The notes beneath the pieces were generated by a model. The model saw nothing but the letters and a program-made list of their open reading frames with translations. It was not told where the DNA came from and ran no database searches. 53,356 nucleotides of DNA from a virus, in the IMG/VR virus record IMGVR_UViG_3300038548_000358, positions 1 through 53,356 of that record, one strand, 5' to 3'. Of this stretch, positions 1 to 53,356 are shown piece after piece. Position numbers and translations under genes: made by a program. How positions within the stretch are numbered: position 1 is the first letter of the stretch; the number at the start of each line of letters is the position of its first letter.

Positions 1-127
1 TTTTAATTTTTAAGTAGTATTGTTTTATAAATTTAATTATTTTAGTTTTAAGAATATAAAAAGATGATTTTAATTCACGTAAGTCGCTCAGCATCTCGTA
101 GTAGGTTCGTTTAGCTGTATTTAATAT
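1..127. repeat. Terminal direct repeat, left copy
   Basis: These 127 bases are identical to the last 127 bases of the window (53230-53356). A gene reads continuously through the join when the ends are fused, so the molecule is circular or circularly permuted. A length of exactly 127 equals a common maximum assembler k-mer, so the repeat is most likely an assembly overlap rather than a physical terminal repeat. Confidence 0.95.
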
Positions 128-463
128 CTCGTGTCTATATTCGTACACCACAAAAGCCATAGCGATCCCAACCTTAGACATGCCAAAACCTTGATTTGCG
201 ACAAGTATCAAATGCAGAAAATCTAAAATAGTTATGATAAATATCAGCTTTGAAATCTTTTTATCGATACCTTTATTAAAATGAATGCAATAGGCTAATA
301 TTAAAAAGCTTATTGCATTCACATAATACATCGCAAAGAAATCAACCCTCGTGCTTCTCTCAACAAAGAGAGATAGGTTTAGTCGGTAAGTCATCCCGAA
401 AAATAAAGTCGGGAGCTGTCCAAGTATAAGGGTCGATAATAATATTTTGTTTTTATTCGTCAT
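1..463 (-). CDS. Membrane protein of the lysis region (crosses the cut)
   Basis: The reading frame starts at ATG 463, which overlaps the end of the upstream 146-aa gene by 11 nt, runs to base 1 and continues through the circular join to a TGA at 53204. The full product is 162 aa. Hydrophobic segments lie near residues 7-27, 40-60 and 68-90, followed by a basic, helical C-terminal tail ending in IKRWLT. No family was recognised. It lies between another membrane protein and the M15 peptidase, so a role in lysis (holin, pinholin or spanin-like) is an inference from position only. Without closing the circle the gene looks truncated, which is why it is easily missed. Confidence 0.75.
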   Translation of the reverse strand, partial: MTNKNKILLSTLILGQLPTLFFGMTYRLNLSLFVERSTRVDFFAMYYVNAISFLILAYCIHFNKGIDKKISKLIFIITILDFLHLILVANQGFGMSKVGIAMAFVVYEYRHEILNTAKRTYYEMLSDLRELKSSFYILKTKIIKFIKQYYLKIK

Positions 464-893
464 CGGTCTTAGGTAATTCTCCAGCGATCAATTGCTTATT
501 GAAAGTACTCTCATCAATGTAGACATTATTCATAAGTTTATGAAGTAAGTACTGAAAAAGTACACCGAGTAAAAGCCCATAAAACATCTTATCTGAGAAG
601 TTTGGAACTGTGTCAGGGAAAAATCTATTTAAGAATGATAGCGCATCAGGGAAGAACCTGAATAAACTAAACGATACCATGTAAGCTAAAATAAAATCTA
701 TAAGGTTGTCGTTCAACCATATTTTAAAATCGAACTTTACACGGAAAGGTACCTGTTTCAATGCCATTTTTTTCTTTTTCAGGTCATACCTGACAATCTT
801 TACAATCAACATCCCAAAGATGGTGAAAAATGTGAAGGCTAGCACTTGTGCCAAACCTTGGTTTCCTATAATTAATTGGATAAATTCTTTCAT
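453..893 (-). CDS. Small membrane protein, holin-like by position
   Basis: The product is 146 aa with hydrophobic stretches near residues 12-32, 63-85 and 104-120, and short charged ends including a KKKK cluster near residue 40. The gene is the first of the lysis cassette. It has its own promoter-like TATATTAG at 923-930 and its stop overlaps the ATG of the next gene. The family is not recognised. A holin or holin-antiholin role is plausible because three further small membrane proteins and a peptidoglycan peptidase follow in the same direction, but nothing in the sequence proves it. Confidence 0.7.
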   Translation of the reverse strand: MKEFIQLIIGNQGLAQVLAFTFFTIFGMLIVKIVRYDLKKKKMALKQVPFRVKFDFKIWLNDNLIDFILAYMVSFSLFRFFPDALSFLNRFFPDTVPNFSDKMFYGLLLGVLFQYLLHKLMNNVYIDESTFNKQLIAGELPKTDDE

Positions 894-922
894 TTTAAAT
901 ATATTTAAGTTATTATTTTATG

Positions 923-930
923 CTAATATA
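923..930 (-). promoter_or_regulatory. Promoter -7 element TATATTAG (lysis cassette)
   Basis: On the minus strand this reads TATATTAG, one base from the Bacteroidetes TAnnTTTG consensus. It lies about 30 nt upstream of ATG 893, in the short gap after the fibre gene. It would allow expression of the lysis cassette independently of the structural genes. Confidence 0.45.
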
Positions 931-944
931 CGTTTTATTTTCTA

Positions 945-3900
945 TTATAATTTTATTCGTAATTCTCCTGTCGAGGTTCTATATACATCGCCTTGGTTTA
1001 AACTTGCTGCTGCTGTATCATCTGCGAAAACAGGTAGGGTTGTTAGGTTTAAGTTTTGTATTAACACTCTTCCATCTACATCTAACGTCATTTTAATACT
1101 CCCGTCAATCCTCCATTTCATTTCAGAGTTAGGTACTAAATTATCCTTATCGGAATCAAAAAATAAGGTGTTACCCTTATATTCTAGTCCTCCGTCTCCT
1201 GTATCATCCATTATTTTAACCGTAGTACCTTCGTCTGTACTTTCAAAAACAGCAGCGGTATTTATAGTTCCGGAATTAACAGAAATTGATCCATTAGCCG
1301 TAATAGTTTTAGCCTCAAAATCAAAAGCTGCCCCGTTCAAATTACTAGCATCCCAAACCTGTGAGCCTCCGTTGGCTGTTAGGTTGCCTAGCCTATTAAT
1401 AAAAACAACTTCTGTACCTACTGCGTCTCTAAAAGAAAAACCTTCATTGTCTGCGTTCGCTCTTGTCTGAAATGTTAAATTACCAAACTGATTACCTATT
1501 ATACTCCCTGCCTCTTGAGTTAAATCACCTGTTACAGATAATGCTTTGGTTGCAAAATCAGTATCACTCCTATTCAAATTACTAGCATCCCAAACTTGAT
1601 TGCCTCCGTTGGCTGTTATGTTGCCTAGTGCCGTTATATTGTTCGCTGACCAGTCAAAACTAGGACCATTAGAGTTACCGGAATTATATATATCTAGCCA
1701 ACTACCCCAAACAGCCGACTCTAGGTTACGCAATGAAATACTATTATTTGCAAAAGCTAACTGAGCTTTATTATCTACTCCGCTTTTTCCTACTGTCATA
1801 ACTCCGTTTCCGTCGGTGCTAGAGGCTGGAGCGTTAGGTATTCCGTTATTATATCTATCATATCTTAGCTCGTTATTTGCTAACGTAGGGAATATATCTA
1901 AATCAACTAACTGACCTCCTGTTATACTACTGGCTCCAGCATTACCTTCTTTAACAGTTCCGGCAGTAGTACCAAAATTTTTATTAAACGCTGTATTTGT
2001 TGATATTATTCCTCCGTTTGCAGTAAACAATTGTGATGCTGTCCCTAATGATGTTTTAAAACCTGTACTAGTAACGGTTCCCCCATTTGCTATTATGTCG
2101 CTAGGGAATGTTGCATCACCTCCTGAAAAATTATGTGAACTAGCTAGGTAATTGATAGGCATCAGAGATGATAAAGTTCTATTAAAAGACTGTATTATAG
2201 ATTTTGATCCATCGTTCCCTATTTCTAACCCTACGCCACTAGCAGCAGCTCTGTTACTAAACCCTGTAAATACGGCAGCTCCTCCGTTTATTTCTAAAGG
2301 TAGATTGGAATTTGTAGCAACTCCCGTTACTATATTATTAGTGACAAATAAGTCAGCGAATGTAGGGCTATCTGTAGCCTCTAGTGCCAACTCTCCTGCA
2401 GCTACTTGGTATATCTTACCTGCATCACCTGTGTAGCTACTAGGTGTATCCGTTAGTTGAGTAAACTCAGTAACCCCTGCACCTCCAATACCTCCTCCTG
2501 CTGTATTATTTGGAACAGTATTTCTTAGGTCATGCGTATCAATCAGCACCCAAGCATTGTTTTTAAATGTATATGTAAACCTAGCAATCAAGAACCCAAC
2601 TCCCTCGAATGCTTTAGATATAGTATAGTCCGAAAACCCATTAGAGTCATCTATGGCAGCCTGTGGGTTAGCAAAGGCATAAGAGTCAGAGGGTAAATTT
2701 AACATGATATGAGACTGCTCACCATCACTGTTAATAACTCCCCACATCACAAAACTAAAACTCGTATTGTTTAAAGTGTTTCCTTGTGAGTCTAAAATCT
2801 GAGTGTTTAGGTTCGTTATAGTTACGTAAGGGTTGGCTAAGTTGTTAACCACGTGTATATCATCTCCTGTCTCAGTATCCAATGCAGGGAATGACTGTAG
2901 GTGTAATTGTCTTACAATACCTCCCGTAGTAGCCACGAAAACATCATCGGGAGTAGGTCCCGTGTTTATGGTTGTAGTTCCTGCAACACCTGATTCCCAT
3001 TTAGCGTCTAATGTCCTTAGCCTAGAGGTTATATGTGATAAGTGACCTTGAAAGGTACTGGTGTCCTCTATGTGGTCGTTAAAATTTTGATTCCTTAAAG
3101 CCCCATCTGTTTGGGTCGAGGTGGCTGAGCGTAAGAATAAACTAGCTATTTTTATATGTTGTGCCACAGGAAAACCTGCGGTAGACAAGGTCAGTACTTT
3201 AGTGCTTTGAGGTATATAAACGTAGTTAAGTTGAGGATTAGAGTCTGTACCCGCTGTCAAGGTGATTGTAGCTGCAGGTGAGGTGTCTAATGTTGTTAGC
3301 CCATCACTAAACCTCATGGTTAGGTCAGGATGCCCGTTGGCGGGTATTAAACTACCTGTAATTGTTGCCCCGTCGCTAGTCGCATTAAATATAAATGTTT
3401 GAGTAATTACACCGTTCCAAAATCCTATAAACACGTCATTTACATCGTCCCGAATGTCTACTGCTATTTTACCTGTTACCCCTACATCTGTAACAGTCCC
3501 CATCAAAATAGCGTAGTTCGGGAACTCAGGCTCGACATTGGTCAAATCTCCCGCTACAGTAGGTGAGATGTACACAAACCCCTCTGAATAAGTAGAGGTG
3601 TCGGTCTCTAAAATCCCTGAGATTGTAACTGTTCCATTTTCACCATCAAGAACATCCCCATCTAAAAGCCCTACTTGGTTCTCAATAGTCTCATGGGAGT
3701 TAGCTATCGCATACCCTATGTTGGTAACTCCTAAAGTAGATGTACCAAGAGGGTAAACAGCTTTACCTCCAAATAAAGTACCTCCTGAGTTATTATGTAC
3801 AGGGATACCTTTTATCCTAGCCCCTAGCTGAAACACAGTTAAGTGCGTGGCTTTCTTATTTTGGTTTACTAAAACTATACTATCGTTAACGCTCGCAACA

Positions 3901-3992
3901 TTTGGAGCTGAGATCGTAGTACTTATCTGGGCAAAACTGATTGAAGTAACCAGCATCACCATTGCTAAAAATATTTTTTTCATTGTTTTCAT
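945..3992 (-). CDS. Large tail fibre / receptor-binding protein with signal peptide
   Basis: This is a 1015-aa protein, last of the tail operon. The N-terminus (MKTMKKIFLAMVMLVTSISFAQ) has a basic start, a hydrophobic core and a FAQ end, which is a typical Sec signal peptide with cleavage near residue 22. The rest is Gly/Ser/Thr/Asn-rich beta-type sequence. Three copies of a motif ending in VWDASNLN or a variant lie near residues 790-890. The C-terminus ends LNQGDVYRTSTGELRIKL, a form common at the ends of Bacteroidetes phage fibre proteins. Size, composition, repeats and position after the tail genes support a receptor-binding fibre. A Sec signal on a virion protein is odd. Alternatives are a secreted phage-encoded adhesin, or a signal-like segment that is not processed. 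Confidence 0.75.
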   Translation of the reverse strand: MKTMKKIFLAMVMLVTSISFAQISTTISAPNVASVNDSIVLVNQNKKATHLTVFQLGARIKGIPVHNNSGGTLFGGKAVYPLGTSTLGVTNIGYAIANSHETIENQVGLLDGDVLDGENGTVTISGILETDTSTYSEGFVYISPTVAGDLTNVEPEFPNYAILMGTVTDVGVTGKIAVDIRDDVNDVFIGFWNGVITQTFIFNATSDGATITGSLIPANGHPDLTMRFSDGLTTLDTSPAATITLTAGTDSNPQLNYVYIPQSTKVLTLSTAGFPVAQHIKIASLFLRSATSTQTDGALRNQNFNDHIEDTSTFQGHLSHITSRLRTLDAKWESGVAGTTTINTGPTPDDVFVATTGGIVRQLHLQSFPALDTETGDDIHVVNNLANPYVTITNLNTQILDSQGNTLNNTSFSFVMWGVINSDGEQSHIMLNLPSDSYAFANPQAAIDDSNGFSDYTISKAFEGVGFLIARFTYTFKNNAWVLIDTHDLRNTVPNNTAGGGIGGAGVTEFTQLTDTPSSYTGDAGKIYQVAAGELALEATDSPTFADLFVTNNIVTGVATNSNLPLEINGGAAVFTGFSNRAAASGVGLEIGNDGSKSIIQSFNRTLSSLMPINYLASSHNFSGGDATFPSDIIANGGTVTSTGFKTSLGTASQLFTANGGIISTNTAFNKNFGTTAGTVKEGNAGASSITGGQLVDLDIFPTLANNELRYDRYNNGIPNAPASSTDGNGVMTVGKSGVDNKAQLAFANNSISLRNLESAVWGSWLDIYNSGNSNGPSFDWSANNITALGNITANGGNQVWDASNLNRSDTDFATKALSVTGDLTQEAGSIIGNQFGNLTFQTRANADNEGFSFRDAVGTEVVFINRLGNLTANGGSQVWDASNLNGAAFDFEAKTITANGSISVNSGTINTAAVFESTDEGTTVKIMDDTGDGGLEYKGNTLFFDSDKDNLVPNSEMKWRIDGSIKMTLDVDGRVLIQNLNLTTLPVFADDTAAASLNQGDVYRTSTGELRIKL
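1336..1391. repeat. Internal repeat of fibre gene, copy A
   Basis: About 56 bp nearly identical to 1571-1627. It contains ATTACTAGCATCCCAAAC and CCTCCGTTGGCTGTTA, and encodes the NLTANGGSQVWDASNLN unit. Such repeats allow length change by recombination in fibre genes. Confidence 0.8.
1571..1627. repeat. Internal repeat of fibre gene, copy B
   Basis: Second copy of the repeat at 1336-1391, in the same reading frame, encoding the NITANGGNQVWDASNLN unit with a few substitutions. Confidence 0.8.
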
Positions 3993-4004
3993 TTTATTTG
4001 TATT

Positions 4005-4400
4005 TTAAAATCCACTAAATTTCTCGTAAATCGCATCGTTTGTAAAGTCAGTTTGATCACCACCTCTATACACCGCCATAAGGAAGGTAACAGAATTGGA
4101 GTAGCCTATTATCACATCATTAACCTCAAGAGTGTTAAGGTTGACCGTATTAGCTACATCTTTATGTATTCTGAAAGGTTTACCGTCTATAATTATAAGC
4201 CTATCGGCTAAAGCTTGAGTTATTATTTTCTGTATCTCAAGTTTCTGAGTAACTCCATTTTCCCTAACAGGTAGATTAGCCGAGGTTACTATCCCCGCCA
4301 TCTCAGGTAGCTCATCGATATTTTTTGACTCGGTTATAACTCCGTTTATCCACACCACTATGGCGTTTATCGCATCTGTATTTTGTTGAGTTGTTGCCAT
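4005..4400 (-). CDS. Unknown tail-region protein
   Basis: The product is 131 aa and soluble, with no signal or membrane segment. It has a hydrophobic N-terminal helix (DAINAIVVWINGVI), then mixed alpha/beta sequence. It lies 4 nt after the 665-aa tail protein and 12 nt before the fibre gene, so it is co-transcribed with both. A small baseplate, fibre-attachment or fibre-chaperone role would suit this position, but no family is recognised. Confidence 0.75.
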   Translation of the reverse strand: MATTQQNTDAINAIVVWINGVITESKNIDELPEMAGIVTSANLPVRENGVTQKLEIQKIITQALADRLIIIDGKPFRIHKDVANTVNLNTLEVNDVIIGYSNSVTFLMAVYRGGDQTDFTNDAIYEKFSGF

Positions 4401-4403
4401 AAT

Positions 4404-6401
4404 TTATAGTTTAATGTAAGTATTATCATCTGTTAATAGTCCAATTATTGGAGCGATACTTTCGATCTCAGTTCCTTGACCGTCTACCTCTGAGTTATAA
4501 ACGTTACCATCTTTAGTAAATGTAGCGGTGACAGTTATCAAATTAGAGTTTCCCCAAGGTTCGGTCTCAGGATCGCCTGATATTACGTACTTAACCCCAT
4601 CCAAGTACAACTCCTTATGTAGTATCGCTTGTGTGATTTGTCGCATAATTCCGAAAGTCACAGGTGAGAACGTAAGGATTTTAGTCTCGTACATCTGAGA
4701 GTTTAAAAGTATAGTGTTGGTATCTGTGTTTAATGCGTCTATTTTTGGATCTATTCCAGGAATAAACGTCTCAAAGTTAACCCTTATTAGGTTCTGAATA
4801 CCCGTGGAGTAAAACACATCTGTATTAGTTGGGTTCCAATACCTGATCTCCATGGTGTCCTCAAACCTCTCAGCCACTTCTATTTTTTCGCTAAGTTCTC
4901 GAACGTCATCGAACACTGCATCGGTAGCCAAAACCTCAACTTGTATGATTTGGTCCTCGTATATTGAAAAATCTACCTCGAACTCATATACCTCAAAGTT
5001 CTCTATGTTGTAGATAGAACTGGCTATTATTGTTGCAGGAATACCTCCATACACCAAATTAATGACTAGGACATCAGCGTTTACTGAGGCGTTAAATATA
5101 ATATCAACGATATCAAACCAACCCGTCCCATCTAAGAAAATGGAGTTACCAATGATACCGAAATCAGGCAGAGCACCATTTAGTGCATACGTCCCATTTT
5201 GGATATCTGTATCGTAATCGTAGGTATTCCCTGAGGTAAAATACACCCCTGTCTGAGTTCCATTTATGTCGTAATAGGTAGAGTCTAATTTAGATTTTCT
5301 GCCTAAATTCGAGGAGTGTTTAGTTATTGCGAGGGTATCTTTTGTGCCATCTTCTTTTATCACGTTCACCTCTCGGGTGTCCCTGTTAGTTTTAAACTGT
5401 ATAGGCCTATCGGTGTCACAAGTTTGAAACTGTTGAATTGTTTGGTATGGCAGCAATACGTTGTTCTCACAGCTCAGTGTATTTTCTTCGTTCTTATAGT
5501 TGGAGCAATCACCCCAAACGATATCTCTTTTAAATCTTATCGACATTGACTTAGACAAGGAGAAAAAAGGTACTGTTGCGTCCACGCTAGGTGTGAAGTC
5601 ATCAACTACAAAGGCATCATTTACATTACATCCAAATTGATCCCGAACGTATGCCGTGTAATTACCTGGGAGTATTCCCGTGAATGTGTTGGAGACTTTG
5701 AAAGTTATATTGTCTAGTGAGTACTCCAAGGCTAAGCCGTCTACAGAGGACACATTTATAGTCACAGTGGCCCCAATAGGAGCACCTAAGATATTAACCG
5801 TTATATTCGAGGCTGATAATGTTTGAGGGGTTGTTACCGCCTCAGTGTCTTGCTCAGCCGTGGCACTCTCGCATATTATCGAGATATTATCACCTCTTAC
5901 CCATTCGAAAAAGAAAGGGTTAACGAGATTAGGGTCAATCACTAGGGGAGAGGTTACTTTCACAGCTAACTCACTCGTGTCCACTTGCACCTTAACATGA
6001 GAGCAAACAGGGTTAACTGTAGGAGCCAAAAAAGTCACATCGTCAATAGTAAAAGGAGGTGCCTCAACTTGATTATCTATAAAGGTGGTTACCTTACCTA
6101 GAGTAGTATTAAACTCCTCCACGAATACTACGTTTGGTTGGGTGGCTTCTATCGTCACAACATTCCCTATGCGGGTAACAACGTACAGCCCCGTAGTTGT
6201 GTAATCTGCGGTTACTGCAGCCGTGTAAAAGACTGCCGAGTTTACAGAACTAATGCCTATCGTAGATTGGAAAGAAGCCGTTCGAGACAGTTCAAAAGTT
6301 TCAAATATATCCACCCCCGACAAGTTGTTCGATATAAGGATAGTTTCTCCCACGATTAATGGGTGCGTGTTAAAGGTTAAAACTATTTTACTTTTTGCCA
6401 T
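4404..6401 (-). CDS. Tail/baseplate protein with SprB-like repeat
   Basis: The product is 665 aa. Residues about 212-258 read as a SprB-type repeat: a beta-rich segment with LEYSLDNITF, SNTFTGILPGNYTAYVRD and a terminal FGC. This matches the usual pattern of that family (YSLDG..., FTGL..G.YTV.VKD..GC), known from flavobacterial gliding adhesins and many Bacteroidetes surface proteins. The remainder is beta-rich and unrecognised, with several Cys around residues 290-320. It lies between two large tail genes, 4 nt from each neighbour, so it is probably a virion tail or baseplate subunit with an adhesive domain. Confidence 0.7.
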   Translation of the reverse strand: MAKSKIVLTFNTHPLIVGETILISNNLSGVDIFETFELSRTASFQSTIGISSVNSAVFYTAAVTADYTTTGLYVVTRIGNVVTIEATQPNVVFVEEFNTTLGKVTTFIDNQVEAPPFTIDDVTFLAPTVNPVCSHVKVQVDTSELAVKVTSPLVIDPNLVNPFFFEWVRGDNISIICESATAEQDTEAVTTPQTLSASNITVNILGAPIGATVTINVSSVDGLALEYSLDNITFKVSNTFTGILPGNYTAYVRDQFGCNVNDAFVVDDFTPSVDATVPFFSLSKSMSIRFKRDIVWGDCSNYKNEENTLSCENNVLLPYQTIQQFQTCDTDRPIQFKTNRDTREVNVIKEDGTKDTLAITKHSSNLGRKSKLDSTYYDINGTQTGVYFTSGNTYDYDTDIQNGTYALNGALPDFGIIGNSIFLDGTGWFDIVDIIFNASVNADVLVINLVYGGIPATIIASSIYNIENFEVYEFEVDFSIYEDQIIQVEVLATDAVFDDVRELSEKIEVAERFEDTMEIRYWNPTNTDVFYSTGIQNLIRVNFETFIPGIDPKIDALNTDTNTILLNSQMYETKILTFSPVTFGIMRQITQAILHKELYLDGVKYVISGDPETEPWGNSNLITVTATFTKDGNVYNSEVDGQGTEIESIAPIIGLLTDDNTYIKL

Positions 6402-6405
6402 AATA

Positions 6406-8580
6406 TTAAGTTATTTTAGCCCTAGAGACTGGTTTATTTGCTCTTATCGCTTTCCATTTACCCTCCTTATTAGGTTTTAATTCAAGTAAATATACTGATT
6501 CTTTTCTGTTGTTCTCGTTTATAATTTCAATTTGACCGTAATAGTTCATGATTTCCGAGCCATTAACTACCGTTTTGCCTTGTACTTGTTTAAGTATTTC
6601 CGTGGTAACTTCATGCTCAAACTCCACAATCTCAGGAAGCAGGAAAGATTTTTCTAACTCTGAAACTTTAATGCTTCCGTTCTCAGCTATCTCATTTTGT
6701 CCAATTAATTGAGTTGATAGGTTGCTATTTCCTAGACTGCTCGAGAACTTAACATCCGAGTTTTGGTAAACGTTCAGCCCTGCACTTATCCACCACCCGA
6801 ACCTTTTTAAAATGTTCATCGGGCTAAATCTTAAATTCTGAGCTGTGTCAGGAGAAAATACACCTGTTGGTGCTTTTTGGAAATCATCTTGCCAAAGTCT
6901 CTGTTCAAAAATATCCGTAATCCCTCTTTTTAAATCCATTAAAAAAACATCATTATCGTATCTAGTATCCTCCTCGGGGTTGGTTAAAATACTTTTCCTT
7001 CTTGCGAACTCCATCCCATAGGAGTCAGCTCTATATACTGATATTTTACGAAATACTTTCTCAATTCGTTTTATTATCGTGGTGAAAGTGTTTTTTGTAT
7101 TGTACTCATCAAGTCCCATCGCCTCCTCGTAGAGGTTGTCTCCGCTAGGCTTTTTAAATCCGAACTCTAAACCACTGTAAAAATAATCTTTTGCGACTGA
7201 TCTTTTTATGTTCTTGACTTGGTTGGGTAGCTTTACAGTAACTACTTTTTGATAGAAGTATCTCAAGTCCTCAAACCTTACGAACTCCTTAAACCCTACT
7301 TTCTCAATCCCGTAGCCTGTATTCCAAACAGCGTTATAGCTAGCCTCGAAATCCTTAAAGGATGTCTGTATAAATTTATCCTGTAGTCTCCTAACCATTG
7401 CCCCTGAGGTCATCCCTGTTAAAGCACCAACCCCGTCCTGAGTATTCCCTAAATCAGTTCGACCTAGAAACTCGGATACTAGAGCGTCATCTTGTCCGGA
7501 TACTACTTGTATTATTTTCTGCAATGCCTCAAAAGGGAGGGTGAATTCTGCCTGAGAACTTTCTGCAAAACTGTTTTCCTCGATTAAAATACCCATAGGC
7601 TCCCAAGTATAGAACGTATCCCTTATGGAATTACTATGGGTTGCTAAGGCTAAGCTTTCCCCCGCCAATAGGTCGATGATTACCTCGCCACTAAAAGAGA
7701 TTTCACCGTTTGCAGCTGCTAAGGTATCCAATGTTTGAAAAGACTTAAAGTCATAATTGGTCCCGTTTTCGTAGATAACTAAATCCAACCTAATGTTGTT
7801 AGTTTGTGTACTTGTCCAACTGTAGTCAACGTCAATGGTTAGTTTTAAAGTCTTATTTTTATCAGCATCTGCATAGAACATGTTGCCCGTAACCCCGTTA
7901 TTATAGGAGGTGGTTATCTCATTTACGTGCAAATCTGTAATGGTTTGAACACTATCATCGCTAGAACTCAGGACTTTTAAAGGTAAAGCCCTTGCCTCAA
8001 AAGATTGGCCTATATTATGCTCTACTTTTAACGGGTTCTCCTGAGAGGTGTTTAGGTCTAGTTGAGATACTAAAAATATACTCCTGCCCTCTAAAGCCAC
8101 AGTATTGGTGATTATCTTCTGTATTGCGTTCCCGTCCATGTCATCCTCTCGGTTGAGTAGTAACTTCTCGTTTTGTCTTGCCTTTATGGCTGAGTATAAG
8201 CCACTCTCGTTAAACTTAACGCTCGCTTTGTTGTTTTGTACTGACAGCGTACTTAAGTCCAGAAAACCCCTGTAGGCTTCACCCCATTCATCTGTTTGAG
8301 GGTCTCGTTCCTCTTTGATGAGTACTATGTCGGCATTGATGCCCTGCTGAGCATAAACCCCAGTTATATAGTCAAGCCCTCCGTTATTGTTTTCGTCTCC
8401 TCGGTAGAACTTAAGATTGTTTGATAGGTTGATAAACACACCATGTACTTTTAAAGACCTCTTGAAAGTCTTTTCGTCATCGTTCCAACCCTCAGGCTCA
8501 GAGATAACCAGACTTTTAAAGACGGGATTTCTTAAGGTGTACCTTACTCGGTTGTCGTATGTAGGCTGAATTCTATTCAT
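6406..8580 (-). CDS. Large tail protein downstream of tape measure (distal tail/baseplate candidate)
   Basis: The product is 724 aa, soluble, of mixed beta and helical sequence, with no recognised catalytic motif. The N-terminus (residues 1-130) is beta-rich; the middle has a long helical part (about 400-560). Its ATG shares a base with the stop of the tape measure gene, so the two are translationally coupled. In siphoviruses this position holds the distal tail protein or tail-associated hub, so a baseplate or tail-tip hub role is inferred from order and size alone. Confidence 0.7.
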   Translation of the reverse strand: MNRIQPTYDNRVRYTLRNPVFKSLVISEPEGWNDDEKTFKRSLKVHGVFINLSNNLKFYRGDENNNGGLDYITGVYAQQGINADIVLIKEERDPQTDEWGEAYRGFLDLSTLSVQNNKASVKFNESGLYSAIKARQNEKLLLNREDDMDGNAIQKIITNTVALEGRSIFLVSQLDLNTSQENPLKVEHNIGQSFEARALPLKVLSSSDDSVQTITDLHVNEITTSYNNGVTGNMFYADADKNKTLKLTIDVDYSWTSTQTNNIRLDLVIYENGTNYDFKSFQTLDTLAAANGEISFSGEVIIDLLAGESLALATHSNSIRDTFYTWEPMGILIEENSFAESSQAEFTLPFEALQKIIQVVSGQDDALVSEFLGRTDLGNTQDGVGALTGMTSGAMVRRLQDKFIQTSFKDFEASYNAVWNTGYGIEKVGFKEFVRFEDLRYFYQKVVTVKLPNQVKNIKRSVAKDYFYSGLEFGFKKPSGDNLYEEAMGLDEYNTKNTFTTIIKRIEKVFRKISVYRADSYGMEFARRKSILTNPEEDTRYDNDVFLMDLKRGITDIFEQRLWQDDFQKAPTGVFSPDTAQNLRFSPMNILKRFGWWISAGLNVYQNSDVKFSSSLGNSNLSTQLIGQNEIAENGSIKVSELEKSFLLPEIVEFEHEVTTEILKQVQGKTVVNGSEIMNYYGQIEIINENNRKESVYLLELKPNKEGKWKAIRANKPVSRAKIT

Positions 8581-11500
8581 TACAATGTATCGTTTTCAAA
8601 TCTTAAGTGTTCCGTGTTTATTGTTATGCTTGTGTTAGAGCTAAACTTTTTCAGTCCTTGTTTTATTTCTTTTTGGATGCCCCCATGGTATTTATCCAAG
8701 GCAATGTCAAACAAATTGGCTGACTGTACTGCGTTCAATTTAGCACTATCACTATATAGGGAAGTCATCACTGCAGCTCTATTAATCGCCTCTAGGTCGT
8801 AGTTGCTAGAGCTTGCCAAACTTTCAAAATCCTTGTGGACCTCAGCCCCCTTAGGTAGCATAGTCAACGTTGATGTGCTTGGAGATACCCCAATTAGTTG
8901 ACCTCCTAATGTTATAGGCTCATGTTTTCCACCGTCCCCAGTTATGGCCATTGTATCTCTTGAAAGAGGTGCTTTGGTCCCATCTTTAAACTTAGGTAAT
9001 GGAGCTGCTAAGGTTAAAGCCAACTGAGCTGCACCTAATACTCCAACCCCTACAGCTAAAGGTATCCCTGCAATAGGTCCCAGCCCTGTTGGTGGTGGGG
9101 CAAGTGCTCCAATTACAGCCGTAGCTGTGTTTAGTATTATACTAAGAGCTGCCACTGATCTTTGGAATATGGCCGCTTTTATCTGTTCTTTTTGTCCTTT
9201 TTTCCTAAGCTCAGCCTCTTTTTTAGCTTTCTCCTGCTCGAGTCTTTCTTGCTGAGCCTGATTCCCTTCTGCAGCTGCAATCTGTTCGTCAAAAAATGCA
9301 TTACTCGCATCGATGTCCTCTTGAATTCTAGCCAATCTGTTGTCAAAAAATGCGTTTGTGATATCTGTGGCTTGACCAAGTAAACTCCCGTATTCATCAA
9401 CAAAGATACCTACGTCATCCACAGCTGTCTCAAAAGCACTAGCCCCACCAACATCAAAGTTAAAAGGGTCTTGTCCAGGTAAGTCTTCTGCTGAGTCAGG
9501 GAAATCAGCCGTACCTCCTCCTGCTAAGGCCGTACCTCTATCAACTTTCGAGGCTTCCCTTTCAGCTAAACCCTCCTGAGTAACCACCCCAACAGATACA
9601 GCTTTTATCGCCTTAACTGCTTTTGGTATGGCTTGCATAAGTTTCAACTGCTTAGCTAAAAGTAGGTTTTCCCCTTGAAGCTTACGCCTTAAAGACTTGT
9701 CGTTCGTTTGCTCGATAATCTCACTATTGGCTTTTATCATCTCCTTAAGAGACTCGATTGACCCGTCCAATATGTCCTCTTGTCTTTTAAGCTCCTCGTT
9801 GTACCTGTTCAGCATCGCTGTCAACTCCTTGGTGGTCTTTTTATCCAATTCTTTTAGCTCCAGACTCTCGTCGATTACTAAAAGTAAATCTATCAAGACC
9901 TCTTTTTGCTCGAATAACTTATCCTCTAAATCTTGGTCTGTTTTAATTTGGGCTTTCTTTGCCATGACTAACTCCTCGATTTTTGTCAACATAAACTCAA
10001 GTGTTGCGGTGTGTATTTTATCGGATGCATCAGTGTCCAAGAGCACCTTTTCGTAAAATATGTAAGCGTCCGATAAGTCCTGTACGGTGACATCGCTGCC
10101 CCTTAAGTCTTTTAACTCCTGATTTAAAATCTTTAATGACCCCGTAGCCTTCCCCATATTAGATGCCACTTTGATGAAACCTAAGCCAACTAGGTCAAGC
10201 CAACCTCCGTCATTGATCAACTCTGGGCCTATCGCCTCAGTCGCTTCATTAATCTCCGTAAGGGAGTTAAACAGTTGGGTGAAACTCCCAACAGCACTCC
10301 TAACAGCTTTGGAGATGCTTCCTTCCCCATCTTCCACAGATAGGATGAACCCATCCCAAGCAGAGTTAGCTAGGGTAATTTCACCTGTTAGCGTGTCAAG
10401 TTGAACGGTTGCCATCTTCTCAGCTGTGCCAATTGCACCCTGTAGGGCTGTATCCAACTCTCTCACACCTTCGGCACTCTGAGCCACGATAAGGGCAGAA
10501 ACTGCTGCTCTTTTACCAAAAATCTCATTGGCAGTGGTTAGCTTGTCTTGGCTGAGTGTAATTTTCTGTAGTGCTTCCTCATAGTCAATCCCTAATCTAG
10601 CACTCTCGATAAATATATTTCTCAGGGAGGTTGCTGCAGTGGATGTCTCTATCCCCGCATCAGCTAATTTCCCCAATGTGGCCACTACTTTGGTAAATGG
10701 CACGTTTAAAGCGTTGGCTGCACCCAATACTATTGGCAGTCCGTTGCTTAGTTTTTCAAAGTTTAATGCACTCTTAGCAGTAGCTAAAGACATCGCATCA
10801 ATTATAGCAGGTGCATCAGTAGTGTTTAGCTCATCCATCGAGTTCACGATGGCACCAACTAGGTTGGCAGTCTCATCAAGTTCTGAGTTCATGGCAATCG
10901 ACCCCATTATAGTCGCCTCCGTAAGTTGTACGATCTCAGCCATTTCGAAGCCCAGACGGGCATAAGAAACCTGCAGCTTAACTACCTCATTCGCTGTCTT
11001 TGCCGTAGTCGCCCCAAGCTCCTTGGCACTTTTAATAAGTGGTTTTATTTCTTTTCTGGATTTCTGTAGCACTGATGCCAGTACTGCAGTTTCCTTATTG
11101 AATTCTTTTATAGTCTTGGCTGCGTTTTTTATGATTTGCACGGCTAAGAACGCCCCACCCATTAAACCTAAGGCACTCACCATTTGCTTAGTGAATCCGA
11201 TGGCTCCTTTTAAGGCACTGCCATAGTTCCCAACACTACGACCATATACTCCCGTAGCAGCATCGATCTGTTTTAGTTTATTATTTAAACGGTTGGCCTC
11301 AGCTGCAGCTATTTTGAATTGCTTGGAGGTTGTCCCAAATGTAGCCCCTAAATCCTGAGCGTTTTTTCTGGCTTTTACAGAGTCTTGGCTAAGCTTCTTA
11401 TATGCTCGACTAGTCTCAACCATAGATTTGCGCTGCTTGTCTAAAGCTAACTTATTCCTAGTGATTGCCTCTGACTCTTTTACTCTGGCTCTATTTGCTG

Positions 11501-11798
11501 ACTGTTGTGCTCTTTCAAATTTATCGAAGGCTGCCTCCCTGTCTTTAGCTAGTTTAACCTCGGCCAGCCTTGTTTTTTCGACTGCCTCAGCTACTTTCTT
11601 TTGAGAGTCCACGTTCTTTTTTAGTTGAGCATCTAAATCATTCGATGTCTTAATACTCGATAAGCTAGTGTTAAGCTCTCGGGCACTCTTAGAGGTCTCG
11701 ATAATTTTATCGTTCAGCATACTGACCGCCTTAACGCCTTTATCTACCTCAACTATCGCCTGTTTTGCTACGATTATATCTATTTGCCCCTTTGCCAT
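8580..11798 (-). CDS. Tail tape measure protein
   Basis: The product is 1072 aa. Residues 15-190 are a long Lys/Ala/Glu-rich coiled coil. A hydrophobic segment follows near 205-228, then an alpha-helical part (about 240-460) rich in Ala/Thr with GSIAMNSELDETANLVGAIV and LATLGKLADAGIETSTAATS-like sequence, which resembles the phage tail tape measure region. A second coiled coil near 850-885 precedes a hydrophobic Gly/Ala/Leu stretch (about 890-945). Longest gene of the genome, in the expected place after the chaperone-position genes. By the usual relation of about 0.15 nm per residue, the tail would be near 160 nm. Confidence 0.93.
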   Translation of the reverse strand: MAKGQIDIIVAKQAIVEVDKGVKAVSMLNDKIIETSKSARELNTSLSSIKTSNDLDAQLKKNVDSQKKVAEAVEKTRLAEVKLAKDREAAFDKFERAQQSANRARVKESEAITRNKLALDKQRKSMVETSRAYKKLSQDSVKARKNAQDLGATFGTTSKQFKIAAAEANRLNNKLKQIDAATGVYGRSVGNYGSALKGAIGFTKQMVSALGLMGGAFLAVQIIKNAAKTIKEFNKETAVLASVLQKSRKEIKPLIKSAKELGATTAKTANEVVKLQVSYARLGFEMAEIVQLTEATIMGSIAMNSELDETANLVGAIVNSMDELNTTDAPAIIDAMSLATAKSALNFEKLSNGLPIVLGAANALNVPFTKVVATLGKLADAGIETSTAATSLRNIFIESARLGIDYEEALQKITLSQDKLTTANEIFGKRAAVSALIVAQSAEGVRELDTALQGAIGTAEKMATVQLDTLTGEITLANSAWDGFILSVEDGEGSISKAVRSAVGSFTQLFNSLTEINEATEAIGPELINDGGWLDLVGLGFIKVASNMGKATGSLKILNQELKDLRGSDVTVQDLSDAYIFYEKVLLDTDASDKIHTATLEFMLTKIEELVMAKKAQIKTDQDLEDKLFEQKEVLIDLLLVIDESLELKELDKKTTKELTAMLNRYNEELKRQEDILDGSIESLKEMIKANSEIIEQTNDKSLRRKLQGENLLLAKQLKLMQAIPKAVKAIKAVSVGVVTQEGLAEREASKVDRGTALAGGGTADFPDSAEDLPGQDPFNFDVGGASAFETAVDDVGIFVDEYGSLLGQATDITNAFFDNRLARIQEDIDASNAFFDEQIAAAEGNQAQQERLEQEKAKKEAELRKKGQKEQIKAAIFQRSVAALSIILNTATAVIGALAPPPTGLGPIAGIPLAVGVGVLGAAQLALTLAAPLPKFKDGTKAPLSRDTMAITGDGGKHEPITLGGQLIGVSPSTSTLTMLPKGAEVHKDFESLASSSNYDLEAINRAAVMTSLYSDSAKLNAVQSANLFDIALDKYHGGIQKEIKQGLKKFSSNTSITINTEHLRFENDTL

Positions 11799-12406
11799 TA
11801 TGTTGTGGTTTTATTAGATTCTTTTGCTTTCCTTACCATTGCGACCCATTTTGACATCATGGTCCTCTCAGGGTCTATATTTTTGCCCCCACCTAGAGCT
11901 TGCTCAACATTTACGATGTCTCTGTCCAAGTCTAGTTTTTCCTCGTTTAATTCCTTCCTGTGGGTCTTTTCGAATTCTGCTTTTTTTATTAGGATGTTAG
12001 ATCTTAAAGATTTTAAACTCCTGAATACTCGGGCAATCTCAGCCTTTAAAGGCTTTCTCCTATCCATTGAATACCCCCAATTGGATATCTCCTTCATAAA
12101 CTTGAGTTGTTCAACTCTCAATACTTGGACCGATAGACGCTCCAAGAGCTTACTGGTGATATTTAGTTTTTTCTCTAGCTTACTAATTAAAGCTAGTTGT
12201 TTAAAGGATTGCTTAATCACCTTGTCATCCTTTAAATCTATATATTCTCTAAACAAAACATTCCAACACTCGGAAAGTTCGTTTTTTAATTTCTCATCAA
12301 TTTCAACACCTTCATACTGCTCAAGTAGATACTTGTACTCTTTCGTGTCTAAGATTTCGTAAAATCTAAACATTGAAACTGTCCTACATGTCGATAGTAT
12401 TCTCAT
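11798..12406 (-). CDS. Tail assembly chaperone-position protein (GT-like candidate)
   Basis: The product is 202 aa from ATG 12406, whose ATGA overlaps the stop of the preceding gene; an alternative start is ATG 12373 (MFRFYEIL). It is highly charged and helical, with repeated Lys/Glu/Leu heptads near residues 60-170 and a C-terminus GGGKNIDPERTMMSKWVAMV. It lies between the 151-aa gene and the tape measure gene, whose ATG it touches. In siphoviruses this place holds the second chaperone, often made as a -1 frameshift fusion to the first. A slippery heptamer and hairpin at 12430-12481 would create such a fusion of about 353 aa. The function is inferred from position. Confidence 0.75.
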   Translation of the reverse strand: MRILSTCRTVSMFRFYEILDTKEYKYLLEQYEGVEIDEKLKNELSECWNVLFREYIDLKDDKVIKQSFKQLALISKLEKKLNITSKLLERLSVQVLRVEQLKFMKEISNWGYSMDRRKPLKAEIARVFRSLKSLRSNILIKKAEFEKTHRKELNEEKLDLDRDIVNVEQALGGGKNIDPERTMMSKWVAMVRKAKESNKTTT

Positions 12407-12858
12407 TTGTTGACTATGTTTTGTGCAAAGATTTGTAATTGTGGGCCTATGATGTCCCAATTTACAATCTCTTGGTTTTTTACCTGCATGAAGAAAATCG
12501 AGTCTCCATACTTTTTTATTAAATCTTCTCTTTTCTTGTCTGTTGGGAACACTTCTAAAATAAAGCTACCGTAATCGGTTGTAAATGATTTGTGCAAATC
12601 CCCCGAATCGAATAGGTTCACCTGTGTCCCTACTATTTTTGGATAACCTCTCTCGTTACTATGTTCAAAAGGTTTATCTCGAGTGATAGAATACACTCCT
12701 ATGATTTTACCCTGCCCATCCTCACCATCTTCAAATATTTGATCCTCTCTTATTAAATCAACTATTTGCTTTTCGAACTTTAGAATTATTTTTGCAGTCT
12801 CTTGATTTAGGCCATCTCTGACTTGTTTCAACCTGTTCAAATATTCTAGCGTGTTCAT
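12403..12858 (-). CDS. Protein between major tail protein and tape measure (G-like chaperone or tail-completion candidate)
   Basis: The product is 151 aa with a helical N-terminus (residues 1-40), a central beta part with VNLFDSGDLHKSF, and an amphipathic C-terminus. The DSGDLHKSF motif recalls sequences in phage neck or tail-completion proteins, while the gene order suggests a tail assembly chaperone; the two cannot be separated here. An intrinsic terminator (12872-12900) lies upstream, so expression should be lower than that of the major tail protein. Codons 126-128 (GTA AAA AAC) hold a -1 slippery heptamer. Confidence 0.7.
   Translation of the reverse strand: MNTLEYLNRLKQVRDGLNQETAKIILKFEKQIVDLIREDQIFEDGEDGQGKIIGVYSITRDKPFEHSNERGYPKIVGTQVNLFDSGDLHKSFTTDYGSFILEVFPTDKKREDLIKKYGDSIFFMQVKNQEIVNWDIIGPQLQIFAQNIVNK
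12430..12481 (-). other. Candidate programmed -1 ribosomal frameshift signal
   Basis: The minus-strand heptamer A AAA AAC (12481-12475) is in the zero frame of the 151-aa gene (GTA AAA AAC). After a 5-nt spacer comes a hairpin whose arms are 12469-12456 and 12444-12430: 13 base pairs, three single-base bulges, an 11-nt loop. The -1 frame has no stop from the heptamer through ATG 12406 into the next gene. Heptamer, spacer and structure fit the known layout for -1 frameshifting in tail assembly chaperone genes. Against it, the codons between slip site and next gene look like out-of-frame sequence. Confidence 0.5.
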
Positions 12859-12871
12859 TCTTAACTGTTTT

Positions 12872-12900
12872 AAAAAGGGTACGCCTTAATAACGTACCCT
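12872..12900 (-). terminator. Intrinsic terminator after major tail protein gene
   Basis: Stem AGGGTACG/CGTACCCT (8 bp, loop 9) followed on the minus strand by a short T-run. It lies between the major tail gene (stop at 12926) and the next gene (start 12858). A partial terminator here would explain high major tail protein expression relative to downstream genes. Confidence 0.75.
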
Positions 12901-12925
12901 AGTTTTAAATCAAAAGGGAAATATA

Positions 12926-13861
12926 CTAAACCACTGTGGCTTCTAATTCATTTGATCCGTAGATGTCATCACCTACTAAAATAGCATCAGTTTGAGGTAC
13001 GATCACCGCATCCCATAACTGAACTTTCACAACCTCGTTGGTCGCTATTGCTGCCAATGTTCCGGTGTATCTTCCTGGTACTGTCAAACTTTCCACGAAA
13101 GTAGTCACTGTAACAACACCTTCGACCAATACTCTGAAATTAGCCGTAGCCAATCCTTCTAAGGCTGTAACCTTGTCAGCTGTACTGATCACATCAATCT
13201 CGATGGTTGTGTCTGTATCCGATGGAGCAGCAACAAATGATAAGGTGATATCATTAACACCGTCAACCTCCTCAGGAGAGAACCCAGTCTCGTCAGCGTT
13301 CAAACCGATTAGCCTGTCATCTTGCTCAGCTCTGTCCAATAATTGGAATGTGATAGACTTGGTAGTCTCCACTGTTCCATCTGCCCATTTTCTTTTTTCA
13401 GGGTTCAGCATTCCTGCCTTGAATCCTTTACCTAGACCTGTTCGGCTCTCAGTAAGTAAGAAGTTGTCACTCTCATCAACTAGCAAGATGTCGTATGCCC
13501 CAAAACTGTCTAAACTAGACATCGCTTTGTTGAAATACTCACCCTTCTTGTACTCAAGAGTAAACTTGTATCTTCCCTTGTTGGCCTTAAGATCAACACC
13601 AGACTGCGTGGTCTGGATAGTGTCATCAGCTGAATTGTCGATGAATCCTATGGCGTTAATTAAAGGAATTGCTATTCCTTGTTGAACCCAACCTTGTAAA
13701 AAGGCTTTGTTAAAATCGTCCGAGTCCTCGATCACTGTGCCTTTTTTAATGGCATAGAAACCGTTGATAAGGTCGATATTAAATTTACAGTTTTTTGAGC
13801 CTGTACCTAAAGCTTTCAGGGTACAGTCTACTTTATTTTTAATGCTTCCGAAAAGTCCCAT
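12926..13861 (-). CDS. Major tail protein (tail tube)
   Basis: The product is 311 aa, acidic and beta-rich. Residues 1-200 resemble a tube-forming core (RYKFTLEYKKGEYFNKAMSS, KSITFQLLDRAEQ). Residues about 205-311 read like an added Ig-like beta-sandwich (ITLSFVAAPSDTDTTIEIDV, VTTFVESLTVPGRYTGTL), as is common at the C-terminus of tail tube proteins. It lies between the tail-completion candidates and the chaperone/tape measure genes, the standard place, and is followed by a terminator, as is usual for a highly expressed virion protein. Confidence 0.8.
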   Translation of the reverse strand: MGLFGSIKNKVDCTLKALGTGSKNCKFNIDLINGFYAIKKGTVIEDSDDFNKAFLQGWVQQGIAIPLINAIGFIDNSADDTIQTTQSGVDLKANKGRYKFTLEYKKGEYFNKAMSSLDSFGAYDILLVDESDNFLLTESRTGLGKGFKAGMLNPEKRKWADGTVETTKSITFQLLDRAEQDDRLIGLNADETGFSPEEVDGVNDITLSFVAAPSDTDTTIEIDVISTADKVTALEGLATANFRVLVEGVVTVTTFVESLTVPGRYTGTLAAIATNEVVKVQLWDAVIVPQTDAILVGDDIYGSNELEATVV

Positions 13862-14020
13862 TTATTTTATCTTTTTAAGTTTTCGTAAATAAGCGGCACC
13901 CTCAACGGTAAGTTGAATAGTGTCACCAGTTTTGTACTTCTTATTTTTGGTAGGGAAATCACCGATTAATTTATAACCTGCTCTTTTCACCTCCTTTTTA
14001 GTGTCTGGTTTTTTAGACAT
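13862..14020 (-). CDS. Small basic protein (52 aa) upstream of major tail protein
   Basis: ATG 14020 overlaps the stop of the 167-aa gene by 8 nt, and its TAA touches the ATG of the major tail gene. The product starts MSKKPDTKKEVKRAGYKLIG and is strongly basic (many Lys), with a GDTIQLTVEGAAYLRKL segment. Tight packing and continuous reading favour a real gene. It may be a small head- or tail-associated structural protein; no family is recognised. Confidence 0.7.
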   Translation of the reverse strand: MSKKPDTKKEVKRAGYKLIGDFPTKNKKYKTGDTIQLTVEGAAYLRKLKKIK

Positions 14021-14516
14021 AATTAATAGTTTTTAGACATTCATTGTCGTTAAAATTTATCTCAATAGTTAGTTTTACAGCATCCCAAAGATCAATAGTG
14101 TAGTTCTCATCTGCTTCCGAGTAGTTTGGAAATTTAAAAATACCGTAATTGGTTCCCCCTACCAGTGTCGAAATACCTGATTTAGTTAATCCTTGTATAA
14201 GATTAGCTGTGGTCGGGTTCAGAATAACGTCAAAGGAATTTATGTACCTCTCATCGTTAAACATTTCTTTTCTAGTTTCTCTGGTTGCAATTATAAGCTC
14301 ACATGACTTATTTACCGTTTGACCTCGGTTGATATAGTTATCAATTGAAGGTAAGAGCCATATCAAAGGATATACGTCTGGCTTCAATTTCAAATACCTA
14401 CCTAATTCAGCTTTATCACCCCACCCGAAAAATGGCTTGTTAGATACAGAATCATTTAAGCGAACGATTGGCATTGTGCCAACTATATCTCTTATGCTAT
14501 GTTCTACAACTATCAT
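14013..14516 (-). CDS. Tail terminator / tail completion candidate
   Basis: The product is 167 aa, mixed alpha/beta, with no membrane segment. Features include PVIWLLPSI-like hydrophobic strands and an acidic central part. It overlaps the upstream 235-aa gene by 4 nt (ATGA type) and the 52-aa gene by 8 nt. Its place, after the connector candidate and before the major tail protein, is where siphoviruses encode the tail terminator or neck proteins. The assignment rests on synteny, size and alpha/beta composition. Confidence 0.6.
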   Translation of the reverse strand: MIVVEHSIRDIVGTMPIVRLNDSVSNKPFFGWGDKAELGRYLKLKPDVYPLIWLLPSIDNYINRGQTVNKSCELIIATRETRKEMFNDERYINSFDVILNPTTANLIQGLTKSGISTLVGGTNYGIFKFPNYSEADENYTIDLWDAVKLTIEINFNDNECLKTINYV

Positions 14517-15220
14517 ATACCAAATCTATTATAAGGTGCGTAAATCTTGAATTGGAAGTCTGGAAAAGCTGTAGGGTCTAATTCGTTAGAATCGTTCAAA
14601 TACTGCCACAGTGACGCTTGCACGTTTCGTGTGAATTGTTTGTATAATTCAATTGAATCAAGATACCCTAAGTAATCCTTTCCTGCACTGCATGTGTTCC
14701 CGTAACCTTTACCTGAATACATACTCGAGTAGTTTCTACGAAACTGATATAGGTCTCCTTGGTATTGTTCTAAGAAGCTCCCGAAGGATCTCACGTATTT
14801 AGCGGTGGAGTCTGCTGTCACTGCTGTGTCGGATTGGTTTTTAACCACTCCAACAGTCGCATAGGTTAACTCATCAAACACTAAGTATTGTGAGTACGCA
14901 TAGAAAGCAACTAAACTCTGTTTTAAGAATCCTCTTAACCCATCCCAAATATATGTTTTACCATCAATAACATAGGTACTGCCTGTAACTAACTTATCCC
15001 ATTTCGGGTCGGCTGCGCCTAGATCATCTAAGGCTACAACTAACTGAGCGTATAGAGTAACACCTAAGGCGTTAAGCAATAGTTCCCTCTCATACTTCTT
15101 CCTGATAGCGGTCAGATTAGTCTGAGCCGTTGGGCTTCCTTCTGGTTGTGCATTCAGGTCTTTGTTGTTCGGGATGAACAACTCGGCTGTTTCAAAATAT
15201 GTGTCATCTATTACATCCAT
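14513..15220 (-). CDS. Head-tail connector (adaptor) candidate
   Basis: The product is 235 aa, largely helical and rich in Tyr/Phe/Leu (YERELLLNALGVTLYAQLV, GFLKQSLVAFYAYSQYL), with a C-terminal aromatic tail. Helical proteins of this size after the capsid gene are usually the adaptor that binds the portal ring; comparable proteins are common in Bacteroidetes phages. A strong hairpin terminator (15239-15267) lies 19 nt upstream of its start, so translation and transcription here may be reduced relative to the capsid genes. Confidence 0.6.
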   Translation of the reverse strand: MDVIDDTYFETAELFIPNNKDLNAQPEGSPTAQTNLTAIRKKYERELLLNALGVTLYAQLVVALDDLGAADPKWDKLVTGSTYVIDGKTYIWDGLRGFLKQSLVAFYAYSQYLVFDELTYATVGVVKNQSDTAVTADSTAKYVRSFGSFLEQYQGDLYQFRRNYSSMYSGKGYGNTCSAGKDYLGYLDSIELYKQFTRNVQASLWQYLNDSNELDPTAFPDFQFKIYAPYNRFGI

Positions 15221-15238
15221 TTGGCTCTATTTATTAAT

Positions 15239-15267
15239 AAAAAAGGAGGTTTTTAGTCTCCTTTTTT
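15239..15267. terminator. Bidirectional intrinsic terminator within the head operon
   Basis: Perfect 10-bp stem AAAAAAGGAG/CTCCTTTTTT with a 9-nt loop, giving a T-run on either strand. It separates the capsid group (93-aa gene and capsid gene) from the connector and tail genes. Confidence 0.8.
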
Positions 15268-15277
15268 AAATTGGTTC

Positions 15278-15559
15278 TTATGTTAGATCAAGCTCCTCTC
15301 TTTTAGCGTTAACCGCCTCAACCACAGTGACTCTTTTGTCAGACTCAAACGGCTTTAACCCTTCAAGGCTTTCAACCTTTTGGATTAATTCGATTAAGTC
15401 GGCTGCATGTTTAGGTAGCTCGTTTCCTGAATTAACAGGAGGCTTTGCCTTCTCTGACTTCTCTATCGTGATTTTAAGGTTTCCACGCCTTGCACGGATT
15501 TTTAACTCCCGTGCAATTTGTGAAATCTTTTTATCACTACCTTCTATTTTTAAAATCAT
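15278..15559 (-). CDS. Small protein downstream of capsid gene
   Basis: The product is 93 aa, highly charged. The N-terminal half (ISQIARELKIRARRGNLKITIEK) is basic; a Pro-rich linker follows, then an acidic helical C-terminus. It lies 33 nt after the capsid gene and 11 nt before the terminator stem. It may be a capsid accessory or head-tail joining factor; no family is recognised. Confidence 0.7.
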   Translation of the reverse strand: MILKIEGSDKKISQIARELKIRARRGNLKITIEKSEKAKPPVNSGNELPKHAADLIELIQKVESLEGLKPFESDKRVTVVEAVNAKREELDLT

Positions 15560-15591
15560 AATTTAAAGATTAAAAGTGTTAGTGGTTAATA

Positions 15592-17322
15592 TTAAGGAGT
15601 CTCTAATTGAGTCTTAGCAGTGCTAAATTTCCCAAAAGTAAACCAGAATGGGTTATAGATAGGGAAGATTATCTCTTCCTGGATAACTATAACGATCTCG
15701 TTTTTCTTAACACTTGCAACGTCCTCTACAAATTGGATGTTTAAAGGAGTAAACTCTTTTAATTCAACCCCATTTCTTGAGAAGTCACCTGCTAAGAATT
15801 TCCCGAAAGGCATCGCTGTTGTTGTTGCAACAGGTTTACCATTAACTCCAGTAATCTTACCATTTTGATCTTTTGCGATATTCAAGTAGTTACCCTGAGT
15901 GTCTTTCAACAATCCCATCTGAGTAGCTTGACTTGGGTGGATCACATAACCAGTATTTACAAATTCACCAGCTTCTAAGTTGGCATCTGCTACTGCTAAC
16001 ACGTCATACTCTTGAGCGTTATCAATTTGCTGATAGAAGTGAGACTGAGAACTTCCCGTCCATGCACTAGTATCTGCCTCAACAACGAAGGTAAGGTCGA
16101 TTAAAACCTGAGTGGTATTGATTACCTCAACAGATTTGTGAGTGGCGTTGTACGAAGCTTCCGAAGCATTCGCAATAATCAAATTATCTCCGTTCTGTAG
16201 CCCATGTACGGCTGCGAAAGTAATCAAGGCTTGGTCCCCACCATCATAAGTAGCAACACTTGCAAAAGCAGTAGCTACATAAGTATTTGGTGCTAAGTCA
16301 AAGGCTTGAGCCTCTTTAGTCAACCCTTTTACATTTTCACCTAAGCCATCACCGAACAACAACTGTACATCCTCAACGAATAAGGTTGCATCTGGTAATT
16401 TCGCCAATACTTTATTGATAACAAAAGCAAGCCCGTTTACTGCGATTTCTCTTTTTGAGATTCTCATAGAGTTTGCGATACGTTTCATTCCCCAAGTGTT
16501 TTCTTTTGATTTGAATACACTCTCAGGAGCTTCCCCATTCTCAGCTAACATCACAGCCCCTAAGGTCAATGCATCAGTGAAATCATAAACCTGACCGGCT
16601 ACGATCTGAGCTTGGTTGGTCATACTCACATTTAACAAGTCTCTAACGTGAGAGGTTCTTGTTGGGTTGTCATCAGCAACGATGTCAGACACCTCGCTAA
16701 TCATCACCACGCCTGTGTGGCTTGATGTATCTACTGTAGCTTTACCTACAATCCCCTCAGGAGATCCTTTTGCTGAGCCTAATTCTCTAAGCTCAATTTT
16801 GTCAGCTGCTTGGTCCAAGAACATTTTATTTGTCCCTCCAATGAATCCACGACTTTTAAAAGTTTCGAATTCTGTAGATGATAAACCTTGCTTGATCAAC
16901 TCTTGAATGTGAGTTTTTCTGCTTGATTTTCTACGTACATCAGGAACAACTGGCCCTCTGTTTTCTAACTTAAGGATTGCCTCCCCTTGTTTTTCTGCGA
17001 TCCCTTTGATGGTCTTAGCCAACTCCGTTACTGTTGTAACGTTTTCTTTAAGGGTGTCGATGGTCTTAACATATTTATTCAATGCCTCAACAGGCATATC
17101 CTTAATAGTTGAGTTGAAATCTTTCTTAACTTGTTCGATTTCATCTTTCGTAAGAAAGTCCTTAGTGGCTTTCTCTAATTTTGCATCAAAGCCAGCTAAT
17201 AGCTCTTTTCTTTGATGGTCTGCTTTGTCTGCGGTATATTGAGCTAACTCCTCAACAGATAATGCCGTTTTTTGTTCGGCAGTGATATCTTCAAAATTAC
17301 CGTCTTTCATCCAAATTTTCAT
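15592..17322 (-). CDS. Major capsid protein (HK97 fold) with inserted FCCH-like domain
   Basis: The product is 576 aa, long for the family. Residues 1-130 form a charged coiled coil, like the delta/scaffold domain removed by the prohead protease. The mature-type region starts near residue 150, with motifs typical of the fold (ADDNPTRTSHVRDLLNVSMTN, AENGEAPES, NTWGMKRIANSMRISKREI). Residues about 355-425 break the capsid domain with a beta segment of HGLQNGDNLIIANASEASYN type, resembling the FCCH-like domain seen in many phage virion proteins. The capsid fold resumes near 430 (YDVLAVADANLEAGEF, GYVIHPSQATQMGLL). Protease and portal genes lie immediately upstream. Confidence 0.9.
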   Translation of the reverse strand: MKIWMKDGNFEDITAEQKTALSVEELAQYTADKADHQRKELLAGFDAKLEKATKDFLTKDEIEQVKKDFNSTIKDMPVEALNKYVKTIDTLKENVTTVTELAKTIKGIAEKQGEAILKLENRGPVVPDVRRKSSRKTHIQELIKQGLSSTEFETFKSRGFIGGTNKMFLDQAADKIELRELGSAKGSPEGIVGKATVDTSSHTGVVMISEVSDIVADDNPTRTSHVRDLLNVSMTNQAQIVAGQVYDFTDALTLGAVMLAENGEAPESVFKSKENTWGMKRIANSMRISKREIAVNGLAFVINKVLAKLPDATLFVEDVQLLFGDGLGENVKGLTKEAQAFDLAPNTYVATAFASVATYDGGDQALITFAAVHGLQNGDNLIIANASEASYNATHKSVEVINTTQVLIDLTFVVEADTSAWTGSSQSHFYQQIDNAQEYDVLAVADANLEAGEFVNTGYVIHPSQATQMGLLKDTQGNYLNIAKDQNGKITGVNGKPVATTTAMPFGKFLAGDFSRNGVELKEFTPLNIQFVEDVASVKKNEIVIVIQEEIIFPIYNPFWFTFGKFSTAKTQLETP

Positions 17323-17333
17323 AATTTGTGCTT

Positions 17334-18155
17334 TTAAAGGTGTAAATAAAATTCTCTTAACTTATCTTGAAGTGCTTTGGCAGCGGCTTCTTTTGGAGTG
17401 TCTGTGACGGCTCCCTTGGTTTCTATGTTTAGCGTTGGTGTAAACTTGTTACTTCCAACTGGTACGGCTGACCCCTCAACGATCTTGGCCTCATGCACTG
17501 CCCAGAAAAACCCCTGAACCTCTGCATCTTCTTTGTTCGCAATCTCATCGATATACTTGTCCCATACCTCTTTTTCATCTCTGTCCCACTTACTCTCAGA
17601 GTTTAAGGCTAACTCTAGTTTCACATATCTCATCCCAACGCTGTGGTTCTTAACGAATCCTTTTGCATACTGTTCGAACATGAAAGGGTTTCTGTCTTTG
17701 TTCGCCTCAACCATGAATATTAGTGCCTCAGTGTCTCCACTAAAAGTAGCCCCGACCTCGCTCCAACTCATTATCTGAGTACTTGCTTTCACATTGTCGG
17801 TTATGATGTTGGCGAAAGTCATTCTGTGCTCCTGTAAGAGTAACAAATCCTTTTTCTCCTTAACTGACTTTTTCCAGATACCTTTCAAATGTACATCTGA
17901 GTGGCTATCCATCACATTGGTGGTGTTGATAACCAAAGACATTTTTAAAACATTGATTTGAGAGATGTCTATGATGTCGGCTTTTATGACCTCGCCCTTG
18001 TCGTTTTCCCTAATTATTACGTTAAAAACTGTATCAGCTTCTTTGGTAATCATCTTTTTTTGGGCGATAAGAGTGTCTTTGTTTTCTCTCAGTGCCTTGA
18101 ACATATCCTCCTTAGTGGCGAATTGTTGTTTGGGAAACTCTTTTATGGTTATCAT
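17334..18155 (-). CDS. Prohead protease (HK97 / S78 family)
   Basis: The product is 273 aa. Motifs in order: SHSDVHLKGIW near residue 84, LLLQEHR with the likely catalytic His110, GFVKNHSVGMRY with the likely catalytic Ser172, and VEGSAVPVGSN near 227-237, the conserved segment after the active site. This serine protease processes the capsid delta domain and itself during head maturation. The gene lies between the 39-aa gene (ATGA overlap at 18152-18155) and the capsid gene. Confidence 0.88.
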   Translation of the reverse strand: MITIKEFPKQQFATKEDMFKALRENKDTLIAQKKMITKEADTVFNVIIRENDKGEVIKADIIDISQINVLKMSLVINTTNVMDSHSDVHLKGIWKKSVKEKKDLLLLQEHRMTFANIITDNVKASTQIMSWSEVGATFSGDTEALIFMVEANKDRNPFMFEQYAKGFVKNHSVGMRYVKLELALNSESKWDRDEKEVWDKYIDEIANKEDAEVQGFFWAVHEAKIVEGSAVPVGSNKFTPTLNIETKGAVTDTPKEAAAKALQDKLREFYLHL

Positions 18156-18271
18156 TTCAAAACTGTTTTATTCCCTTTTAAAGCTGCCATCTTATTCTTG
18201 ATTGACTCCTTTAAGTTGAGGTTATTCGTATTCTTTTTAGTTTTTTCTAATTTCTCGATATTATTCTCCAT
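18152..18271 (-). CDS. Very small protein (39 aa) between portal and protease
   Basis: ATG 18271 overlaps the portal stop by 11 nt and its TGA overlaps the protease ATG (ATGA). The product is MENNIEKLEKTKKNTNNLNL followed by a basic helix; it is Asn/Lys-rich. The double overlap and the gap it fills favour a real gene. It might only serve translational coupling of portal to protease. Confidence 0.55.
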   Translation of the reverse strand: MENNIEKLEKTKKNTNNLNLKESIKNKMAALKGNKTVLK

Positions 18272-19646
18272 CGCTTGGCGTGTTAATGGTTATACCTATC
18301 GTTTGCAACTCCTTATCGGTTAAATCGAATATCGTTTTAGTTCCGATGCTTGCGTTCTCAGGCTGACCAAATGAGGCCAAGTATGTATTATAGTTAATTG
18401 CTCCTATCTTAAATGCGTCTAGGGCTGTTTCTTGGTTCTTGTTGTTGACTTCTGCCTCCTCTTTTTGGTTTTTCTGCAATACCTTTAAGTGATCAAACGT
18501 CCCGAGCAACTCTATTCCGAGCGACTCAGTTTTAAAAAAGTTATTCAGGGATATCATGAAATCCTTAGACTCAGGTATGACAGTTGAGTCGTAAAGTCTC
18601 CTTTCGTCTACGTTGCTGTCTGTACCAAGTGTCCCTGTTTTGATATAATATCTTACCAGTGACTCAGGAACTCCGTAGCCATTACATACTGCGATAGCTG
18701 CATTAGCGACAGAACTGTCCAACATTAAATCCTTCATACTAAACCCTGTTTTTTGCCATTTTAATGGCTGAGGTGATATGATTTGTTGGTACTGACCCTC
18801 TAATGTTCCGTATTTCTTAAAAGCTTCCTGCACGTTATCTATTTCACTATCATTCAAGGGCAGTGATCCCAAGACGCTGTCTCCCCTATCCGAAGTCCAT
18901 GCTCCGTGAGGTCCACGTTGTTTTATGATAACGTTTTGACTTTCCAGTGCTCTGTCAACAATAGAAATAGGTTTTTGTAGTGCGATTAGCTTGGAGTTTC
19001 CCTCAGTAAAGTGTCTATCTAGTTTGATATTCACGTTGTTTGTGTGGAAAACTTTATTTGTGTGTAGTTCTTTATCTAATCCGTTGGCTGATCTTAGCCT
19101 GTAGCATTTTATAATTTCATCCTTCCTAGTAGCTTCAAGCCAATGTCCTGTAATTACAGGAGTCACCAAGTATGGAGGTAGGTTATTGATAACCCTAATC
19201 TCCTCATAAGTGAAAATATCCTCGAATCCAACAGGTAAAGAGGCGTAAGAGTATCCATTTCCAAAAACCTCGCTGTTTACCTTGAATTGCCTCAACCACT
19301 CGAAAGTGGACTGCAGTGGGTTAGGTTTAGCTAATAGGTCTTTAAGTTTACCCCCGTCATCCTTGTACTGGTTTATCGGGGTGACCTCATCTGTTTTTAA
19401 ATCCTTAACACTAAACCTCATATTTGAGAAAGCCAATGCTTTGACATCTATGACAGCCTGTACTACAGGATTTTCGCAATAACAATTAAGTAAATAGATT
19501 GACTCGGATAAGTTCCGGTATGAAGGAGTACCTCCTACAATAGTTAATGTGTTCAGCCCTATTAAGCCCGCATTTGAAGAGGTCGAGCCCCTTAAGCTCA
19601 AGCCGAGTTTAATGACATTATTCCCGATAAAAGAACCGATTCCCAT
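18261..19646 (-). CDS. Portal protein (HK97-type)
   Basis: The product is 461 aa. It carries the family pattern: an N-terminal segment with VVQAVIDVKALAFSNMRFSV, then LLAKPNPLQSTFEWLRQFKVNSEVFGNGYSYA, and a C-terminal helical part with GYGVPESLVRYY and SKDFMISLNNFF. The portal forms the dodecameric DNA entry ring and binds terminase. It is the first gene of the head operon, with a perfect promoter element at 19670-19677. Terminase lies 7 kb upstream instead of being adjacent. Confidence 0.88.
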   Translation of the reverse strand: MGIGSFIGNNVIKLGLSLRGSTSSNAGLIGLNTLTIVGGTPSYRNLSESIYLLNCYCENPVVQAVIDVKALAFSNMRFSVKDLKTDEVTPINQYKDDGGKLKDLLAKPNPLQSTFEWLRQFKVNSEVFGNGYSYASLPVGFEDIFTYEEIRVINNLPPYLVTPVITGHWLEATRKDEIIKCYRLRSANGLDKELHTNKVFHTNNVNIKLDRHFTEGNSKLIALQKPISIVDRALESQNVIIKQRGPHGAWTSDRGDSVLGSLPLNDSEIDNVQEAFKKYGTLEGQYQQIISPQPLKWQKTGFSMKDLMLDSSVANAAIAVCNGYGVPESLVRYYIKTGTLGTDSNVDERRLYDSTVIPESKDFMISLNNFFKTESLGIELLGTFDHLKVLQKNQKEEAEVNNKNQETALDAFKIGAINYNTYLASFGQPENASIGTKTIFDLTDKELQTIGITINTPSDGE

Positions 19647-19669
19647 ACTTGTAGTAGTTTAAACTATCA

Positions 19670-19677
19670 CAAATATA
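19670..19677 (-). promoter_or_regulatory. Promoter -7 element TATATTTG (head operon)
   Basis: Perfect TAnnTTTG match on the minus strand, 23 nt upstream of the portal ATG. It lies in a gap of about 60 bases between portal and the exonuclease gene and probably drives the structural genes. Confidence 0.75.
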
Positions 19678-19709
19678 GGAAAATATATTTAATATAAGGT
19701 AAAATAGTA

Positions 19710-20240
19710 TCAATTTAGTTTTTTAAACAGCTGGATCGTGGCTTTTGTATCAGCTAAAGCTGAGTGCTCTTGCTCGTTTATTATGCCAAAATGCCTACAT
19801 AAATCACCTAATTTGCAACTTTTTAGGTTTAATCTACGCTTAGCCATCAGTAAAGTATCTTTTTGGTTTAAAGTCCTGATGGATGCATCAGCAAACCTAT
19901 TGAGCAGATGTTCTACTCTTGGCACATCGAATGCCTTAGAATTGTGGCCAATCAACGTAGTGATGTTATTCTTAAGTAGGAACTTGACAAGCCTGTCCAT
20001 GGCTACCTTAACAGGGGTCCCTTCTTTTTCCAAGAACTCAACAGTTAAACAGTTTACTTTCATAGCGTCCTCTTTGTAGGAGACCAACTCGTTTGAGTTT
20101 TCTCTAAGGTAGGGCTTTATAAAAACATGATAAGTATCAGTTATGTTGAGGTTGTTGTCCACTGCTATAAAAGCGATCTCACAGACTCCGTTCTTTGTCT
20201 TGGAGAATCCACCCGTTTCTATGTCTAGGAATGCTATCAT
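19710..20240 (-). CDS. DEDDh 3'-5' exonuclease (DnaQ-like)
   Basis: The product is 176 aa. Exo I FLDIETGGF (Asp6/Glu8), Exo II IGHNSKAFDVPR, Exo III HSALADTKAT (His and Asp) make a complete DEDDh active site. It is a stand-alone domain without a polymerase part. The family removes 3' nucleotides from DNA or RNA in proofreading, repair or RNA turnover. It is the last gene of the unusual terminase-portal insertion and overlaps its neighbour by 4 nt. A second DEDD exonuclease is encoded at 32.3 kb, so the two probably have different substrates. Confidence 0.88.
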   Translation of the reverse strand: MIAFLDIETGGFSKTKNGVCEIAFIAVDNNLNITDTYHVFIKPYLRENSNELVSYKEDAMKVNCLTVEFLEKEGTPVKVAMDRLVKFLLKNNITTLIGHNSKAFDVPRVEHLLNRFADASIRTLNQKDTLLMAKRRLNLKSCKLGDLCRHFGIINEQEHSALADTKATIQLFKKLN

Positions 20241-20659
20241 GATTGTCTGCTTGGTTGTAATATTAAAGTTAATCCTACTAAGAATTGCACAGCTGCCACC
20301 CCCACCATTACGTGGTGTAGATGTTCAATAGATTCAGCATAAGGTGTCGTCTGCTTCACAGGCATAAGCGAGATAGAGATGAAGGCAACCGCCAGAGCCA
20401 GTAATATGAGGCTTAACACTGCGAATATTTTATCTAGTCTCACCCCTGCGAATATTTTATCTAGTCTTTTCATAATAAGTTTTATTGCTTTTTTAACCTC
20501 AGCTTTGAGATTATTGGTTGCGGTGCTTAGGTCATCCAGTTCCCCCTGCAGGGTTTTCTTACTCCTGTTTAGCTTAATCAATAATTTTACTAGGAGGAGG
20601 ATTGCTCCCCAGCCTAGTAAAATTATACATAGTTGTGTTACTGCTTCCTGTGCTTCCAT
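20237..20659 (-). CDS. Membrane protein with three helices
   Basis: The product is 140 aa. Hydrophobic segments are near residues 9-29, 78-98 and 112-133, with a charged coiled-coil-like loop between the first two (LNRSKKTLQGELDDLSTATN). Residues about 64-79 contain an imperfect in-frame duplication, RLDKIFAGV RLDKIFAVL, from a 26-bp tandem repeat. Function unknown; part of a run of small membrane proteins. Confidence 0.75.
   Translation of the reverse strand: MEAQEAVTQLCIILLGWGAILLLVKLLIKLNRSKKTLQGELDDLSTATNNLKAEVKKAIKLIMKRLDKIFAGVRLDKIFAVLSLILLALAVAFISISLMPVKQTTPYAESIEHLHHVMVGVAAVQFLVGLTLILQPSRQS
20428..20475. repeat. Short tandem duplication within membrane protein gene
   Basis: TGCGAATATTTTATCTAGTC occurs twice in tandem, about 26 bp apart, separated by TCACCCC. 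The duplication keeps the reading frame offset within the 140-aa gene and looks recent. Confidence 0.8.
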
Positions 20660-20662
20660 AGG

Positions 20663-21007
20663 TTATCTTAGTTTTTGACTACTTCTTTCTAAATTATTAC
20701 CCCAAAGAGCGAGGATCAACACAAACGGTAGTTTCCACCCGAACCAAATAAATGACAAGGCTAGTGCAGTTATGCCTATTATTAATCCTAAAAATGCTTT
20801 TTTGTTTTTAGGTGCGTTCAGGCGCATCCGTTCAGTGTAGTGGGTGTGGAACTCTTCGTAAGTCTCAAACAAGAAAGACTCGTTTTCCCCCGTCTCAAAT
20901 ATGTAAGGGAAACAACCTAATATAACAGTCATTTTTCCTTTTGTGCAAAACTCTCCTTGAGGGAAAGTAAAGCCAAGAGCTTCTAATTTCTCAGTTAGGT
21001 CTTTCAT
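20663..21007 (-). CDS. Small membrane protein
   Basis: The product is 114 aa. The N-terminal half is soluble and acidic (FTFPQGEFCTKGKMTVILGC, ETYEEFHTHYTERM); the C-terminal half has two adjacent hydrophobic segments (about residues 70-86 and 88-103). The 2-nt spacing to the next gene indicates one operon. No family recognised. Confidence 0.7.
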   Translation of the reverse strand: MKDLTEKLEALGFTFPQGEFCTKGKMTVILGCFPYIFETGENESFLFETYEEFHTHYTERMRLNAPKNKKAFLGLIIGITALALSFIWFGWKLPFVLILALWGNNLERSSQKLR

Positions 21008-21009
21008 AA

Positions 21010-21369
21010 TTATCTGTTTTTATAGTAATTGGTACACTCATCCTGAATACAGCCTATTGATTTTCCAAATATGAAAAACCTCTTAATGGTTGAGCTGTTG
21101 CATTTTCCACACGTTCCACTCAATGAGTCGTTTATGACTCTACTAAGTGGTGGCTTAGGTGGTGGAGGTATTCCTTTTGAGCCTATCTTGTTTGCCCTAT
21201 CCACGATTTCCAGTATTTTCACATTGTTTTCGTTTACCTCTTTGATCACCCTATCTTGATTCGTATCCGTAGGGCCTGCTATGATTACTAAAACTACACC
21301 GAGCAATACTATGGCCACTACCAATGAGCCTATTAATGCCTCTAATACATTAAATAAATCTACTGTCAT
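21010..21369 (-). CDS. Single-pass membrane protein with zinc-ribbon-like C-terminus
   Basis: The product is 119 aa. One long hydrophobic helix at about residues 8-32, a polar region with a PPPPKPP run near 68, and a C-terminal Cys pattern CGKC...C...C (GTCGKCNSSTIKRFF, GCIQDEC) that could bind zinc. Probably anchored in the inner membrane with the Cys region facing the cytoplasm. Function unknown. Confidence 0.7.
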   Translation of the reverse strand: MTVDLFNVLEALIGSLVVAIVLLGVVLVIIAGPTDTNQDRVIKEVNENNVKILEIVDRANKIGSKGIPPPPKPPLSRVINDSLSGTCGKCNSSTIKRFFIFGKSIGCIQDECTNYYKNR

Positions 21370-21371
21370 GC

Positions 21372-21971
21372 CTAAGAGTTTAATATTCTAATCGTATGCA
21401 ACACCTCACGGCTCGAGATACCTGCATCTCTTAATTTCATGCTTACGGCAGCATCTCGGGACAAATCCTTCGACCCTTCCAACAATAGGGCTGCCTCCGC
21501 TACACCTATGGCGCTTTTTACAATCACGAACCTGAGCGTGTCACAGTATTCCTTATTGAGAAAGTTCTCTTCTGAGATTTGGAATGGCTTAGGTTGAGGT
21601 GCTTGAGTCTCGGTATCCTCTTTTAGGTGTTTGCGGTTAATCTCTACTAATCTGAACCAACCAGGTCGCAGATGACCGAAACGAAGGTGGAGACCTAACT
21701 CCCCCGCCTGAGACATGAGTGGGCAGACTTCTCCTGCCTCGAATTTCCCGCTGCCTGTCGTCAACATGTCCATGAATTCATTTTGTTTGATACTTCTAGT
21801 ATCCTCGCTGTTGGCTTCCTCTTTTTCAGGCTTCCTGCTCTCAGAATACCCTCTCATTCTTAGGTCTGAGTATTTCACCAATAGCTTTGATAGGCACCCA
21901 TGCGCCATACCTCCTACTGTTACGTATTCATCCTTGATGCCTTTGTTTCTTAAATATTCGCTTGCATTCAT
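21372..21971 (-). CDS. Unknown soluble protein (199 aa)
   Basis: The product is 199 aa, charged, no membrane segment. It has a Glu/Ser/Arg-rich linker near residues 45-65 and a C-terminal helical part (SAIGVAEAALLLEGSKDLSR) that could bind a partner or DNA. It overlaps no gene but is 2 nt from both neighbours. No family recognised. Confidence 0.7.
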   Translation of the reverse strand: MNASEYLRNKGIKDEYVTVGGMAHGCLSKLLVKYSDLRMRGYSESRKPEKEEANSEDTRSIKQNEFMDMLTTGSGKFEAGEVCPLMSQAGELGLHLRFGHLRPGWFRLVEINRKHLKEDTETQAPQPKPFQISEENFLNKEYCDTLRFVIVKSAIGVAEAALLLEGSKDLSRDAAVSMKLRDAGISSREVLHTIRILNS

Positions 21972-21973
21972 AA

Positions 21974-22618
21974 TTAATCCTTTTTTAGTCTTGTTTCAAC
22001 AATTCCGATTAGTTCAGCTGCTCCATCCCAGTCCTCGATCACTTCATAGTAGTCAAACCTTTTACCTGTGGTGTCCTCTTTTTCGTGAACAGGTACATAC
22101 TTGAAGTTTTTATCCTCTGCATAAGCACAGTTGTTTGAGATGTATAACTCATTTTCTTTTGCCCACTTTCTGAACGTTTCGATATTTTTTGCAATGATGG
22201 CGATCAAGGTCTCTTGCTTTTTAGTTGGCTGAGGTACCTCATCAAACTTACTCCCTTTTTCGAGGGCCACATCTCCTGATTTAACCCCCTCAAGTGAAAG
22301 CTCAGCCAAGGGTTGCCAAGATCCGTTATAAGATACAACGATCTTCCCCTTTTTAAAATCATAGGTATCAGCTCCATGTACTTCTCTGAGTAACTTTTTA
22401 AACTCATCCCTGTAAACCTCATCAATTCTAACGGGAACAGGCTTGAAGTCTTTCCTGACTTTAGCCTCTTTGTTCAGGACTGAATATACTTTGTTGCTGT
22501 CTCCTTCGATAAAGGCTAGAATTACCTCTAAATAGGTGCCTGGTGCAGTTTTATAAAGGTTTCTGAGTACCCCTTTGTGGTCTCTAACGTACAACTTGTG
22601 TTTTTTAGTAACTATCAT
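21974..22618 (-). CDS. Unknown soluble protein (214 aa)
   Basis: The product is 214 aa, Lys/Glu-rich. The N-terminus is basic (MIVTKKHKLYVRDHKGVLRN); the C-terminal part (about residues 130-214) looks like a separate alpha/beta domain (ETLIAIIAKNIETFRKWAKE, VPVHEKEDTTGKRFDYYEVI). It follows the P-loop gene by 7 nt and may act with it. No family recognised. Confidence 0.7.
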   Translation of the reverse strand: MIVTKKHKLYVRDHKGVLRNLYKTAPGTYLEVILAFIEGDSNKVYSVLNKEAKVRKDFKPVPVRIDEVYRDEFKKLLREVHGADTYDFKKGKIVVSYNGSWQPLAELSLEGVKSGDVALEKGSKFDEVPQPTKKQETLIAIIAKNIETFRKWAKENELYISNNCAYAEDKNFKYVPVHEKEDTTGKRFDYYEVIEDWDGAAELIGIVETRLKKD

Positions 22619-22625
22619 GATTTAT

Positions 22626-22967
22626 TTAGTATTTGATTGTTCGAATTATGGTGATGGCTCTTAATTGTTCTAGATTATCCGAGATAAACTTATCGGACAA
22701 TTCTTGGATACACACCACTGCGTTAAAATCTATGGGGGCGCTACTGGATATCTTTTTTGCTGCCACAAGAACTCTTATCAGTTCCGCTTCTCCGCAGACT
22801 CCATCCACTAGGTAGTTTACTCGGCTCCCAAAATCTCTAATGTTAGATTTAAAAGTATCTAAGCACACCACCTCAACGAATGGTTTTTGTTCACCTTTTA
22901 GTATTTTGCGGGCTAGCATCGATTTTCCGGTACCTTGCCCTCCTGTAATGATAGTTGTTTTTCTCAT
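22626..22967 (-). CDS. Small P-loop NTPase
   Basis: The product is 113 aa. A clear Walker A motif, GGQGTGKS, lies at residues 8-15. A possible Walker B-like strand is FNAVVCIQE near residue 80, which ends in Glu. At 113 aa it is shorter than most complete NTPase domains, so it may be a minimal ATPase, an ATP-binding regulator or a reduced kinase. The start of the motif resembles the terminase P-loop (GGQGAGKN) in this genome, but the rest differs. Confidence 0.75.
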   Translation of the reverse strand: MRKTTIITGGQGTGKSMLARKILKGEQKPFVEVVCLDTFKSNIRDFGSRVNYLVDGVCGEAELIRVLVAAKKISSSAPIDFNAVVCIQELSDKFISDNLEQLRAITIIRTIKY

Positions 22968-22970
22968 GAT

Positions 22971-23426
22971 TTATTTGATTTGGTAAAATGTTTTTATTAA
23001 ATCTTCGTGGTTTGCTAGGAACTCCTCTAGTATCGCATCAGATTTTAGAGCGATGAACTCCTGCGTGTAAAGGTGCATTGGGCTCTCTAAAGTGTCCTCT
23101 TTAGCAACTAAGACATATTTAGCCTGATCCCCGTCTCTCCAATCAGCAACCCAGTCACCGTTTGCCTCTTTCATTAGTTGGGTGAGCATAGCGTAGGCTC
23201 GTGAGGACTCTGCTTGTTCTTTTGTGGCGAAAATGTTTCTATCCGTCATCATTGCTGAGCTTGAGGCTTCCTCTTGGATGTCGCTTAGATCGGTAAGATA
23301 GTATCCCTTGATGCCACCCAGATCAGTCCAGCTTTTCGATAAACCTTTTTTAATTTCTAGGTTTTGTAGTTCTTTGATTAGGTCCAACCTTTGCTGTTCC
23401 GTGGTAATTTCTTGATTGATTTTCAT
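22971..23426 (-). CDS. Unknown phage protein with widespread C-terminal module
   Basis: The product is 151 aa. The middle (NIFATKEQAESSRAYAMLTQLM) followed by NGDWVADW matches a pattern I know from many uncharacterised phage proteins, often near replication or DNA-modification genes. The N-terminus is helical and acidic. Function unknown. Confidence 0.7.
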   Translation of the reverse strand: MKINQEITTEQQRLDLIKELQNLEIKKGLSKSWTDLGGIKGYYLTDLSDIQEEASSSAMMTDRNIFATKEQAESSRAYAMLTQLMKEANGDWVADWRDGDQAKYVLVAKEDTLESPMHLYTQEFIALKSDAILEEFLANHEDLIKTFYQIK

Positions 23427-23429
23427 GAC

Positions 23430-23681
23430 TTATTTAAGTTTAGAGTAGATTTTTGCTAATTGGTCGAAGGTGCGATCTGTGGTATCGCTGGACCAAAACT
23501 CGAAGAAAGTCCCTACCTTTTTGGTTTCGACCTCAGCACGGCTGTGCCTAGTCTTGTAGAGTTGTCTCAACTCCTTGGAGCTGTAGCCTCCTGAGCCGTC
23601 CTGCTTGCTTGCGTATCTTTTGGTGTACACCATCCTGAAATAATTCTCGAGCACCCAGTCAAAGTAGTCCTGTTTTTTCAT
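23430..23681 (-). CDS. Small basic protein (83 aa)
   Basis: The product is 83 aa, rich in Tyr, Arg and Lys (MKKQDYFDWVLENYFRMVYT). No domain recognised. It is the first gene of the group below the terminator at 23774-23803, with a promoter-like TACTTTAG at 23703-23710, so it begins a separate transcription unit. Confidence 0.7.
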   Translation of the reverse strand: MKKQDYFDWVLENYFRMVYTKRYASKQDGSGGYSSKELRQLYKTRHSRAEVETKKVGTFFEFWSSDTTDRTFDQLAKIYSKLK

Positions 23682-23702
23682 GATATTTTTGTTTTGATGG
23701 TG

Positions 23703-23710
23703 CTAAAGTA
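23703..23710 (-). promoter_or_regulatory. Promoter -7 element TACTTTAG
   Basis: One base off TAnnTTTG, in the leader of the 83-aa gene. Upstream on the minus strand is AAAACTTTCGTATG, similar to the sequence before the 34948-34955 promoter. The leader contains ATCAAAACA, which recurs at other promoters here. Confidence 0.5.
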
Positions 23711-23773
23711 TTCTTTTATTCTGACATACGAAAGTTTTTTATGTAAAATAAGTAAAAAAGTTTTATACAACAG

Positions 23774-23803
23774 AAAAGCTCTTTAAATGAATAAAGAGCT
23801 TTT
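23774..23803. terminator. Intrinsic terminator (strong hairpin)
   Basis: Perfect 12-bp stem AAAAGCTCTTTA/TAAAGAGCTTTT with a 6-nt loop. It follows the stop of the secreted-protein gene by about 24 nt on the minus strand. Confidence 0.85.
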
Positions 23804-23826
23804 AATATATTTTATCAGTATGTAGT

Positions 23827-24216
23827 TTAACAATTTCGTAAATATGACATGTAGTATGTATTATTTTGATCTTGCAGCTTACTTAAGTTGATAGTTGTCA
23901 CTTTGCCCATGCTATCGGTCAAATAGGACTTAAAGTAAGAATTTCGGTCATCTTCGTGTTTTGTAGATTTGTATGTCGCTATGAACACGGTACCGAAATA
24001 GTTATCCTCACTGCCTAAAACCTCAACCTTTTTACTCGTGGCAAGTATCTCCTTAGCTTGGCTAAAAAGCGTGGCCTGAGTTGCAACTAAATCAATAGTT
24101 ACGCTTATACTTTCGATTGTTGTGACTCCGACATCATCATCGCAGGAGGCAGCTTGTACCTCTACGGTTGAGAACATCAAGAACACAAATGCAAATAAGA
24201 AAAATAGTCTCTTCAT
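23827..24216 (-). CDS. Secreted/periplasmic small protein (moron candidate)
   Basis: The product is 129 aa with a clear Sec signal peptide (MKRLFFLFAFVFLMFSTVEV, then QAA; cleavage near residue 22). The mature part is about 107 aa with two Cys, near the start and at the very end, that could form a disulfide. The gene is monocistronic, with promoter TATATTTA at 24245-24252 and a 12-bp terminator immediately after it. A self-contained secreted protein gene in a phage is typical of morons that change the host envelope, for example superinfection exclusion. No family recognised. Confidence 0.75.
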   Translation of the reverse strand: MKRLFFLFAFVFLMFSTVEVQAASCDDDVGVTTIESISVTIDLVATQATLFSQAKEILATSKKVEVLGSEDNYFGTVFIATYKSTKHEDDRNSYFKSYLTDSMGKVTTINLSKLQDQNNTYYMSYLRNC

Positions 24217-24244
24217 AATTTAATTGGTTTTTAATATTAAAATG

Positions 24245-24252
24245 TAAATATA
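24245..24252 (-). promoter_or_regulatory. Promoter -7 element TATATTTA (secreted protein gene)
   Basis: Near-perfect TAnnTTTG element 28 nt upstream of ATG 24216, in the short gap after the 118-aa gene. Confidence 0.55.
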
Positions 24253-24259
24253 GTTAAAT

Positions 24260-24616
24260 TTATTTTAATCTTGGTGGGTTAAGCGCCCTAGCTAGAAAAT
24301 ACAAAGCTATTGACTGCATAAACGTTATCTCGTTTAGGTTTGCGATCTCAGGCAAGGTGAGGTTCCACATGAAATAAATCACGGTTGTGTGGATTACTAT
24401 CCTCGACAGTATTTTACTGAACTTAGATGTAGCTTTCTTTTTTGTCTCAATCAGCTTTAGGTCCTCATCTTTTTGCCAAGTGTGTGAACCTCCTGGCCAA
24501 TCCACTCTGTATGGGCATTTTAGTCCCTCAACGGCTTCGGTTATCTTGCCTTTAAGCCCTGTTTCGTCATGTGTACTCTCTACCTCATCGCCTTCTTTAA
24601 ATTTTAATGTTTTCAT
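24260..24616 (-). CDS. Membrane protein with SH3-like N-terminus
   Basis: The product is 118 aa. Residues 1-56 are beta-rich and resemble a small SH3/KOW-like barrel (FKEGDEVESTHDETGLKGKI, YRVDWPGGSHTW). Two hydrophobic segments follow at about 72-90 and 97-111. The combination suggests a membrane-anchored small domain. Function unknown. Confidence 0.65.
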   Translation of the reverse strand: MKTLKFKEGDEVESTHDETGLKGKITEAVEGLKCPYRVDWPGGSHTWQKDEDLKLIETKKKATSKFSKILSRIVIHTTVIYFMWNLTLPEIANLNEITFMQSIALYFLARALNPPRLK

Positions 24617-24631
24617 CGTTATATTTTTATT

Positions 24632-24883
24632 TTAGTATCCTAGATAGCTTTGATAAGGCTCCCACATTAACTCGTATTCCTCTCTTAGCGCCTTGAACGT
24701 TCCCTCTGCTATGTCAGCTATTGACTGGCATAACCCACTGATGTGCATAAGTGCATACCAGCTCAACTCTGCTGCCAATACCTTTTTTAAGGCCTCTACT
24801 TGATCCTCTGGCACTTTTGCTATATCTGTGCCCTGTTGTCCGAAATATGCCTCTGCTGAGGTTATTTTTAAGTTTAGGTGCAT
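24632..24883 (-). CDS. Small soluble protein (83 aa)
   Basis: I place the start at ATG 24883 (MHLNLKITSAEAYFGQQGTD), which overlaps the stop of the upstream gene by 10 nt; a longer upstream extension would lie inside that gene. The product is helical and acidic (EDQVEALKKVLAAELSWYAL) and ends in an aromatic tail (WEPYQSYLGY). No family recognised. Confidence 0.65.
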   Translation of the reverse strand: MHLNLKITSAEAYFGQQGTDIAKVPEDQVEALKKVLAAELSWYALMHISGLCQSIADIAEGTFKALREEYELMWEPYQSYLGY

Positions 24884-25233
24884 GACTCTTTGATTTCGGT
24901 GGCTTTCTTGTGCCCACAACACCCACACGTTATGACCAGGCACTGCTTGTTTATCTGATCGCTTGTGAATCGGTCATTGTTTATCGTGAACTCATGCAAA
25001 TTACTTATGCTGTCGTGATCACTCCAATTGATCTTTAGTCCCACCCGTTTGAAATCTGTTGCTCTTAAAACCCCTCCACACTTGGCACAGGGTTCCTTCT
25101 TTTCAGTTGAGGTTCCTAGCGAAGCTAAGTAGCCCAATTTGAAACCTACCGACCCGTCTAGGTTGGTGATTGTTCCCTCGGCTAGTTCTTTTTGATAGGC
25201 TGCCTCCATCTGTTTGTTTTGATCTTCTGTCAT
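24874..25233 (-). CDS. Zinc-ribbon protein
   Basis: The product is 119 aa. The pattern EPCAKCGGVL near residue 50 and CLVITCGCCGHKKA near residue 98 gives two CxxC-type knuckles, as in zinc ribbons. The N-terminal 45 residues are helical. It probably binds nucleic acid or a protein partner; no more specific role is visible. Confidence 0.7.
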   Translation of the reverse strand: MTEDQNKQMEAAYQKELAEGTITNLDGSVGFKLGYLASLGTSTEKKEPCAKCGGVLRATDFKRVGLKINWSDHDSISNLHEFTINNDRFTSDQINKQCLVITCGCCGHKKATEIKESCT

Positions 25234-25236
25234 GGT

Positions 25237-25575
25237 TTATGCTTTTTGCAAATCACGGGCTATGCCCGCCAATTCGTAATCCTCGTTTTCTACTGCCTCA
25301 GATTCTATCGCTTCTAAGCTGTCGTTTGTTAGTTTCCTAAACTCTGTGGAAATTGTCCACCAAAGCCCTCCACTAGGGGCGACATGCATACACATGCACT
25401 GCGATTCTATACCGATATCAGTTGTTGGACCAATATTTAACACTTGTATCCCACACTTTGTGCAGTATCTGATAGCCTGTACTTCATATATCTTGCCTTT
25501 AGTTCTTACTTGGGCGTAACTGTCTGGGTTGGATGATAATGCGATAACACTATCACCGATTTCAATTTTTTCCAT
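25237..25575 (-). CDS. Cys-rich protein with UVR-like C-terminal helix pair
   Basis: The product is 112 aa. Residues 1-75 are beta-rich with CTKCG and CMCMH Cys pairs, a possible metal site. The C-terminus, EAVENEDYELAGIARDLQKA, fits the UVR motif (helix-turn-helix interaction module of UvrB/UvrC and Clp proteins), in which VENEDYE is typical. That suggests a protein-interaction tail. The 244-aa protein at 33.4 kb ends with a similar motif. Confidence 0.65.
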   Translation of the reverse strand: MEKIEIGDSVIALSSNPDSYAQVRTKGKIYEVQAIRYCTKCGIQVLNIGPTTDIGIESQCMCMHVAPSGGLWWTISTEFRKLTNDSLEAIESEAVENEDYELAGIARDLQKA

Positions 25576-25581
25576 AATGCT

Positions 25582-25839
25582 TTATCTTTGTAATGTTGGT
25601 GAAATATATTGCTTATTAGTCTTTACTGGGTTTCTAAAATTAGAGCCTGTGTAGCAGTGCAAGGCTGCACGTCGCAGTGCTTGGTCTGCATCGTTAGCTC
25701 TTACCATGATGACCGCATCCTCTTCAATGGCTTTGATGTATGTCACCTCGTAGGTGTAGACTTTGTATGTAGGTCTTTTGGGCGTTGCAGGTCTTGCATT
25801 AGGTGGACCTGCTATATTTAGTACGTTTAGTATGCTCAT
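25582..25839 (-). CDS. Small unknown protein (85 aa)
   Basis: The product is 85 aa with a Pro/Ala-rich N-terminus (AGPPNARPATPKRPTYKVYT) and an alpha/beta rest resembling a small ferredoxin-like fold (YEVTYIKAIEEDAVIMVRAN, then DADQALRRAAL). Such domains occur in phage accessory proteins. It overlaps the upstream gene by 4 nt. Confidence 0.65.
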   Translation of the reverse strand: MSILNVLNIAGPPNARPATPKRPTYKVYTYEVTYIKAIEEDAVIMVRANDADQALRRAALHCYTGSNFRNPVKTNKQYISPTLQR

Positions 25840-26219
25840 AATTGAGATTGTTTATACACTAAGTGATCCAACAAGGCAGAACAGGCGCATAGCGATATCA
25901 CTATCTTTAGTCCGCTGTCGAACCCATCAAAAAAGTTACATTGCCCAGTTAGCGCAAGCGCACCCATCTGTATTAGGAAGATAAATGCGTACCCTACTGT
26001 GATAATCTCTACCCCAGTACGTATGTTTTCAAATACTCGTAGTTGCTTTTTGGTTAACTTTTTCATGCTTATGTCTATTAGCCTTTTATCCAAGAGTAAC
26101 TGCTGAGTCCTAACCATTGATAGCTTACACTCTTTAATCCTGCCGACTGTTTGCTGCGTCTGCTCAACACTTTTTAAGTACTCCAGCCTACTCTCGAGTT
26201 CTTTTAGTAATACTTTCAT
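25836..26219 (-). CDS. Membrane protein with coiled-coil N-terminus
   Basis: The product is 127 aa. Residues 1-60 are charged and helical (KELESRLEYLKSVEQTQQTV), then two hydrophobic helices at about 71-92 and 105-122. ATGA overlaps on both sides show translational coupling. A holin- or Rz-like role is possible but unsupported, since this is far from the lysis cassette. Confidence 0.65.
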   Translation of the reverse strand: MKVLLKELESRLEYLKSVEQTQQTVGRIKECKLSMVRTQQLLLDKRLIDISMKKLTKKQLRVFENIRTGVEIITVGYAFIFLIQMGALALTGQCNFFDGFDSGLKIVISLCACSALLDHLVYKQSQL

Positions 26220-26401
26220 AATTGAGATTCTTTGATTATTTTCCTGATTTTAATCTTTGCGGTGGCATCATCGTAGTTATACAACACTTTCTCGATCTTT
26301 AGGATATCCTCATCGGATAGCTTGATTGCCACATCCGTTGGGTTTAAATAGCGCCCAGAGGAGATGCATGCTTCTATGATATACTCTTGTTGAGGTGTCA
26401 T
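26216..26401 (-). CDS. Small unknown protein (61 aa)
   Basis: The product is 61 aa, helical and acidic (MTPQQEYIIEACISSGRYLN, PTDVAIKLSDEDILKIEKVL). It overlaps the following gene by 4 nt. No family recognised. Confidence 0.6.
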   Translation of the reverse strand: MTPQQEYIIEACISSGRYLNPTDVAIKLSDEDILKIEKVLYNYDDATAKIKIRKIIKESQL

Positions 26402-26412
26402 GGTTTAGTGGT

Positions 26413-26619
26413 TTAGAAAAATTGTAGGTCCTCAGGACTCTCCCCGTTCTCAAATGCATCTAATATGTCATCGGAGTGGACCTCTACGTCATCTATAGCG
26501 CACCCTACGTAGTAACTGTGAGACTCTAGATCTTGTTGCTTAAGCCAATTAACTGCCTCCTTTAGTGAGTTAAAACTAGCGACCTCGTTATCGTCTTCTG
26601 TGACTTTAAATCTTTTCAT
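26413..26619 (-). CDS. Small acidic protein (68 aa)
   Basis: The product is 68 aa with net negative charge (EDDNEVASFNSLKEAVNWLK; DDVEVHSDDILDAFENGESP). Strong acidity in such a small early-type protein recalls DNA mimics or inhibitor proteins, but this is speculation. A terminator-like hairpin lies just upstream. Confidence 0.6.
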   Translation of the reverse strand: MKRFKVTEDDNEVASFNSLKEAVNWLKQQDLESHSYYVGCAIDDVEVHSDDILDAFENGESPEDLQFF

Positions 26620-26633
26620 GGTATTGATTTTAA

Positions 26634-26653
26634 AGGGGGTTTTTATTCCCCCT
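26634..26653. terminator. Weak terminator-like hairpin
   Basis: Stem AGGGGG/CCCCCT (6 bp, 8-nt loop) in the 42-nt gap between the 79-aa and 68-aa genes. The T-run on the minus strand is only three bases, so termination would be partial. Confidence 0.45.
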
Positions 26654-26661
26654 GTTTATTT

Positions 26662-26901
26662 TTAGTTTTCTAAATCGAATTCTCTATCTGAAACTTGTTG
26701 GTTTATCATTCGCTTAGCATTTAAAATCGCTTCCTTTTTACTCGTGAAAAATATACCGTCACAGTTTTCTATCTCGTAGTAAGTTGTTCCATCGAAAGTA
26801 TTTGTTCCTAAGTTTAGAGATATGTCTGTGAATTTCACTGAAGAGATTATGGCTGTAAAGTCTTGTTTAGTGTTGTTTAGTATTTGAGTTGAAGTTGTCA
26901 T
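26662..26901 (-). CDS. Small unknown protein (79 aa)
   Basis: The product is 79 aa with alternating strands (FTAIISSVKFTDISLNLGTN; TTYYEIENCDGIFFTSKKEA). It is the first gene of the terminase-portal insertion and has a strong promoter at 26934-26941. No family recognised. Confidence 0.65.
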   Translation of the reverse strand: MTTSTQILNNTKQDFTAIISSVKFTDISLNLGTNTFDGTTYYEIENCDGIFFTSKKEAILNAKRMINQQVSDREFDLEN

Positions 26902-26933
26902 GGCTATATCGTTTTGATTACATCAAAGATAAT

Positions 26934-26941
26934 CTTTTATT
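26934..26941 (-). promoter_or_regulatory. Promoter TTTG-N19-TATCTTTG
   Basis: The -7 element TATCTTTG is preceded, 19 bases upstream on the minus strand, by TTTG, the full Bacteroidetes pattern. The leader contains AATCAAAACGATATA. It lies right after the terminase stop and makes the downstream unknown gene cluster a unit of its own with an early-type promoter. Confidence 0.8.
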
Positions 26942-26988
26942 TCAATATACCAAACATTATTTTAATAAAAAGCGAAAATAATTTTATT

Positions 26989-28287
26989 CTACCAAACCTC
27001 TTTGGCAAACATGACGTACCTAGCAGCTGCCAAAGTATCGGGCTCGTGGCCTTGTGGCTCAGGTACGATCTTACCATTCTTGTCTACTTTCCAGAACCAG
27101 CTCTCTAGCCCTTTCTTAAGGTTGGTGCTTCGCTTAGTTATGAAGATATTATAACTCTTAAGTCGTTTGATCCCTATGGCTTGACTGCCTGCAGGTTTAC
27201 TCACTCCTCGAACATTGAAACCGTGTTTATACATGTCCCTGAGCTCAGTTGCTCCTGAGCTGTCCCCGATAACCATCCAGTTCTTGTATTGGCTAACATA
27301 GGTTAAGACCCTAAGCTCCAAGTCGGTGTAATTATAGTCTTTGATTTTGTCGTAATAGAAATCATCCGAATTAGGTAGGACCTCTTCCATGAGTTGGCTC
27401 TTGGCAAATTTAACAGCTAACTCATTCATTCGATCCACAATGGAGTCACGCTCAGCCCCTTTGATCTTCTCAGGCATAAGGTTGTTTTCACAGAACTCCT
27501 CATCAATGTAAACGTTTGGACCATCCACGTACATGTCAACTTTACAAGTAGGATCTGGGCTTTGCCCGAAATCCATCCCTGAGGGGATTCTTTTTGCCTG
27601 TTGAGGTATGGCATCATCTTCAATGATTGTAAACGATGAGTACACACGCCTGTCGGAGTACGTACCTGTTTTACCCTCACCATAAACTCTGAACCATTCA
27701 ACATTATCACGCCTACTCTCGATGTAGTCGACCTCAGCATCCGGACATTTCTCGTTGTCGATGTAGGTAACGATTATCTGTTCGTATATCTGTTCACCTT
27801 GTCTGTTCCTCAACTTAGGTATCTCAACATGTGCCCAGAATTCGAAATCAGGGTTATAGTCGATATAGACATCCCCATGTGTACGCCCAATGTATGTGGA
27901 TGCAACCGCCCAGCCAATCTTATTTCCCTCATTGATGTAGAGAATATCACGCCTTTTGGACTTACCTGCGCCCTCTTTATTATCTGAAATATAACGGAAT
28001 TGGATGGTTGACTCCCCGACAATTAGTTCACTGTCTGTTTTATTGTATGCTGATTTCCAGTCCAAGCCTGATGCCTCAAATTGGTTTTTAAAGTCATTAA
28101 TTGCACCATCCTTAAGGTTGGCATAAGTGTCAGTCATCACTGTAATTAGCTGCTTTTTCTCGTGTCCTTTTTCAATAAGTATCTGAGCCATGGTTACGTT
28201 TTTACCCGCACCTTGGCCTCCTTGGATGAGCTTGATCTTCTTTGTCATCCTCTTGACTAGGTAGTATGTGGAGGTACGAAAAATCAT
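26989..28287 (-). CDS. terL: Terminase large subunit (ATPase and nuclease)
   Basis: The product is 432 aa. The ATPase part has the P-loop GGQGAGKN near residues 23-30 and a Walker B-like strand RRDILYINEGNKI. The C-terminal RNase H-like nuclease has the Asp motifs GMDFGQSPDPT, IGDSSGATEL and HEPDTLAAARY. This packages DNA through the portal. The P-loop has Asn where Ser or Thr is usual, which is a notable deviation. ATG 28287 directly follows the TerS stop; an internal start at MTKKIKLIQG (28248) is also possible. Confidence 0.9.
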   Translation of the reverse strand: MIFRTSTYYLVKRMTKKIKLIQGGQGAGKNVTMAQILIEKGHEKKQLITVMTDTYANLKDGAINDFKNQFEASGLDWKSAYNKTDSELIVGESTIQFRYISDNKEGAGKSKRRDILYINEGNKIGWAVASTYIGRTHGDVYIDYNPDFEFWAHVEIPKLRNRQGEQIYEQIIVTYIDNEKCPDAEVDYIESRRDNVEWFRVYGEGKTGTYSDRRVYSSFTIIEDDAIPQQAKRIPSGMDFGQSPDPTCKVDMYVDGPNVYIDEEFCENNLMPEKIKGAERDSIVDRMNELAVKFAKSQLMEEVLPNSDDFYYDKIKDYNYTDLELRVLTYVSQYKNWMVIGDSSGATELRDMYKHGFNVRGVSKPAGSQAIGIKRLKSYNIFITKRSTNLKKGLESWFWKVDKNGKIVPEPQGHEPDTLAAARYVMFAKEVW

Positions 28288-28863
28288 CTATTCGTCTGGG
28301 AATCGCTTGGATACGTTCTTGTATTCGATAGGAGCTACTTTTTGCTTATTGTCTTTTTCGTAGAAACCTGTGTGTTTGGCTATCTTCTCGATGGTCCAAT
28401 CTTTGCCATGCAGTTTCAACTCGATGCCATACTTTGTCTCCTTGATTGACTCAATACACATTGTTTGCTCCTCTGTCAACCTGGAGAAAGGTTTCCACCT
28501 AAGTTCCAAGTTTGTTGCATAAATATCTTGCATCTCCTCATCATCAAAACCAACATTTATTTTATTTTCAACGATTTCCACGTATTCTTTTATATTGCTT
28601 TTTCGTAGGATATCGAGGTGCCTCAGCAATTCCCCTGCGTCAACTTTGAACCTCTCTGTGGCTACAGCAGCCACTAAGTTCTTCAATTGCTTTATTCTAG
28701 CCGCCACTTTTGGAGTCTGTAAAACTTCGATGGCTCTCCTGTTCACAGTTGCTTTTTTCATGTTCTTGTAAGAGTATGACGCTCTATACGCATCAGATGC
28801 ACAAAGATGCCTAGCATAGCTTTGTGCAAAATTCTCCTGTCTATGTGTTAAGTCACCTTTCAT
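28288..28863 (-). CDS. terS: Terminase small subunit
   Basis: The product is 191 aa. The N-terminal part (LTHRQENFAQSYARHLCASD, AYRASYSYKNMKKATVNRRA, LQTPKVAARI) matches the DNA-binding region of the Terminase_2 type small subunit; the middle is helical and oligomerising. It recognises packaging DNA and hands it to TerL, which follows without a gap. The promoter element ends 4 nt before the ATG, so the mRNA may be leaderless. Confidence 0.88.
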   Translation of the reverse strand: MKGDLTHRQENFAQSYARHLCASDAYRASYSYKNMKKATVNRRAIEVLQTPKVAARIKQLKNLVAAVATERFKVDAGELLRHLDILRKSNIKEYVEIVENKINVGFDDEEMQDIYATNLELRWKPFSRLTEEQTMCIESIKETKYGIELKLHGKDWTIEKIAKHTGFYEKDNKQKVAPIEYKNVSKRFPDE

Positions 28864-28867
28864 GCAC

Positions 28868-28875
28868 CAAATATA
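28868..28875 (-). promoter_or_regulatory. Promoter -7 element TATATTTG (terminase), possibly leaderless
   Basis: Perfect TAnnTTTG. Only GTGC separates it from ATG 28863, so the transcription start expected a few bases downstream falls at or next to the start codon. Confidence 0.65.
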
Positions 28876-28889
28876 CTAAATTTATATTT

Positions 28890-28919
28890 GACCAAGAAAC
28901 GACCAAGATTTAGGTCACC
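28890..28919. repeat. GACC-type repeat cluster, left
   Basis: GACCAAG at 28890-28896 and 28901-28907 and an inverted AGGTCACC at 28912-28919. Related to the cluster at 29541-29626 at the other end of the hub. Confidence 0.65.
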
Positions 28920-28961
28920 TCTAAAAAGTACCTAAAATCACCTAAAACAAGAAAAAGGGAG

Positions 28962-29252
28962 GGAAACAAAGAGAAACAATAAGAAACAATCATTGTTTCC
29001 GCTACAGCCCGTGCCACCACTAGGTTTTTGGGCAAAGGAAACAAAGAAACAATAAAAAAGCCTCTGTAACCTTATAGCGCGTTTTATGCGTTTACCCGTT
29101 TTATATACCGTTAGTAGTTATATTTCTATATTTACTAATTAAAGTCTTTTACTATATTTATTGTTTCTTTGTTTCCCCACCCTGCCAAACCTCGCCACCA
29201 CTGAGTTTTTGGTGGAAACAATCATTGTTTCTTATTGTTTCTCTTTGTTTCC
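28962..29252. repeat. Nested inverted repeats of GAAACAA units
   Basis: Outer arms 28962-29000 and 29214-29252 (39 nt, complementary at 38 positions) are built from GAAACAAT/ATTGTTTC units. Inner arms 29037-29056 and 29157-29176 are a perfect 20-nt inverted repeat, GGAAACAAAGAAACAATAAA. Between them lies about 100 bases of AT-rich DNA. The right half (29136-29252) recurs at 51547-51663. Confidence 0.9.
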
Positions 29253-29540
29253 TTTTTTAAAACTTAAAATGTGCCCTCCGACCAGTGGCATAGGTATGTA
29301 CAGACGTTTTACGGCATGAGTTGTTTTTTATTGGGTTTCCTAAAATATCGTGATTTCTCACTTTTTCAAAAAGTTGTGATTTTTAAAATCCCCAAAAATG
29401 TTTTTAAGGAAAAATAAGTATTTTGGAAATCATTGTTTCCCTTTTCAGTCAAAAATGACATAAAAAAGAGGTAAAAATAAAAGTGAAATAAATTGAAATT
29501 AGTACTAAATTACCCTAAAAGTGATACTTTTTTACCTCAA

Positions 29541-29626
29541 CTTAGGTCACCTTTTGACCAAGATAAGCCCTAAAACGACCTAAATATGTACTAAAGTGAC
29601 CAAGATATGACCTAAAACGACCAAAG
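29541..29626. repeat. GACC-type repeat cluster, right
   Basis: AGGTCACC, then TGACCAAGATA (twice), CGACCTAAA, TGACCTAAAA and CGACCAAAG occur within about 85 bases, spaced roughly 10-20 bases apart, resembling iterons or operator sites. Confidence 0.65.
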
Positions 29627-29632
29627 AAAAAC

Positions 29633-29806
29633 CTACTTAAAAGGCTTTATTTTCAGTTTAATCCCTCTTTTGTGCCCGAAATTCACCTCGGTAACGCTGC
29701 CCCACACCTTTTTGCCTGTCTCTCCATTTATATAAAACATCTTACTTCCTAGATCAGGTTGGCCTATTTTTCGCCATGTTTTACTATCAAAAATTCTAGT
29801 TGCCAT
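29633..29806 (-). CDS. Small basic protein (57 aa)
   Basis: ATG 29806 overlaps the stop of the 106-aa gene by 11 nt; TAG is at 29633. The product starts MATRIFDSKTWRKIGQPDLG and has a basic, beta-rich C-terminus ending KLKIKPFK. Its length falls below common cut-offs. It is the last gene of the early block, just before the repeat hub. No family recognised. Confidence 0.65.
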   Translation of the reverse strand: MATRIFDSKTWRKIGQPDLGSKMFYINGETGKKVWGSVTEVNFGHKRGIKLKIKPFK

Positions 29807-30116
29807 CTTTGCTCCATTTTTGTGATGGGTGATTTCTCGCCATGATCCGATTTTGGATATTATGTATATCCCTTTTGTGCTCAGTCATGTCATCAGGGTG
29901 TACCTCCTTGAGTAGGATCAAGATGTTCCACAGCGTTGCGGTTGCCTCTAGGGCTTGCTTTTCTAGGTCTACATCGGGCTGCTCCTTTTTATCAATACCT
30001 AAAAAGTCCCTAGTCTTTTTAACCTCAGCTAAAAATCCCCTAACCTCTTCGGCCCTTTCACTCGGTACGGTCCCACCATGCAGGGCTGCGTCTTTTATAA
30101 GTTCTAAAGTATTCAT
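29796..30116 (-). CDS. Unknown helical protein (106 aa)
   Basis: The product is 106 aa, helical and charged (EEVRGFLAEVKKTRDFLGID; VHPDDMTEHKRDIHNIQNRI). Its N-terminal NTLELIKDAALHGG is reminiscent of small phage accessory proteins, but no family is certain. It starts 1 nt after the stop of the 44-aa gene. Confidence 0.65.
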   Translation of the reverse strand: MNTLELIKDAALHGGTVPSERAEEVRGFLAEVKKTRDFLGIDKKEQPDVDLEKQALEATATLWNILILLKEVHPDDMTEHKRDIHNIQNRIMARNHPSQKWSKDGN

Positions 30117-30117
30117 A

Positions 30118-30252
30118 CTATTGCCATTTATCAGGATTGTACATACCCTCGCCTGGTTTAGCCAGTCGGGCTTTCTTACCTGATTGTTTCTCTTGCTTTT
30201 TCGCCTTGTCTAAGGCCTTTTGTGCCAACTCTCTGGCTGTTTGTTTTACCAT
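30118..30252 (-). CDS. Very small basic protein (44 aa)
   Basis: ATG 30252, TAG 30118. The product MVKQTARELAQKALDKAKKQ continues with a Lys/Gly-rich stretch and ends YNPDKWQ. It is strongly basic and helical and could bind nucleic acid. It fills an otherwise empty 147-nt gap in a tightly packed operon, which supports it. Confidence 0.6.
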   Translation of the reverse strand: MVKQTARELAQKALDKAKKQEKQSGKKARLAKPGEGMYNPDKWQ

Positions 30253-30263
30253 AACTCAGTTAT

Positions 30264-30554
30264 TTAGATTTGTAATATGTAAGTTTCATACATATAATTT
30301 ATGTACTCACAATCATCTGCGTTCACTTCGGAGTAACTGCCCCTATCTTGGTATCTGTAGACCCCGTCACCGTGTTGAAAACCATACTCAATAATACTAA
30401 GCACTGCTCTTGCGCAAGCTGTTTTGGTGCCTTTTTCTACCGCCTCCATTAAGTGCTCCTCAATCACCATCCCTCCTGTCAGATCCTCGGGCACTTCGTA
30501 CATAGCTATAAGTTTGTTGTAGTCCTGCACTATCTTCTTATGGTTTAGTCTCAT
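30264..30554 (-). CDS. Unknown protein (96 aa)
   Basis: The product is 96 aa with a basic N-terminus and a mostly acidic rest (EDLTGGMVIEEHLMEAVEKG; SEVNADDCEYINYMYETYI). Its start overlaps the stop of the upstream gene by one base. No family recognised. Confidence 0.65.
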   Translation of the reverse strand: MRLNHKKIVQDYNKLIAMYEVPEDLTGGMVIEEHLMEAVEKGTKTACARAVLSIIEYGFQHGDGVYRYQDRGSYSEVNADDCEYINYMYETYILQI

Positions 30555-30937
30555 TATTTCTTAGCTTTAACTATTAGAATTGAGTGTTTAGATGAGCCAA
30601 ACCCTGTTGGCTGGTGCATCACATCGGCCAAGGACGTTTGTCGCTTCCCGTTGCATAGATACCACCCACAGTGTAGCTTTTGCCTACCATTTCGAGATGG
30701 GTTCTGTTGGTTATACTCTCCAAATTTCACAGTGAACTTACCAAAATGGGGGTTTGCACTTATCTTTAAAAGTGTCCCCCCAGAAATATCCTGATCGTTG
30801 TCATCCTTATAAGGAGTCTTTTTACTCTCAAAGAAATCAGCGATTTGCTGTTTGCACGCATCCTCGTTGTTAAGGAATGCAGCGGGGTCACATATCCATG
30901 CGAATATGAGATCGTTCAATTTGTCTTGCTTAGCCAT
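30554..30937 (-). CDS. Unknown protein (127 aa)
   Basis: The product is 127 aa, soluble, mixed alpha/beta, with an aromatic central strand region (HFGKFTVKFGEYNQQNP; LHCGWYLCNGKRQTSL). It is coupled to the next gene by a one-base overlap. No family recognised. Confidence 0.65.
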   Translation of the reverse strand: MAKQDKLNDLIFAWICDPAAFLNNEDACKQQIADFFESKKTPYKDDNDQDISGGTLLKISANPHFGKFTVKFGEYNQQNPSRNGRQKLHCGWYLCNGKRQTSLADVMHQPTGFGSSKHSILIVKAKK

Positions 30938-30939
30938 AG

Positions 30940-31149
30940 TTATTTTTTAGATTTACGATTGACATGAGCAGTTATCTCCTCATGCGTTGCCTCCTTTATA
31001 TACGTATTTTTTAAGGCAAACATATATGTTTTATCATGGTTGTCTATTCTCCATGAGTTAGGGTTCGACGTATTATCCAATACTCTTGCGATAAAAGGTT
31101 CGGGGGCATTGCCTTTGAACCATGCGTAAAATACAAATGCTTGTTTCAT
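30940..31149 (-). CDS. Small protein (69 aa)
   Basis: The product is 69 aa with an aromatic N-terminus (MKQAFVFYAWFKGNAPEPFI), then RVLDNTSNPNSWRID and a Lys-rich end. The form of the N-terminal strand followed by polar turns recalls small single-domain phage proteins. No family recognised. Confidence 0.6.
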   Translation of the reverse strand: MKQAFVFYAWFKGNAPEPFIARVLDNTSNPNSWRIDNHDKTYMFALKNTYIKEATHEEITAHVNRKSKK

Positions 31150-31165
31150 ATCGTTTAAAGATTTT

Positions 31166-31312
31166 TTAGTTTATGTGAGTTACTGAAACAATACCCCTGA
31201 GGTCTCCATTATCCTCGACAAATTGCCCAATGGCTAATAGTATGCTTGGGCAATCATACGTCACCTCGCAGGCTATGCCTCGCTCCAAATAGTGTATTCC
31301 GTATGTTCTCAT
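31166..31312 (-). CDS. Small protein (48 aa)
   Basis: ATG 31312 overlaps the stop of the upstream gene in a TAATG arrangement; TAA at 31166. The product MRTYGIHYLERGIACEVTYD continues with SILLAIGQFVEDNGD and ends VSVTHIN. Coupled start and filled gap support it. Confidence 0.55.
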   Translation of the reverse strand: MRTYGIHYLERGIACEVTYDCPSILLAIGQFVEDNGDLRGIVSVTHIN

Positions 31313-31452
31313 TAGTTCACGTTGTTTAAAATTATTGCTATGCAAAGTACAGCCAACACAGTTGCTAGGAGTGCGGTCACTACGATGTAGGTTTTACCAA
31401 ATACATTGGTCTTGTTGAATGTTGCTCTTAAAATTGTTAATTTTGCTTTCAT
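31312..31452 (-). CDS. Small single-pass membrane protein (46 aa)
   Basis: ATG 31452, stop TAA at 31312-31314. A basic N-terminal half (MKAKLTILRATFNKTNVFGK) precedes one hydrophobic helix (YIVVTALLATVLAVLCIAII). It is the first gene after the promoter at 31537-31544, with an unusually long leader of about 80 nt. Confidence 0.6.
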   Translation of the reverse strand: MKAKLTILRATFNKTNVFGKTYIVVTALLATVLAVLCIAIILNNVN

Positions 31453-31536
31453 AATACATAAATTTAGATAGTGTTTCGGGGACTTAAATCTGGTACCCTA
31501 CTCCTTATAAGCTAAAATCGTACCGTTTTAGTATTC

Positions 31537-31544
31537 CAAAGATA
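31537..31544 (-). promoter_or_regulatory. Promoter -7 element TATCTTTG
   Basis: Perfect -7 element in the gap between the methyltransferase stop (31604) and ATG 31452. The leader holds an inverted repeat GGTAC/GTACC (31480-31514 region), which might regulate the downstream genes. Confidence 0.65.
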
Positions 31545-31603
31545 TACTATTTTTATTTAATATGAAAGTTTTTATATAAAATATGTGAAATAAAGTTTTT
31601 ATG

Positions 31604-32308
31604 TTAATAAAGCTCATCGTTTTTAAAATCGAATATCCTGTCCTGAGCTATTCCAAAATACTTATCATCCATCTCGATCCCTATAAAATTACGATTAGTG
31701 TTTACACAAGCTACTCCAGTCGACCCACTGCCCATAGTAAAATCTAAAACAGTTTCGTTCTCGTTGGTGTATGTTTTAATTAAATACTCCATCAAAGCAG
31801 TTGGTTTTTGTGTGGGGTGTAGGCCTCTCTCACCTATGAACTCAAGGACATCCGTAGGGTAGTTTGTGTAATGGGATATGTTCTCCTTTCCGTGAGCTCC
31901 ATTCGTTTCTGTCGAGTTGCTACGCTTGTTTATCCTTGTCTTTTTAATTAGCCCCTGCGGGTTGTAGGCTTTTACATTAAAAACGCTTATTCTCTCAGTT
32001 TTCCGTAAGGGCTGCCTCTTTGCATTGAGGAAGTTTACGGGTCTTTTCATCCACACCCAATCATATTTATAATTCTTAATATTGCTCATCCTTAAAGCAC
32101 TACTAAACGGCTCAGAGCCAAACAAAACGATTGCACCGTTTGGTTTTATGATCCTGTTCAGCTGTTCCCACATTAAGTCAAAAGGAATAACACTGTCCCA
32201 CTTACAGGCTGTTGTGCCGTAGGGTGGGTCTGCTATGATGGCATCAATGCTGCCACTTTCTATTTTGTCGCTCTCTACGAGGCAGTCCCCTTTATATAAC
32301 TGTATCAT
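31604..32308 (-). CDS. DNA methyltransferase 1 (N6-adenine/N4-cytosine, beta order)
   Basis: The product is 234 aa. Catalytic motif IV is DPPYG at residues 27-31; the SAM-binding motif I is DFTMGSGSTGVAC near residue 190, with HPTQKP before it. Motif IV ahead of motif I is the beta-class order. No restriction partner is next to it, so it is an orphan enzyme that could protect phage DNA. N- and C-termini match the second methyltransferase at 40.8-41.7 kb (GDCL.ESDKIESGS at the start, TMGSGST near the end), so the two are paralogues with different central recognition parts. Confidence 0.9.
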   Translation of the reverse strand: MIQLYKGDCLVESDKIESGSIDAIIADPPYGTTACKWDSVIPFDLMWEQLNRIIKPNGAIVLFGSEPFSSALRMSNIKNYKYDWVWMKRPVNFLNAKRQPLRKTERISVFNVKAYNPQGLIKKTRINKRSNSTETNGAHGKENISHYTNYPTDVLEFIGERGLHPTQKPTALMEYLIKTYTNENETVLDFTMGSGSTGVACVNTNRNFIGIEMDDKYFGIAQDRIFDFKNDELY

Positions 32309-32322
32309 ATTTTCTCTTTATT

Positions 32323-33108
32323 TTAGTAAAGTTCGTCACTCGGTTCCATCTCTAAGTGTGTCACGATCCTGTATATTTTCCTAGTAAGGTAAACATCATA
32401 CGAGGAGTCGTGCAGCTTAGTCTCATCAACCTCGATGCCTAGCTCCTTGGCTACGCTCATAAGTTTAAAGTTTGGCATCTTGGCTCTCCTTTTCAGTAAA
32501 TACTGAGAGGCCAAGACAATCACGTCAAGCGAGTCGGACCAGAACCAAGAGCCAAAAAAGTCATCTCCATTCTGAATAAACCAAGCTCTGAAAAACTGAT
32601 CGTCAAAAGATCGGTTATTGAACCCAACTAGCCACATCTTATCCTTTTTCTCATATCTATTGACGTGTCTACCTAGTAGATCCAACATGTCTCTGTATAT
32701 CGCACCCATTGCTGGGTAGGCTAAGATCTGCTGCTCAGTTACTCCACCAATGTCCATGGCTTCCTGTTCGATCTTCGCCTTAGGGTTTGGGCGTACTCGA
32801 AAGTCAAATCGCTCGACTATGATGTCATCCACTTCGATGTATCCAGAAATCTGGTGTACTCCATGTTTATTCGTCTTAAGTCCGGTAGTCTCTAAATCAA
32901 AGAACATCTTAACAATGCTGTCCTTGGTGCTCTCTGGGATCACGTTGAACAAAGCTGTACTCTGAGCAAGGTATCGGTTCAGGTAGTTAACTTGGCTCAT
33001 GTCCATGGATCTCAGGTCAGGTTTACTGCCGTGCATATATAGGATAGGCGTGCCATTCTTATAGATGACATTGTTCATCCTGCTGTAGTTATCTTCGTGG
33101 TTAAGCAT
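32323..33108 (-). CDS. DEDD-family 3'-5' exonuclease
   Basis: The product is 261 aa. Exo I MFFDLETTGL near residue 68, Exo II VGFNNRSFDDQF near 160, Exo III HDSSYDVYLT near 232 (His and Asp, DEDDh type). There is an N-terminal extension of about 60 residues without a recognised domain. The polymerase in this genome has its own exonuclease domain, so this enzyme probably acts in processing or repair. It is 15 nt from the methyltransferase gene. Confidence 0.85.
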   Translation of the reverse strand: MLNHEDNYSRMNNVIYKNGTPILYMHGSKPDLRSMDMSQVNYLNRYLAQSTALFNVIPESTKDSIVKMFFDLETTGLKTNKHGVHQISGYIEVDDIIVERFDFRVRPNPKAKIEQEAMDIGGVTEQQILAYPAMGAIYRDMLDLLGRHVNRYEKKDKMWLVGFNNRSFDDQFFRAWFIQNGDDFFGSWFWSDSLDVIVLASQYLLKRRAKMPNFKLMSVAKELGIEVDETKLHDSSYDVYLTRKIYRIVTHLEMEPSDELY

Positions 33109-33232
33109 CTGTGTTGATTATTTTAAAGATTTGTATGGCTATGCCGTAGCTGATTGCTAGCACTGCGATTATAGATGTAATGATAGTGATTGCGTTTCTC
33201 CATAAGAAACTCTTGAAGGCTTTTATAGTCAT
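33101..33232 (-). CDS. Small membrane protein (43 aa)
   Basis: ATG 33232; TAA at 33101 overlaps the exonuclease start by 8 nt. The product MTIKAFKSFLWRNAITIITS continues as a single hydrophobic helix (IIAVLAISYGIAIQIF). Compact overlap and clear helix support it. Confidence 0.55.
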   Translation of the reverse strand: MTIKAFKSFLWRNAITIITSIIAVLAISYGIAIQIFKIINTDA

Positions 33233-33237
33233 AGGTT

Positions 33238-33387
33238 CTAAAGGTTACCCCCGTACAGGGAATTAATTTCTTTCTGTTTCTGGTCAGCTTCTAGGGCTGC
33301 CTCTAATTCTATGTAGTCATTCACCCATTTTTCATAGGCTGGCTCTCTTTTTTGACGTGCTGACTTTTTTAAGTTGTTTGAGCTCAT
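33238..33387 (-). CDS. Small charged protein (49 aa)
   Basis: ATG 33387, TAG 33238. The product MSSNNLKKSARQKREPAYEK continues as an acidic helix (WVNDYIELEAALEADQKQKE) and ends SLYGGNL. Short gaps on both sides support it as part of the operon. Confidence 0.55.
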   Translation of the reverse strand: MSSNNLKKSARQKREPAYEKWVNDYIELEAALEADQKQKEINSLYGGNL

Positions 33388-33392
33388 AAGTT

Positions 33393-34127
33393 CTAAAATT
33401 TAAAATCTTTAGGTGGTTTGGCTTCGTAAAGCTCATTTAGTTCCTTTTTAATCACGGCCATCCTCTCGTAGTTCTCGACAGGTAGGCACTCTTGCATTTC
33501 CCTATGTAATCGGTTTATCTTGTCTAAGATGTGCTCTTCTGCATACATGTCCTTGACCCAAGTGGCTGCTTTTGGGTTGAAATCTAAATGTACGTGACCT
33601 TCTCGGTGACTTTTCCAATCTCCTGGAGGGTTTATTCTGTGTTTATCTCCTTCTCTAGATATGTAGTACTCAAATGAATCCCTGCTGTGGTCTTCGAGGC
33701 GTGGGCTTATTCGTTTACGTAGCTCTCTATCCTCTTCGGTCAATCCATCGACATCCCTTATGGGGCTGTCTGCCTCATCTTTGTAACCCTGGTTTACTTC
33801 AAGCGAAGTCAGTTCCTCTCGTAGTTTCTGAATATCACATCCAATAGACCATTCTTTATCGAAATCCTTATCCTCAGTAGCTCGCATCTGTTTAGTCTCT
33901 AAAAATCTAATACTTTTACGGATTTCAGCCATGGTTCCGTATTTACTTTTTGGTTTATCAACCTCATCCATATACTCCTTAACATCCTCAGCAGCCTCCT
34001 TGGCTAGTCTTTTATTGTTGCCTGTGATAATCCATAGGAACAAACCCGCAAAAACAACACTCATTGCAAAAAACACCACTATTTCTGGGAGTCTTGCATT
34101 TTCGGTTAACATCGGTATATTTTCCAT
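33393..34127 (-). CDS. Membrane-anchored coiled-coil protein with UVR-like C-terminus
   Basis: The product is 244 aa. A single hydrophobic helix at about residues 14-35 is followed by a long charged helical region (EDVKEYMDEVDKPKSKYGTM, RFLETKQMRATEDKDF), a His/Gly/Pro-containing middle, and a C-terminal LPVENYERMAVIKKELNELY that fits the UVR motif. It probably sits on the inner membrane with a cytoplasmic interaction tail. Function unknown. Confidence 0.7.
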   Translation of the reverse strand: MENIPMLTENARLPEIVVFFAMSVVFAGLFLWIITGNNKRLAKEAAEDVKEYMDEVDKPKSKYGTMAEIRKSIRFLETKQMRATEDKDFDKEWSIGCDIQKLREELTSLEVNQGYKDEADSPIRDVDGLTEEDRELRKRISPRLEDHSRDSFEYYISREGDKHRINPPGDWKSHREGHVHLDFNPKAATWVKDMYAEEHILDKINRLHREMQECLPVENYERMAVIKKELNELYEAKPPKDFKF

Positions 34128-34181
34128 AGTTTCTAGGTTTTAACCCTTACCACGATCACTGCTAATCAATTCAAACAATTA

Positions 34182-34212
34182 TAAGTGCAGCGTCGTGGGT
34201 TTTTCGTGGGTT
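34182..34212. repeat. Shared non-coding element, copy A
   Basis: On the minus strand: AATAACAACCCACGA, a second ACCCACGA, then CTGCACTTAT, between two genes. A related copy is at 36652-36684. Confidence 0.6.
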
Positions 34213-34224
34213 GTTATTAACTTA

Positions 34225-34926
34225 TTATATTACCCCCATCATTCTTGGAAAGTGGGATTTGTTATAGTTCTTTTTAAAATCTTCAAATTTTGTTTTACAT
34301 ACCTTAAATGCTGTTTCGTTTTGGCACATCGGTTGCCCTATGTAGTAAAAATCTTTATCCTCAAACAACCAGTGTGCCGCCGTTAAGTGTGACTCATTTT
34401 TTAGACTCCTAACCTTAGTAAGCCCCTTAAAGCTCGGTTGGTCTTTATGTTCTCTAAATTCTCTAATTAATTCCGCAGGGCTAAGCTTTTTGTTTATTTC
34501 AACAGAAACCTCTAAAGAGGTGAATCCAGAACCTAAACAGTCAAAGCAAACACCCTGAGCATACCAAGCAAACTGAGGCAAATACCCTGTACCGTTACAC
34601 TTTGCACATTTAACAGGCATCTTAATTTCTGCTTTCGATAACTCTTTTACGTCATCCCTAGAAAGGAACCTGCCGACCGTAGTCAAAACGTCGATTGGCT
34701 CAACCGTAGAACCGTTGGGCATTTTAAACTGTGTAGCTTTACCGAAACCAGATACCCTAATATTCCATTTAAAACCGTTTTTGGTTTGTCTTATAAAACC
34801 AGTAGGCACTAATATAATCTTAACCGTATTATTCTTTAAAAGAGCGTTTAATTGCTTAACTGCACGGTTTCTGTTGTCATACTGCCCGCTGTGTCCTGCT
34901 TCTGTTAAAATGTCTTGGATTGTCAT
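34225..34926 (-). CDS. DnaJ-type zinc-finger protein
   Basis: The product is 233 aa. The middle contains CAKCNGTGYL (near residue 107) and CFDCLGSGFT (near 128), two CxxCxGxG repeats as in the DnaJ zinc domain and in several phage proteins. No J domain is present. The N-terminus has a DNA-binding-like basic region. It may act as a single-strand or protein-binding adaptor. It has its own promoter. Confidence 0.7.
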   Translation of the reverse strand: MTIQDILTEAGHSGQYDNRNRAVKQLNALLKNNTVKIILVPTGFIRQTKNGFKWNIRVSGFGKATQFKMPNGSTVEPIDVLTTVGRFLSRDDVKELSKAEIKMPVKCAKCNGTGYLPQFAWYAQGVCFDCLGSGFTSLEVSVEINKKLSPAELIREFREHKDQPSFKGLTKVRSLKNESHLTAAHWLFEDKDFYYIGQPMCQNETAFKVCKTKFEDFKKNYNKSHFPRMMGVI

Positions 34927-34947
34927 AATATATCTGTTTTGATACTG

Positions 34948-34955
34948 TAAAGATA
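34948..34955 (-). promoter_or_regulatory. Promoter -7 element TATCTTTA
   Basis: Followed by the leader TATCAAAACAGATATATT and ATG 34926. The same leader occurs at the 36944 and 51256 promoters. Confidence 0.7.
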
Positions 34956-35007
34956 CACAATTATATTGAATACGAAAGTTTTTATATAAAAAATATGAAA
35001 AAATGTT

Positions 35008-35346
35008 TTATTCTAGTTCAACCCCTTTTAAGAATTCGTCCACGCCGCCCCCAAAAGTCAGTACCTCTAAAGGCAAGTGTGCCTCTCCTGGGTTTGACAT
35101 ATTGCATCTCTCGCAGGCCCTAACGCACCATTTATTTGGTATGTCTAATTTGTCTACGGGTTTAAAGTCCCCGCCCTCAGATGTCCCTGGGTTCACCTGA
35201 GCGATACCTAGCTCAGAGTCGGCAAAGTACTCCCAGTCATCGAGATTACCTCGTTTAAGTCTTGCCCCTGAACCGAAGGCTTTGTAGCAGTTCTCGTCAC
35301 AGTTGACTTTTGCGTCTTGTCCGAAAAATTTGATTATTGCTTCCAT
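35008..35346 (-). CDS. Cys-containing unknown protein (112 aa)
   Basis: The product is 112 aa with Cys at CDENCYKAFGSG and WCVRACERCNMSNPGEAHLP, a possible metal-binding pair of knuckles. The C-terminus is acidic. Translationally coupled to the upstream gene (ATG and stop share a base at 35346). No family recognised. Confidence 0.65.
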   Translation of the reverse strand: MEAIIKFFGQDAKVNCDENCYKAFGSGARLKRGNLDDWEYFADSELGIAQVNPGTSEGGDFKPVDKLDIPNKWCVRACERCNMSNPGEAHLPLEVLTFGGGVDEFLKGVELE

Positions 35347-35591
35347 TATATTAATGAGTTTAAAATTTCAACTGTTATTTTTGCCTTCTCTTTAGGCGTA
35401 GGCGCTTGGCTAGGAGGTTGCCTCCTTCTTGAGTAAGAAAACTGATGCTTGCATAAGTAGTGGCCATTTAAGGTCTCAGTAAACATCTGAGTTATGCACC
35501 CGAACCAATTCCTTTTAATTATTTTGGCTTGGACCAAGTACTGCTTTTTACCTACTTTTTTCAAAGTGTATTTTTCGATGGTGTGTGACAT
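35346..35591 (-). CDS. Small basic protein (81 aa)
   Basis: The product is 81 aa with strongly basic stretches (KYTLKKVGKKQYLVQAKIIK; SYSRRRQPP) and a Pro-rich linker, then a hydrophobic end. It could bind nucleic acid. No family recognised. Confidence 0.65.
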   Translation of the reverse strand: MSHTIEKYTLKKVGKKQYLVQAKIIKRNWFGCITQMFTETLNGHYLCKHQFSYSRRRQPPSQAPTPKEKAKITVEILNSLI

Positions 35592-35596
35592 AGTTT

Positions 35597-35821
35597 TTAA
35601 GGTTTAACCGAGGTAATAGATACAAACGCCTCGTTGTATGAGTCAGCAAAATACCCGCAATGTTGAATAGGGGCCGTACAGGATGAGTGCCTAGTTAAAG
35701 GTATTACTGAGCCAAGTACTTTTATGGTGTGCTCAGCCGCTTCTAGTGCCTCCTTAAATCCTTCGAATTTCGAGGTTACTTTTGCTTTTGTGCTGTATAT
35801 TTCAGTTTTCAGTACGTACAT
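35597..35821 (-). CDS. Small unknown protein (74 aa)
   Basis: The product is 74 aa (MYVLKTEIYSTKAKVTSKFE; EALEAAEHTIKVLGS), with an N-terminal beta-hairpin-like part and one helix, a common shape for small phage regulators or inhibitors. No family recognised. Confidence 0.6.
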   Translation of the reverse strand: MYVLKTEIYSTKAKVTSKFEGFKEALEAAEHTIKVLGSVIPLTRHSSCTAPIQHCGYFADSYNEAFVSITSVKP

Positions 35822-35826
35822 GGTTT

Positions 35827-36246
35827 CTAATCTTTCCAGTTAACGATATACCCTCCTCGGGACGGGTCGTACTCAGCCTTGGTGACTCCTACTTGTTTAC
35901 CCCCTACGGTGATCTTGAAATCCTCAGCTTTTAGCTCCTTTATATCTATTGCATGCCTTTGTAAAATTCTCAAACTAGACCCCGACCTAGCTGCGTACTC
36001 TTGGATAGGGGCATCAACTTGAACAGTTCTCAGCTTAGCCACCACCAATGCATCTGCAGGAGTAAGTCTCAGGTTGGCCTGATGGGTTTCCATCTTTTTG
36101 CCTGACTTGGTGGTCTCTAGGTAGGCGAATGGCCACACCATCTTTTTAAGCACCCACGTGCTGTAGTGGTTATATCCTCCGATTGTATAAGTTTGACCGA
36201 TAAGGAAATCCTCAGGTATTCGGTCTGCCTCTGTTATTTTAGTCAT
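35827..36246 (-). CDS. Unknown protein (139 aa)
   Basis: The product is 139 aa. Residues 1-60 are beta-type; 61-110 contain a helix pair (PADALVVAKLRTVQVDAPIQ, EYAARSGSSLRILQRH) that resembles a helix-turn-helix. It may be a DNA-binding regulator, with low certainty. It overlaps the upstream gene by 8 nt. Confidence 0.65.
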   Translation of the reverse strand: MTKITEADRIPEDFLIGQTYTIGGYNHYSTWVLKKMVWPFAYLETTKSGKKMETHQANLRLTPADALVVAKLRTVQVDAPIQEYAARSGSSLRILQRHAIDIKELKAEDFKITVGGKQVGVTKAEYDPSRGGYIVNWKD

Positions 36247-36592
36247 GGTGTAGGTTTTTCATTTCAGCAAAAAACATGTTTAAGAACCTAAGCTCAAGGC
36301 TTGACAGGTTGTCCGTGGTCTTATCATTTACTAGCCACTTACCGTTTTCAAGGGTTACTTTGAGGGTGATTTCCGTTAGCGTTTTCTCAGGGATAGACTT
36401 CATAGAATAAACACCCCAATTATTCACTATCTCGAACTTTTTCCAAGAGTAGGTCGTTACGTCTCTTTTTGATGTGAGTAAGACCATCTCTTTTTCAACA
36501 GTGTCGAAAGGGGTTCCTATTTGTTTTAAAACTTCTTCCTCGAACTGTTCGAAACCATCTGGGTCGTTTCCGATCTCTAAAATATGTATCAT
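36239..36592 (-). CDS. Unknown protein (117 aa)
   Basis: I start it at ATG 36592 (MIHILEIGND); a GTG upstream (36640) would add residues that look like translated leader. The product has an acidic N-terminus and a beta-rich core (KEMVLLTSKRDVTTYSWKKF; TEITLKVTLENGKWLVND). No family recognised. Confidence 0.6.
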   Translation of the reverse strand: MIHILEIGNDPDGFEQFEEEVLKQIGTPFDTVEKEMVLLTSKRDVTTYSWKKFEIVNNWGVYSMKSIPEKTLTEITLKVTLENGKWLVNDKTTDNLSSLELRFLNMFFAEMKNLHHD

Positions 36593-36651
36593 AATTTCTT
36601 TTTTAATCCCATTACCGCAATCTCTGTGTGGAAAATTCACTTTGAATAAGT

Positions 36652-36684
36652 ACAGAGCTGCGGGCTTGTCGTGGGTTGTTATTG
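36652..36684. repeat. Shared non-coding element, copy B
   Basis: On the minus strand: AATAACAACCCACGA, then AGCCCGCAG and CTGTACTTAT, in the leader upstream of the 117-aa gene. Same order of blocks as 34182-34212. Confidence 0.6.
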
Positions 36685-36685
36685 T

Positions 36686-36922
36686 TTAGTAGCCTAAAGA
36701 CTTAACCATCCCTTGCGTCAAGTGGTTAAGATAGTGAAATACATCACCGTTTAAAAAATCTATTTTTACTAAGGTTGCTCTTATTTGTGCGTGGTACTGA
36801 GGTGCAGCCTCTATGAAATCAACTAACATGCTATAGGTTAATCCAAAATGCCCATCTATCTGGATCTCTTGGTCTAAGCTTGTTCCTTTTTCTGTTATTA
36901 AGTTGATTAAGTAAGTTTTCAT
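36686..36922 (-). CDS. Unknown protein (78 aa)
   Basis: The start is ATG 36922 (MKTYLINLIT); an upstream TTG overlaps the promoter itself and is rejected. The product has a helix-rich core (YSMLVDFIEAAPQYHAQIRA). It is preceded by promoter 36944-36951 and the shared leader. No family recognised. Confidence 0.65.
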   Translation of the reverse strand: MKTYLINLITEKGTSLDQEIQIDGHFGLTYSMLVDFIEAAPQYHAQIRATLVKIDFLNGDVFHYLNHLTQGMVKSLGY

Positions 36923-36943
36923 AATATATCTGTTTTGATATTT

Positions 36944-36951
36944 CAAAGATA
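36944..36951 (-). promoter_or_regulatory. Promoter TTG-N18-TATCTTTG
   Basis: Perfect -7 element with TTG about 18 nt upstream, followed by the leader ATATCAAAACAGATATATT and ATG 36922. Confidence 0.8.
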
Positions 36952-37004
36952 CACCTTTATTCCAATAAACAATACTTTATTTTAAAAATAAGTGAAAAAA
37001 AGTT

Positions 37005-37439
37005 TTAATCGTCTGTGGAACCAAAGCTCCCAGCTCCTCTTTTTGTCCTTCCTGCGAATAACTGAGTGTTGTCAACTACGCATATATTCTCGTAGGACAC
37101 AGGCACGAGGATAAACTGTACCACCTTCTCACCTGGTGCAACTGATACGATTGTATCACCTACGTTAATTAAGTGCAGGTGGATCTCTCCTTGGTAGTCC
37201 TCATCGGACACCTGAGCACCTACGATCAAACTTTTATTTACGCTGATTCCTGACTTGTTGGCTGCCATGAGCATCATATCTCTCGGTATCCTTGCACGTA
37301 TTCCCGAAGGGATCAGGACAGACTCTCCAGGATGGATCTCCTCAGGGATGTAGTTATTTGGGATAAAGAAGTCAATACCAGCCGATTTCTCAGTGGCTCT
37401 ACTTGGTGTTTTTACGTCTCTTATTATTGCTATGTTCAT
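37005..37439 (-). CDS. dut: dUTPase (deoxyuridine triphosphatase)
   Basis: The product is 144 aa, the normal size. All five motifs are present: SAGIDF (1), ANKSGIS (2), GAQVSDEDYQGEIHLHLIN (3), GEKVVQFILVP (4), and RTKRGAGSFGSTD at the C-terminus (5). This trimeric enzyme splits dUTP to dUMP and keeps uracil out of phage DNA. Its leader has three tandem CCCAA units (GGGTT on the plus strand). Confidence 0.95.
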   Translation of the reverse strand: MNIAIIRDVKTPSRATEKSAGIDFFIPNNYIPEEIHPGESVLIPSGIRARIPRDMMLMAANKSGISVNKSLIVGAQVSDEDYQGEIHLHLINVGDTIVSVAPGEKVVQFILVPVSYENICVVDNTQLFAGRTKRGAGSFGSTDD

Positions 37440-37461
37440 TTTATTGGGTTGGGTTGGGTTT

Positions 37462-37689
37462 TTATTGGTTGATAATCTCCACGTTGCACCTATATTCGTT
37501 CACGAGAGGATCTAAGTCTGAGCAGTCACAATGTTGTTTAGCTAATTTTTTAAAACTACTTGGGTCTACCTGATATAGCAGGGTGACTTTAGCACTATCG
37601 TAAATATATGCTTTTGCCTTGTAAAACTCCCCGACGTTAGGGAATACGCACCCGTGTTCTGAGTCATCTTTTATTATCTTTACTATCAT
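37462..37689 (-). CDS. Unknown protein (75 aa)
   Basis: The product is 75 aa (MIVKIIKDDSEHGCVFPNVG; AKVTLLYQVDPSSFKKL) and has several Cys (CDCSDL, YRC). It looks like a small beta-barrel with a short Cys-containing tail. No family recognised. Confidence 0.6.
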   Translation of the reverse strand: MIVKIIKDDSEHGCVFPNVGEFYKAKAYIYDSAKVTLLYQVDPSSFKKLAKQHCDCSDLDPLVNEYRCNVEIINQ

Positions 37690-37708
37690 AGTTTCTAATG
37701 TTTATAGT

Positions 37709-37957
37709 CTAATTGTTTCGCCAAACCTTAATACTGTGTCCAGCTATTATCTTCATCTTAGATCCATCTAACCATATAAAAGCCTCTTTATTGGTTATGA
37801 ATTGAATGCTATCACAGTCAAAATGAGACATGTTTCTGTCCCAAGTAGAGTAGGTGTTATACATAACCACTTGAAATCTGGGTCTTTTTGTTTTTTCTAC
37901 ATCATTACATGATACGAATCCAATAAACATTAATATTAATAAAATAAATTTCTTCAT
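37709..37957 (-). CDS. Small lipoprotein
   Basis: The product is 82 aa. MKKFILLILMFIGFVSCND is a lipoprotein signal: basic start, hydrophobic core and a lipobox-like GFVSC with Cys17. The mature part is about 65 aa and polar. It should be attached to the inner or outer membrane. Phage lipoproteins often block superinfection (as in Llp-type or Cor-type proteins), which is a family-level inference only. Confidence 0.7.
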   Translation of the reverse strand: MKKFILLILMFIGFVSCNDVEKTKRPRFQVVMYNTYSTWDRNMSHFDCDSIQFITNKEAFIWLDGSKMKIIAGHSIKVWRNN

Positions 37958-37981
37958 AATTCCTATTTTTTATGTTGGTTT

Positions 37982-38356
37982 TTAAAATGGTACTGCGTTA
38001 TCCTTATGCATCTTAGCTGAGTTTTCAGCTAGTGACATTATTTGTATATTATCGTAGGAGTAACCTTTTAATGGGTCGACCCTATCTATGGAGGCTGAGC
38101 CAGCCTTTTTGCCTCTGAGGTTTAAATAGTTGGTCTCTTTACAGAACAGCTTAAACTCATCCAACGTAAGGGTAAACAATATTTTTCGCCTACCTGCGTT
38201 CGATTTAGCGTTGTTGTACACATAGGATACCTCGTTCTTTTCCTTCTGGTATCGCTTGCTATGCTTGGAGCAAAACCTGTCCTTTTTGGAGTGGTCGTTC
38301 GTGCACCTGTATGCCTTGCATAGCCTTGCCTTTTTAGTCTCTATGATTTTAAACAC
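37982..38356 (-). CDS. HNH-type endonuclease
   Basis: I place the start at GTG 38356, which overlaps the upstream stop by 8 nt; an ATG at 38452 would lie 100 nt inside the upstream gene. The product is 124 aa with a Cys/His cluster (ARLCKAYRC, RFCSKH) and the C-terminal SASIDRVDPLKGYSYDNIQ followed by ENSAKMHK, the usual pattern of phage HNH or homing-type nucleases. It may be a free-standing nicking or homing enzyme. Confidence 0.75.
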   Translation of the reverse strand: MFKIIETKKARLCKAYRCTNDHSKKDRFCSKHSKRYQKEKNEVSYVYNNAKSNAGRRKILFTLTLDEFKLFCKETNYLNLRGKKAGSASIDRVDPLKGYSYDNIQIMSLAENSAKMHKDNAVPF

Positions 38357-38669
38357 GGAGTTTCCTTTCTTCGGTGGGTATGTTGTTTTCTGTGGCGTAT
38401 TGCCTAGCGTACTCCATGCCTCTGCTGTATCCGTAATCGATATAAAATACATGTAGTTCAGCCACTTCCTTCCAAGCTAACCCTGCATCGATACCCCACT
38501 TTCTCTCTTCTGGTATGCTATCCTGCAATATGCCTAGTTGAGTATAAAGTAAATGACTAGCAATAGGGGCCTCTCCTCGTGTGAGGCTGTCTCGTACACA
38601 TGCTCTAGCATATTCTATGTTTCGATCTACGTCACCCGCATAGGGGCTCTCTAAAATTACTCGTTTCAT
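38349..38669 (-). CDS. DUF7768-like protein
   Basis: The product is 106 aa. VILESPYAGDVDRNIEYARA, APIASHLLYTQLGILQDSIP and ERKWGIDAGLAW match a well-known phage/bacterial family of unknown function with a deoxyribosyltransferase-like fold. Such proteins may handle nucleotides or DNA. Its length equals the family's. Confidence 0.75.
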   Translation of the reverse strand: MKRVILESPYAGDVDRNIEYARACVRDSLTRGEAPIASHLLYTQLGILQDSIPEERKWGIDAGLAWKEVAELHVFYIDYGYSRGMEYARQYATENNIPTEERKLRV

Positions 38670-38785
38670 TTTGATTCAGTTATTAAGCTCAAGAGTATTT
38701 CTAGCTTCTCTTCGCTGTTGATTTTAAGTTGGTCAACCCTCAGTACTTCTTTTCCTTTAGGGTCGTGTATGATGATTGAGTGCAT
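38666..38785 (-). CDS. Very small protein (39 aa)
   Basis: ATG 38785; the TGA overlaps the next ATG (ATGA at 38666-38669). The product MHSIIIHDPKGKEVLRVDQL continues as an acidic/Leu-rich helix (INSEEKLEILLSLITE). The coupled overlap supports it. Confidence 0.55.
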   Translation of the reverse strand: MHSIIIHDPKGKEVLRVDQLKINSEEKLEILLSLITESK

Positions 38786-38791
38786 TGTTAT

Positions 38792-39004
38792 TTAGTTTTT
38801 AACAGGTACGTATTTCAACCTGTATCCAAGATTTCCCTCTTTCGATTTACCTCTCAGATGTCTGTAGTTTTGCAAAAGGAAAATGTAGAATATAAATTTA
38901 GTTATATCTGTTCTCTCTTGCTGTAAATCCTCAAAAAGTAGATGTGAGCATCTTACTGTTTCCGACTCCTCCCACAGATCGAGTCCTTTTCTATAATTCG
39001 ACAT
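38792..39004 (-). CDS. Small basic protein (70 aa)
   Basis: The product is 70 aa with an aromatic/hydrophobic centre (TDITKFIFYIFLLQNY) and a basic end (RHLRGKSKEGN). It may be weakly membrane-associated. No family recognised. Confidence 0.6.
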   Translation of the reverse strand: MSNYRKGLDLWEESETVRCSHLLFEDLQQERTDITKFIFYIFLLQNYRHLRGKSKEGNLGYRLKYVPVKN

Positions 39005-39016
39005 ATCTCAAAAGGT

Positions 39017-39334
39017 TTATATAAACTGACTAACGATATAGCCTACGGTTAAGAACATTATGGCTACGGCAATAGTGTTTTTGCTACTCTCTAAAAGATA
39101 ATCCCAAAGACCGCCCTCTGCCTTCTTTTCTTCTTTCTTAGTCTTTTTTATTTTTCGTTTCGTTGCGAATCCAATCAACATAACTACCCCGATAGCCTCG
39201 GCCAGTCTAAGCTCTTGAATTAAAAAGGTAGGGACTACGAACCAAAGCCAAAGTTTTGCAAAAACAAAACCGTTTACAGTGGTTGAGATTGATATAGTTA
39301 GGATAAGCGAAATTAATTTTTTTAAAGTTTTCAT
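39017..39334 (-). CDS. Membrane protein (105 aa)
   Basis: The product is 105 aa. Hydrophobic segments at about residues 6-36 (one or two helices), 46-58 and 87-104, with a Lys/Glu-rich cytoplasmic loop (RKIKKTKKEEKKAEGG). It has its own promoter at 39369-39376. Function unknown. Confidence 0.65.
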   Translation of the reverse strand: MKTLKKLISLILTISISTTVNGFVFAKLWLWFVVPTFLIQELRLAEAIGVVMLIGFATKRKIKKTKKEEKKAEGGLWDYLLESSKNTIAVAIMFLTVGYIVSQFI

Positions 39335-39368
39335 TTTTATTGATTTGATATTAATAATTATTTCTTTT

Positions 39369-39376
39369 CAAAGATA
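39369..39376 (-). promoter_or_regulatory. Promoter TTTG-N18-TATCTTTG
   Basis: Perfect -7 element with TTTG 18 nt upstream on the minus strand. It lies between the helicase stop (39416) and ATG 39334, the start of the small-gene region below the replication module. Confidence 0.8.
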
Positions 39377-39415
39377 CTCTTTTATACTAGAATACAAACA
39401 TTTTATTAAGTTTAT

Positions 39416-40798
39416 TTAAAAATATTTTTTATACTTCTCTATCCTTGCCTTAACTGCCTGCATAAGTCCCTCTTGTTTGATGTCTTTACGTTCTAAAGAT
39501 TTCACGATATCCTCATCCACTGTGCCCTCCATGACTAGTCTATTTATAACAACCACGTTCTTTTGTCCTTGTCTGGCTAACCTTGCATTAAACTGTTGGT
39601 ACAGCTCTAGTGACCAATTTTGCCCAAACCAAATGATGTTATTCCCACCGTCTTGCAAGTTAAGTCCGTGACCTCCTGAGGCGGGGTGCATGATCATTAT
39701 CTGGATCTTGCCATCGTTCCAATCTTGAATGTCTTGGTCGGTTTTCAGTTTCCTTGGGTTGTACTTCTTTAATCGCTCCATGAGTCGCTCAAGGTCATGC
39801 TTGTAAGTGTAGGCAATCAGTACAGGTTTACCTGATGCAGCCTCGACTATCTCATCCACAACGTCTAGTTTTAAGTCATGGATAACGTGGTAGTTTTTAT
39901 CCTCGTCATATATCGCACCGTTGGCAAACTGTTGCAACTTGGTAGACAGTGCTGCAGCGTTTACTGCAGAAATCTCCTCAGCATCGGCAAACATCTCCAA
40001 GACTTGATCCCTCTCAAAATCTAGGTATTGCTTTTTGTATGACTTGGGAAACTGTATTTTTATGATGTTGTTGATTGGCTCCTCAAGGTCAAGGTAGTCC
40101 TCAGCTTTCATGCTCATGCAAATATCCTCAATCTTATCATGTATCCTAGACTCCCCATCTTTTAGGATGTTCCAATTATAAACGATGTGCCCATTTGTTT
40201 GACCCTCTCTAAAATATTCTCTCCTGTAGCTCGTTATGGTTTTGCCTAAACGATCACCTCTGTCAAGTAGATAGATTTGACTCCACAGGTCAATTAGTCC
40301 ATTTGGTGCGGGGGTTCCTGTCAGGTTAGATACTCTTTTAAACGAGGGTTGAGCCATCTTAAGCGCCTTGAACCTATTGGATTTAGGGTTCTTAAAGCTA
40401 CTGCTCTCATCTACCACTAACATATCAAAAGGCAACATATTCCCTCCGTACTCGCCAACCAGCCACGCTGTGTTATCCCGACCAAGCATGTAAATGTCAG
40501 CCTTAACTCGTAGTGCTGCCATTCTTTGCTTGGGGGTACCTATTATCTTTGATATTTTTAAGTCGTTTAAATGATCCCATTTATCAATTTCAGCAGACCA
40601 AACACTCTCGGCCACCCTTTTAGGTGCGATCACTAAAGCATTGTCGATGTCCAATTCCTCATAGATTAGCTTTTGTATGGCTGTTAGAGTCGATACAGTT
40701 TTACCTAAGCCCATGTCAAGGAACAGCCCACAATGCGTGTTCTCCATAATGTGCTGTATCGCTACCTTTTGGTAGTCGTGTAAATCTGACTCATTCAT
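39416..40798 (-). CDS. SNF2-type DEAD/DEAH helicase
   Basis: The product is 460 aa. Motif I DMGLGKT at residues 28-34, motif II VVDESSSFKNPKS near 129, motif III LTGTPAPNG near 160, a C-terminal RecA-like domain with motif VI QFNARLARQGQ near 405. This is the compact SNF2 helicase of the DUF2800-PolA-VirE-VRR-NUC replication module, known from many phages. It probably remodels DNA or protein-DNA complexes during replication or recombination. It lies next to the second methyltransferase. Confidence 0.9.
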   Translation of the reverse strand: MNESDLHDYQKVAIQHIMENTHCGLFLDMGLGKTVSTLTAIQKLIYEELDIDNALVIAPKRVAESVWSAEIDKWDHLNDLKISKIIGTPKQRMAALRVKADIYMLGRDNTAWLVGEYGGNMLPFDMLVVDESSSFKNPKSNRFKALKMAQPSFKRVSNLTGTPAPNGLIDLWSQIYLLDRGDRLGKTITSYRREYFREGQTNGHIVYNWNILKDGESRIHDKIEDICMSMKAEDYLDLEEPINNIIKIQFPKSYKKQYLDFERDQVLEMFADAEEISAVNAAALSTKLQQFANGAIYDEDKNYHVIHDLKLDVVDEIVEAASGKPVLIAYTYKHDLERLMERLKKYNPRKLKTDQDIQDWNDGKIQIMIMHPASGGHGLNLQDGGNNIIWFGQNWSLELYQQFNARLARQGQKNVVVINRLVMEGTVDEDIVKSLERKDIKQEGLMQAVKARIEKYKKYF

Positions 40799-40804
40799 AT
40801 TTTC

Positions 40805-41725
40805 TTAGTAAAGTGTTCTATCGCATGCGATATTAAAATATTTTTCACTCATCTCAATGCCTATGCATCTCCTGCCTGTATTCTGGCAGGCTACCATTGT
40901 CGAACCGCTGCCCATGGTTAAATCTACCACTAGATCTCCCTCGTTGGTGTAAGTCTTGATTAGGTCCTCGAGTAGGAGCACTGGCTTTTGCGTAGGGTGG
41001 TACCCATCGTAATCCTTTTTATATTTTAAAATATTACTCTTATATTTGTTGCCTTCCCATAGGTTAAAGGTGCTTGCAAAGGTGCTTGCAAAGGTGCTGT
41101 CTATTTGTTTTAGTTCGTCAAACTCTTTAAAGTCATCCATTAGGATGATGTCAAACTCTGCAGCTATGCTCAGGTAGGTCTCCTCAGTACATAGGTCAAA
41201 TTGAGAGCTGTTAAACCTAAATACGTGGTCAGCTCTTTGCCCTACTTTCTCAATTATTGACTTTTTAGTCCCTCCTATGTATTCGAATACCTTTTTAAAA
41301 TACTCCCGCAATGGATGGGTTCCCTCAAGGTCGTAGTTTTTACTGAATACTAGAATATCCTCTATATAGCTTACTGGTGCTTTGTTCGCTATTAAACAAT
41401 TTGCAAAGTGCATTTTATCCCAATACAGGTTATAGCTATGGGGTAGGTTTGGTATTGCTTTGCTTATTAGTTCAGTTGTAAAAGGCTGGTTTGCGGTCAA
41501 CACCATTTTACCATTTTTACGTAAAATCCTATTTGCAATCTCCATTATTTTATTGGTGTCTATTACGTTATCCCAATCCGAGTTACTGAGACGTTTGTAC
41601 TTTTCCATGTCTCCTCCCATACCTTTTATTGTTCCATAGGGTAAATCTGTCAAGATTAAGTCAACGCTTCCACTTTCTATTTTGTCACTCTCTATGAGAC
41701 AGTCACCGTTATATAGTCGTATCAT
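40805..41725 (-). CDS. DNA methyltransferase 2 (N6-adenine/N4-cytosine, beta order)
   Basis: The product is 306 aa. Motif IV is DLPYG at residues 27-31, motif I DLTMGSGSTMVAC near 270, with HPTQKP before it. The N- and C-termini are paralogous to methyltransferase 1. The central region (residues about 90-220) is longer and different, with an in-frame FAST FAST repeat, consistent with another recognition sequence. It overlaps the VRR-NUC gene by 17 nt. An orphan modification enzyme. Confidence 0.9.
   Translation of the reverse strand: MIRLYNGDCLIESDKIESGSVDLILTDLPYGTIKGMGGDMEKYKRLSNSDWDNVIDTNKIMEIANRILRKNGKMVLTANQPFTTELISKAIPNLPHSYNLYWDKMHFANCLIANKAPVSYIEDILVFSKNYDLEGTHPLREYFKKVFEYIGGTKKSIIEKVGQRADHVFRFNSSQFDLCTEETYLSIAAEFDIILMDDFKEFDELKQIDSTFASTFASTFNLWEGNKYKSNILKYKKDYDGYHPTQKPVLLLEDLIKTYTNEGDLVVDLTMGSGSTMVACQNTGRRCIGIEMSEKYFNIACDRTLY
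41074..41097. repeat. Tandem 12-bp repeat in methyltransferase 2 gene
   Basis: AAAGGTGCTTGC occurs in tandem, encoding the in-frame FAST FAST sequence of the central region. It adds four residues per copy and could change length by slippage. Confidence 0.75.
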
Positions 41726-42209
41726 AAGTTTTAAGTATGTCTGTTATTTGTTGGGTTGTATCTATTACGTAAACTTTAAAACCTAGCTTCCTAATCCTCC
41801 TGTGTATGAGGAGTTGCATTTTGGTAGGTTTTTTCTTGGTTGTCTTTATTTCTGCAAAGAATATCCTGCCCTCTGGCATTAGACACAGCCTGTCGGGCAT
41901 ACCCTTAATGAATGTGGATAGTAACTTTATGGACCACCCACCCATTTTTTTAACCCTTACATTAAGTGTATCCTCTAGTTTTTTCTCGCTCTCGATCTTC
42001 TTCGGTGCAATCTTTTTCCTGATAGCCATTATCTCGGGTTTAGTTAATTTGTATTTTTCTGAGGAAAGTTTCCCCTCTGTGAAATCGAACCCTACCTCGC
42101 TACCATCTTCTCTGTAGATGTGTCCTCTGCTTGGGTAGGACATAGATAAGCCGACCACCACCTTAGGAGAGGTCCTCGTACTCCCTCGAGTAATATTTTT
42201 GTTTCCCAT
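41709..42209 (-). CDS. VRR-NUC nuclease
   Basis: The product is 166 aa from ATG 42209; a start at ATG 42143 (MSYPSRGHIY) is also possible because the first option overlaps the primase gene by 47 nt. The nuclease domain is at the C-terminus: EKKLEDTLNVRVKKMGGWSI, IKGMPDRLCLMPEGRIFFAE, IKTTKKKPTKMQ. It matches the VRR-NUC family (PD-(D/E)XK fold), with D, E and K of the active site. It probably resolves branched replication or recombination intermediates. Confidence 0.9.
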   Translation of the reverse strand: MGNKNITRGSTRTSPKVVVGLSMSYPSRGHIYREDGSEVGFDFTEGKLSSEKYKLTKPEIMAIRKKIAPKKIESEKKLEDTLNVRVKKMGGWSIKLLSTFIKGMPDRLCLMPEGRIFFAEIKTTKKKPTKMQLLIHRRIRKLGFKVYVIDTTQQITDILKTYDTTI

Positions 42210-44559
42210 AAAGCTTGAATTTTTTAGTCGAGGTGTTGTACTCCCAACCGTCTAAACTTTTCATTATATCATTTATTTCTCGAGTATTGTATCGAGTCAT
42301 GTCCTCCTTGTTTTTCCCTAGGCACTCGCACCAGATCTCCCCCATGCAAACGAAATCCCTTGTATATTTTCCTTTCTTCTCAGTATCATCTAAGTAGATC
42401 CTGCGCTCCATTATGTCTTTTTTATCCCAGTTATTAGGAACCCCTCTGTCTAAGAAATCCTCGATAATCCCTTTTCGCTCATCGGTTTCACTGTGTTTTA
42501 CTTGTTCGTTTCGAGCTAATTTCTCAGCCTCAACGCTAAGGATGAGTTTTTCACCTGCCTTAAATAGTGTGAACGCCTCAGCCCATATCTGGTCAACCTC
42601 ATCATCTAAGTGTACCCAAACATCTTTGGTCGCTTTATCTAGTCTAACATCCACAGGTAGGAACCTCCTGCCTCCTGTTGGGTCATTTAAGAAATCGTAC
42701 TTATTCGTAGTCCCTCCAAATACACACTGTCGTTTATATGTCTCTGAGGCTCTAGCGTAGGCAGGTCTAAAAGAGTCCTCCTGTTTAGATATGAAATGTT
42801 TCACAGGTTCAACCTCAGCCTTTTTAAGTCCTGCAAGTTCTGCCATCTCGATGATCCAAGCTCCTTGGATTTGCTCCAAGGCTTCTTTACCATGCACAGT
42901 CATGAACGTGTCAGAGAACCACTCCTTACCTAATTTATTCAGGAAACTACTTTTATTAGTTCCTTGGGCACCGACTATGATCAAGGCTAAGTCAAACTTA
43001 CAACCTGGGGTCATGATTCTAGCAACTGCTCCTACAGTCCATTTTCGTATGGCTTCTCGTGAGTAGAGGTCATCCTTAACTCCTAAATAGTCAATCAATA
43101 AAGTATCCACTCTAGGCGTGCCATCCCACTTTAATCCGGTTAGATAGTCCTTTACAGGGTGGAATGAATGCTTTTCTAATTCTACAGCTAAGGAGTCATC
43201 GATTTTCAAAGTACCTGAGATACCATAAATGCACTCAATGTAGTTACGTACACCTGAGTAATCAACATTTTTTATTGGCTCAGGTTTCCCGATTTTCCTC
43301 CAAGGTAACGTCTTAAACACGTACCTTTTATTGTCGAAATCGTTCTGTTTAAAAGCGTCTTTTAGCTTAGAGTCGTTCGCCAAGATTATGTTTATATTTG
43401 TTGCTGAGGATAAATAAATACCCTTCCCATCGACATCTAGCTCAGACATCCACTCAATATCATCCTGATCTCCTGCGATGTTGTGTTCCTCCTCGGGATC
43501 GTAGTCAGCAAAATCATACTTTGCATCGGCTAGGTTTTCCGAGGCGATTGTTTTCTTAACTATTTTATCTTTTCTAGCCCACTCCTCCATTGCCTTGTAG
43601 CTGGTAGGTTTACCTTGGACGGCTGTGTCCCCATCTAAGTGGCCAAACATTTGCAACCTAACTAAGTCAAACACATTGGATAGTTTCCCAGAGCATGGAT
43701 CTGTACCATGATGAGAGTATGCGAAAGTATCATCGTAAACGATAAGTCCTGCAGCAGTAGATCCTTTTGTGTAGGTGTACCTGTCAGGATGTGCCGTTGG
43801 TATGTACATCTCACCTAAGAACTCAGCGATTGCCTCAGTTATGGTGAACGATCTACAGAATGCCCCAACAATCCCTCTTTTTTGGCTTGGGTCCTCTTGC
43901 TTTTTTGAAGCGTTGGCAAGCTCATCAAGTTTCTTGGTGGCTGTTGGCCATAGGCTTGTATCCTTCCAATCTATATAGGAGGCTAGGATCTTGTCAGCAT
44001 CTACCCAAGGACCATCTTGCGCCTCGTAATAGTAATCAATATCTTTTGGGTTGGACTGCCAAAACATAAGCCTGTTAGTCTCAAAGGTTGTGTTATCAAA
44101 TAGCTCGATACCCAGAGTACCCGCAATTTGTCGAGAGATTGCGCCATACTCATCCGGTGTGACTTCTCTCGATAGTGGGATTAAAAGTCTATATCTTGGG
44201 CTGGTGTCACAATGTTTGTGAGTACCATGTAGAATCGCTGCGTTACCAAACTGCAGACAGAAGTCCTCCCAGAAATTCAAATGAGCGAAATCAATGTCGA
44301 GTGTTAATAATTGCTTATGGATTACGTTTTTTATGCCTCGCCTCCCATTTCTCAGATATCCTCCAACGTATCCACCCACATCTTTTATCTTGGTCTGCTC
44401 GGTCTTATTGCAAGCCATGAATTCCCTATGTGTTTCGTTGGTCTTGTTCTCCTCGCTAAGTCGTTTAGCGAAATCTGAGAAAAGGATACTCTTGTTTTTC
44501 CAAACCCTAGACCCTGCGCTCATTCCTGTCGCTATATCTATTGTGCCATCATGTATCAT
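42163..44559 (-). CDS. Primase-helicase (VirE-family)
   Basis: The product is 798 aa. Residues about 85-170 resemble a primase-polymerase domain (LTLDIDF with Asp88 and Asp90, SPRYRLLIPLS near 119). Residues 450-640 are the VirE-type helicase core: GTPRVDTLLIDYLG near 480, Walker A VGAQGTNKSS at 529-538, Walker B-like WIIEMAEL near 568, and FGGTTNKYDFLNDPTGGRRF near 614. It should prime and unwind DNA. ATGA overlap with the 122-aa gene. Confidence 0.9.
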   Translation of the reverse strand: MIHDGTIDIATGMSAGSRVWKNKSILFSDFAKRLSEENKTNETHREFMACNKTEQTKIKDVGGYVGGYLRNGRRGIKNVIHKQLLTLDIDFAHLNFWEDFCLQFGNAAILHGTHKHCDTSPRYRLLIPLSREVTPDEYGAISRQIAGTLGIELFDNTTFETNRLMFWQSNPKDIDYYYEAQDGPWVDADKILASYIDWKDTSLWPTATKKLDELANASKKQEDPSQKRGIVGAFCRSFTITEAIAEFLGEMYIPTAHPDRYTYTKGSTAAGLIVYDDTFAYSHHGTDPCSGKLSNVFDLVRLQMFGHLDGDTAVQGKPTSYKAMEEWARKDKIVKKTIASENLADAKYDFADYDPEEEHNIAGDQDDIEWMSELDVDGKGIYLSSATNINIILANDSKLKDAFKQNDFDNKRYVFKTLPWRKIGKPEPIKNVDYSGVRNYIECIYGISGTLKIDDSLAVELEKHSFHPVKDYLTGLKWDGTPRVDTLLIDYLGVKDDLYSREAIRKWTVGAVARIMTPGCKFDLALIIVGAQGTNKSSFLNKLGKEWFSDTFMTVHGKEALEQIQGAWIIEMAELAGLKKAEVEPVKHFISKQEDSFRPAYARASETYKRQCVFGGTTNKYDFLNDPTGGRRFLPVDVRLDKATKDVWVHLDDEVDQIWAEAFTLFKAGEKLILSVEAEKLARNEQVKHSETDERKGIIEDFLDRGVPNNWDKKDIMERRIYLDDTEKKGKYTRDFVCMGEIWCECLGKNKEDMTRYNTREINDIMKSLDGWEYNTSTKKFKLYGKQKYYSREYEDLS

Positions 44560-44924
44560 ATTGTGGAGGATGTTTGAGCGTTGTACAGTTCATCGGCTTT
44601 TTTGACTACAGCTAGTCTCGCCTCTGGACGTGTTTTGGATTCTGTAGGCTCCCATTCGTAGACTTTGTTTAGTTTTACTGCGAATGACGAGAACCTTATA
44701 ACGTTAGTGTACTTCTCCTCATCATACCCAAGTATTGGGTGGACATCAACAACTACCCCCACACTGTCGAGCCAATCTTGTCTCACCCCGAACTGCTCCG
44801 CAGGGTCTCTGCTTAAGAATACTAGATACTTTAATTTCTTTGGTATTTTCCTTTTTACGTCCTTGCATTTTACATCTAAAAACCACTTTTTAAAGTCGAT
44901 GGCTGCTTGTCCTGTGAATTCCAT
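44556..44924 (-). CDS. Unknown replication-operon protein (122 aa)
   Basis: The product is 122 aa, basic N-terminus (CKDVKRKIPKKLKYLVFLSR) and an alpha/beta rest. It lies between the polymerase and primase genes with a 4-nt overlap to the latter, so it may be an accessory factor. A TATATTCG element lies upstream. No family recognised. Confidence 0.7.
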   Translation of the reverse strand: MEFTGQAAIDFKKWFLDVKCKDVKRKIPKKLKYLVFLSRDPAEQFGVRQDWLDSVGVVVDVHPILGYDEEKYTNVIRFSSFAVKLNKVYEWEPTESKTRPEARLAVVKKADELYNAQTSSTI

Positions 44925-44952
44925 ATTGTTTTGATTTGATGATTTTGGGTTA

Positions 44953-44960
44953 CGAATATA
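44953..44960 (-). promoter_or_regulatory. Promoter-like TATATTCG
   Basis: One base from TAnnTTTG, in the 44-nt gap after the polymerase stop; the leader holds ATCAAATCAAAACAAT before ATG 44924. Confidence 0.4.
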
Positions 44961-44968
44961 CGTAAAAT

Positions 44969-46936
44969 TTAATCTTTTTTATAGAATGGAGTTAAATATC
45001 CATCAGCTGCCAAAGGTAATCCTTTAGCCCACGGGGCTTCTATCCCCATAATTCTACACATATCTTCAAGAGTGTCCTCGTTGGTTTGCTCGTTAAAAGG
45101 TATCTCACAAGCCGCCTCATCATGTACATGCATCACGATATCATATCCTTTTGCATCTAAGTTGAGCATTGATAGAGCTAATAAATCCCGTGCAATGGCT
45201 TGGACAATGTTCTCAGTCAGTTTACCCCCGTAGGTGTCAATATGTAGCCACTGTTTAGTTACTGAGTCAATCCCACGGTATGCGATGGCATCATTCCCCC
45301 ATTGATTCTTTTTAAATACTGGATTCCAATAGAATAATTTTCTACCTGAGGGAAGCTTAACAGTAAGTGCGTTTTTATCGCAGTCAAACTCAATGCCCTT
45401 GAATTTAGAAATTACTTTTTTATGTCCTCTTACAGATATTTTTGCACAGTTCTCCATGTCTTTCCAAAGTGCAACGATATTAGGACTTGCCTTTCTCCAT
45501 TTAGTAACAATGGCTTTCATCTCCATCTCTGAGAGTCCCATCTTCTCACCACCCATCTGCATCAACGCTCCAACTGCCCCCTGATATCCTAAGGCCAACT
45601 CAGCCACTTTACCTTTTGCCCTTAAATCTGAGCCTTTGGTGACCTTCTCAATAGGTACGTTAAACATCATGGATGCTGAGGACTCATATATTTTACCGTG
45701 GCTTCTGAAAACGTCCTCTCTCCATTTCTCTCCTGCGAGCCAAGCGATCACACGAGCCTCGATGGCACTGAAATCTGCTACAGCAAATGTGTGGTTTGGC
45801 TTAGCCACTAAGGCTGTCCTGATTAACTGTGAAAGTACTGAGGAGATATCATCATACACCATTGAGATGTGGTCATAGTCTCCAGATCTTATCAATGTTC
45901 TTGCCTCTGCTAAATCTGTTAAGTGGTTCTGTGGTAAGTTTTGGAGCTGTACCAATCTACCTGCCCATCTACCCGTACGGCTTGCACCGTAGAACTGTAA
46001 AAGTCCATGCGCTCGACCATCATCACAGGTGCATTTTAGCATAGCTAAGTATTTTTTTGTCGAGGTTTTACCTAGTTTCCTCCTAAAGTTAAGTACGTCT
46101 GTAACATCCCCAGGCCCAGCTTCATCAATTAAATCTCCAATACCATCTTTTGCTAATGTTTTAATTTCTTTTCGCATTTTAGCACTGAGCCATTTCTTAA
46201 GCTGGGCGGGGCTGTTCGGGTTATCTAACCCTGTGATCTTTTTAACTTCGGCTTTTATGCCGTTGGTGAATGTCATATCTACATCGTAGGCACTTTGTGC
46301 CAAGACTAAATCTGTCATAATCCCCTTATCGTTTATTTTCTGATCGAGGATGTAGTTTTGTCTCTCGAATTCTGGAATTTCATATTGCAGTAGTCTATTG
46401 TCGATTTCTCGTTCTGCCTCAACATCTTGGATACAGTATTGTTTGAACTCCTCCCATTTCTCTAAATCGTGGTGGGGAAAATTCCTGACTCTGTAATCGT
46501 TTTTCTTAGTTCCTTTTATTGGACAAGAAAAGAATTTTATCAAGGCTTTACCCGCTGCAGACTTTCCATCATCTCCTAATTTCAGAGCTTTGGAAGCTCC
46601 ATCTAATGAAGAAGGTAAACCACAATAGGCAGCTTTCACTGCTGAGCATCTCCATTCAGCTGCGTCTACATCGTAGCCATAAACTATAAACGCTCTACGT
46701 TCAAAATTGGCGTTGTGTGCGTGCTTTTCTATACTTGGGTTGTTCAGCCCCTCAATAAATCTTTTTGGAAGTTGTTCGCCTTGTGCCATATCTATAAGCT
46801 CCACAGGCTCATCATCGAAAGCAAACCCTGTCATGAGAATCTCGAAATCTACCGACTCCATGTACTTGTACGCTCCTGCGGTCTTGATATCTATCGAGGA
46901 GTAAGTCTCGATATCGATGTGTAGTTTTTTATTCAT
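44969..46936 (-). CDS. DNA polymerase, family A (with 3'-5' exonuclease domain)
   Basis: The product is 655 aa. The N-terminal exonuclease has HIDIET (Asp8, Glu10), HNANFERRAF near 76 and YCIQDVEAE with Asp171. The polymerase part has motif A ADFSAIEAR (387-394), motif B LRAKGKVAELALGYQG (438-453) and motif C VHDE (604-607). There is no 5' nuclease domain. It is the phage-type replicative polymerase of the same module as its neighbours. The large structured non-coding region ends only about 25 nt upstream of the ATG. Confidence 0.95.
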   Translation of the reverse strand: MNKKLHIDIETYSSIDIKTAGAYKYMESVDFEILMTGFAFDDEPVELIDMAQGEQLPKRFIEGLNNPSIEKHAHNANFERRAFIVYGYDVDAAEWRCSAVKAAYCGLPSSLDGASKALKLGDDGKSAAGKALIKFFSCPIKGTKKNDYRVRNFPHHDLEKWEEFKQYCIQDVEAEREIDNRLLQYEIPEFERQNYILDQKINDKGIMTDLVLAQSAYDVDMTFTNGIKAEVKKITGLDNPNSPAQLKKWLSAKMRKEIKTLAKDGIGDLIDEAGPGDVTDVLNFRRKLGKTSTKKYLAMLKCTCDDGRAHGLLQFYGASRTGRWAGRLVQLQNLPQNHLTDLAEARTLIRSGDYDHISMVYDDISSVLSQLIRTALVAKPNHTFAVADFSAIEARVIAWLAGEKWREDVFRSHGKIYESSASMMFNVPIEKVTKGSDLRAKGKVAELALGYQGAVGALMQMGGEKMGLSEMEMKAIVTKWRKASPNIVALWKDMENCAKISVRGHKKVISKFKGIEFDCDKNALTVKLPSGRKLFYWNPVFKKNQWGNDAIAYRGIDSVTKQWLHIDTYGGKLTENIVQAIARDLLALSMLNLDAKGYDIVMHVHDEAACEIPFNEQTNEDTLEDMCRIMGIEAPWAKGLPLAADGYLTPFYKKD

Positions 46937-46961
46937 TTTGATTTGATTGATTTGATTTTAA

Positions 46962-47939
46962 AACCAAAAAGTAAAGTAGTATGTCGCCTTGGCGTTAAAT
47001 CATAGTTACTCAAGCATGGAAACTACTTGCCTTCTCACCTCATCGTGTCACCCTCTTTCGAGAGCAGTGAAAAATACATAATTCGCTTTACTTTTGGTTC
47101 TGTCAAGTTCGCCTGTACTTGTTAGGAGAGAATGATTAACTTTTATTCCCTAGAAAATTATCGAGGGCTTAGTCTCGTTAAGCAAATAATTAGTTTGGAG
47201 GTTGTGTAGCCTACCGCCGGTGCTTGCTTTATTGTTTCAGAAGGCGAACCCTCACAGAATATAAAAGACCTAATCTGGCTTGTAGTTTTTGATGTCCGAG
47301 AGGAGCCTATCTCGGTAAAGTTTTAAAAAAGTTCTTTGCCCCTAATTTCAGTTAAGGGGATGAGGAGCTGGCTATTCAGGAGATCAACCCTTCCAGACGC
47401 AACGAACACTCATCTCTACAATAAACACAACTGCTGATACAGTCTGACAAGTTAAGTTATATTTTTTTCAAAGCGCCTTTTACATTGCACTACTTTGTCG
47501 TTTATCTTCAAGCAAAGAACTTTTATTCTAGGTAAGTGTGCTACCATTACACCAACAGGAGATTCGACCCCCTGCAACAGAATCCAACTGTTACCTCTTA
47601 CTGCTTTTTTTTCTTTTTAAAAAACTAGGGCTCGGTTCTACACCCTAGCGTGCGCTTTCAGGAGTCTTTTAGCTTATCTCCCTAGCTATTTGTGGAACCG
47701 ATTTTGTGGAGGAGGATGGAGTCGAACCACCGAATCTAGTCCCCTGTTGATACCCCTACCAACACCTAGATGGCTAACCATTTTTAACCTGCTGAAAATA
47801 TCAGCGTACCTTTTAAGTACTCTCCCCCGTTTTAAAAATAATTAGTGAGCCCCGCATCTTGTCGCATTTAAGGGCTTGTGGTGCAGATATCGCCTCGCTC
47901 TGGTCCCCAGAGTGTGTGCCTAAGCACGACCCACTAACT
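46962..47939 (-). ncRNA. Giant structured RNA candidate (GOLLD/ROOL-like or new class)
   Basis: About 980 bases without a protein gene but full of complementary arms (minus strand). Helices found: 47939-47932 with 47847-47840 (8 bp) enclosing hairpins at 47927-47916, 47912-47898 and 47876-47848; 47828-47822 with 47714-47708 (7 bp) joined to a T-arm-like hairpin GGTGG-TTCGACT-CCATC (47731-47715); 47701-47695 with 47638-47632; a D-arm-like hairpin GTGT-AATGGTA-GCAC; 47520-47512 with 47339-47331 (9 bp, 170 nt apart); 47315-47310 with 47301-47296; 47183-47179 with 47171-47167; loop pairing 47249-47242 with 47114-47107 (8 bp); 47099-47086 with 46976-46962 (14 bp, one bulge). A terminator-like hairpin at 47619-47648 may split it in two. 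I cannot assign a family. Confidence 0.6.
47619..47648 (-). terminator. Terminator-like hairpin inside the structured region
   Basis: CTAGGG/CCCTAG stem (12-nt loop) followed on the minus strand by six T. Its loop overlaps the 3' arm of another possible helix (47701-47695 with 47638-47632), so the two could be alternatives, or this may end a first RNA unit of about 320 nt. Confidence 0.5.
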
Positions 47940-47953
47940 GTTTTTCAATCTTA

Positions 47954-48490
47954 CTAACTCAAATCATCTCCATCATCAGTTCCGAAGTCAGCCTCAACAG
48001 AGGAACCTCCCCCGCCTAAACGTTCACCGTCTTCTAAAAATTGTAGATTCTGCAACCCGCAAGCGACACCTTTATTTGAGGGTACATCAAAAGCGTAAAA
48101 GTTTATTGATGCTCTACCATAGCATCCTGAGTAAAACTCCTCTGGATCGATGATCTCATTCATGTCTGCATCAACCACTTTAGGTTTGCGCACGCTTTTT
48201 GCATTTACAAAATAACAACCTGCGTACACTTCGTCCCCTTCTTTCTCCTCGTCCCCATCTCTTAAAGGGCTTTTGGATTTCATAGGAAATTTAACCCCGT
48301 ATTTCTCACGGCCTTCCACTCGTGCAGCTTGTATGGCTGCCTCAATTTTCTTGACAGTCTTAGTGTCTGTTTTTGGGATCAACAACGCAACACTGTATTT
48401 TTTTGTTTGGTTGTCATCCATTGCTCTGGCTTCGAACACTTGGACATAGCTCATTCTAGCTTTTCCTGTTACTACTTTCGTTTTTGACAT
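47954..48490 (-). CDS. ssDNA-binding protein (DUF2815)
   Basis: The product is 178 aa. ARMSYVQVFEARAMDDNQTK, KYSVALLIPKTDTKTVKKIE and SGCYGRASINFYAFDVPSNK GVACGLQNLQ match the DUF2815 family, an OB-fold ssDNA-binding protein of phage replication modules. The C-terminus is acidic and ends DFGTDDGDDLS, almost the same as the end of the upstream DUF2800 protein (DFGKDDPDDLS). In SSB proteins such a tail recruits partners. Promoter at 48524-48531. Confidence 0.88.
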   Translation of the reverse strand: MSKTKVVTGKARMSYVQVFEARAMDDNQTKKYSVALLIPKTDTKTVKKIEAAIQAARVEGREKYGVKFPMKSKSPLRDGDEEKEGDEVYAGCYFVNAKSVRKPKVVDADMNEIIDPEEFYSGCYGRASINFYAFDVPSNKGVACGLQNLQFLEDGERLGGGGSSVEADFGTDDGDDLS

Positions 48491-48523
48491 CTTTTCTGTT
48501 TTTGTTTAATTATTAATATACTT

Positions 48524-48531
48524 CAAATGTA
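48524..48531 (-). promoter_or_regulatory. Promoter -7 element TACATTTG (ssDNA-binding protein)
   Basis: Perfect TAnnTTTG match in the 92-nt gap after the DUF2800 gene, 34 nt upstream of ATG 48490. It gives the ssDNA-binding protein gene extra expression. Confidence 0.65.
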
Positions 48532-48582
48532 CTCTTTTTTAACGAACTAAAACTATTTTTTAAGTTTATTTTAAAAATAATT

Positions 48583-49809
48583 TTAACTTAAATCATCTGG
48601 ATCATCTTTTCCGAAGTCATCCTCCACAGAGTTGTCGATGATTTCTTGCCTTTTATCAGTCTCATGGACTAGTGTTGGTTTACCCTCGGGCTTCTCAACT
48701 ACTTTGCCGAGTAGAATTCCAAACTTCTTTTTGGTGACAAGTTTCTCAATTTTACCAATACCTAACAATTTAGGTGCTGAGGTAATCTTGTCCAGCTCGT
48801 ATTTATTCTCTAGTAAAATGGTCTTAACCTTCTCGGCATCTGTCCATTTTCTGACACTTCTGCCGTGTACTAGTTTATGCTCTGGCCACTTCTTACCATT
48901 TATAGCCTCCTCATATACGTAAGAGGATAGTGACTCAAGCCAAGTTTTGATCTGTGAGCCTACTTTAAAAATCTTAATAAGCTCGTCATCTGTCAAGAGT
49001 TTCGGATCTTCGACCTTACACTCCAAGTCATCAGCAAAATCTCTTTTAACAGCCTCCAGGCTAAATGCTGCCAAGGCTTTACATTTTGGCTTAGCTTTAC
49101 AGAATCGACACCAGTCACCTGCTGCCTGTTTACCATCTCCTGCATACGCCTCAATGGCTTTAGGCTTAACTACTGTCTCACCCCATGCTTTTAAATCTTC
49201 GACTGAAATCTCCCAAGTTGATATCGAGTTCAGTCTTGGCTGAGTAACTGTCAACCTAACTGTGTCGATGTCAAAGGACAGCTCGTGGTGTCTTAATGCA
49301 CCTAGCCCGTACAACATGAGCTGAGAGTTTTCTTTAGCGTCCACTCGCACCCCTTTACCATATTTTAGGTCAATCACTTCCAGAACATTGTCAGCGATTA
49401 TCACATCATCATTGGTCCCGAAACCATCCTCGATGTAGTAGGTTAAATCAATCTTTTCCTCGATGGATAGTATCGCACCTTGGGTCTTACGCTTAGCAGC
49501 AGTAAACTGTTGTTTTACGTAGTCAACGTGGTCCTGCACATACTCCTCCATCTCCTCAGAGTAAAACTCGTGAGCTTTTAATGGCTTGGCTAAGATGTTG
49601 TATTTTCTTTTTGATATAATCTTAAGTTGCAGCTGTAAATTGATTTCTGCAAATTCATGTGCAAGAGTTCCCTCTTCTGCAAAGGGTGAGGTCTTTTCCT
49701 CGAAACTCTCCTCGAGTCTAGGGCTTGGCGTACAATTCAGCCACCTAGAGGCACCAGACGCAGACAGTAATGCATGCGCCCGAGAGCCGTGGTCAATATC
49801 TCCCGCCAT
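48583..49809 (-). CDS. DUF2800 protein (PD-(D/E)XK nuclease-like)
   Basis: The product is 408 aa. HALLSASGASRWLNCTPSPR, EEGTLAHEFAEI, DVIIADNVLEVIDLKYGKGV (Asp and Lys of the nuclease core), then a Cys cluster GDWCRFCKAKPKCKA (iron-sulfur-like) match DUF2800, related to the Cas4/AddB-type nucleases. It is always beside DUF2815 in such modules. The tail ends EDDFGKDDPDDLS. Start at ATG 49809, overlapping the upstream stop by one base. Confidence 0.88.
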   Translation of the reverse strand: MAGDIDHGSRAHALLSASGASRWLNCTPSPRLEESFEEKTSPFAEEGTLAHEFAEINLQLQLKIISKRKYNILAKPLKAHEFYSEEMEEYVQDHVDYVKQQFTAAKRKTQGAILSIEEKIDLTYYIEDGFGTNDDVIIADNVLEVIDLKYGKGVRVDAKENSQLMLYGLGALRHHELSFDIDTVRLTVTQPRLNSISTWEISVEDLKAWGETVVKPKAIEAYAGDGKQAAGDWCRFCKAKPKCKALAAFSLEAVKRDFADDLECKVEDPKLLTDDELIKIFKVGSQIKTWLESLSSYVYEEAINGKKWPEHKLVHGRSVRKWTDAEKVKTILLENKYELDKITSAPKLLGIGKIEKLVTKKKFGILLGKVVEKPEGKPTLVHETDKRQEIIDNSVEDDFGKDDPDDLS

Positions 49810-50321
49810 TATTTTAAAGCTGTAAGGAAGTCCAACATTTCTCTGTAATGCTTTTTATCCAACTGTGTAAGGTTTGGAGCACCAAAACTAGTTAATTTAC
49901 TTTTGATGTTATCTCTGTTCTCTTGGACTTTAGGCGATAATGCTGCTCGAATCTCCTCAAGGTCGATAGTTGTTTCCTCTACTTTTTCAGGAGTCTCTAC
50001 TTTTTCAGGCGCCTCTACTTTTTCAGGAGCCTCTACTTTTTCAACTGCAGGAGTCTCTACTTTTTCAGGAGCCTCTACTTTTTCAGGAGCCTCTACTTTT
50101 TCAACTGCAGGAGTTTCTTTTTTCTTAGCTGGTGTTCTCTTCCTTCTAGCGGGTTCGACTTTCTCTTCGACAACCGCCAAAGGTGCTGCGATTGTTTGCT
50201 CATCGGTGCCTGTGATTAGGTTTCCCTTTTGTCTTTTGACCGCTTCTAAGAATACAATCATAGCACTCATGTGCTCAGGATTGGACGCATCTATGCACGC
50301 CTTAATTGTGACTTTGTTCAT
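49809..50321 (-). CDS. Protein with VEAPEK tandem repeats
   Basis: The product is 170 aa. The N-terminal 50 residues are an alpha/beta region, residues about 68-115 are a Pro/Glu/Lys/Val-rich repeat (PEKVEA units, 6 aa, about eight copies), and the C-terminal 50 residues are a helical domain. The repeat is a flexible linker between two small domains. It is encoded directly before the DUF2800 gene and may link it with other replication proteins; no family recognised. Confidence 0.75.
   Translation of the reverse strand: MNKVTIKACIDASNPEHMSAMIVFLEAVKRQKGNLITGTDEQTIAAPLAVVEEKVEPARRKRTPAKKKETPAVEKVEAPEKVEAPEKVETPAVEKVEAPEKVEAPEKVETPEKVEETTIDLEEIRAALSPKVQENRDNIKSKLTSFGAPNLTQLDKKHYREMLDFLTALK
49978..50105. 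repeat. 18-bp tandem repeats (VEAPEK coding)
   Basis: TCTACTTTTTCAGGAGCC-type 18-bp units in tandem with two variants ending in CAACTGCAGG. They can change copy number by slippage without shifting the frame. Confidence 0.85.
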
Positions 50322-50332
50322 TTTAAGTATAT

Positions 50333-50731
50333 TTATTGATTATCAATTATTTCGGTAAGTGATGATAAGTACTTGCTTAGCGCAATGCTGCCCCCGTGGA
50401 TGACCTTATCGTGGAAAAGTGAGTCGTTCTTGTAAATCTTAGTGACCCAAGTCTCGGTATTTAAAACAGCTTTGTATCTGCCTGATTTAAAAATTAACTC
50501 ATCCTTAGCAGAGGAACCTTTCCAAGCACCTCCTGCATATAGTTCCCCAATAGTGATGCCTGTAAGTGCAGATAGTTTGCTAAGTTGTTCAGTGTCTAGG
50601 AATGCCTCACCTTTGAGGATTCTCTTTAAGGCCAATACTGGGTAGCCATTTGTAGGGAATAATTCTTTAGCAATCTCTTTTGCATCGAGACCTTGCTTGT
50701 CTATGATTTCCTGTAGGTTGAATGTGCTCAT
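50333..50731 (-). CDS. XRE-type transcriptional regulator
   Basis: The product is 132 aa. Residues about 12-63 (LDAKEIAKELFPTNGYPVLA, LKRILKGEAFLDTEQLSKLS, ALTGITIGELY) form a Cro/CI-type helix-turn-helix. The C-terminal half is beta-rich and may dimerise. With no other regulator recognised, it is the best candidate to bind the repeat hubs. Promoter-like TAATTTAG lies upstream. Confidence 0.75.
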   Translation of the reverse strand: MSTFNLQEIIDKQGLDAKEIAKELFPTNGYPVLALKRILKGEAFLDTEQLSKLSALTGITIGELYAGGAWKGSSAKDELIFKSGRYKAVLNTETWVTKIYKNDSLFHDKVIHGGSIALSKYLSSLTEIIDNQ

Positions 50732-50750
50732 CTTGATATTTTATTTTTTG

Positions 50751-50758
50751 CTAAATTA
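50751..50758 (-). promoter_or_regulatory. Promoter-like TAATTTAG (regulator gene)
   Basis: One base off TAnnTTTG, 20 nt upstream of ATG 50731; the leader AAAATATCAAG is similar to other leaders here. Confidence 0.4.
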
Positions 50759-50818
50759 GAAAAATTATTTCAATATAAAAAAATTATTTTCATTTATTTT
50801 TGAAATTAATTAGGGTTT

Positions 50819-50971
50819 TTAACTTAGATCTTTAATGATGTTGTTAAATCTATTTCTCATCGCTACGCAATTAGCTGCGCTCGTGAAATCAGACTCAGAT
50901 CTGTGACGTAAAATGTCTGCATCTAGTTCTTTGACTCTGTCTTTCATTCTCCTGAGTTCGTCTTTATTCAT
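50819..50971 (-). CDS. Small helical protein (50 aa)
   Basis: ATG 50971 overlaps the stop of the upstream gene (ATGA), TAA at 50819. The product MNKDELRRMKDRVKELDADI continues LRHRSESDFTSAANC; it is a charged coiled-coil-like helix. Supported by the coupled overlap. Confidence 0.65.
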   Translation of the reverse strand: MNKDELRRMKDRVKELDADILRHRSESDFTSAANCVAMRNRFNNIIKDLS

Positions 50972-51234
50972 AGCTTAGTGGTTTTTGCGTTGTCTAGGAA
51001 CTCGCCAAGAATAGTAATAAATATCATTGGGTTTCTTAAACCTTTTGATTTTGAGTCATCCTTCCAATTGAAACAGTGTCTCAAACACTCCGCAGGATTA
51101 AGTGCGTTTACATAATATTCTAGGGCTTTTAAGTGCAAAGAAGATACCTCAAATTCGTAAGCCTCAAACCCGAGTCTTTTGAGTTCGTCTTGGATTATCT
51201 TTTTTACTCTAGCTTTTAATTCGGCAGTTTTCAT
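50968..51234 (-). CDS. Unknown early protein (88 aa)
   Basis: The start is ATG 51234 (MKTAELKARV); a TTG further upstream falls in the promoter. The product has a basic N-terminal helix (MKTAELKARVKKIIQDELKR) and an aromatic centre. It is the first gene of the early block, directly behind the strongest promoter. No family recognised. Confidence 0.7.
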   Translation of the reverse strand: MKTAELKARVKKIIQDELKRLGFEAYEFEVSSLHLKALEYYVNALNPAECLRHCFNWKDDSKSKGLRNPMIFITILGEFLDNAKTTKL

Positions 51235-51255
51235 AATATCTCTGTTTTGATATGT

Positions 51256-51263
51256 CAAAGATA
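51256..51263 (-). promoter_or_regulatory. Main early promoter TTTG-N18-TATCTTTG
   Basis: Perfect -7 element with TTTG about 18 nt upstream, followed by the leader ACATATCAAAACAGAGATATT and ATG 51234. It is the promoter closest to hub 2 and heads the replication block. Confidence 0.85.
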
Positions 51264-51443
51264 AGCCTTTTTATCGAATATCAAAGAATATTTTAATAAA
51301 AAATGAAAATAAGTTTTAAACAAACTCCAACTCTTTGCACCTCAACAATTTACGCAGTGGAAACAAAACCTTTAGTGCATTGTTTCTCAGTTAACCCTCA
51401 GCAATCCAACGTTTTACACCTCTAAAAACGGAAGGGAAACAAT

Positions 51444-51663
51444 GGAAACAATAAATCCTATAAACTTCTAAACGTGTTTTTACGTTTTAATAATACTATA
51501 TTACCTATATAATAATACTATTTTACCCCTATATTTATATATTCCTTAATTAAAGTCTTTTGGTATATTTATTGTTTCTTTGTTTCCGTAGCCTCTCAGC
51601 CTTTGCTGTATCTAGGTTTTTAGTGGAAACAATCATTGTTTCTTATTGTTTCTCTTTGTTTCC
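51444..51663. repeat. GAAACAA repeat block, second copy
   Basis: 51547-51663 aligns without gaps to 29136-29252: first a 41-nt part (taattaaagtctttt..., two mismatches), a variable 37-nt spacer, then an identical 39-nt part. The left arm here is decayed: GGAAACAATAAA remains at 51444-51455. Adjacent DNA (51470-51546) is very AT-rich. Confidence 0.9.
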
Positions 51664-51693
51664 TTTCTACTTGTCAGAAATTGCTGTAAACAT

Positions 51694-51719
51694 AAAAAAC
51701 CAAGCTAAAAAGCCTGGTT
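51694..51719 (-). terminator. Intrinsic terminator of the RNA candidate
   Basis: AACCAaGCT/AGCcTGGTT stem (9 positions, one mismatch, 4-nt loop) followed on the minus strand by six T. Confidence 0.75.
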
Positions 51720-51969
51720 TCCTAAATCATTAATCATCAAAACAAAGTGTGCGTGGATACACAATCGAGGTAAATATAAGTATTATTTATTGAATAGCTA
51801 TTATATTAAGTAAAAATGTGGGATATATGTTGGTCTTCGCATCCGCAAGAGGTATCTATTAAAGCATTACCTAAAATATTTGAGACACCTCTTGGCTGGT
51901 AAAGACACGCTATTCTAATCCAGCTTTGTATTAAGTACACCTAGTAATGAATTAGTCACCCTAACACTC
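51694..51969 (-). ncRNA. Small non-coding RNA candidate
   Basis: A perfect promoter element (51974-51981) lies just upstream and an intrinsic terminator at the end, giving a transcript of about 275 nt without a convincing reading frame. Structure: an 11-bp hairpin, arms 51893-51883 and 51857-51847 (one G-T pair), and a 5-bp hairpin GCTGG/CCAGC (51924-51920 with 51899-51895). A TATATTTA at 51771-51778 could be a second start. It may regulate the early genes or the host polymerase; there is no family match by eye. Confidence 0.5.
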
Positions 51970-51973
51970 TTTG

Positions 51974-51981
51974 CAAATATA
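51974..51981 (-). promoter_or_regulatory. Promoter -7 element TATATTTG (RNA candidate)
   Basis: Perfect TAnnTTTG match on the minus strand, between the terminator of the lysis cassette and hub 2; no protein gene follows. Confidence 0.65.
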
Positions 51982-52015
51982 GTTAATTTTAGATAAATGC
52001 CTAGTTTTTAGATAT

Positions 52016-52053
52016 AAAAAACCCATAAGCTCCTTTGCGGCATCTTATGGGTT
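52016..52053 (-). terminator. Strong intrinsic terminator of the lysis/late transcript
   Basis: Perfect 10-bp stem AACCCATAAG/CTTATGGGTT (arms 52020-52029 and 52044-52053, 14-nt loop), followed on the minus strand by six T. It lies about 50 nt after the holin-like gene and separates late from early transcription. Confidence 0.9.
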
Positions 52054-52101
52054 AGTGTGAGATATTAATTCCTCTATTATGATAGGGGTCAAATATAGTT
52101 A

Positions 52102-52503
52102 TTATTTATTAGTTTCCTTCTTTTTATCTTTTTTATTTTCTTGGAACCTTTTCACAGTCCCCTCCAAAACACCACCTGCAAAATAGAAACTGATTATAAT
52201 TAATACAATCGTTCCTAAGGAGTCGTTATTGAATTGGTAAAGCTCTATTATTGTTTTTGCCTCAACGCCCCTAAGAACGTAGATAAAGTGCGTAATCGCC
52301 ACGATTAGGTGGACGAAAAGAAACACAGAGCTAAACATGATAGCTAGTATTCGCTGGGCTAACTTGTAGGGCTCATAGAGTACCAGCATCTCTTGAAAAT
52401 AGTCAAGGCTTTCCTCTTTAGACAGGAATGACTTATCAATCCCACTGATTATTGATTCACCTAATTTTTTAGGGTTGAATATGCTACCGAGTATTTTCCA
52501 CAT
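52102..52503 (-). CDS. Holin-like membrane protein
   Basis: The product is 133 aa. Two hydrophobic helices, at about residues 50-76 and 94-112, with a charged N-terminus and a Lys-rich tail (KRFQENKKDKKKETNK). This form (N-terminal soluble part, two helices, basic end) is common in Bacteroidetes phages beside endolysins and is often called a holin. It is the last gene of the cassette, 3 nt after the peptidase, and is followed by a terminator. It should permeabilise or depolarise the inner membrane. Confidence 0.7.
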   Translation of the reverse strand: MWKILGSIFNPKKLGESIISGIDKSFLSKEESLDYFQEMLVLYEPYKLAQRILAIMFSSVFLFVHLIVAITHFIYVLRGVEAKTIIELYQFNNDSLGTIVLIIISFYFAGGVLEGTVKRFQENKKDKKKETNK

Positions 52504-52506
52504 GAT

Positions 52507-52941
52507 CTAAGGCTTTATAATTAAGGGACGTTTGCTTGTATTCATTTTACCAACATGCACCCATTTCAATGTGTACTCGAAGTCCTCTAAGGTGTTCAGG
52601 GCTTTTAGTTTCCCTGCTTTTATAAGTCCTGCAATAAGCTCATAGAGTGTCTCAGTTTTGCCGTTCACAGGCTCAAGGTCAAAGGTGTTGCCTTCTTTGT
52701 GTGTAGAGTAGGTTGACCCATCAGGATCATTGGGAGGACGTAATCCCCTAGAATCTAAGCCTAGGTTTATCCTGTTACAATAAATGCCTGAGCGATACAA
52801 GAAAAACCACTCCTCTCGAATGTAGTCTAAGTCCTGCAATACCTCAGCATCTAGCCTACGCCAAGTGTTGGTCTCACCGATAGCTTTGATTATCTGTGGG
52901 TGTGCCAACTCTTCTATTTCAAAATGTTCTGTTTTATACAT
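52507..52941 (-). CDS. Endolysin, M15-family peptidase
   Basis: The product is 144 aa. The zinc-binding pattern of the M15 family is present: STHKEGNTFD (His81, Asp88) and WVH (His129). GIYCNRINLGLDSRGLRPPN before it fits the substrate side. It should split a peptide bond in peptidoglycan (D-Ala/D-Asp carboxy- or endopeptidase). There is no signal peptide, so it needs the holin to pass the inner membrane. Confidence 0.88.
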   Translation of the reverse strand: MYKTEHFEIEELAHPQIIKAIGETNTWRRLDAEVLQDLDYIREEWFFLYRSGIYCNRINLGLDSRGLRPPNDPDGSTYSTHKEGNTFDLEPVNGKTETLYELIAGLIKAGKLKALNTLEDFEYTLKWVHVGKMNTSKRPLIIKP

Positions 52942-52943
52942 AA

Positions 52944-53216
52944 TTAATCCTTTTTATCTAGTTCATTTTCTCTTTTAATTTTCTTGATCTGCTCCTCCTT
53001 AAGAATCCTATCTTGCTTTTGGGTTTTAAGTTTGTGAGGTATTTGTATCAAGAAGTAGATAAGCCCAACCAAAGCCATAATAGTTTTGATCTTAGTATCT
53101 ATATTCAGGAGGATCTCTGTCTGTGAGGTGACCTTAATTAAGTCTACCACGGTTAATCCCCAAATTGACATGAAGAACACATCAAATATTTTAAATATTA
53201 GTTTCATGTTAGCCAT
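52944..53216 (-). CDS. Small membrane protein of the lysis cassette
   Basis: The product is 90 aa. Two hydrophobic helices at about residues 6-25 and 45-62 and a Lys/Glu-rich coiled tail (LKTQKQDRILKEEQIKKIKR ENELDKKD). The form suits a class II holin, antiholin or i-spanin. It is 2 nt upstream of the peptidase and overlaps the gene that crosses the cut by 13 nt. Confidence 0.65.
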   Translation of the reverse strand: MANMKLIFKIFDVFFMSIWGLTVVDLIKVTSQTEILLNIDTKIKTIMALVGLIYFLIQIPHKLKTQKQDRILKEEQIKKIKRENELDKKD

Positions 53217-53356
53217 CTCTTTATGGGGGTTTTAATTTTTAAGTAGTATTGTTTTATAAATTTAATTATTTTAGTTTTAAGAATATAAAAAGATGATTTT
53301 AATTCACGTAAGTCGCTCAGCATCTCGTAGTAGGTTCGTTTAGCTGTATTTAATAT
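53204..53356 (-). CDS. C-terminal part of the cut-crossing membrane protein
   Basis: Bases 53204-53229 encode the last residues (ending TPIKRWLT, TGA at 53204-53206) of the 162-aa protein whose start is at 463; 53230-53356 repeat the sequence of 1-127. Count the gene once. Confidence 0.85.
   Translation of the reverse strand: MLNTAKRTYYEMLSDLRELKSSFYILKTKIIKFIKQYYLKIKTPIKRWLT
53230..53356. repeat. Terminal direct repeat, right copy
   Basis: Identical to 1-127. See left copy. Confidence 0.95.

Follow-up and report, generated by a model that had tools for sequence, protein, structure and literature searches.

The stretch of DNA analysed here, hereafter the window, is 53,356 nucleotides long. 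It is a tailed-phage genome, with tape measure, portal and terminase present, and its main genes are on the minus strand. Between the genes for a ssDNA-binding protein and a family A DNA polymerase (PolA) there is a gap of 1017 nt on the minus strand (46937-47953). An earlier note on this DNA had described the gap as free of genes, and this is borne out: no ORF of at least 60 aa is found in 46937-47953 on either strand. From the upstream to the downstream gene, the features of the region are the following.

47954-48490, minus strand: Enc34-type ssDNA-binding protein, upstream gene (Pfam PF10991, E 6e-67)
47840-47953, minus strand: 5' spacer behind the stop codon of the ssDNA-binding protein, weakly structured (z -1.7)
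47707-47828, minus strand: TLS1, tRNA-like RNA of 122 nt (MFE -45.9 kcal/mol, z -3.67)
47619-47700, minus strand: module B, likely pseudoknot (homologue in contig L144)
47538-47592, minus strand: TLS2 fragment (from sequence; T arm by scan)
47323-47526, minus strand: core RNA of a new family (covariance model R1, 106.5 bits)
46955-47110, minus strand: 3' module, a closing stem (47099-47086/46976-46962) enclosing hairpins, ending just before the polA start (z -2.7)
44969-46936, minus strand: PolA, downstream gene (Pfam PF00476)

A scan of the full window gives zero Rfam families at the gathering cut-off, and ARAGORN finds zero tRNA. In a permissive Rfam scan of the gap, a sub-threshold tmRNA is the only match with a convincing E-value. 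Homologue searches with the 5' spacer (47840-47953) and with the 3' module (47110-46955) found none.

Two other parts of the window also have no ORF of at least 60 aa. One of them (51259-52101, about 840 nt) contains promoter-like TAnnTTTG boxes and hairpin-plus-T-run terminators, and possibly holds further small RNA genes. The other (28864-29795, about 930 nt) is near the terminase gene, and a search for T arms in it found none.

The earlier note regarded the gap as a heavily base-paired region of about 980 nt, a candidate for a single giant RNA. That it is a non-coding region of structured RNA, with tRNA-like modules and with a part that belongs to a new RNA family, holds; the single molecule does not. 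When the MFE of the whole gap is compared with dinucleotide shuffles, the minus strand has a z-score of -1.1 and the plus strand one of 0.0, while single modules fold better: -3.7 for the tRNA-like unit, -2.7 for the 3' module and -1.9 for the core.

Further, the longest perfect stems in shuffled copies of the gap are 12-17 bp, so most of the long stems listed earlier are not evidence alone. The 14-bp stem of the 3' module is indeed in the MFE fold, but it is not above chance length, and by itself it is unremarkable. A loop pairing of 8 bp (47249-47242/47114-47107) is a possible candidate. The 9-bp helix 47520-47512/47339-47331, for its part, is real and shows covariation in homologues. It lies within a stem of 15 bp (47524-47510/47341-47327), which is the terminal helix of the core. 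However, it closes a self-contained unit of about 200 nt that is found alone in dozens of phages, and is thus not what holds a molecule of 980 nt together. What the gap contains is a small island of RNAs, a string of modules, and not a single giant RNA.

The core was followed into other phages by sequence. Using blastn, a 26-nt exact match is found in the cultured Cellulophaga phage phi14:2 (crAss-like) and a 24-nt exact match in the Cellulophaga phage phi4:1 group. A 22-mer from the blastn match is present in 50 IMG/VR contigs. Scanning again with a 5' motif adds members that carry substitutions in it, so the way of searching does not by itself account for its near-invariance. Altogether the family is found in more than 60 phage contigs from diverse genomes, mostly from marine samples, the IMG/VR contigs being partly redundant.

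The fold of the core is multi-branched: a terminal helix closes it, the centre is almost invariant and two arms vary in length and sequence. In the window its elements are the following.

47521-47513/47338-47330, minus strand: P1, terminal helix
47506-47500/47426-47420, minus strand: P1b
47499-47495/47450-47446, minus strand: P2, variable arm, closing GACAA/TTGTC
47442-47440/47433-47431, minus strand: P3, hairpin
47414-47409/47364-47359, minus strand: P4, variable arm, GATGAG/CTCATC
around 47358-47339, minus strand: P5, hairpin with loop CUGAAAUU, then a T run

The layout P1, P1b, P2, P3, P4, P5, T run is the same in nearly all complete copies around the 22-mer, and the length varies between about 165 and 250 nt across the family.

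Model R1 was built from a seed of 19 homologues, aligned by MAFFT without structure, in which 89% of the pair cells pair. The seed consists of trimmed copies: the middles of the variable arms were excised and one G was dropped from P5 of the window. The window core matches R1 with all six helices and the conserved centre (106.5 bits, E 1.8e-18), a score that is obtained by construction because its trimmed copy sits in the seed; independent members score 64-106 bits.

In 46 distinct untrimmed sequences, 93.6% of the pair cells are paired, in an alignment that was produced by R1 and hence fitted to the structure. When the pair partners are slid by 1-3 columns as a control, pairing is 41-49%. Two-sided changes are seen in 24 of the 34 pairs, and there are 201 double-change cells in the 46 rows, compared with 56 ± 9.5 in shuffles. 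The core of about 200 nt thus passes the check by covariation that was suggested for the region, as does module B, though with only two sequences. The core is a structured phage RNA family that is absent from Rfam, and no description of it, or of the tRNA-like units discussed below, was found in open-licence papers.

Outside phages the family is scarce. Among 84,980 species genomes a 20-mer of the core centre occurs in a single contig, which is 37 kb long, belongs to a Lutibacter MAG and may itself be phage. The same contig is the only match when 395 Bacteroidota genomes are searched with R1 under strict filters, and a search of plasmids gave no match. By these searches the family is practically absent from bacterial genomes. 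It is also not found among the PolA relatives of the window (none in L001-L020 or L083-L162; one 20-bit match in L002, E 0.66, is judged chance), so in this lineage the core is an accessory element.

A number of irregular copies were seen. Contigs L043 (8071-8369) and L075 (9332-10000) contain a second, diverged core copy, and in L075 a tRNA-like unit lies between the two. In L170 (215-312), L178 and L183 just the 5' half is recognisable, running into an ORF; such half-cores may be remnants, or cores in which an arm has been filled by a gene. Directly downstream of the core in L046, L079 and L050 there is a shared hairpin, GGTCAAACCGATGACC or a close variant. Three hypothetical proteins annotated in or next to the core region of Cellulophaga phages are probably spurious ORFs: AGO48881.1 and AGO48882.1 (L022:1321-1619, KC821624.1) and ALO80177.1 (L023:1939-2097, KT962245.1).

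The genomic context of the core is not uniform. Just upstream of 8 of 44 copies there is a promoter box TAnnTTTG (the Bacteroidota -7 box), against 0.76 expected; the window core lacks one. Eleven of the 44 copies abut the stop codon of an ORF and 19 are co-directional with both neighbours. In L068, L177, L041 and L051 the next gene downstream is convergent, so there the core is not a leader. In L181 and L031 terminator-like hairpins come after the core. Further, in two unrelated tRNA arrays it lies between tRNAs, with spacers of 9-11 and 5-9 nt. A recurrent partner protein was looked for and rejected: the neighbours are lineage-specific and differ between phage groups.

The two variable arms do not follow each other. 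L039 and L045 have P2 in common and not P4, while L041, L049 and L051 have P4 in common and not P2. From such sequence comparisons, P2 and P4 appear to be exchanged between phages.

We propose that the core would exist as a free RNA of about 200 nt, either released by processing or transcribed from a promoter of its own. It would act in trans: its variable arms would supply exchangeable specificity, and its invariant centre would bind a conserved host factor. Action in trans as a free RNA is, in our estimate, evenly poised between being right and being wrong. Given the fixed centre, the exchangeable arms and the accessory, phage-bound distribution, the role would be directed at the host; counter-defence or host takeover is the most likely one, as a conjecture. 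Antisense pairing to rRNA was considered and rejected, as the centre finds no better pairing in the 16S/23S of one Bacteroidota genome than shuffles do. The 5' segment has one 15-nt LSU match, G-U pairs included, where 15 shuffles give at most 12.

Next to the core, the gap contains the tRNA-like modules. The T arm GGTGG-TTCGACT-CCATC and the 7-bp acceptor, GGGGGAG/CTCCTCC, to which it had been said to be attached exist in TLS1 (47828-47707, z -3.67). The third acceptor pair is G-U (G3-U70), and the discriminator is A, followed by CAA. TLS1 thus has the acceptor and the TTCRANY loop of a tRNA; a canonical anticodon arm, with a 7-nt loop and U33, is not present. Instead, an arm of 5 bp with a loop of 5 nt stands where the anticodon arm would be, and the MFE fold also has a D-like arm and two additional arms.

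That these modules do not form a canonical tRNA was stated correctly. TLS1 is the best place in the record for the tRNA model, with 18.3 bits against a cut-off of 29; ARAGORN reports nothing and there is no decoding loop, and TLS1 was rejected as a canonical tRNA. As a tmRNA it was also rejected: the match scores 23.6 bits against a gathering cut-off of 47, 38 nt replace the 271-position middle of the model, and there is no apparent tag reading frame. Nor is the CAA after the discriminator a special mark, as ordinary tRNAs of these phages mostly carry it too: in L030, L034, L042, L044, L054, L060 and L065 the discriminator is mostly followed by C and an A-rich sequence (often CAA), not by CCA. 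A phage-borne tmRNA above the cut-off (57.3 bits, acceptor with G3-U70, missed by ARAGORN) is found in L029 (980-1359, minus strand), directly upstream of a core RNA.

TLS2 consists of three pieces.

47592-47576, minus strand: anticodon-arm-like hairpin AACAG-TTGGATT-CTGTT (from sequence)
47573-47557, minus strand: T arm AGGGG-GTCGAAT-CTCCT (by scan)
47552-47538, minus strand: D-arm-like hairpin GTGT-AATGGTA-GCAC

The order of the arms is wrong for a tRNA, and a search for an acceptor gave none that is convincing, only weak and distant partners. The D-arm-like hairpin, noticed earlier, is present and has a near copy (20 of 21 nt identical) in the tRNA-like unit of a relative, L014.

With PolA as the anchor for homologous gaps, about 20 related Bacteroidota-type phages are found to have non-decoding tRNA-like units in the same gap before polA. 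Croceibacter phage P2559Y and Bacteroides phage BF503P2 are cultured carriers. Some of the units (e.g. in BF503P2 and L144) were missed by the scan and recognised by eye. In more distant relatives, most of which are taken for Firmicutes phages, the gaps are short and contain no tRNA-like units.

The units of the relatives retain an acceptor of 6-7 bp, the T arm and usually the D arm (with GG). Their anticodon arm is either missing, or it has long inserts or loops of 3, 4, 5 or 8 nt. In L091 (837-893) and L014 (4646-4705) it is deleted, and still the Rfam tRNA model gives 49.1 and 41.1 bits against its cut-off of 29. Units lacking this arm also precede polA in L101 and L008, and the size is 56-59 nt in L091, L014 and L101. 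The distance from the end of the unit to the polA start is 21-33 nt in eight relatives. An ordinary-looking tRNA is also present in a few gaps; that of L093 is, from its sequence, apparently a tRNA-Gln. Beside the tRNA-like units of L012, L014, L024/L187 and L190 the gaps have a common motif, GTTAATCTTAGACCCGTTAAGG and variants, which is probably another RNA element.

The tRNA-like units could be processing signals, cut by RNase P and tRNase Z (tRNA punctuation). Such cuts would split the messages of the ssDNA-binding protein and PolA and would free the RNAs between them. Punctuation would account for the decay of the anticodon arm while the acceptor, the T arm and usually the D arm persist: what the two enzymes need would be retained, and the part used only for decoding lost. 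In the window itself the unit is about 770 nt from polA, and punctuation would leave a long leader, which counts against it. We hold this model tentatively, and judge it slightly more doubtful than not.

Module B has a counterpart in one relative. A segment of about 34 nt is conserved between the helix strands, and the same gap of L144 (2714-2790) has a homologue with 94% identity over 36 nt (E 3.6e-6). Its parts in the window are given below.

47700-47695/47638-47633, minus strand: S1, CGGTTC/GAACCG (paired change in L144)
47648-47643/47630-47625, minus strand: S2, CTAGGG/CCCTAG (paired change in L144)
47624-47619, minus strand: T run (from sequence)

In L144, S1 is changed to CAGGCC/GGCCTG and S2 to AGAGGA/TCCTCT. 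Two crossing helices that change in step make a pseudoknot likely, on these two sequences. Beyond L144 blastn finds no homologue; one further match in a scan with 18-mers is inside an apparent coding sequence and was judged chance.

Several other readings should be considered. The whole region of about 980 nt could be one giant ornate RNA of a new family, similar to GOLLD and ROOL and possibly a multimeric cage. In favour are the size, the occurrence in a phage, the tRNA-like neighbours and the presence of at least one pseudoknot, and also long gaps in relatives (1062 nt in L093, 719 in L024 and 617 in L008). However, these gaps share only tRNA-like pieces and module B with that of the window, the core stands alone in dozens of phages, and the folding energy of the whole gap is unexceptional. 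Further, the covariance models of GOLLD (RF02032) and ROOL (RF03087) have no match in the record at E <= 10; the ROOL model was silent on the 14 control genomes too, but full Rfam scans of the window also lack a ROOL match. The proposed identity with these families therefore fails, and we find a giant RNA of any kind highly improbable. That the region is made of decaying tRNA or tmRNA genes and functionless spacer is scarcely credible: the disordered pieces of TLS2 and the sub-threshold tRNA and tmRNA matches would fit, but acceptors and T arms are intact in many relatives, phage genomes are compact elsewhere, and covariation largely refutes decay for the core.

The core could also be a cis element of its own transcript, for example a put-like antitermination RNA or a stabilising or insulating element in a leader or 3'-UTR. 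It is mostly co-directional with its neighbours, it abuts stop codons, it is often 15-35 nt ahead of an ATG, it lies inside long tRNA arrays, and in L181 and L031 it precedes a terminator-like hairpin and then a gene. The convergent genes in L068, L177 and the L041/L051 group speak against this, and so does the L041/L051 group, which stands alone with its own promoter box. Moreover, the downstream genes have no common function, and a cis switch needs no two variable arms; we therefore regard a cis role as unlikely, while giving it real weight. For the tRNA-like units, the alternative is that they are decoys or substrates that capture host enzymes or defence effectors at the acceptor end or elbow of tRNA. 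An acceptor-end decoy needs just what is retained, namely acceptor, D arm with GG and T loop, and no anticodon. On the other hand, a decoy leaves the fixed place before polA and the spacing of 21-33 nt in many relatives unexplained, and the unit of the window has extra arms. A decoy seems to us rather improbable.

Of the structure we are confident: there are separate modules, a conserved phage RNA family and non-decoding tRNA-like units that recur at one site. The best overall explanation is an RNA island with tRNA-like processing signals and a trans-acting core of about 200 nt; for the functional side of it we would not bet either way. In the fullest version, small RNAs widespread among phages, each with a constant centre and interchangeable arms, would act in trans on a conserved host target during infection of Bacteroidota, and the anticodon-less tRNAs of this lineage would punctuate the replication operon. 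We would wager somewhat against this version.

The presence of the core in unrelated phages (phi14:2, phi4:1 and others up to about 175 kb), together with its rarity in bacteria, suggests a common trick in the infection of Bacteroidota, and the cultured phages make it directly testable. The anticodon-less tRNA genes, at one site between the same two genes, would if true be a natural example of tRNAs whose only service is to mark processing sites. Such genes also illustrate what escapes tRNA finders and ORF callers.

GOLLD and ROOL RNAs are structured and encoded by phages, have no known function and often occur close to tRNA islands (PMC12286853). The core resembles them in that it too sits inside tRNA arrays in some phages. 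However, it is only about 165-250 nt with its own closing helix, compared with about 600-800 nt, it is seen practically only in Bacteroidota-type phages and it has no match to their models. With tmRNA (RF00023), TLS1 shares the G3-U70 acceptor, the A discriminator, the T arm and, where the anticodon arm would stand, an altered arm, but it is 122 nt long, has no apparent tag frame and reaches 23.6 of 47 bits.

The put antitermination RNAs of HK022 are small structured phage RNAs, in operons or just behind promoters. By description the core is similar, a small structured phage RNA within operons or behind promoters, but it is also found at operon ends facing convergent genes. In mitochondria, tRNA genes serve as punctuation of mRNA. 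The phage units differ in being without a decoding role, and cleavage is here a proposal. The likeness is that tRNA-like units lie between two messages, with the parts for RNase P and tRNase Z present and an anticodon arm that is free to decay.
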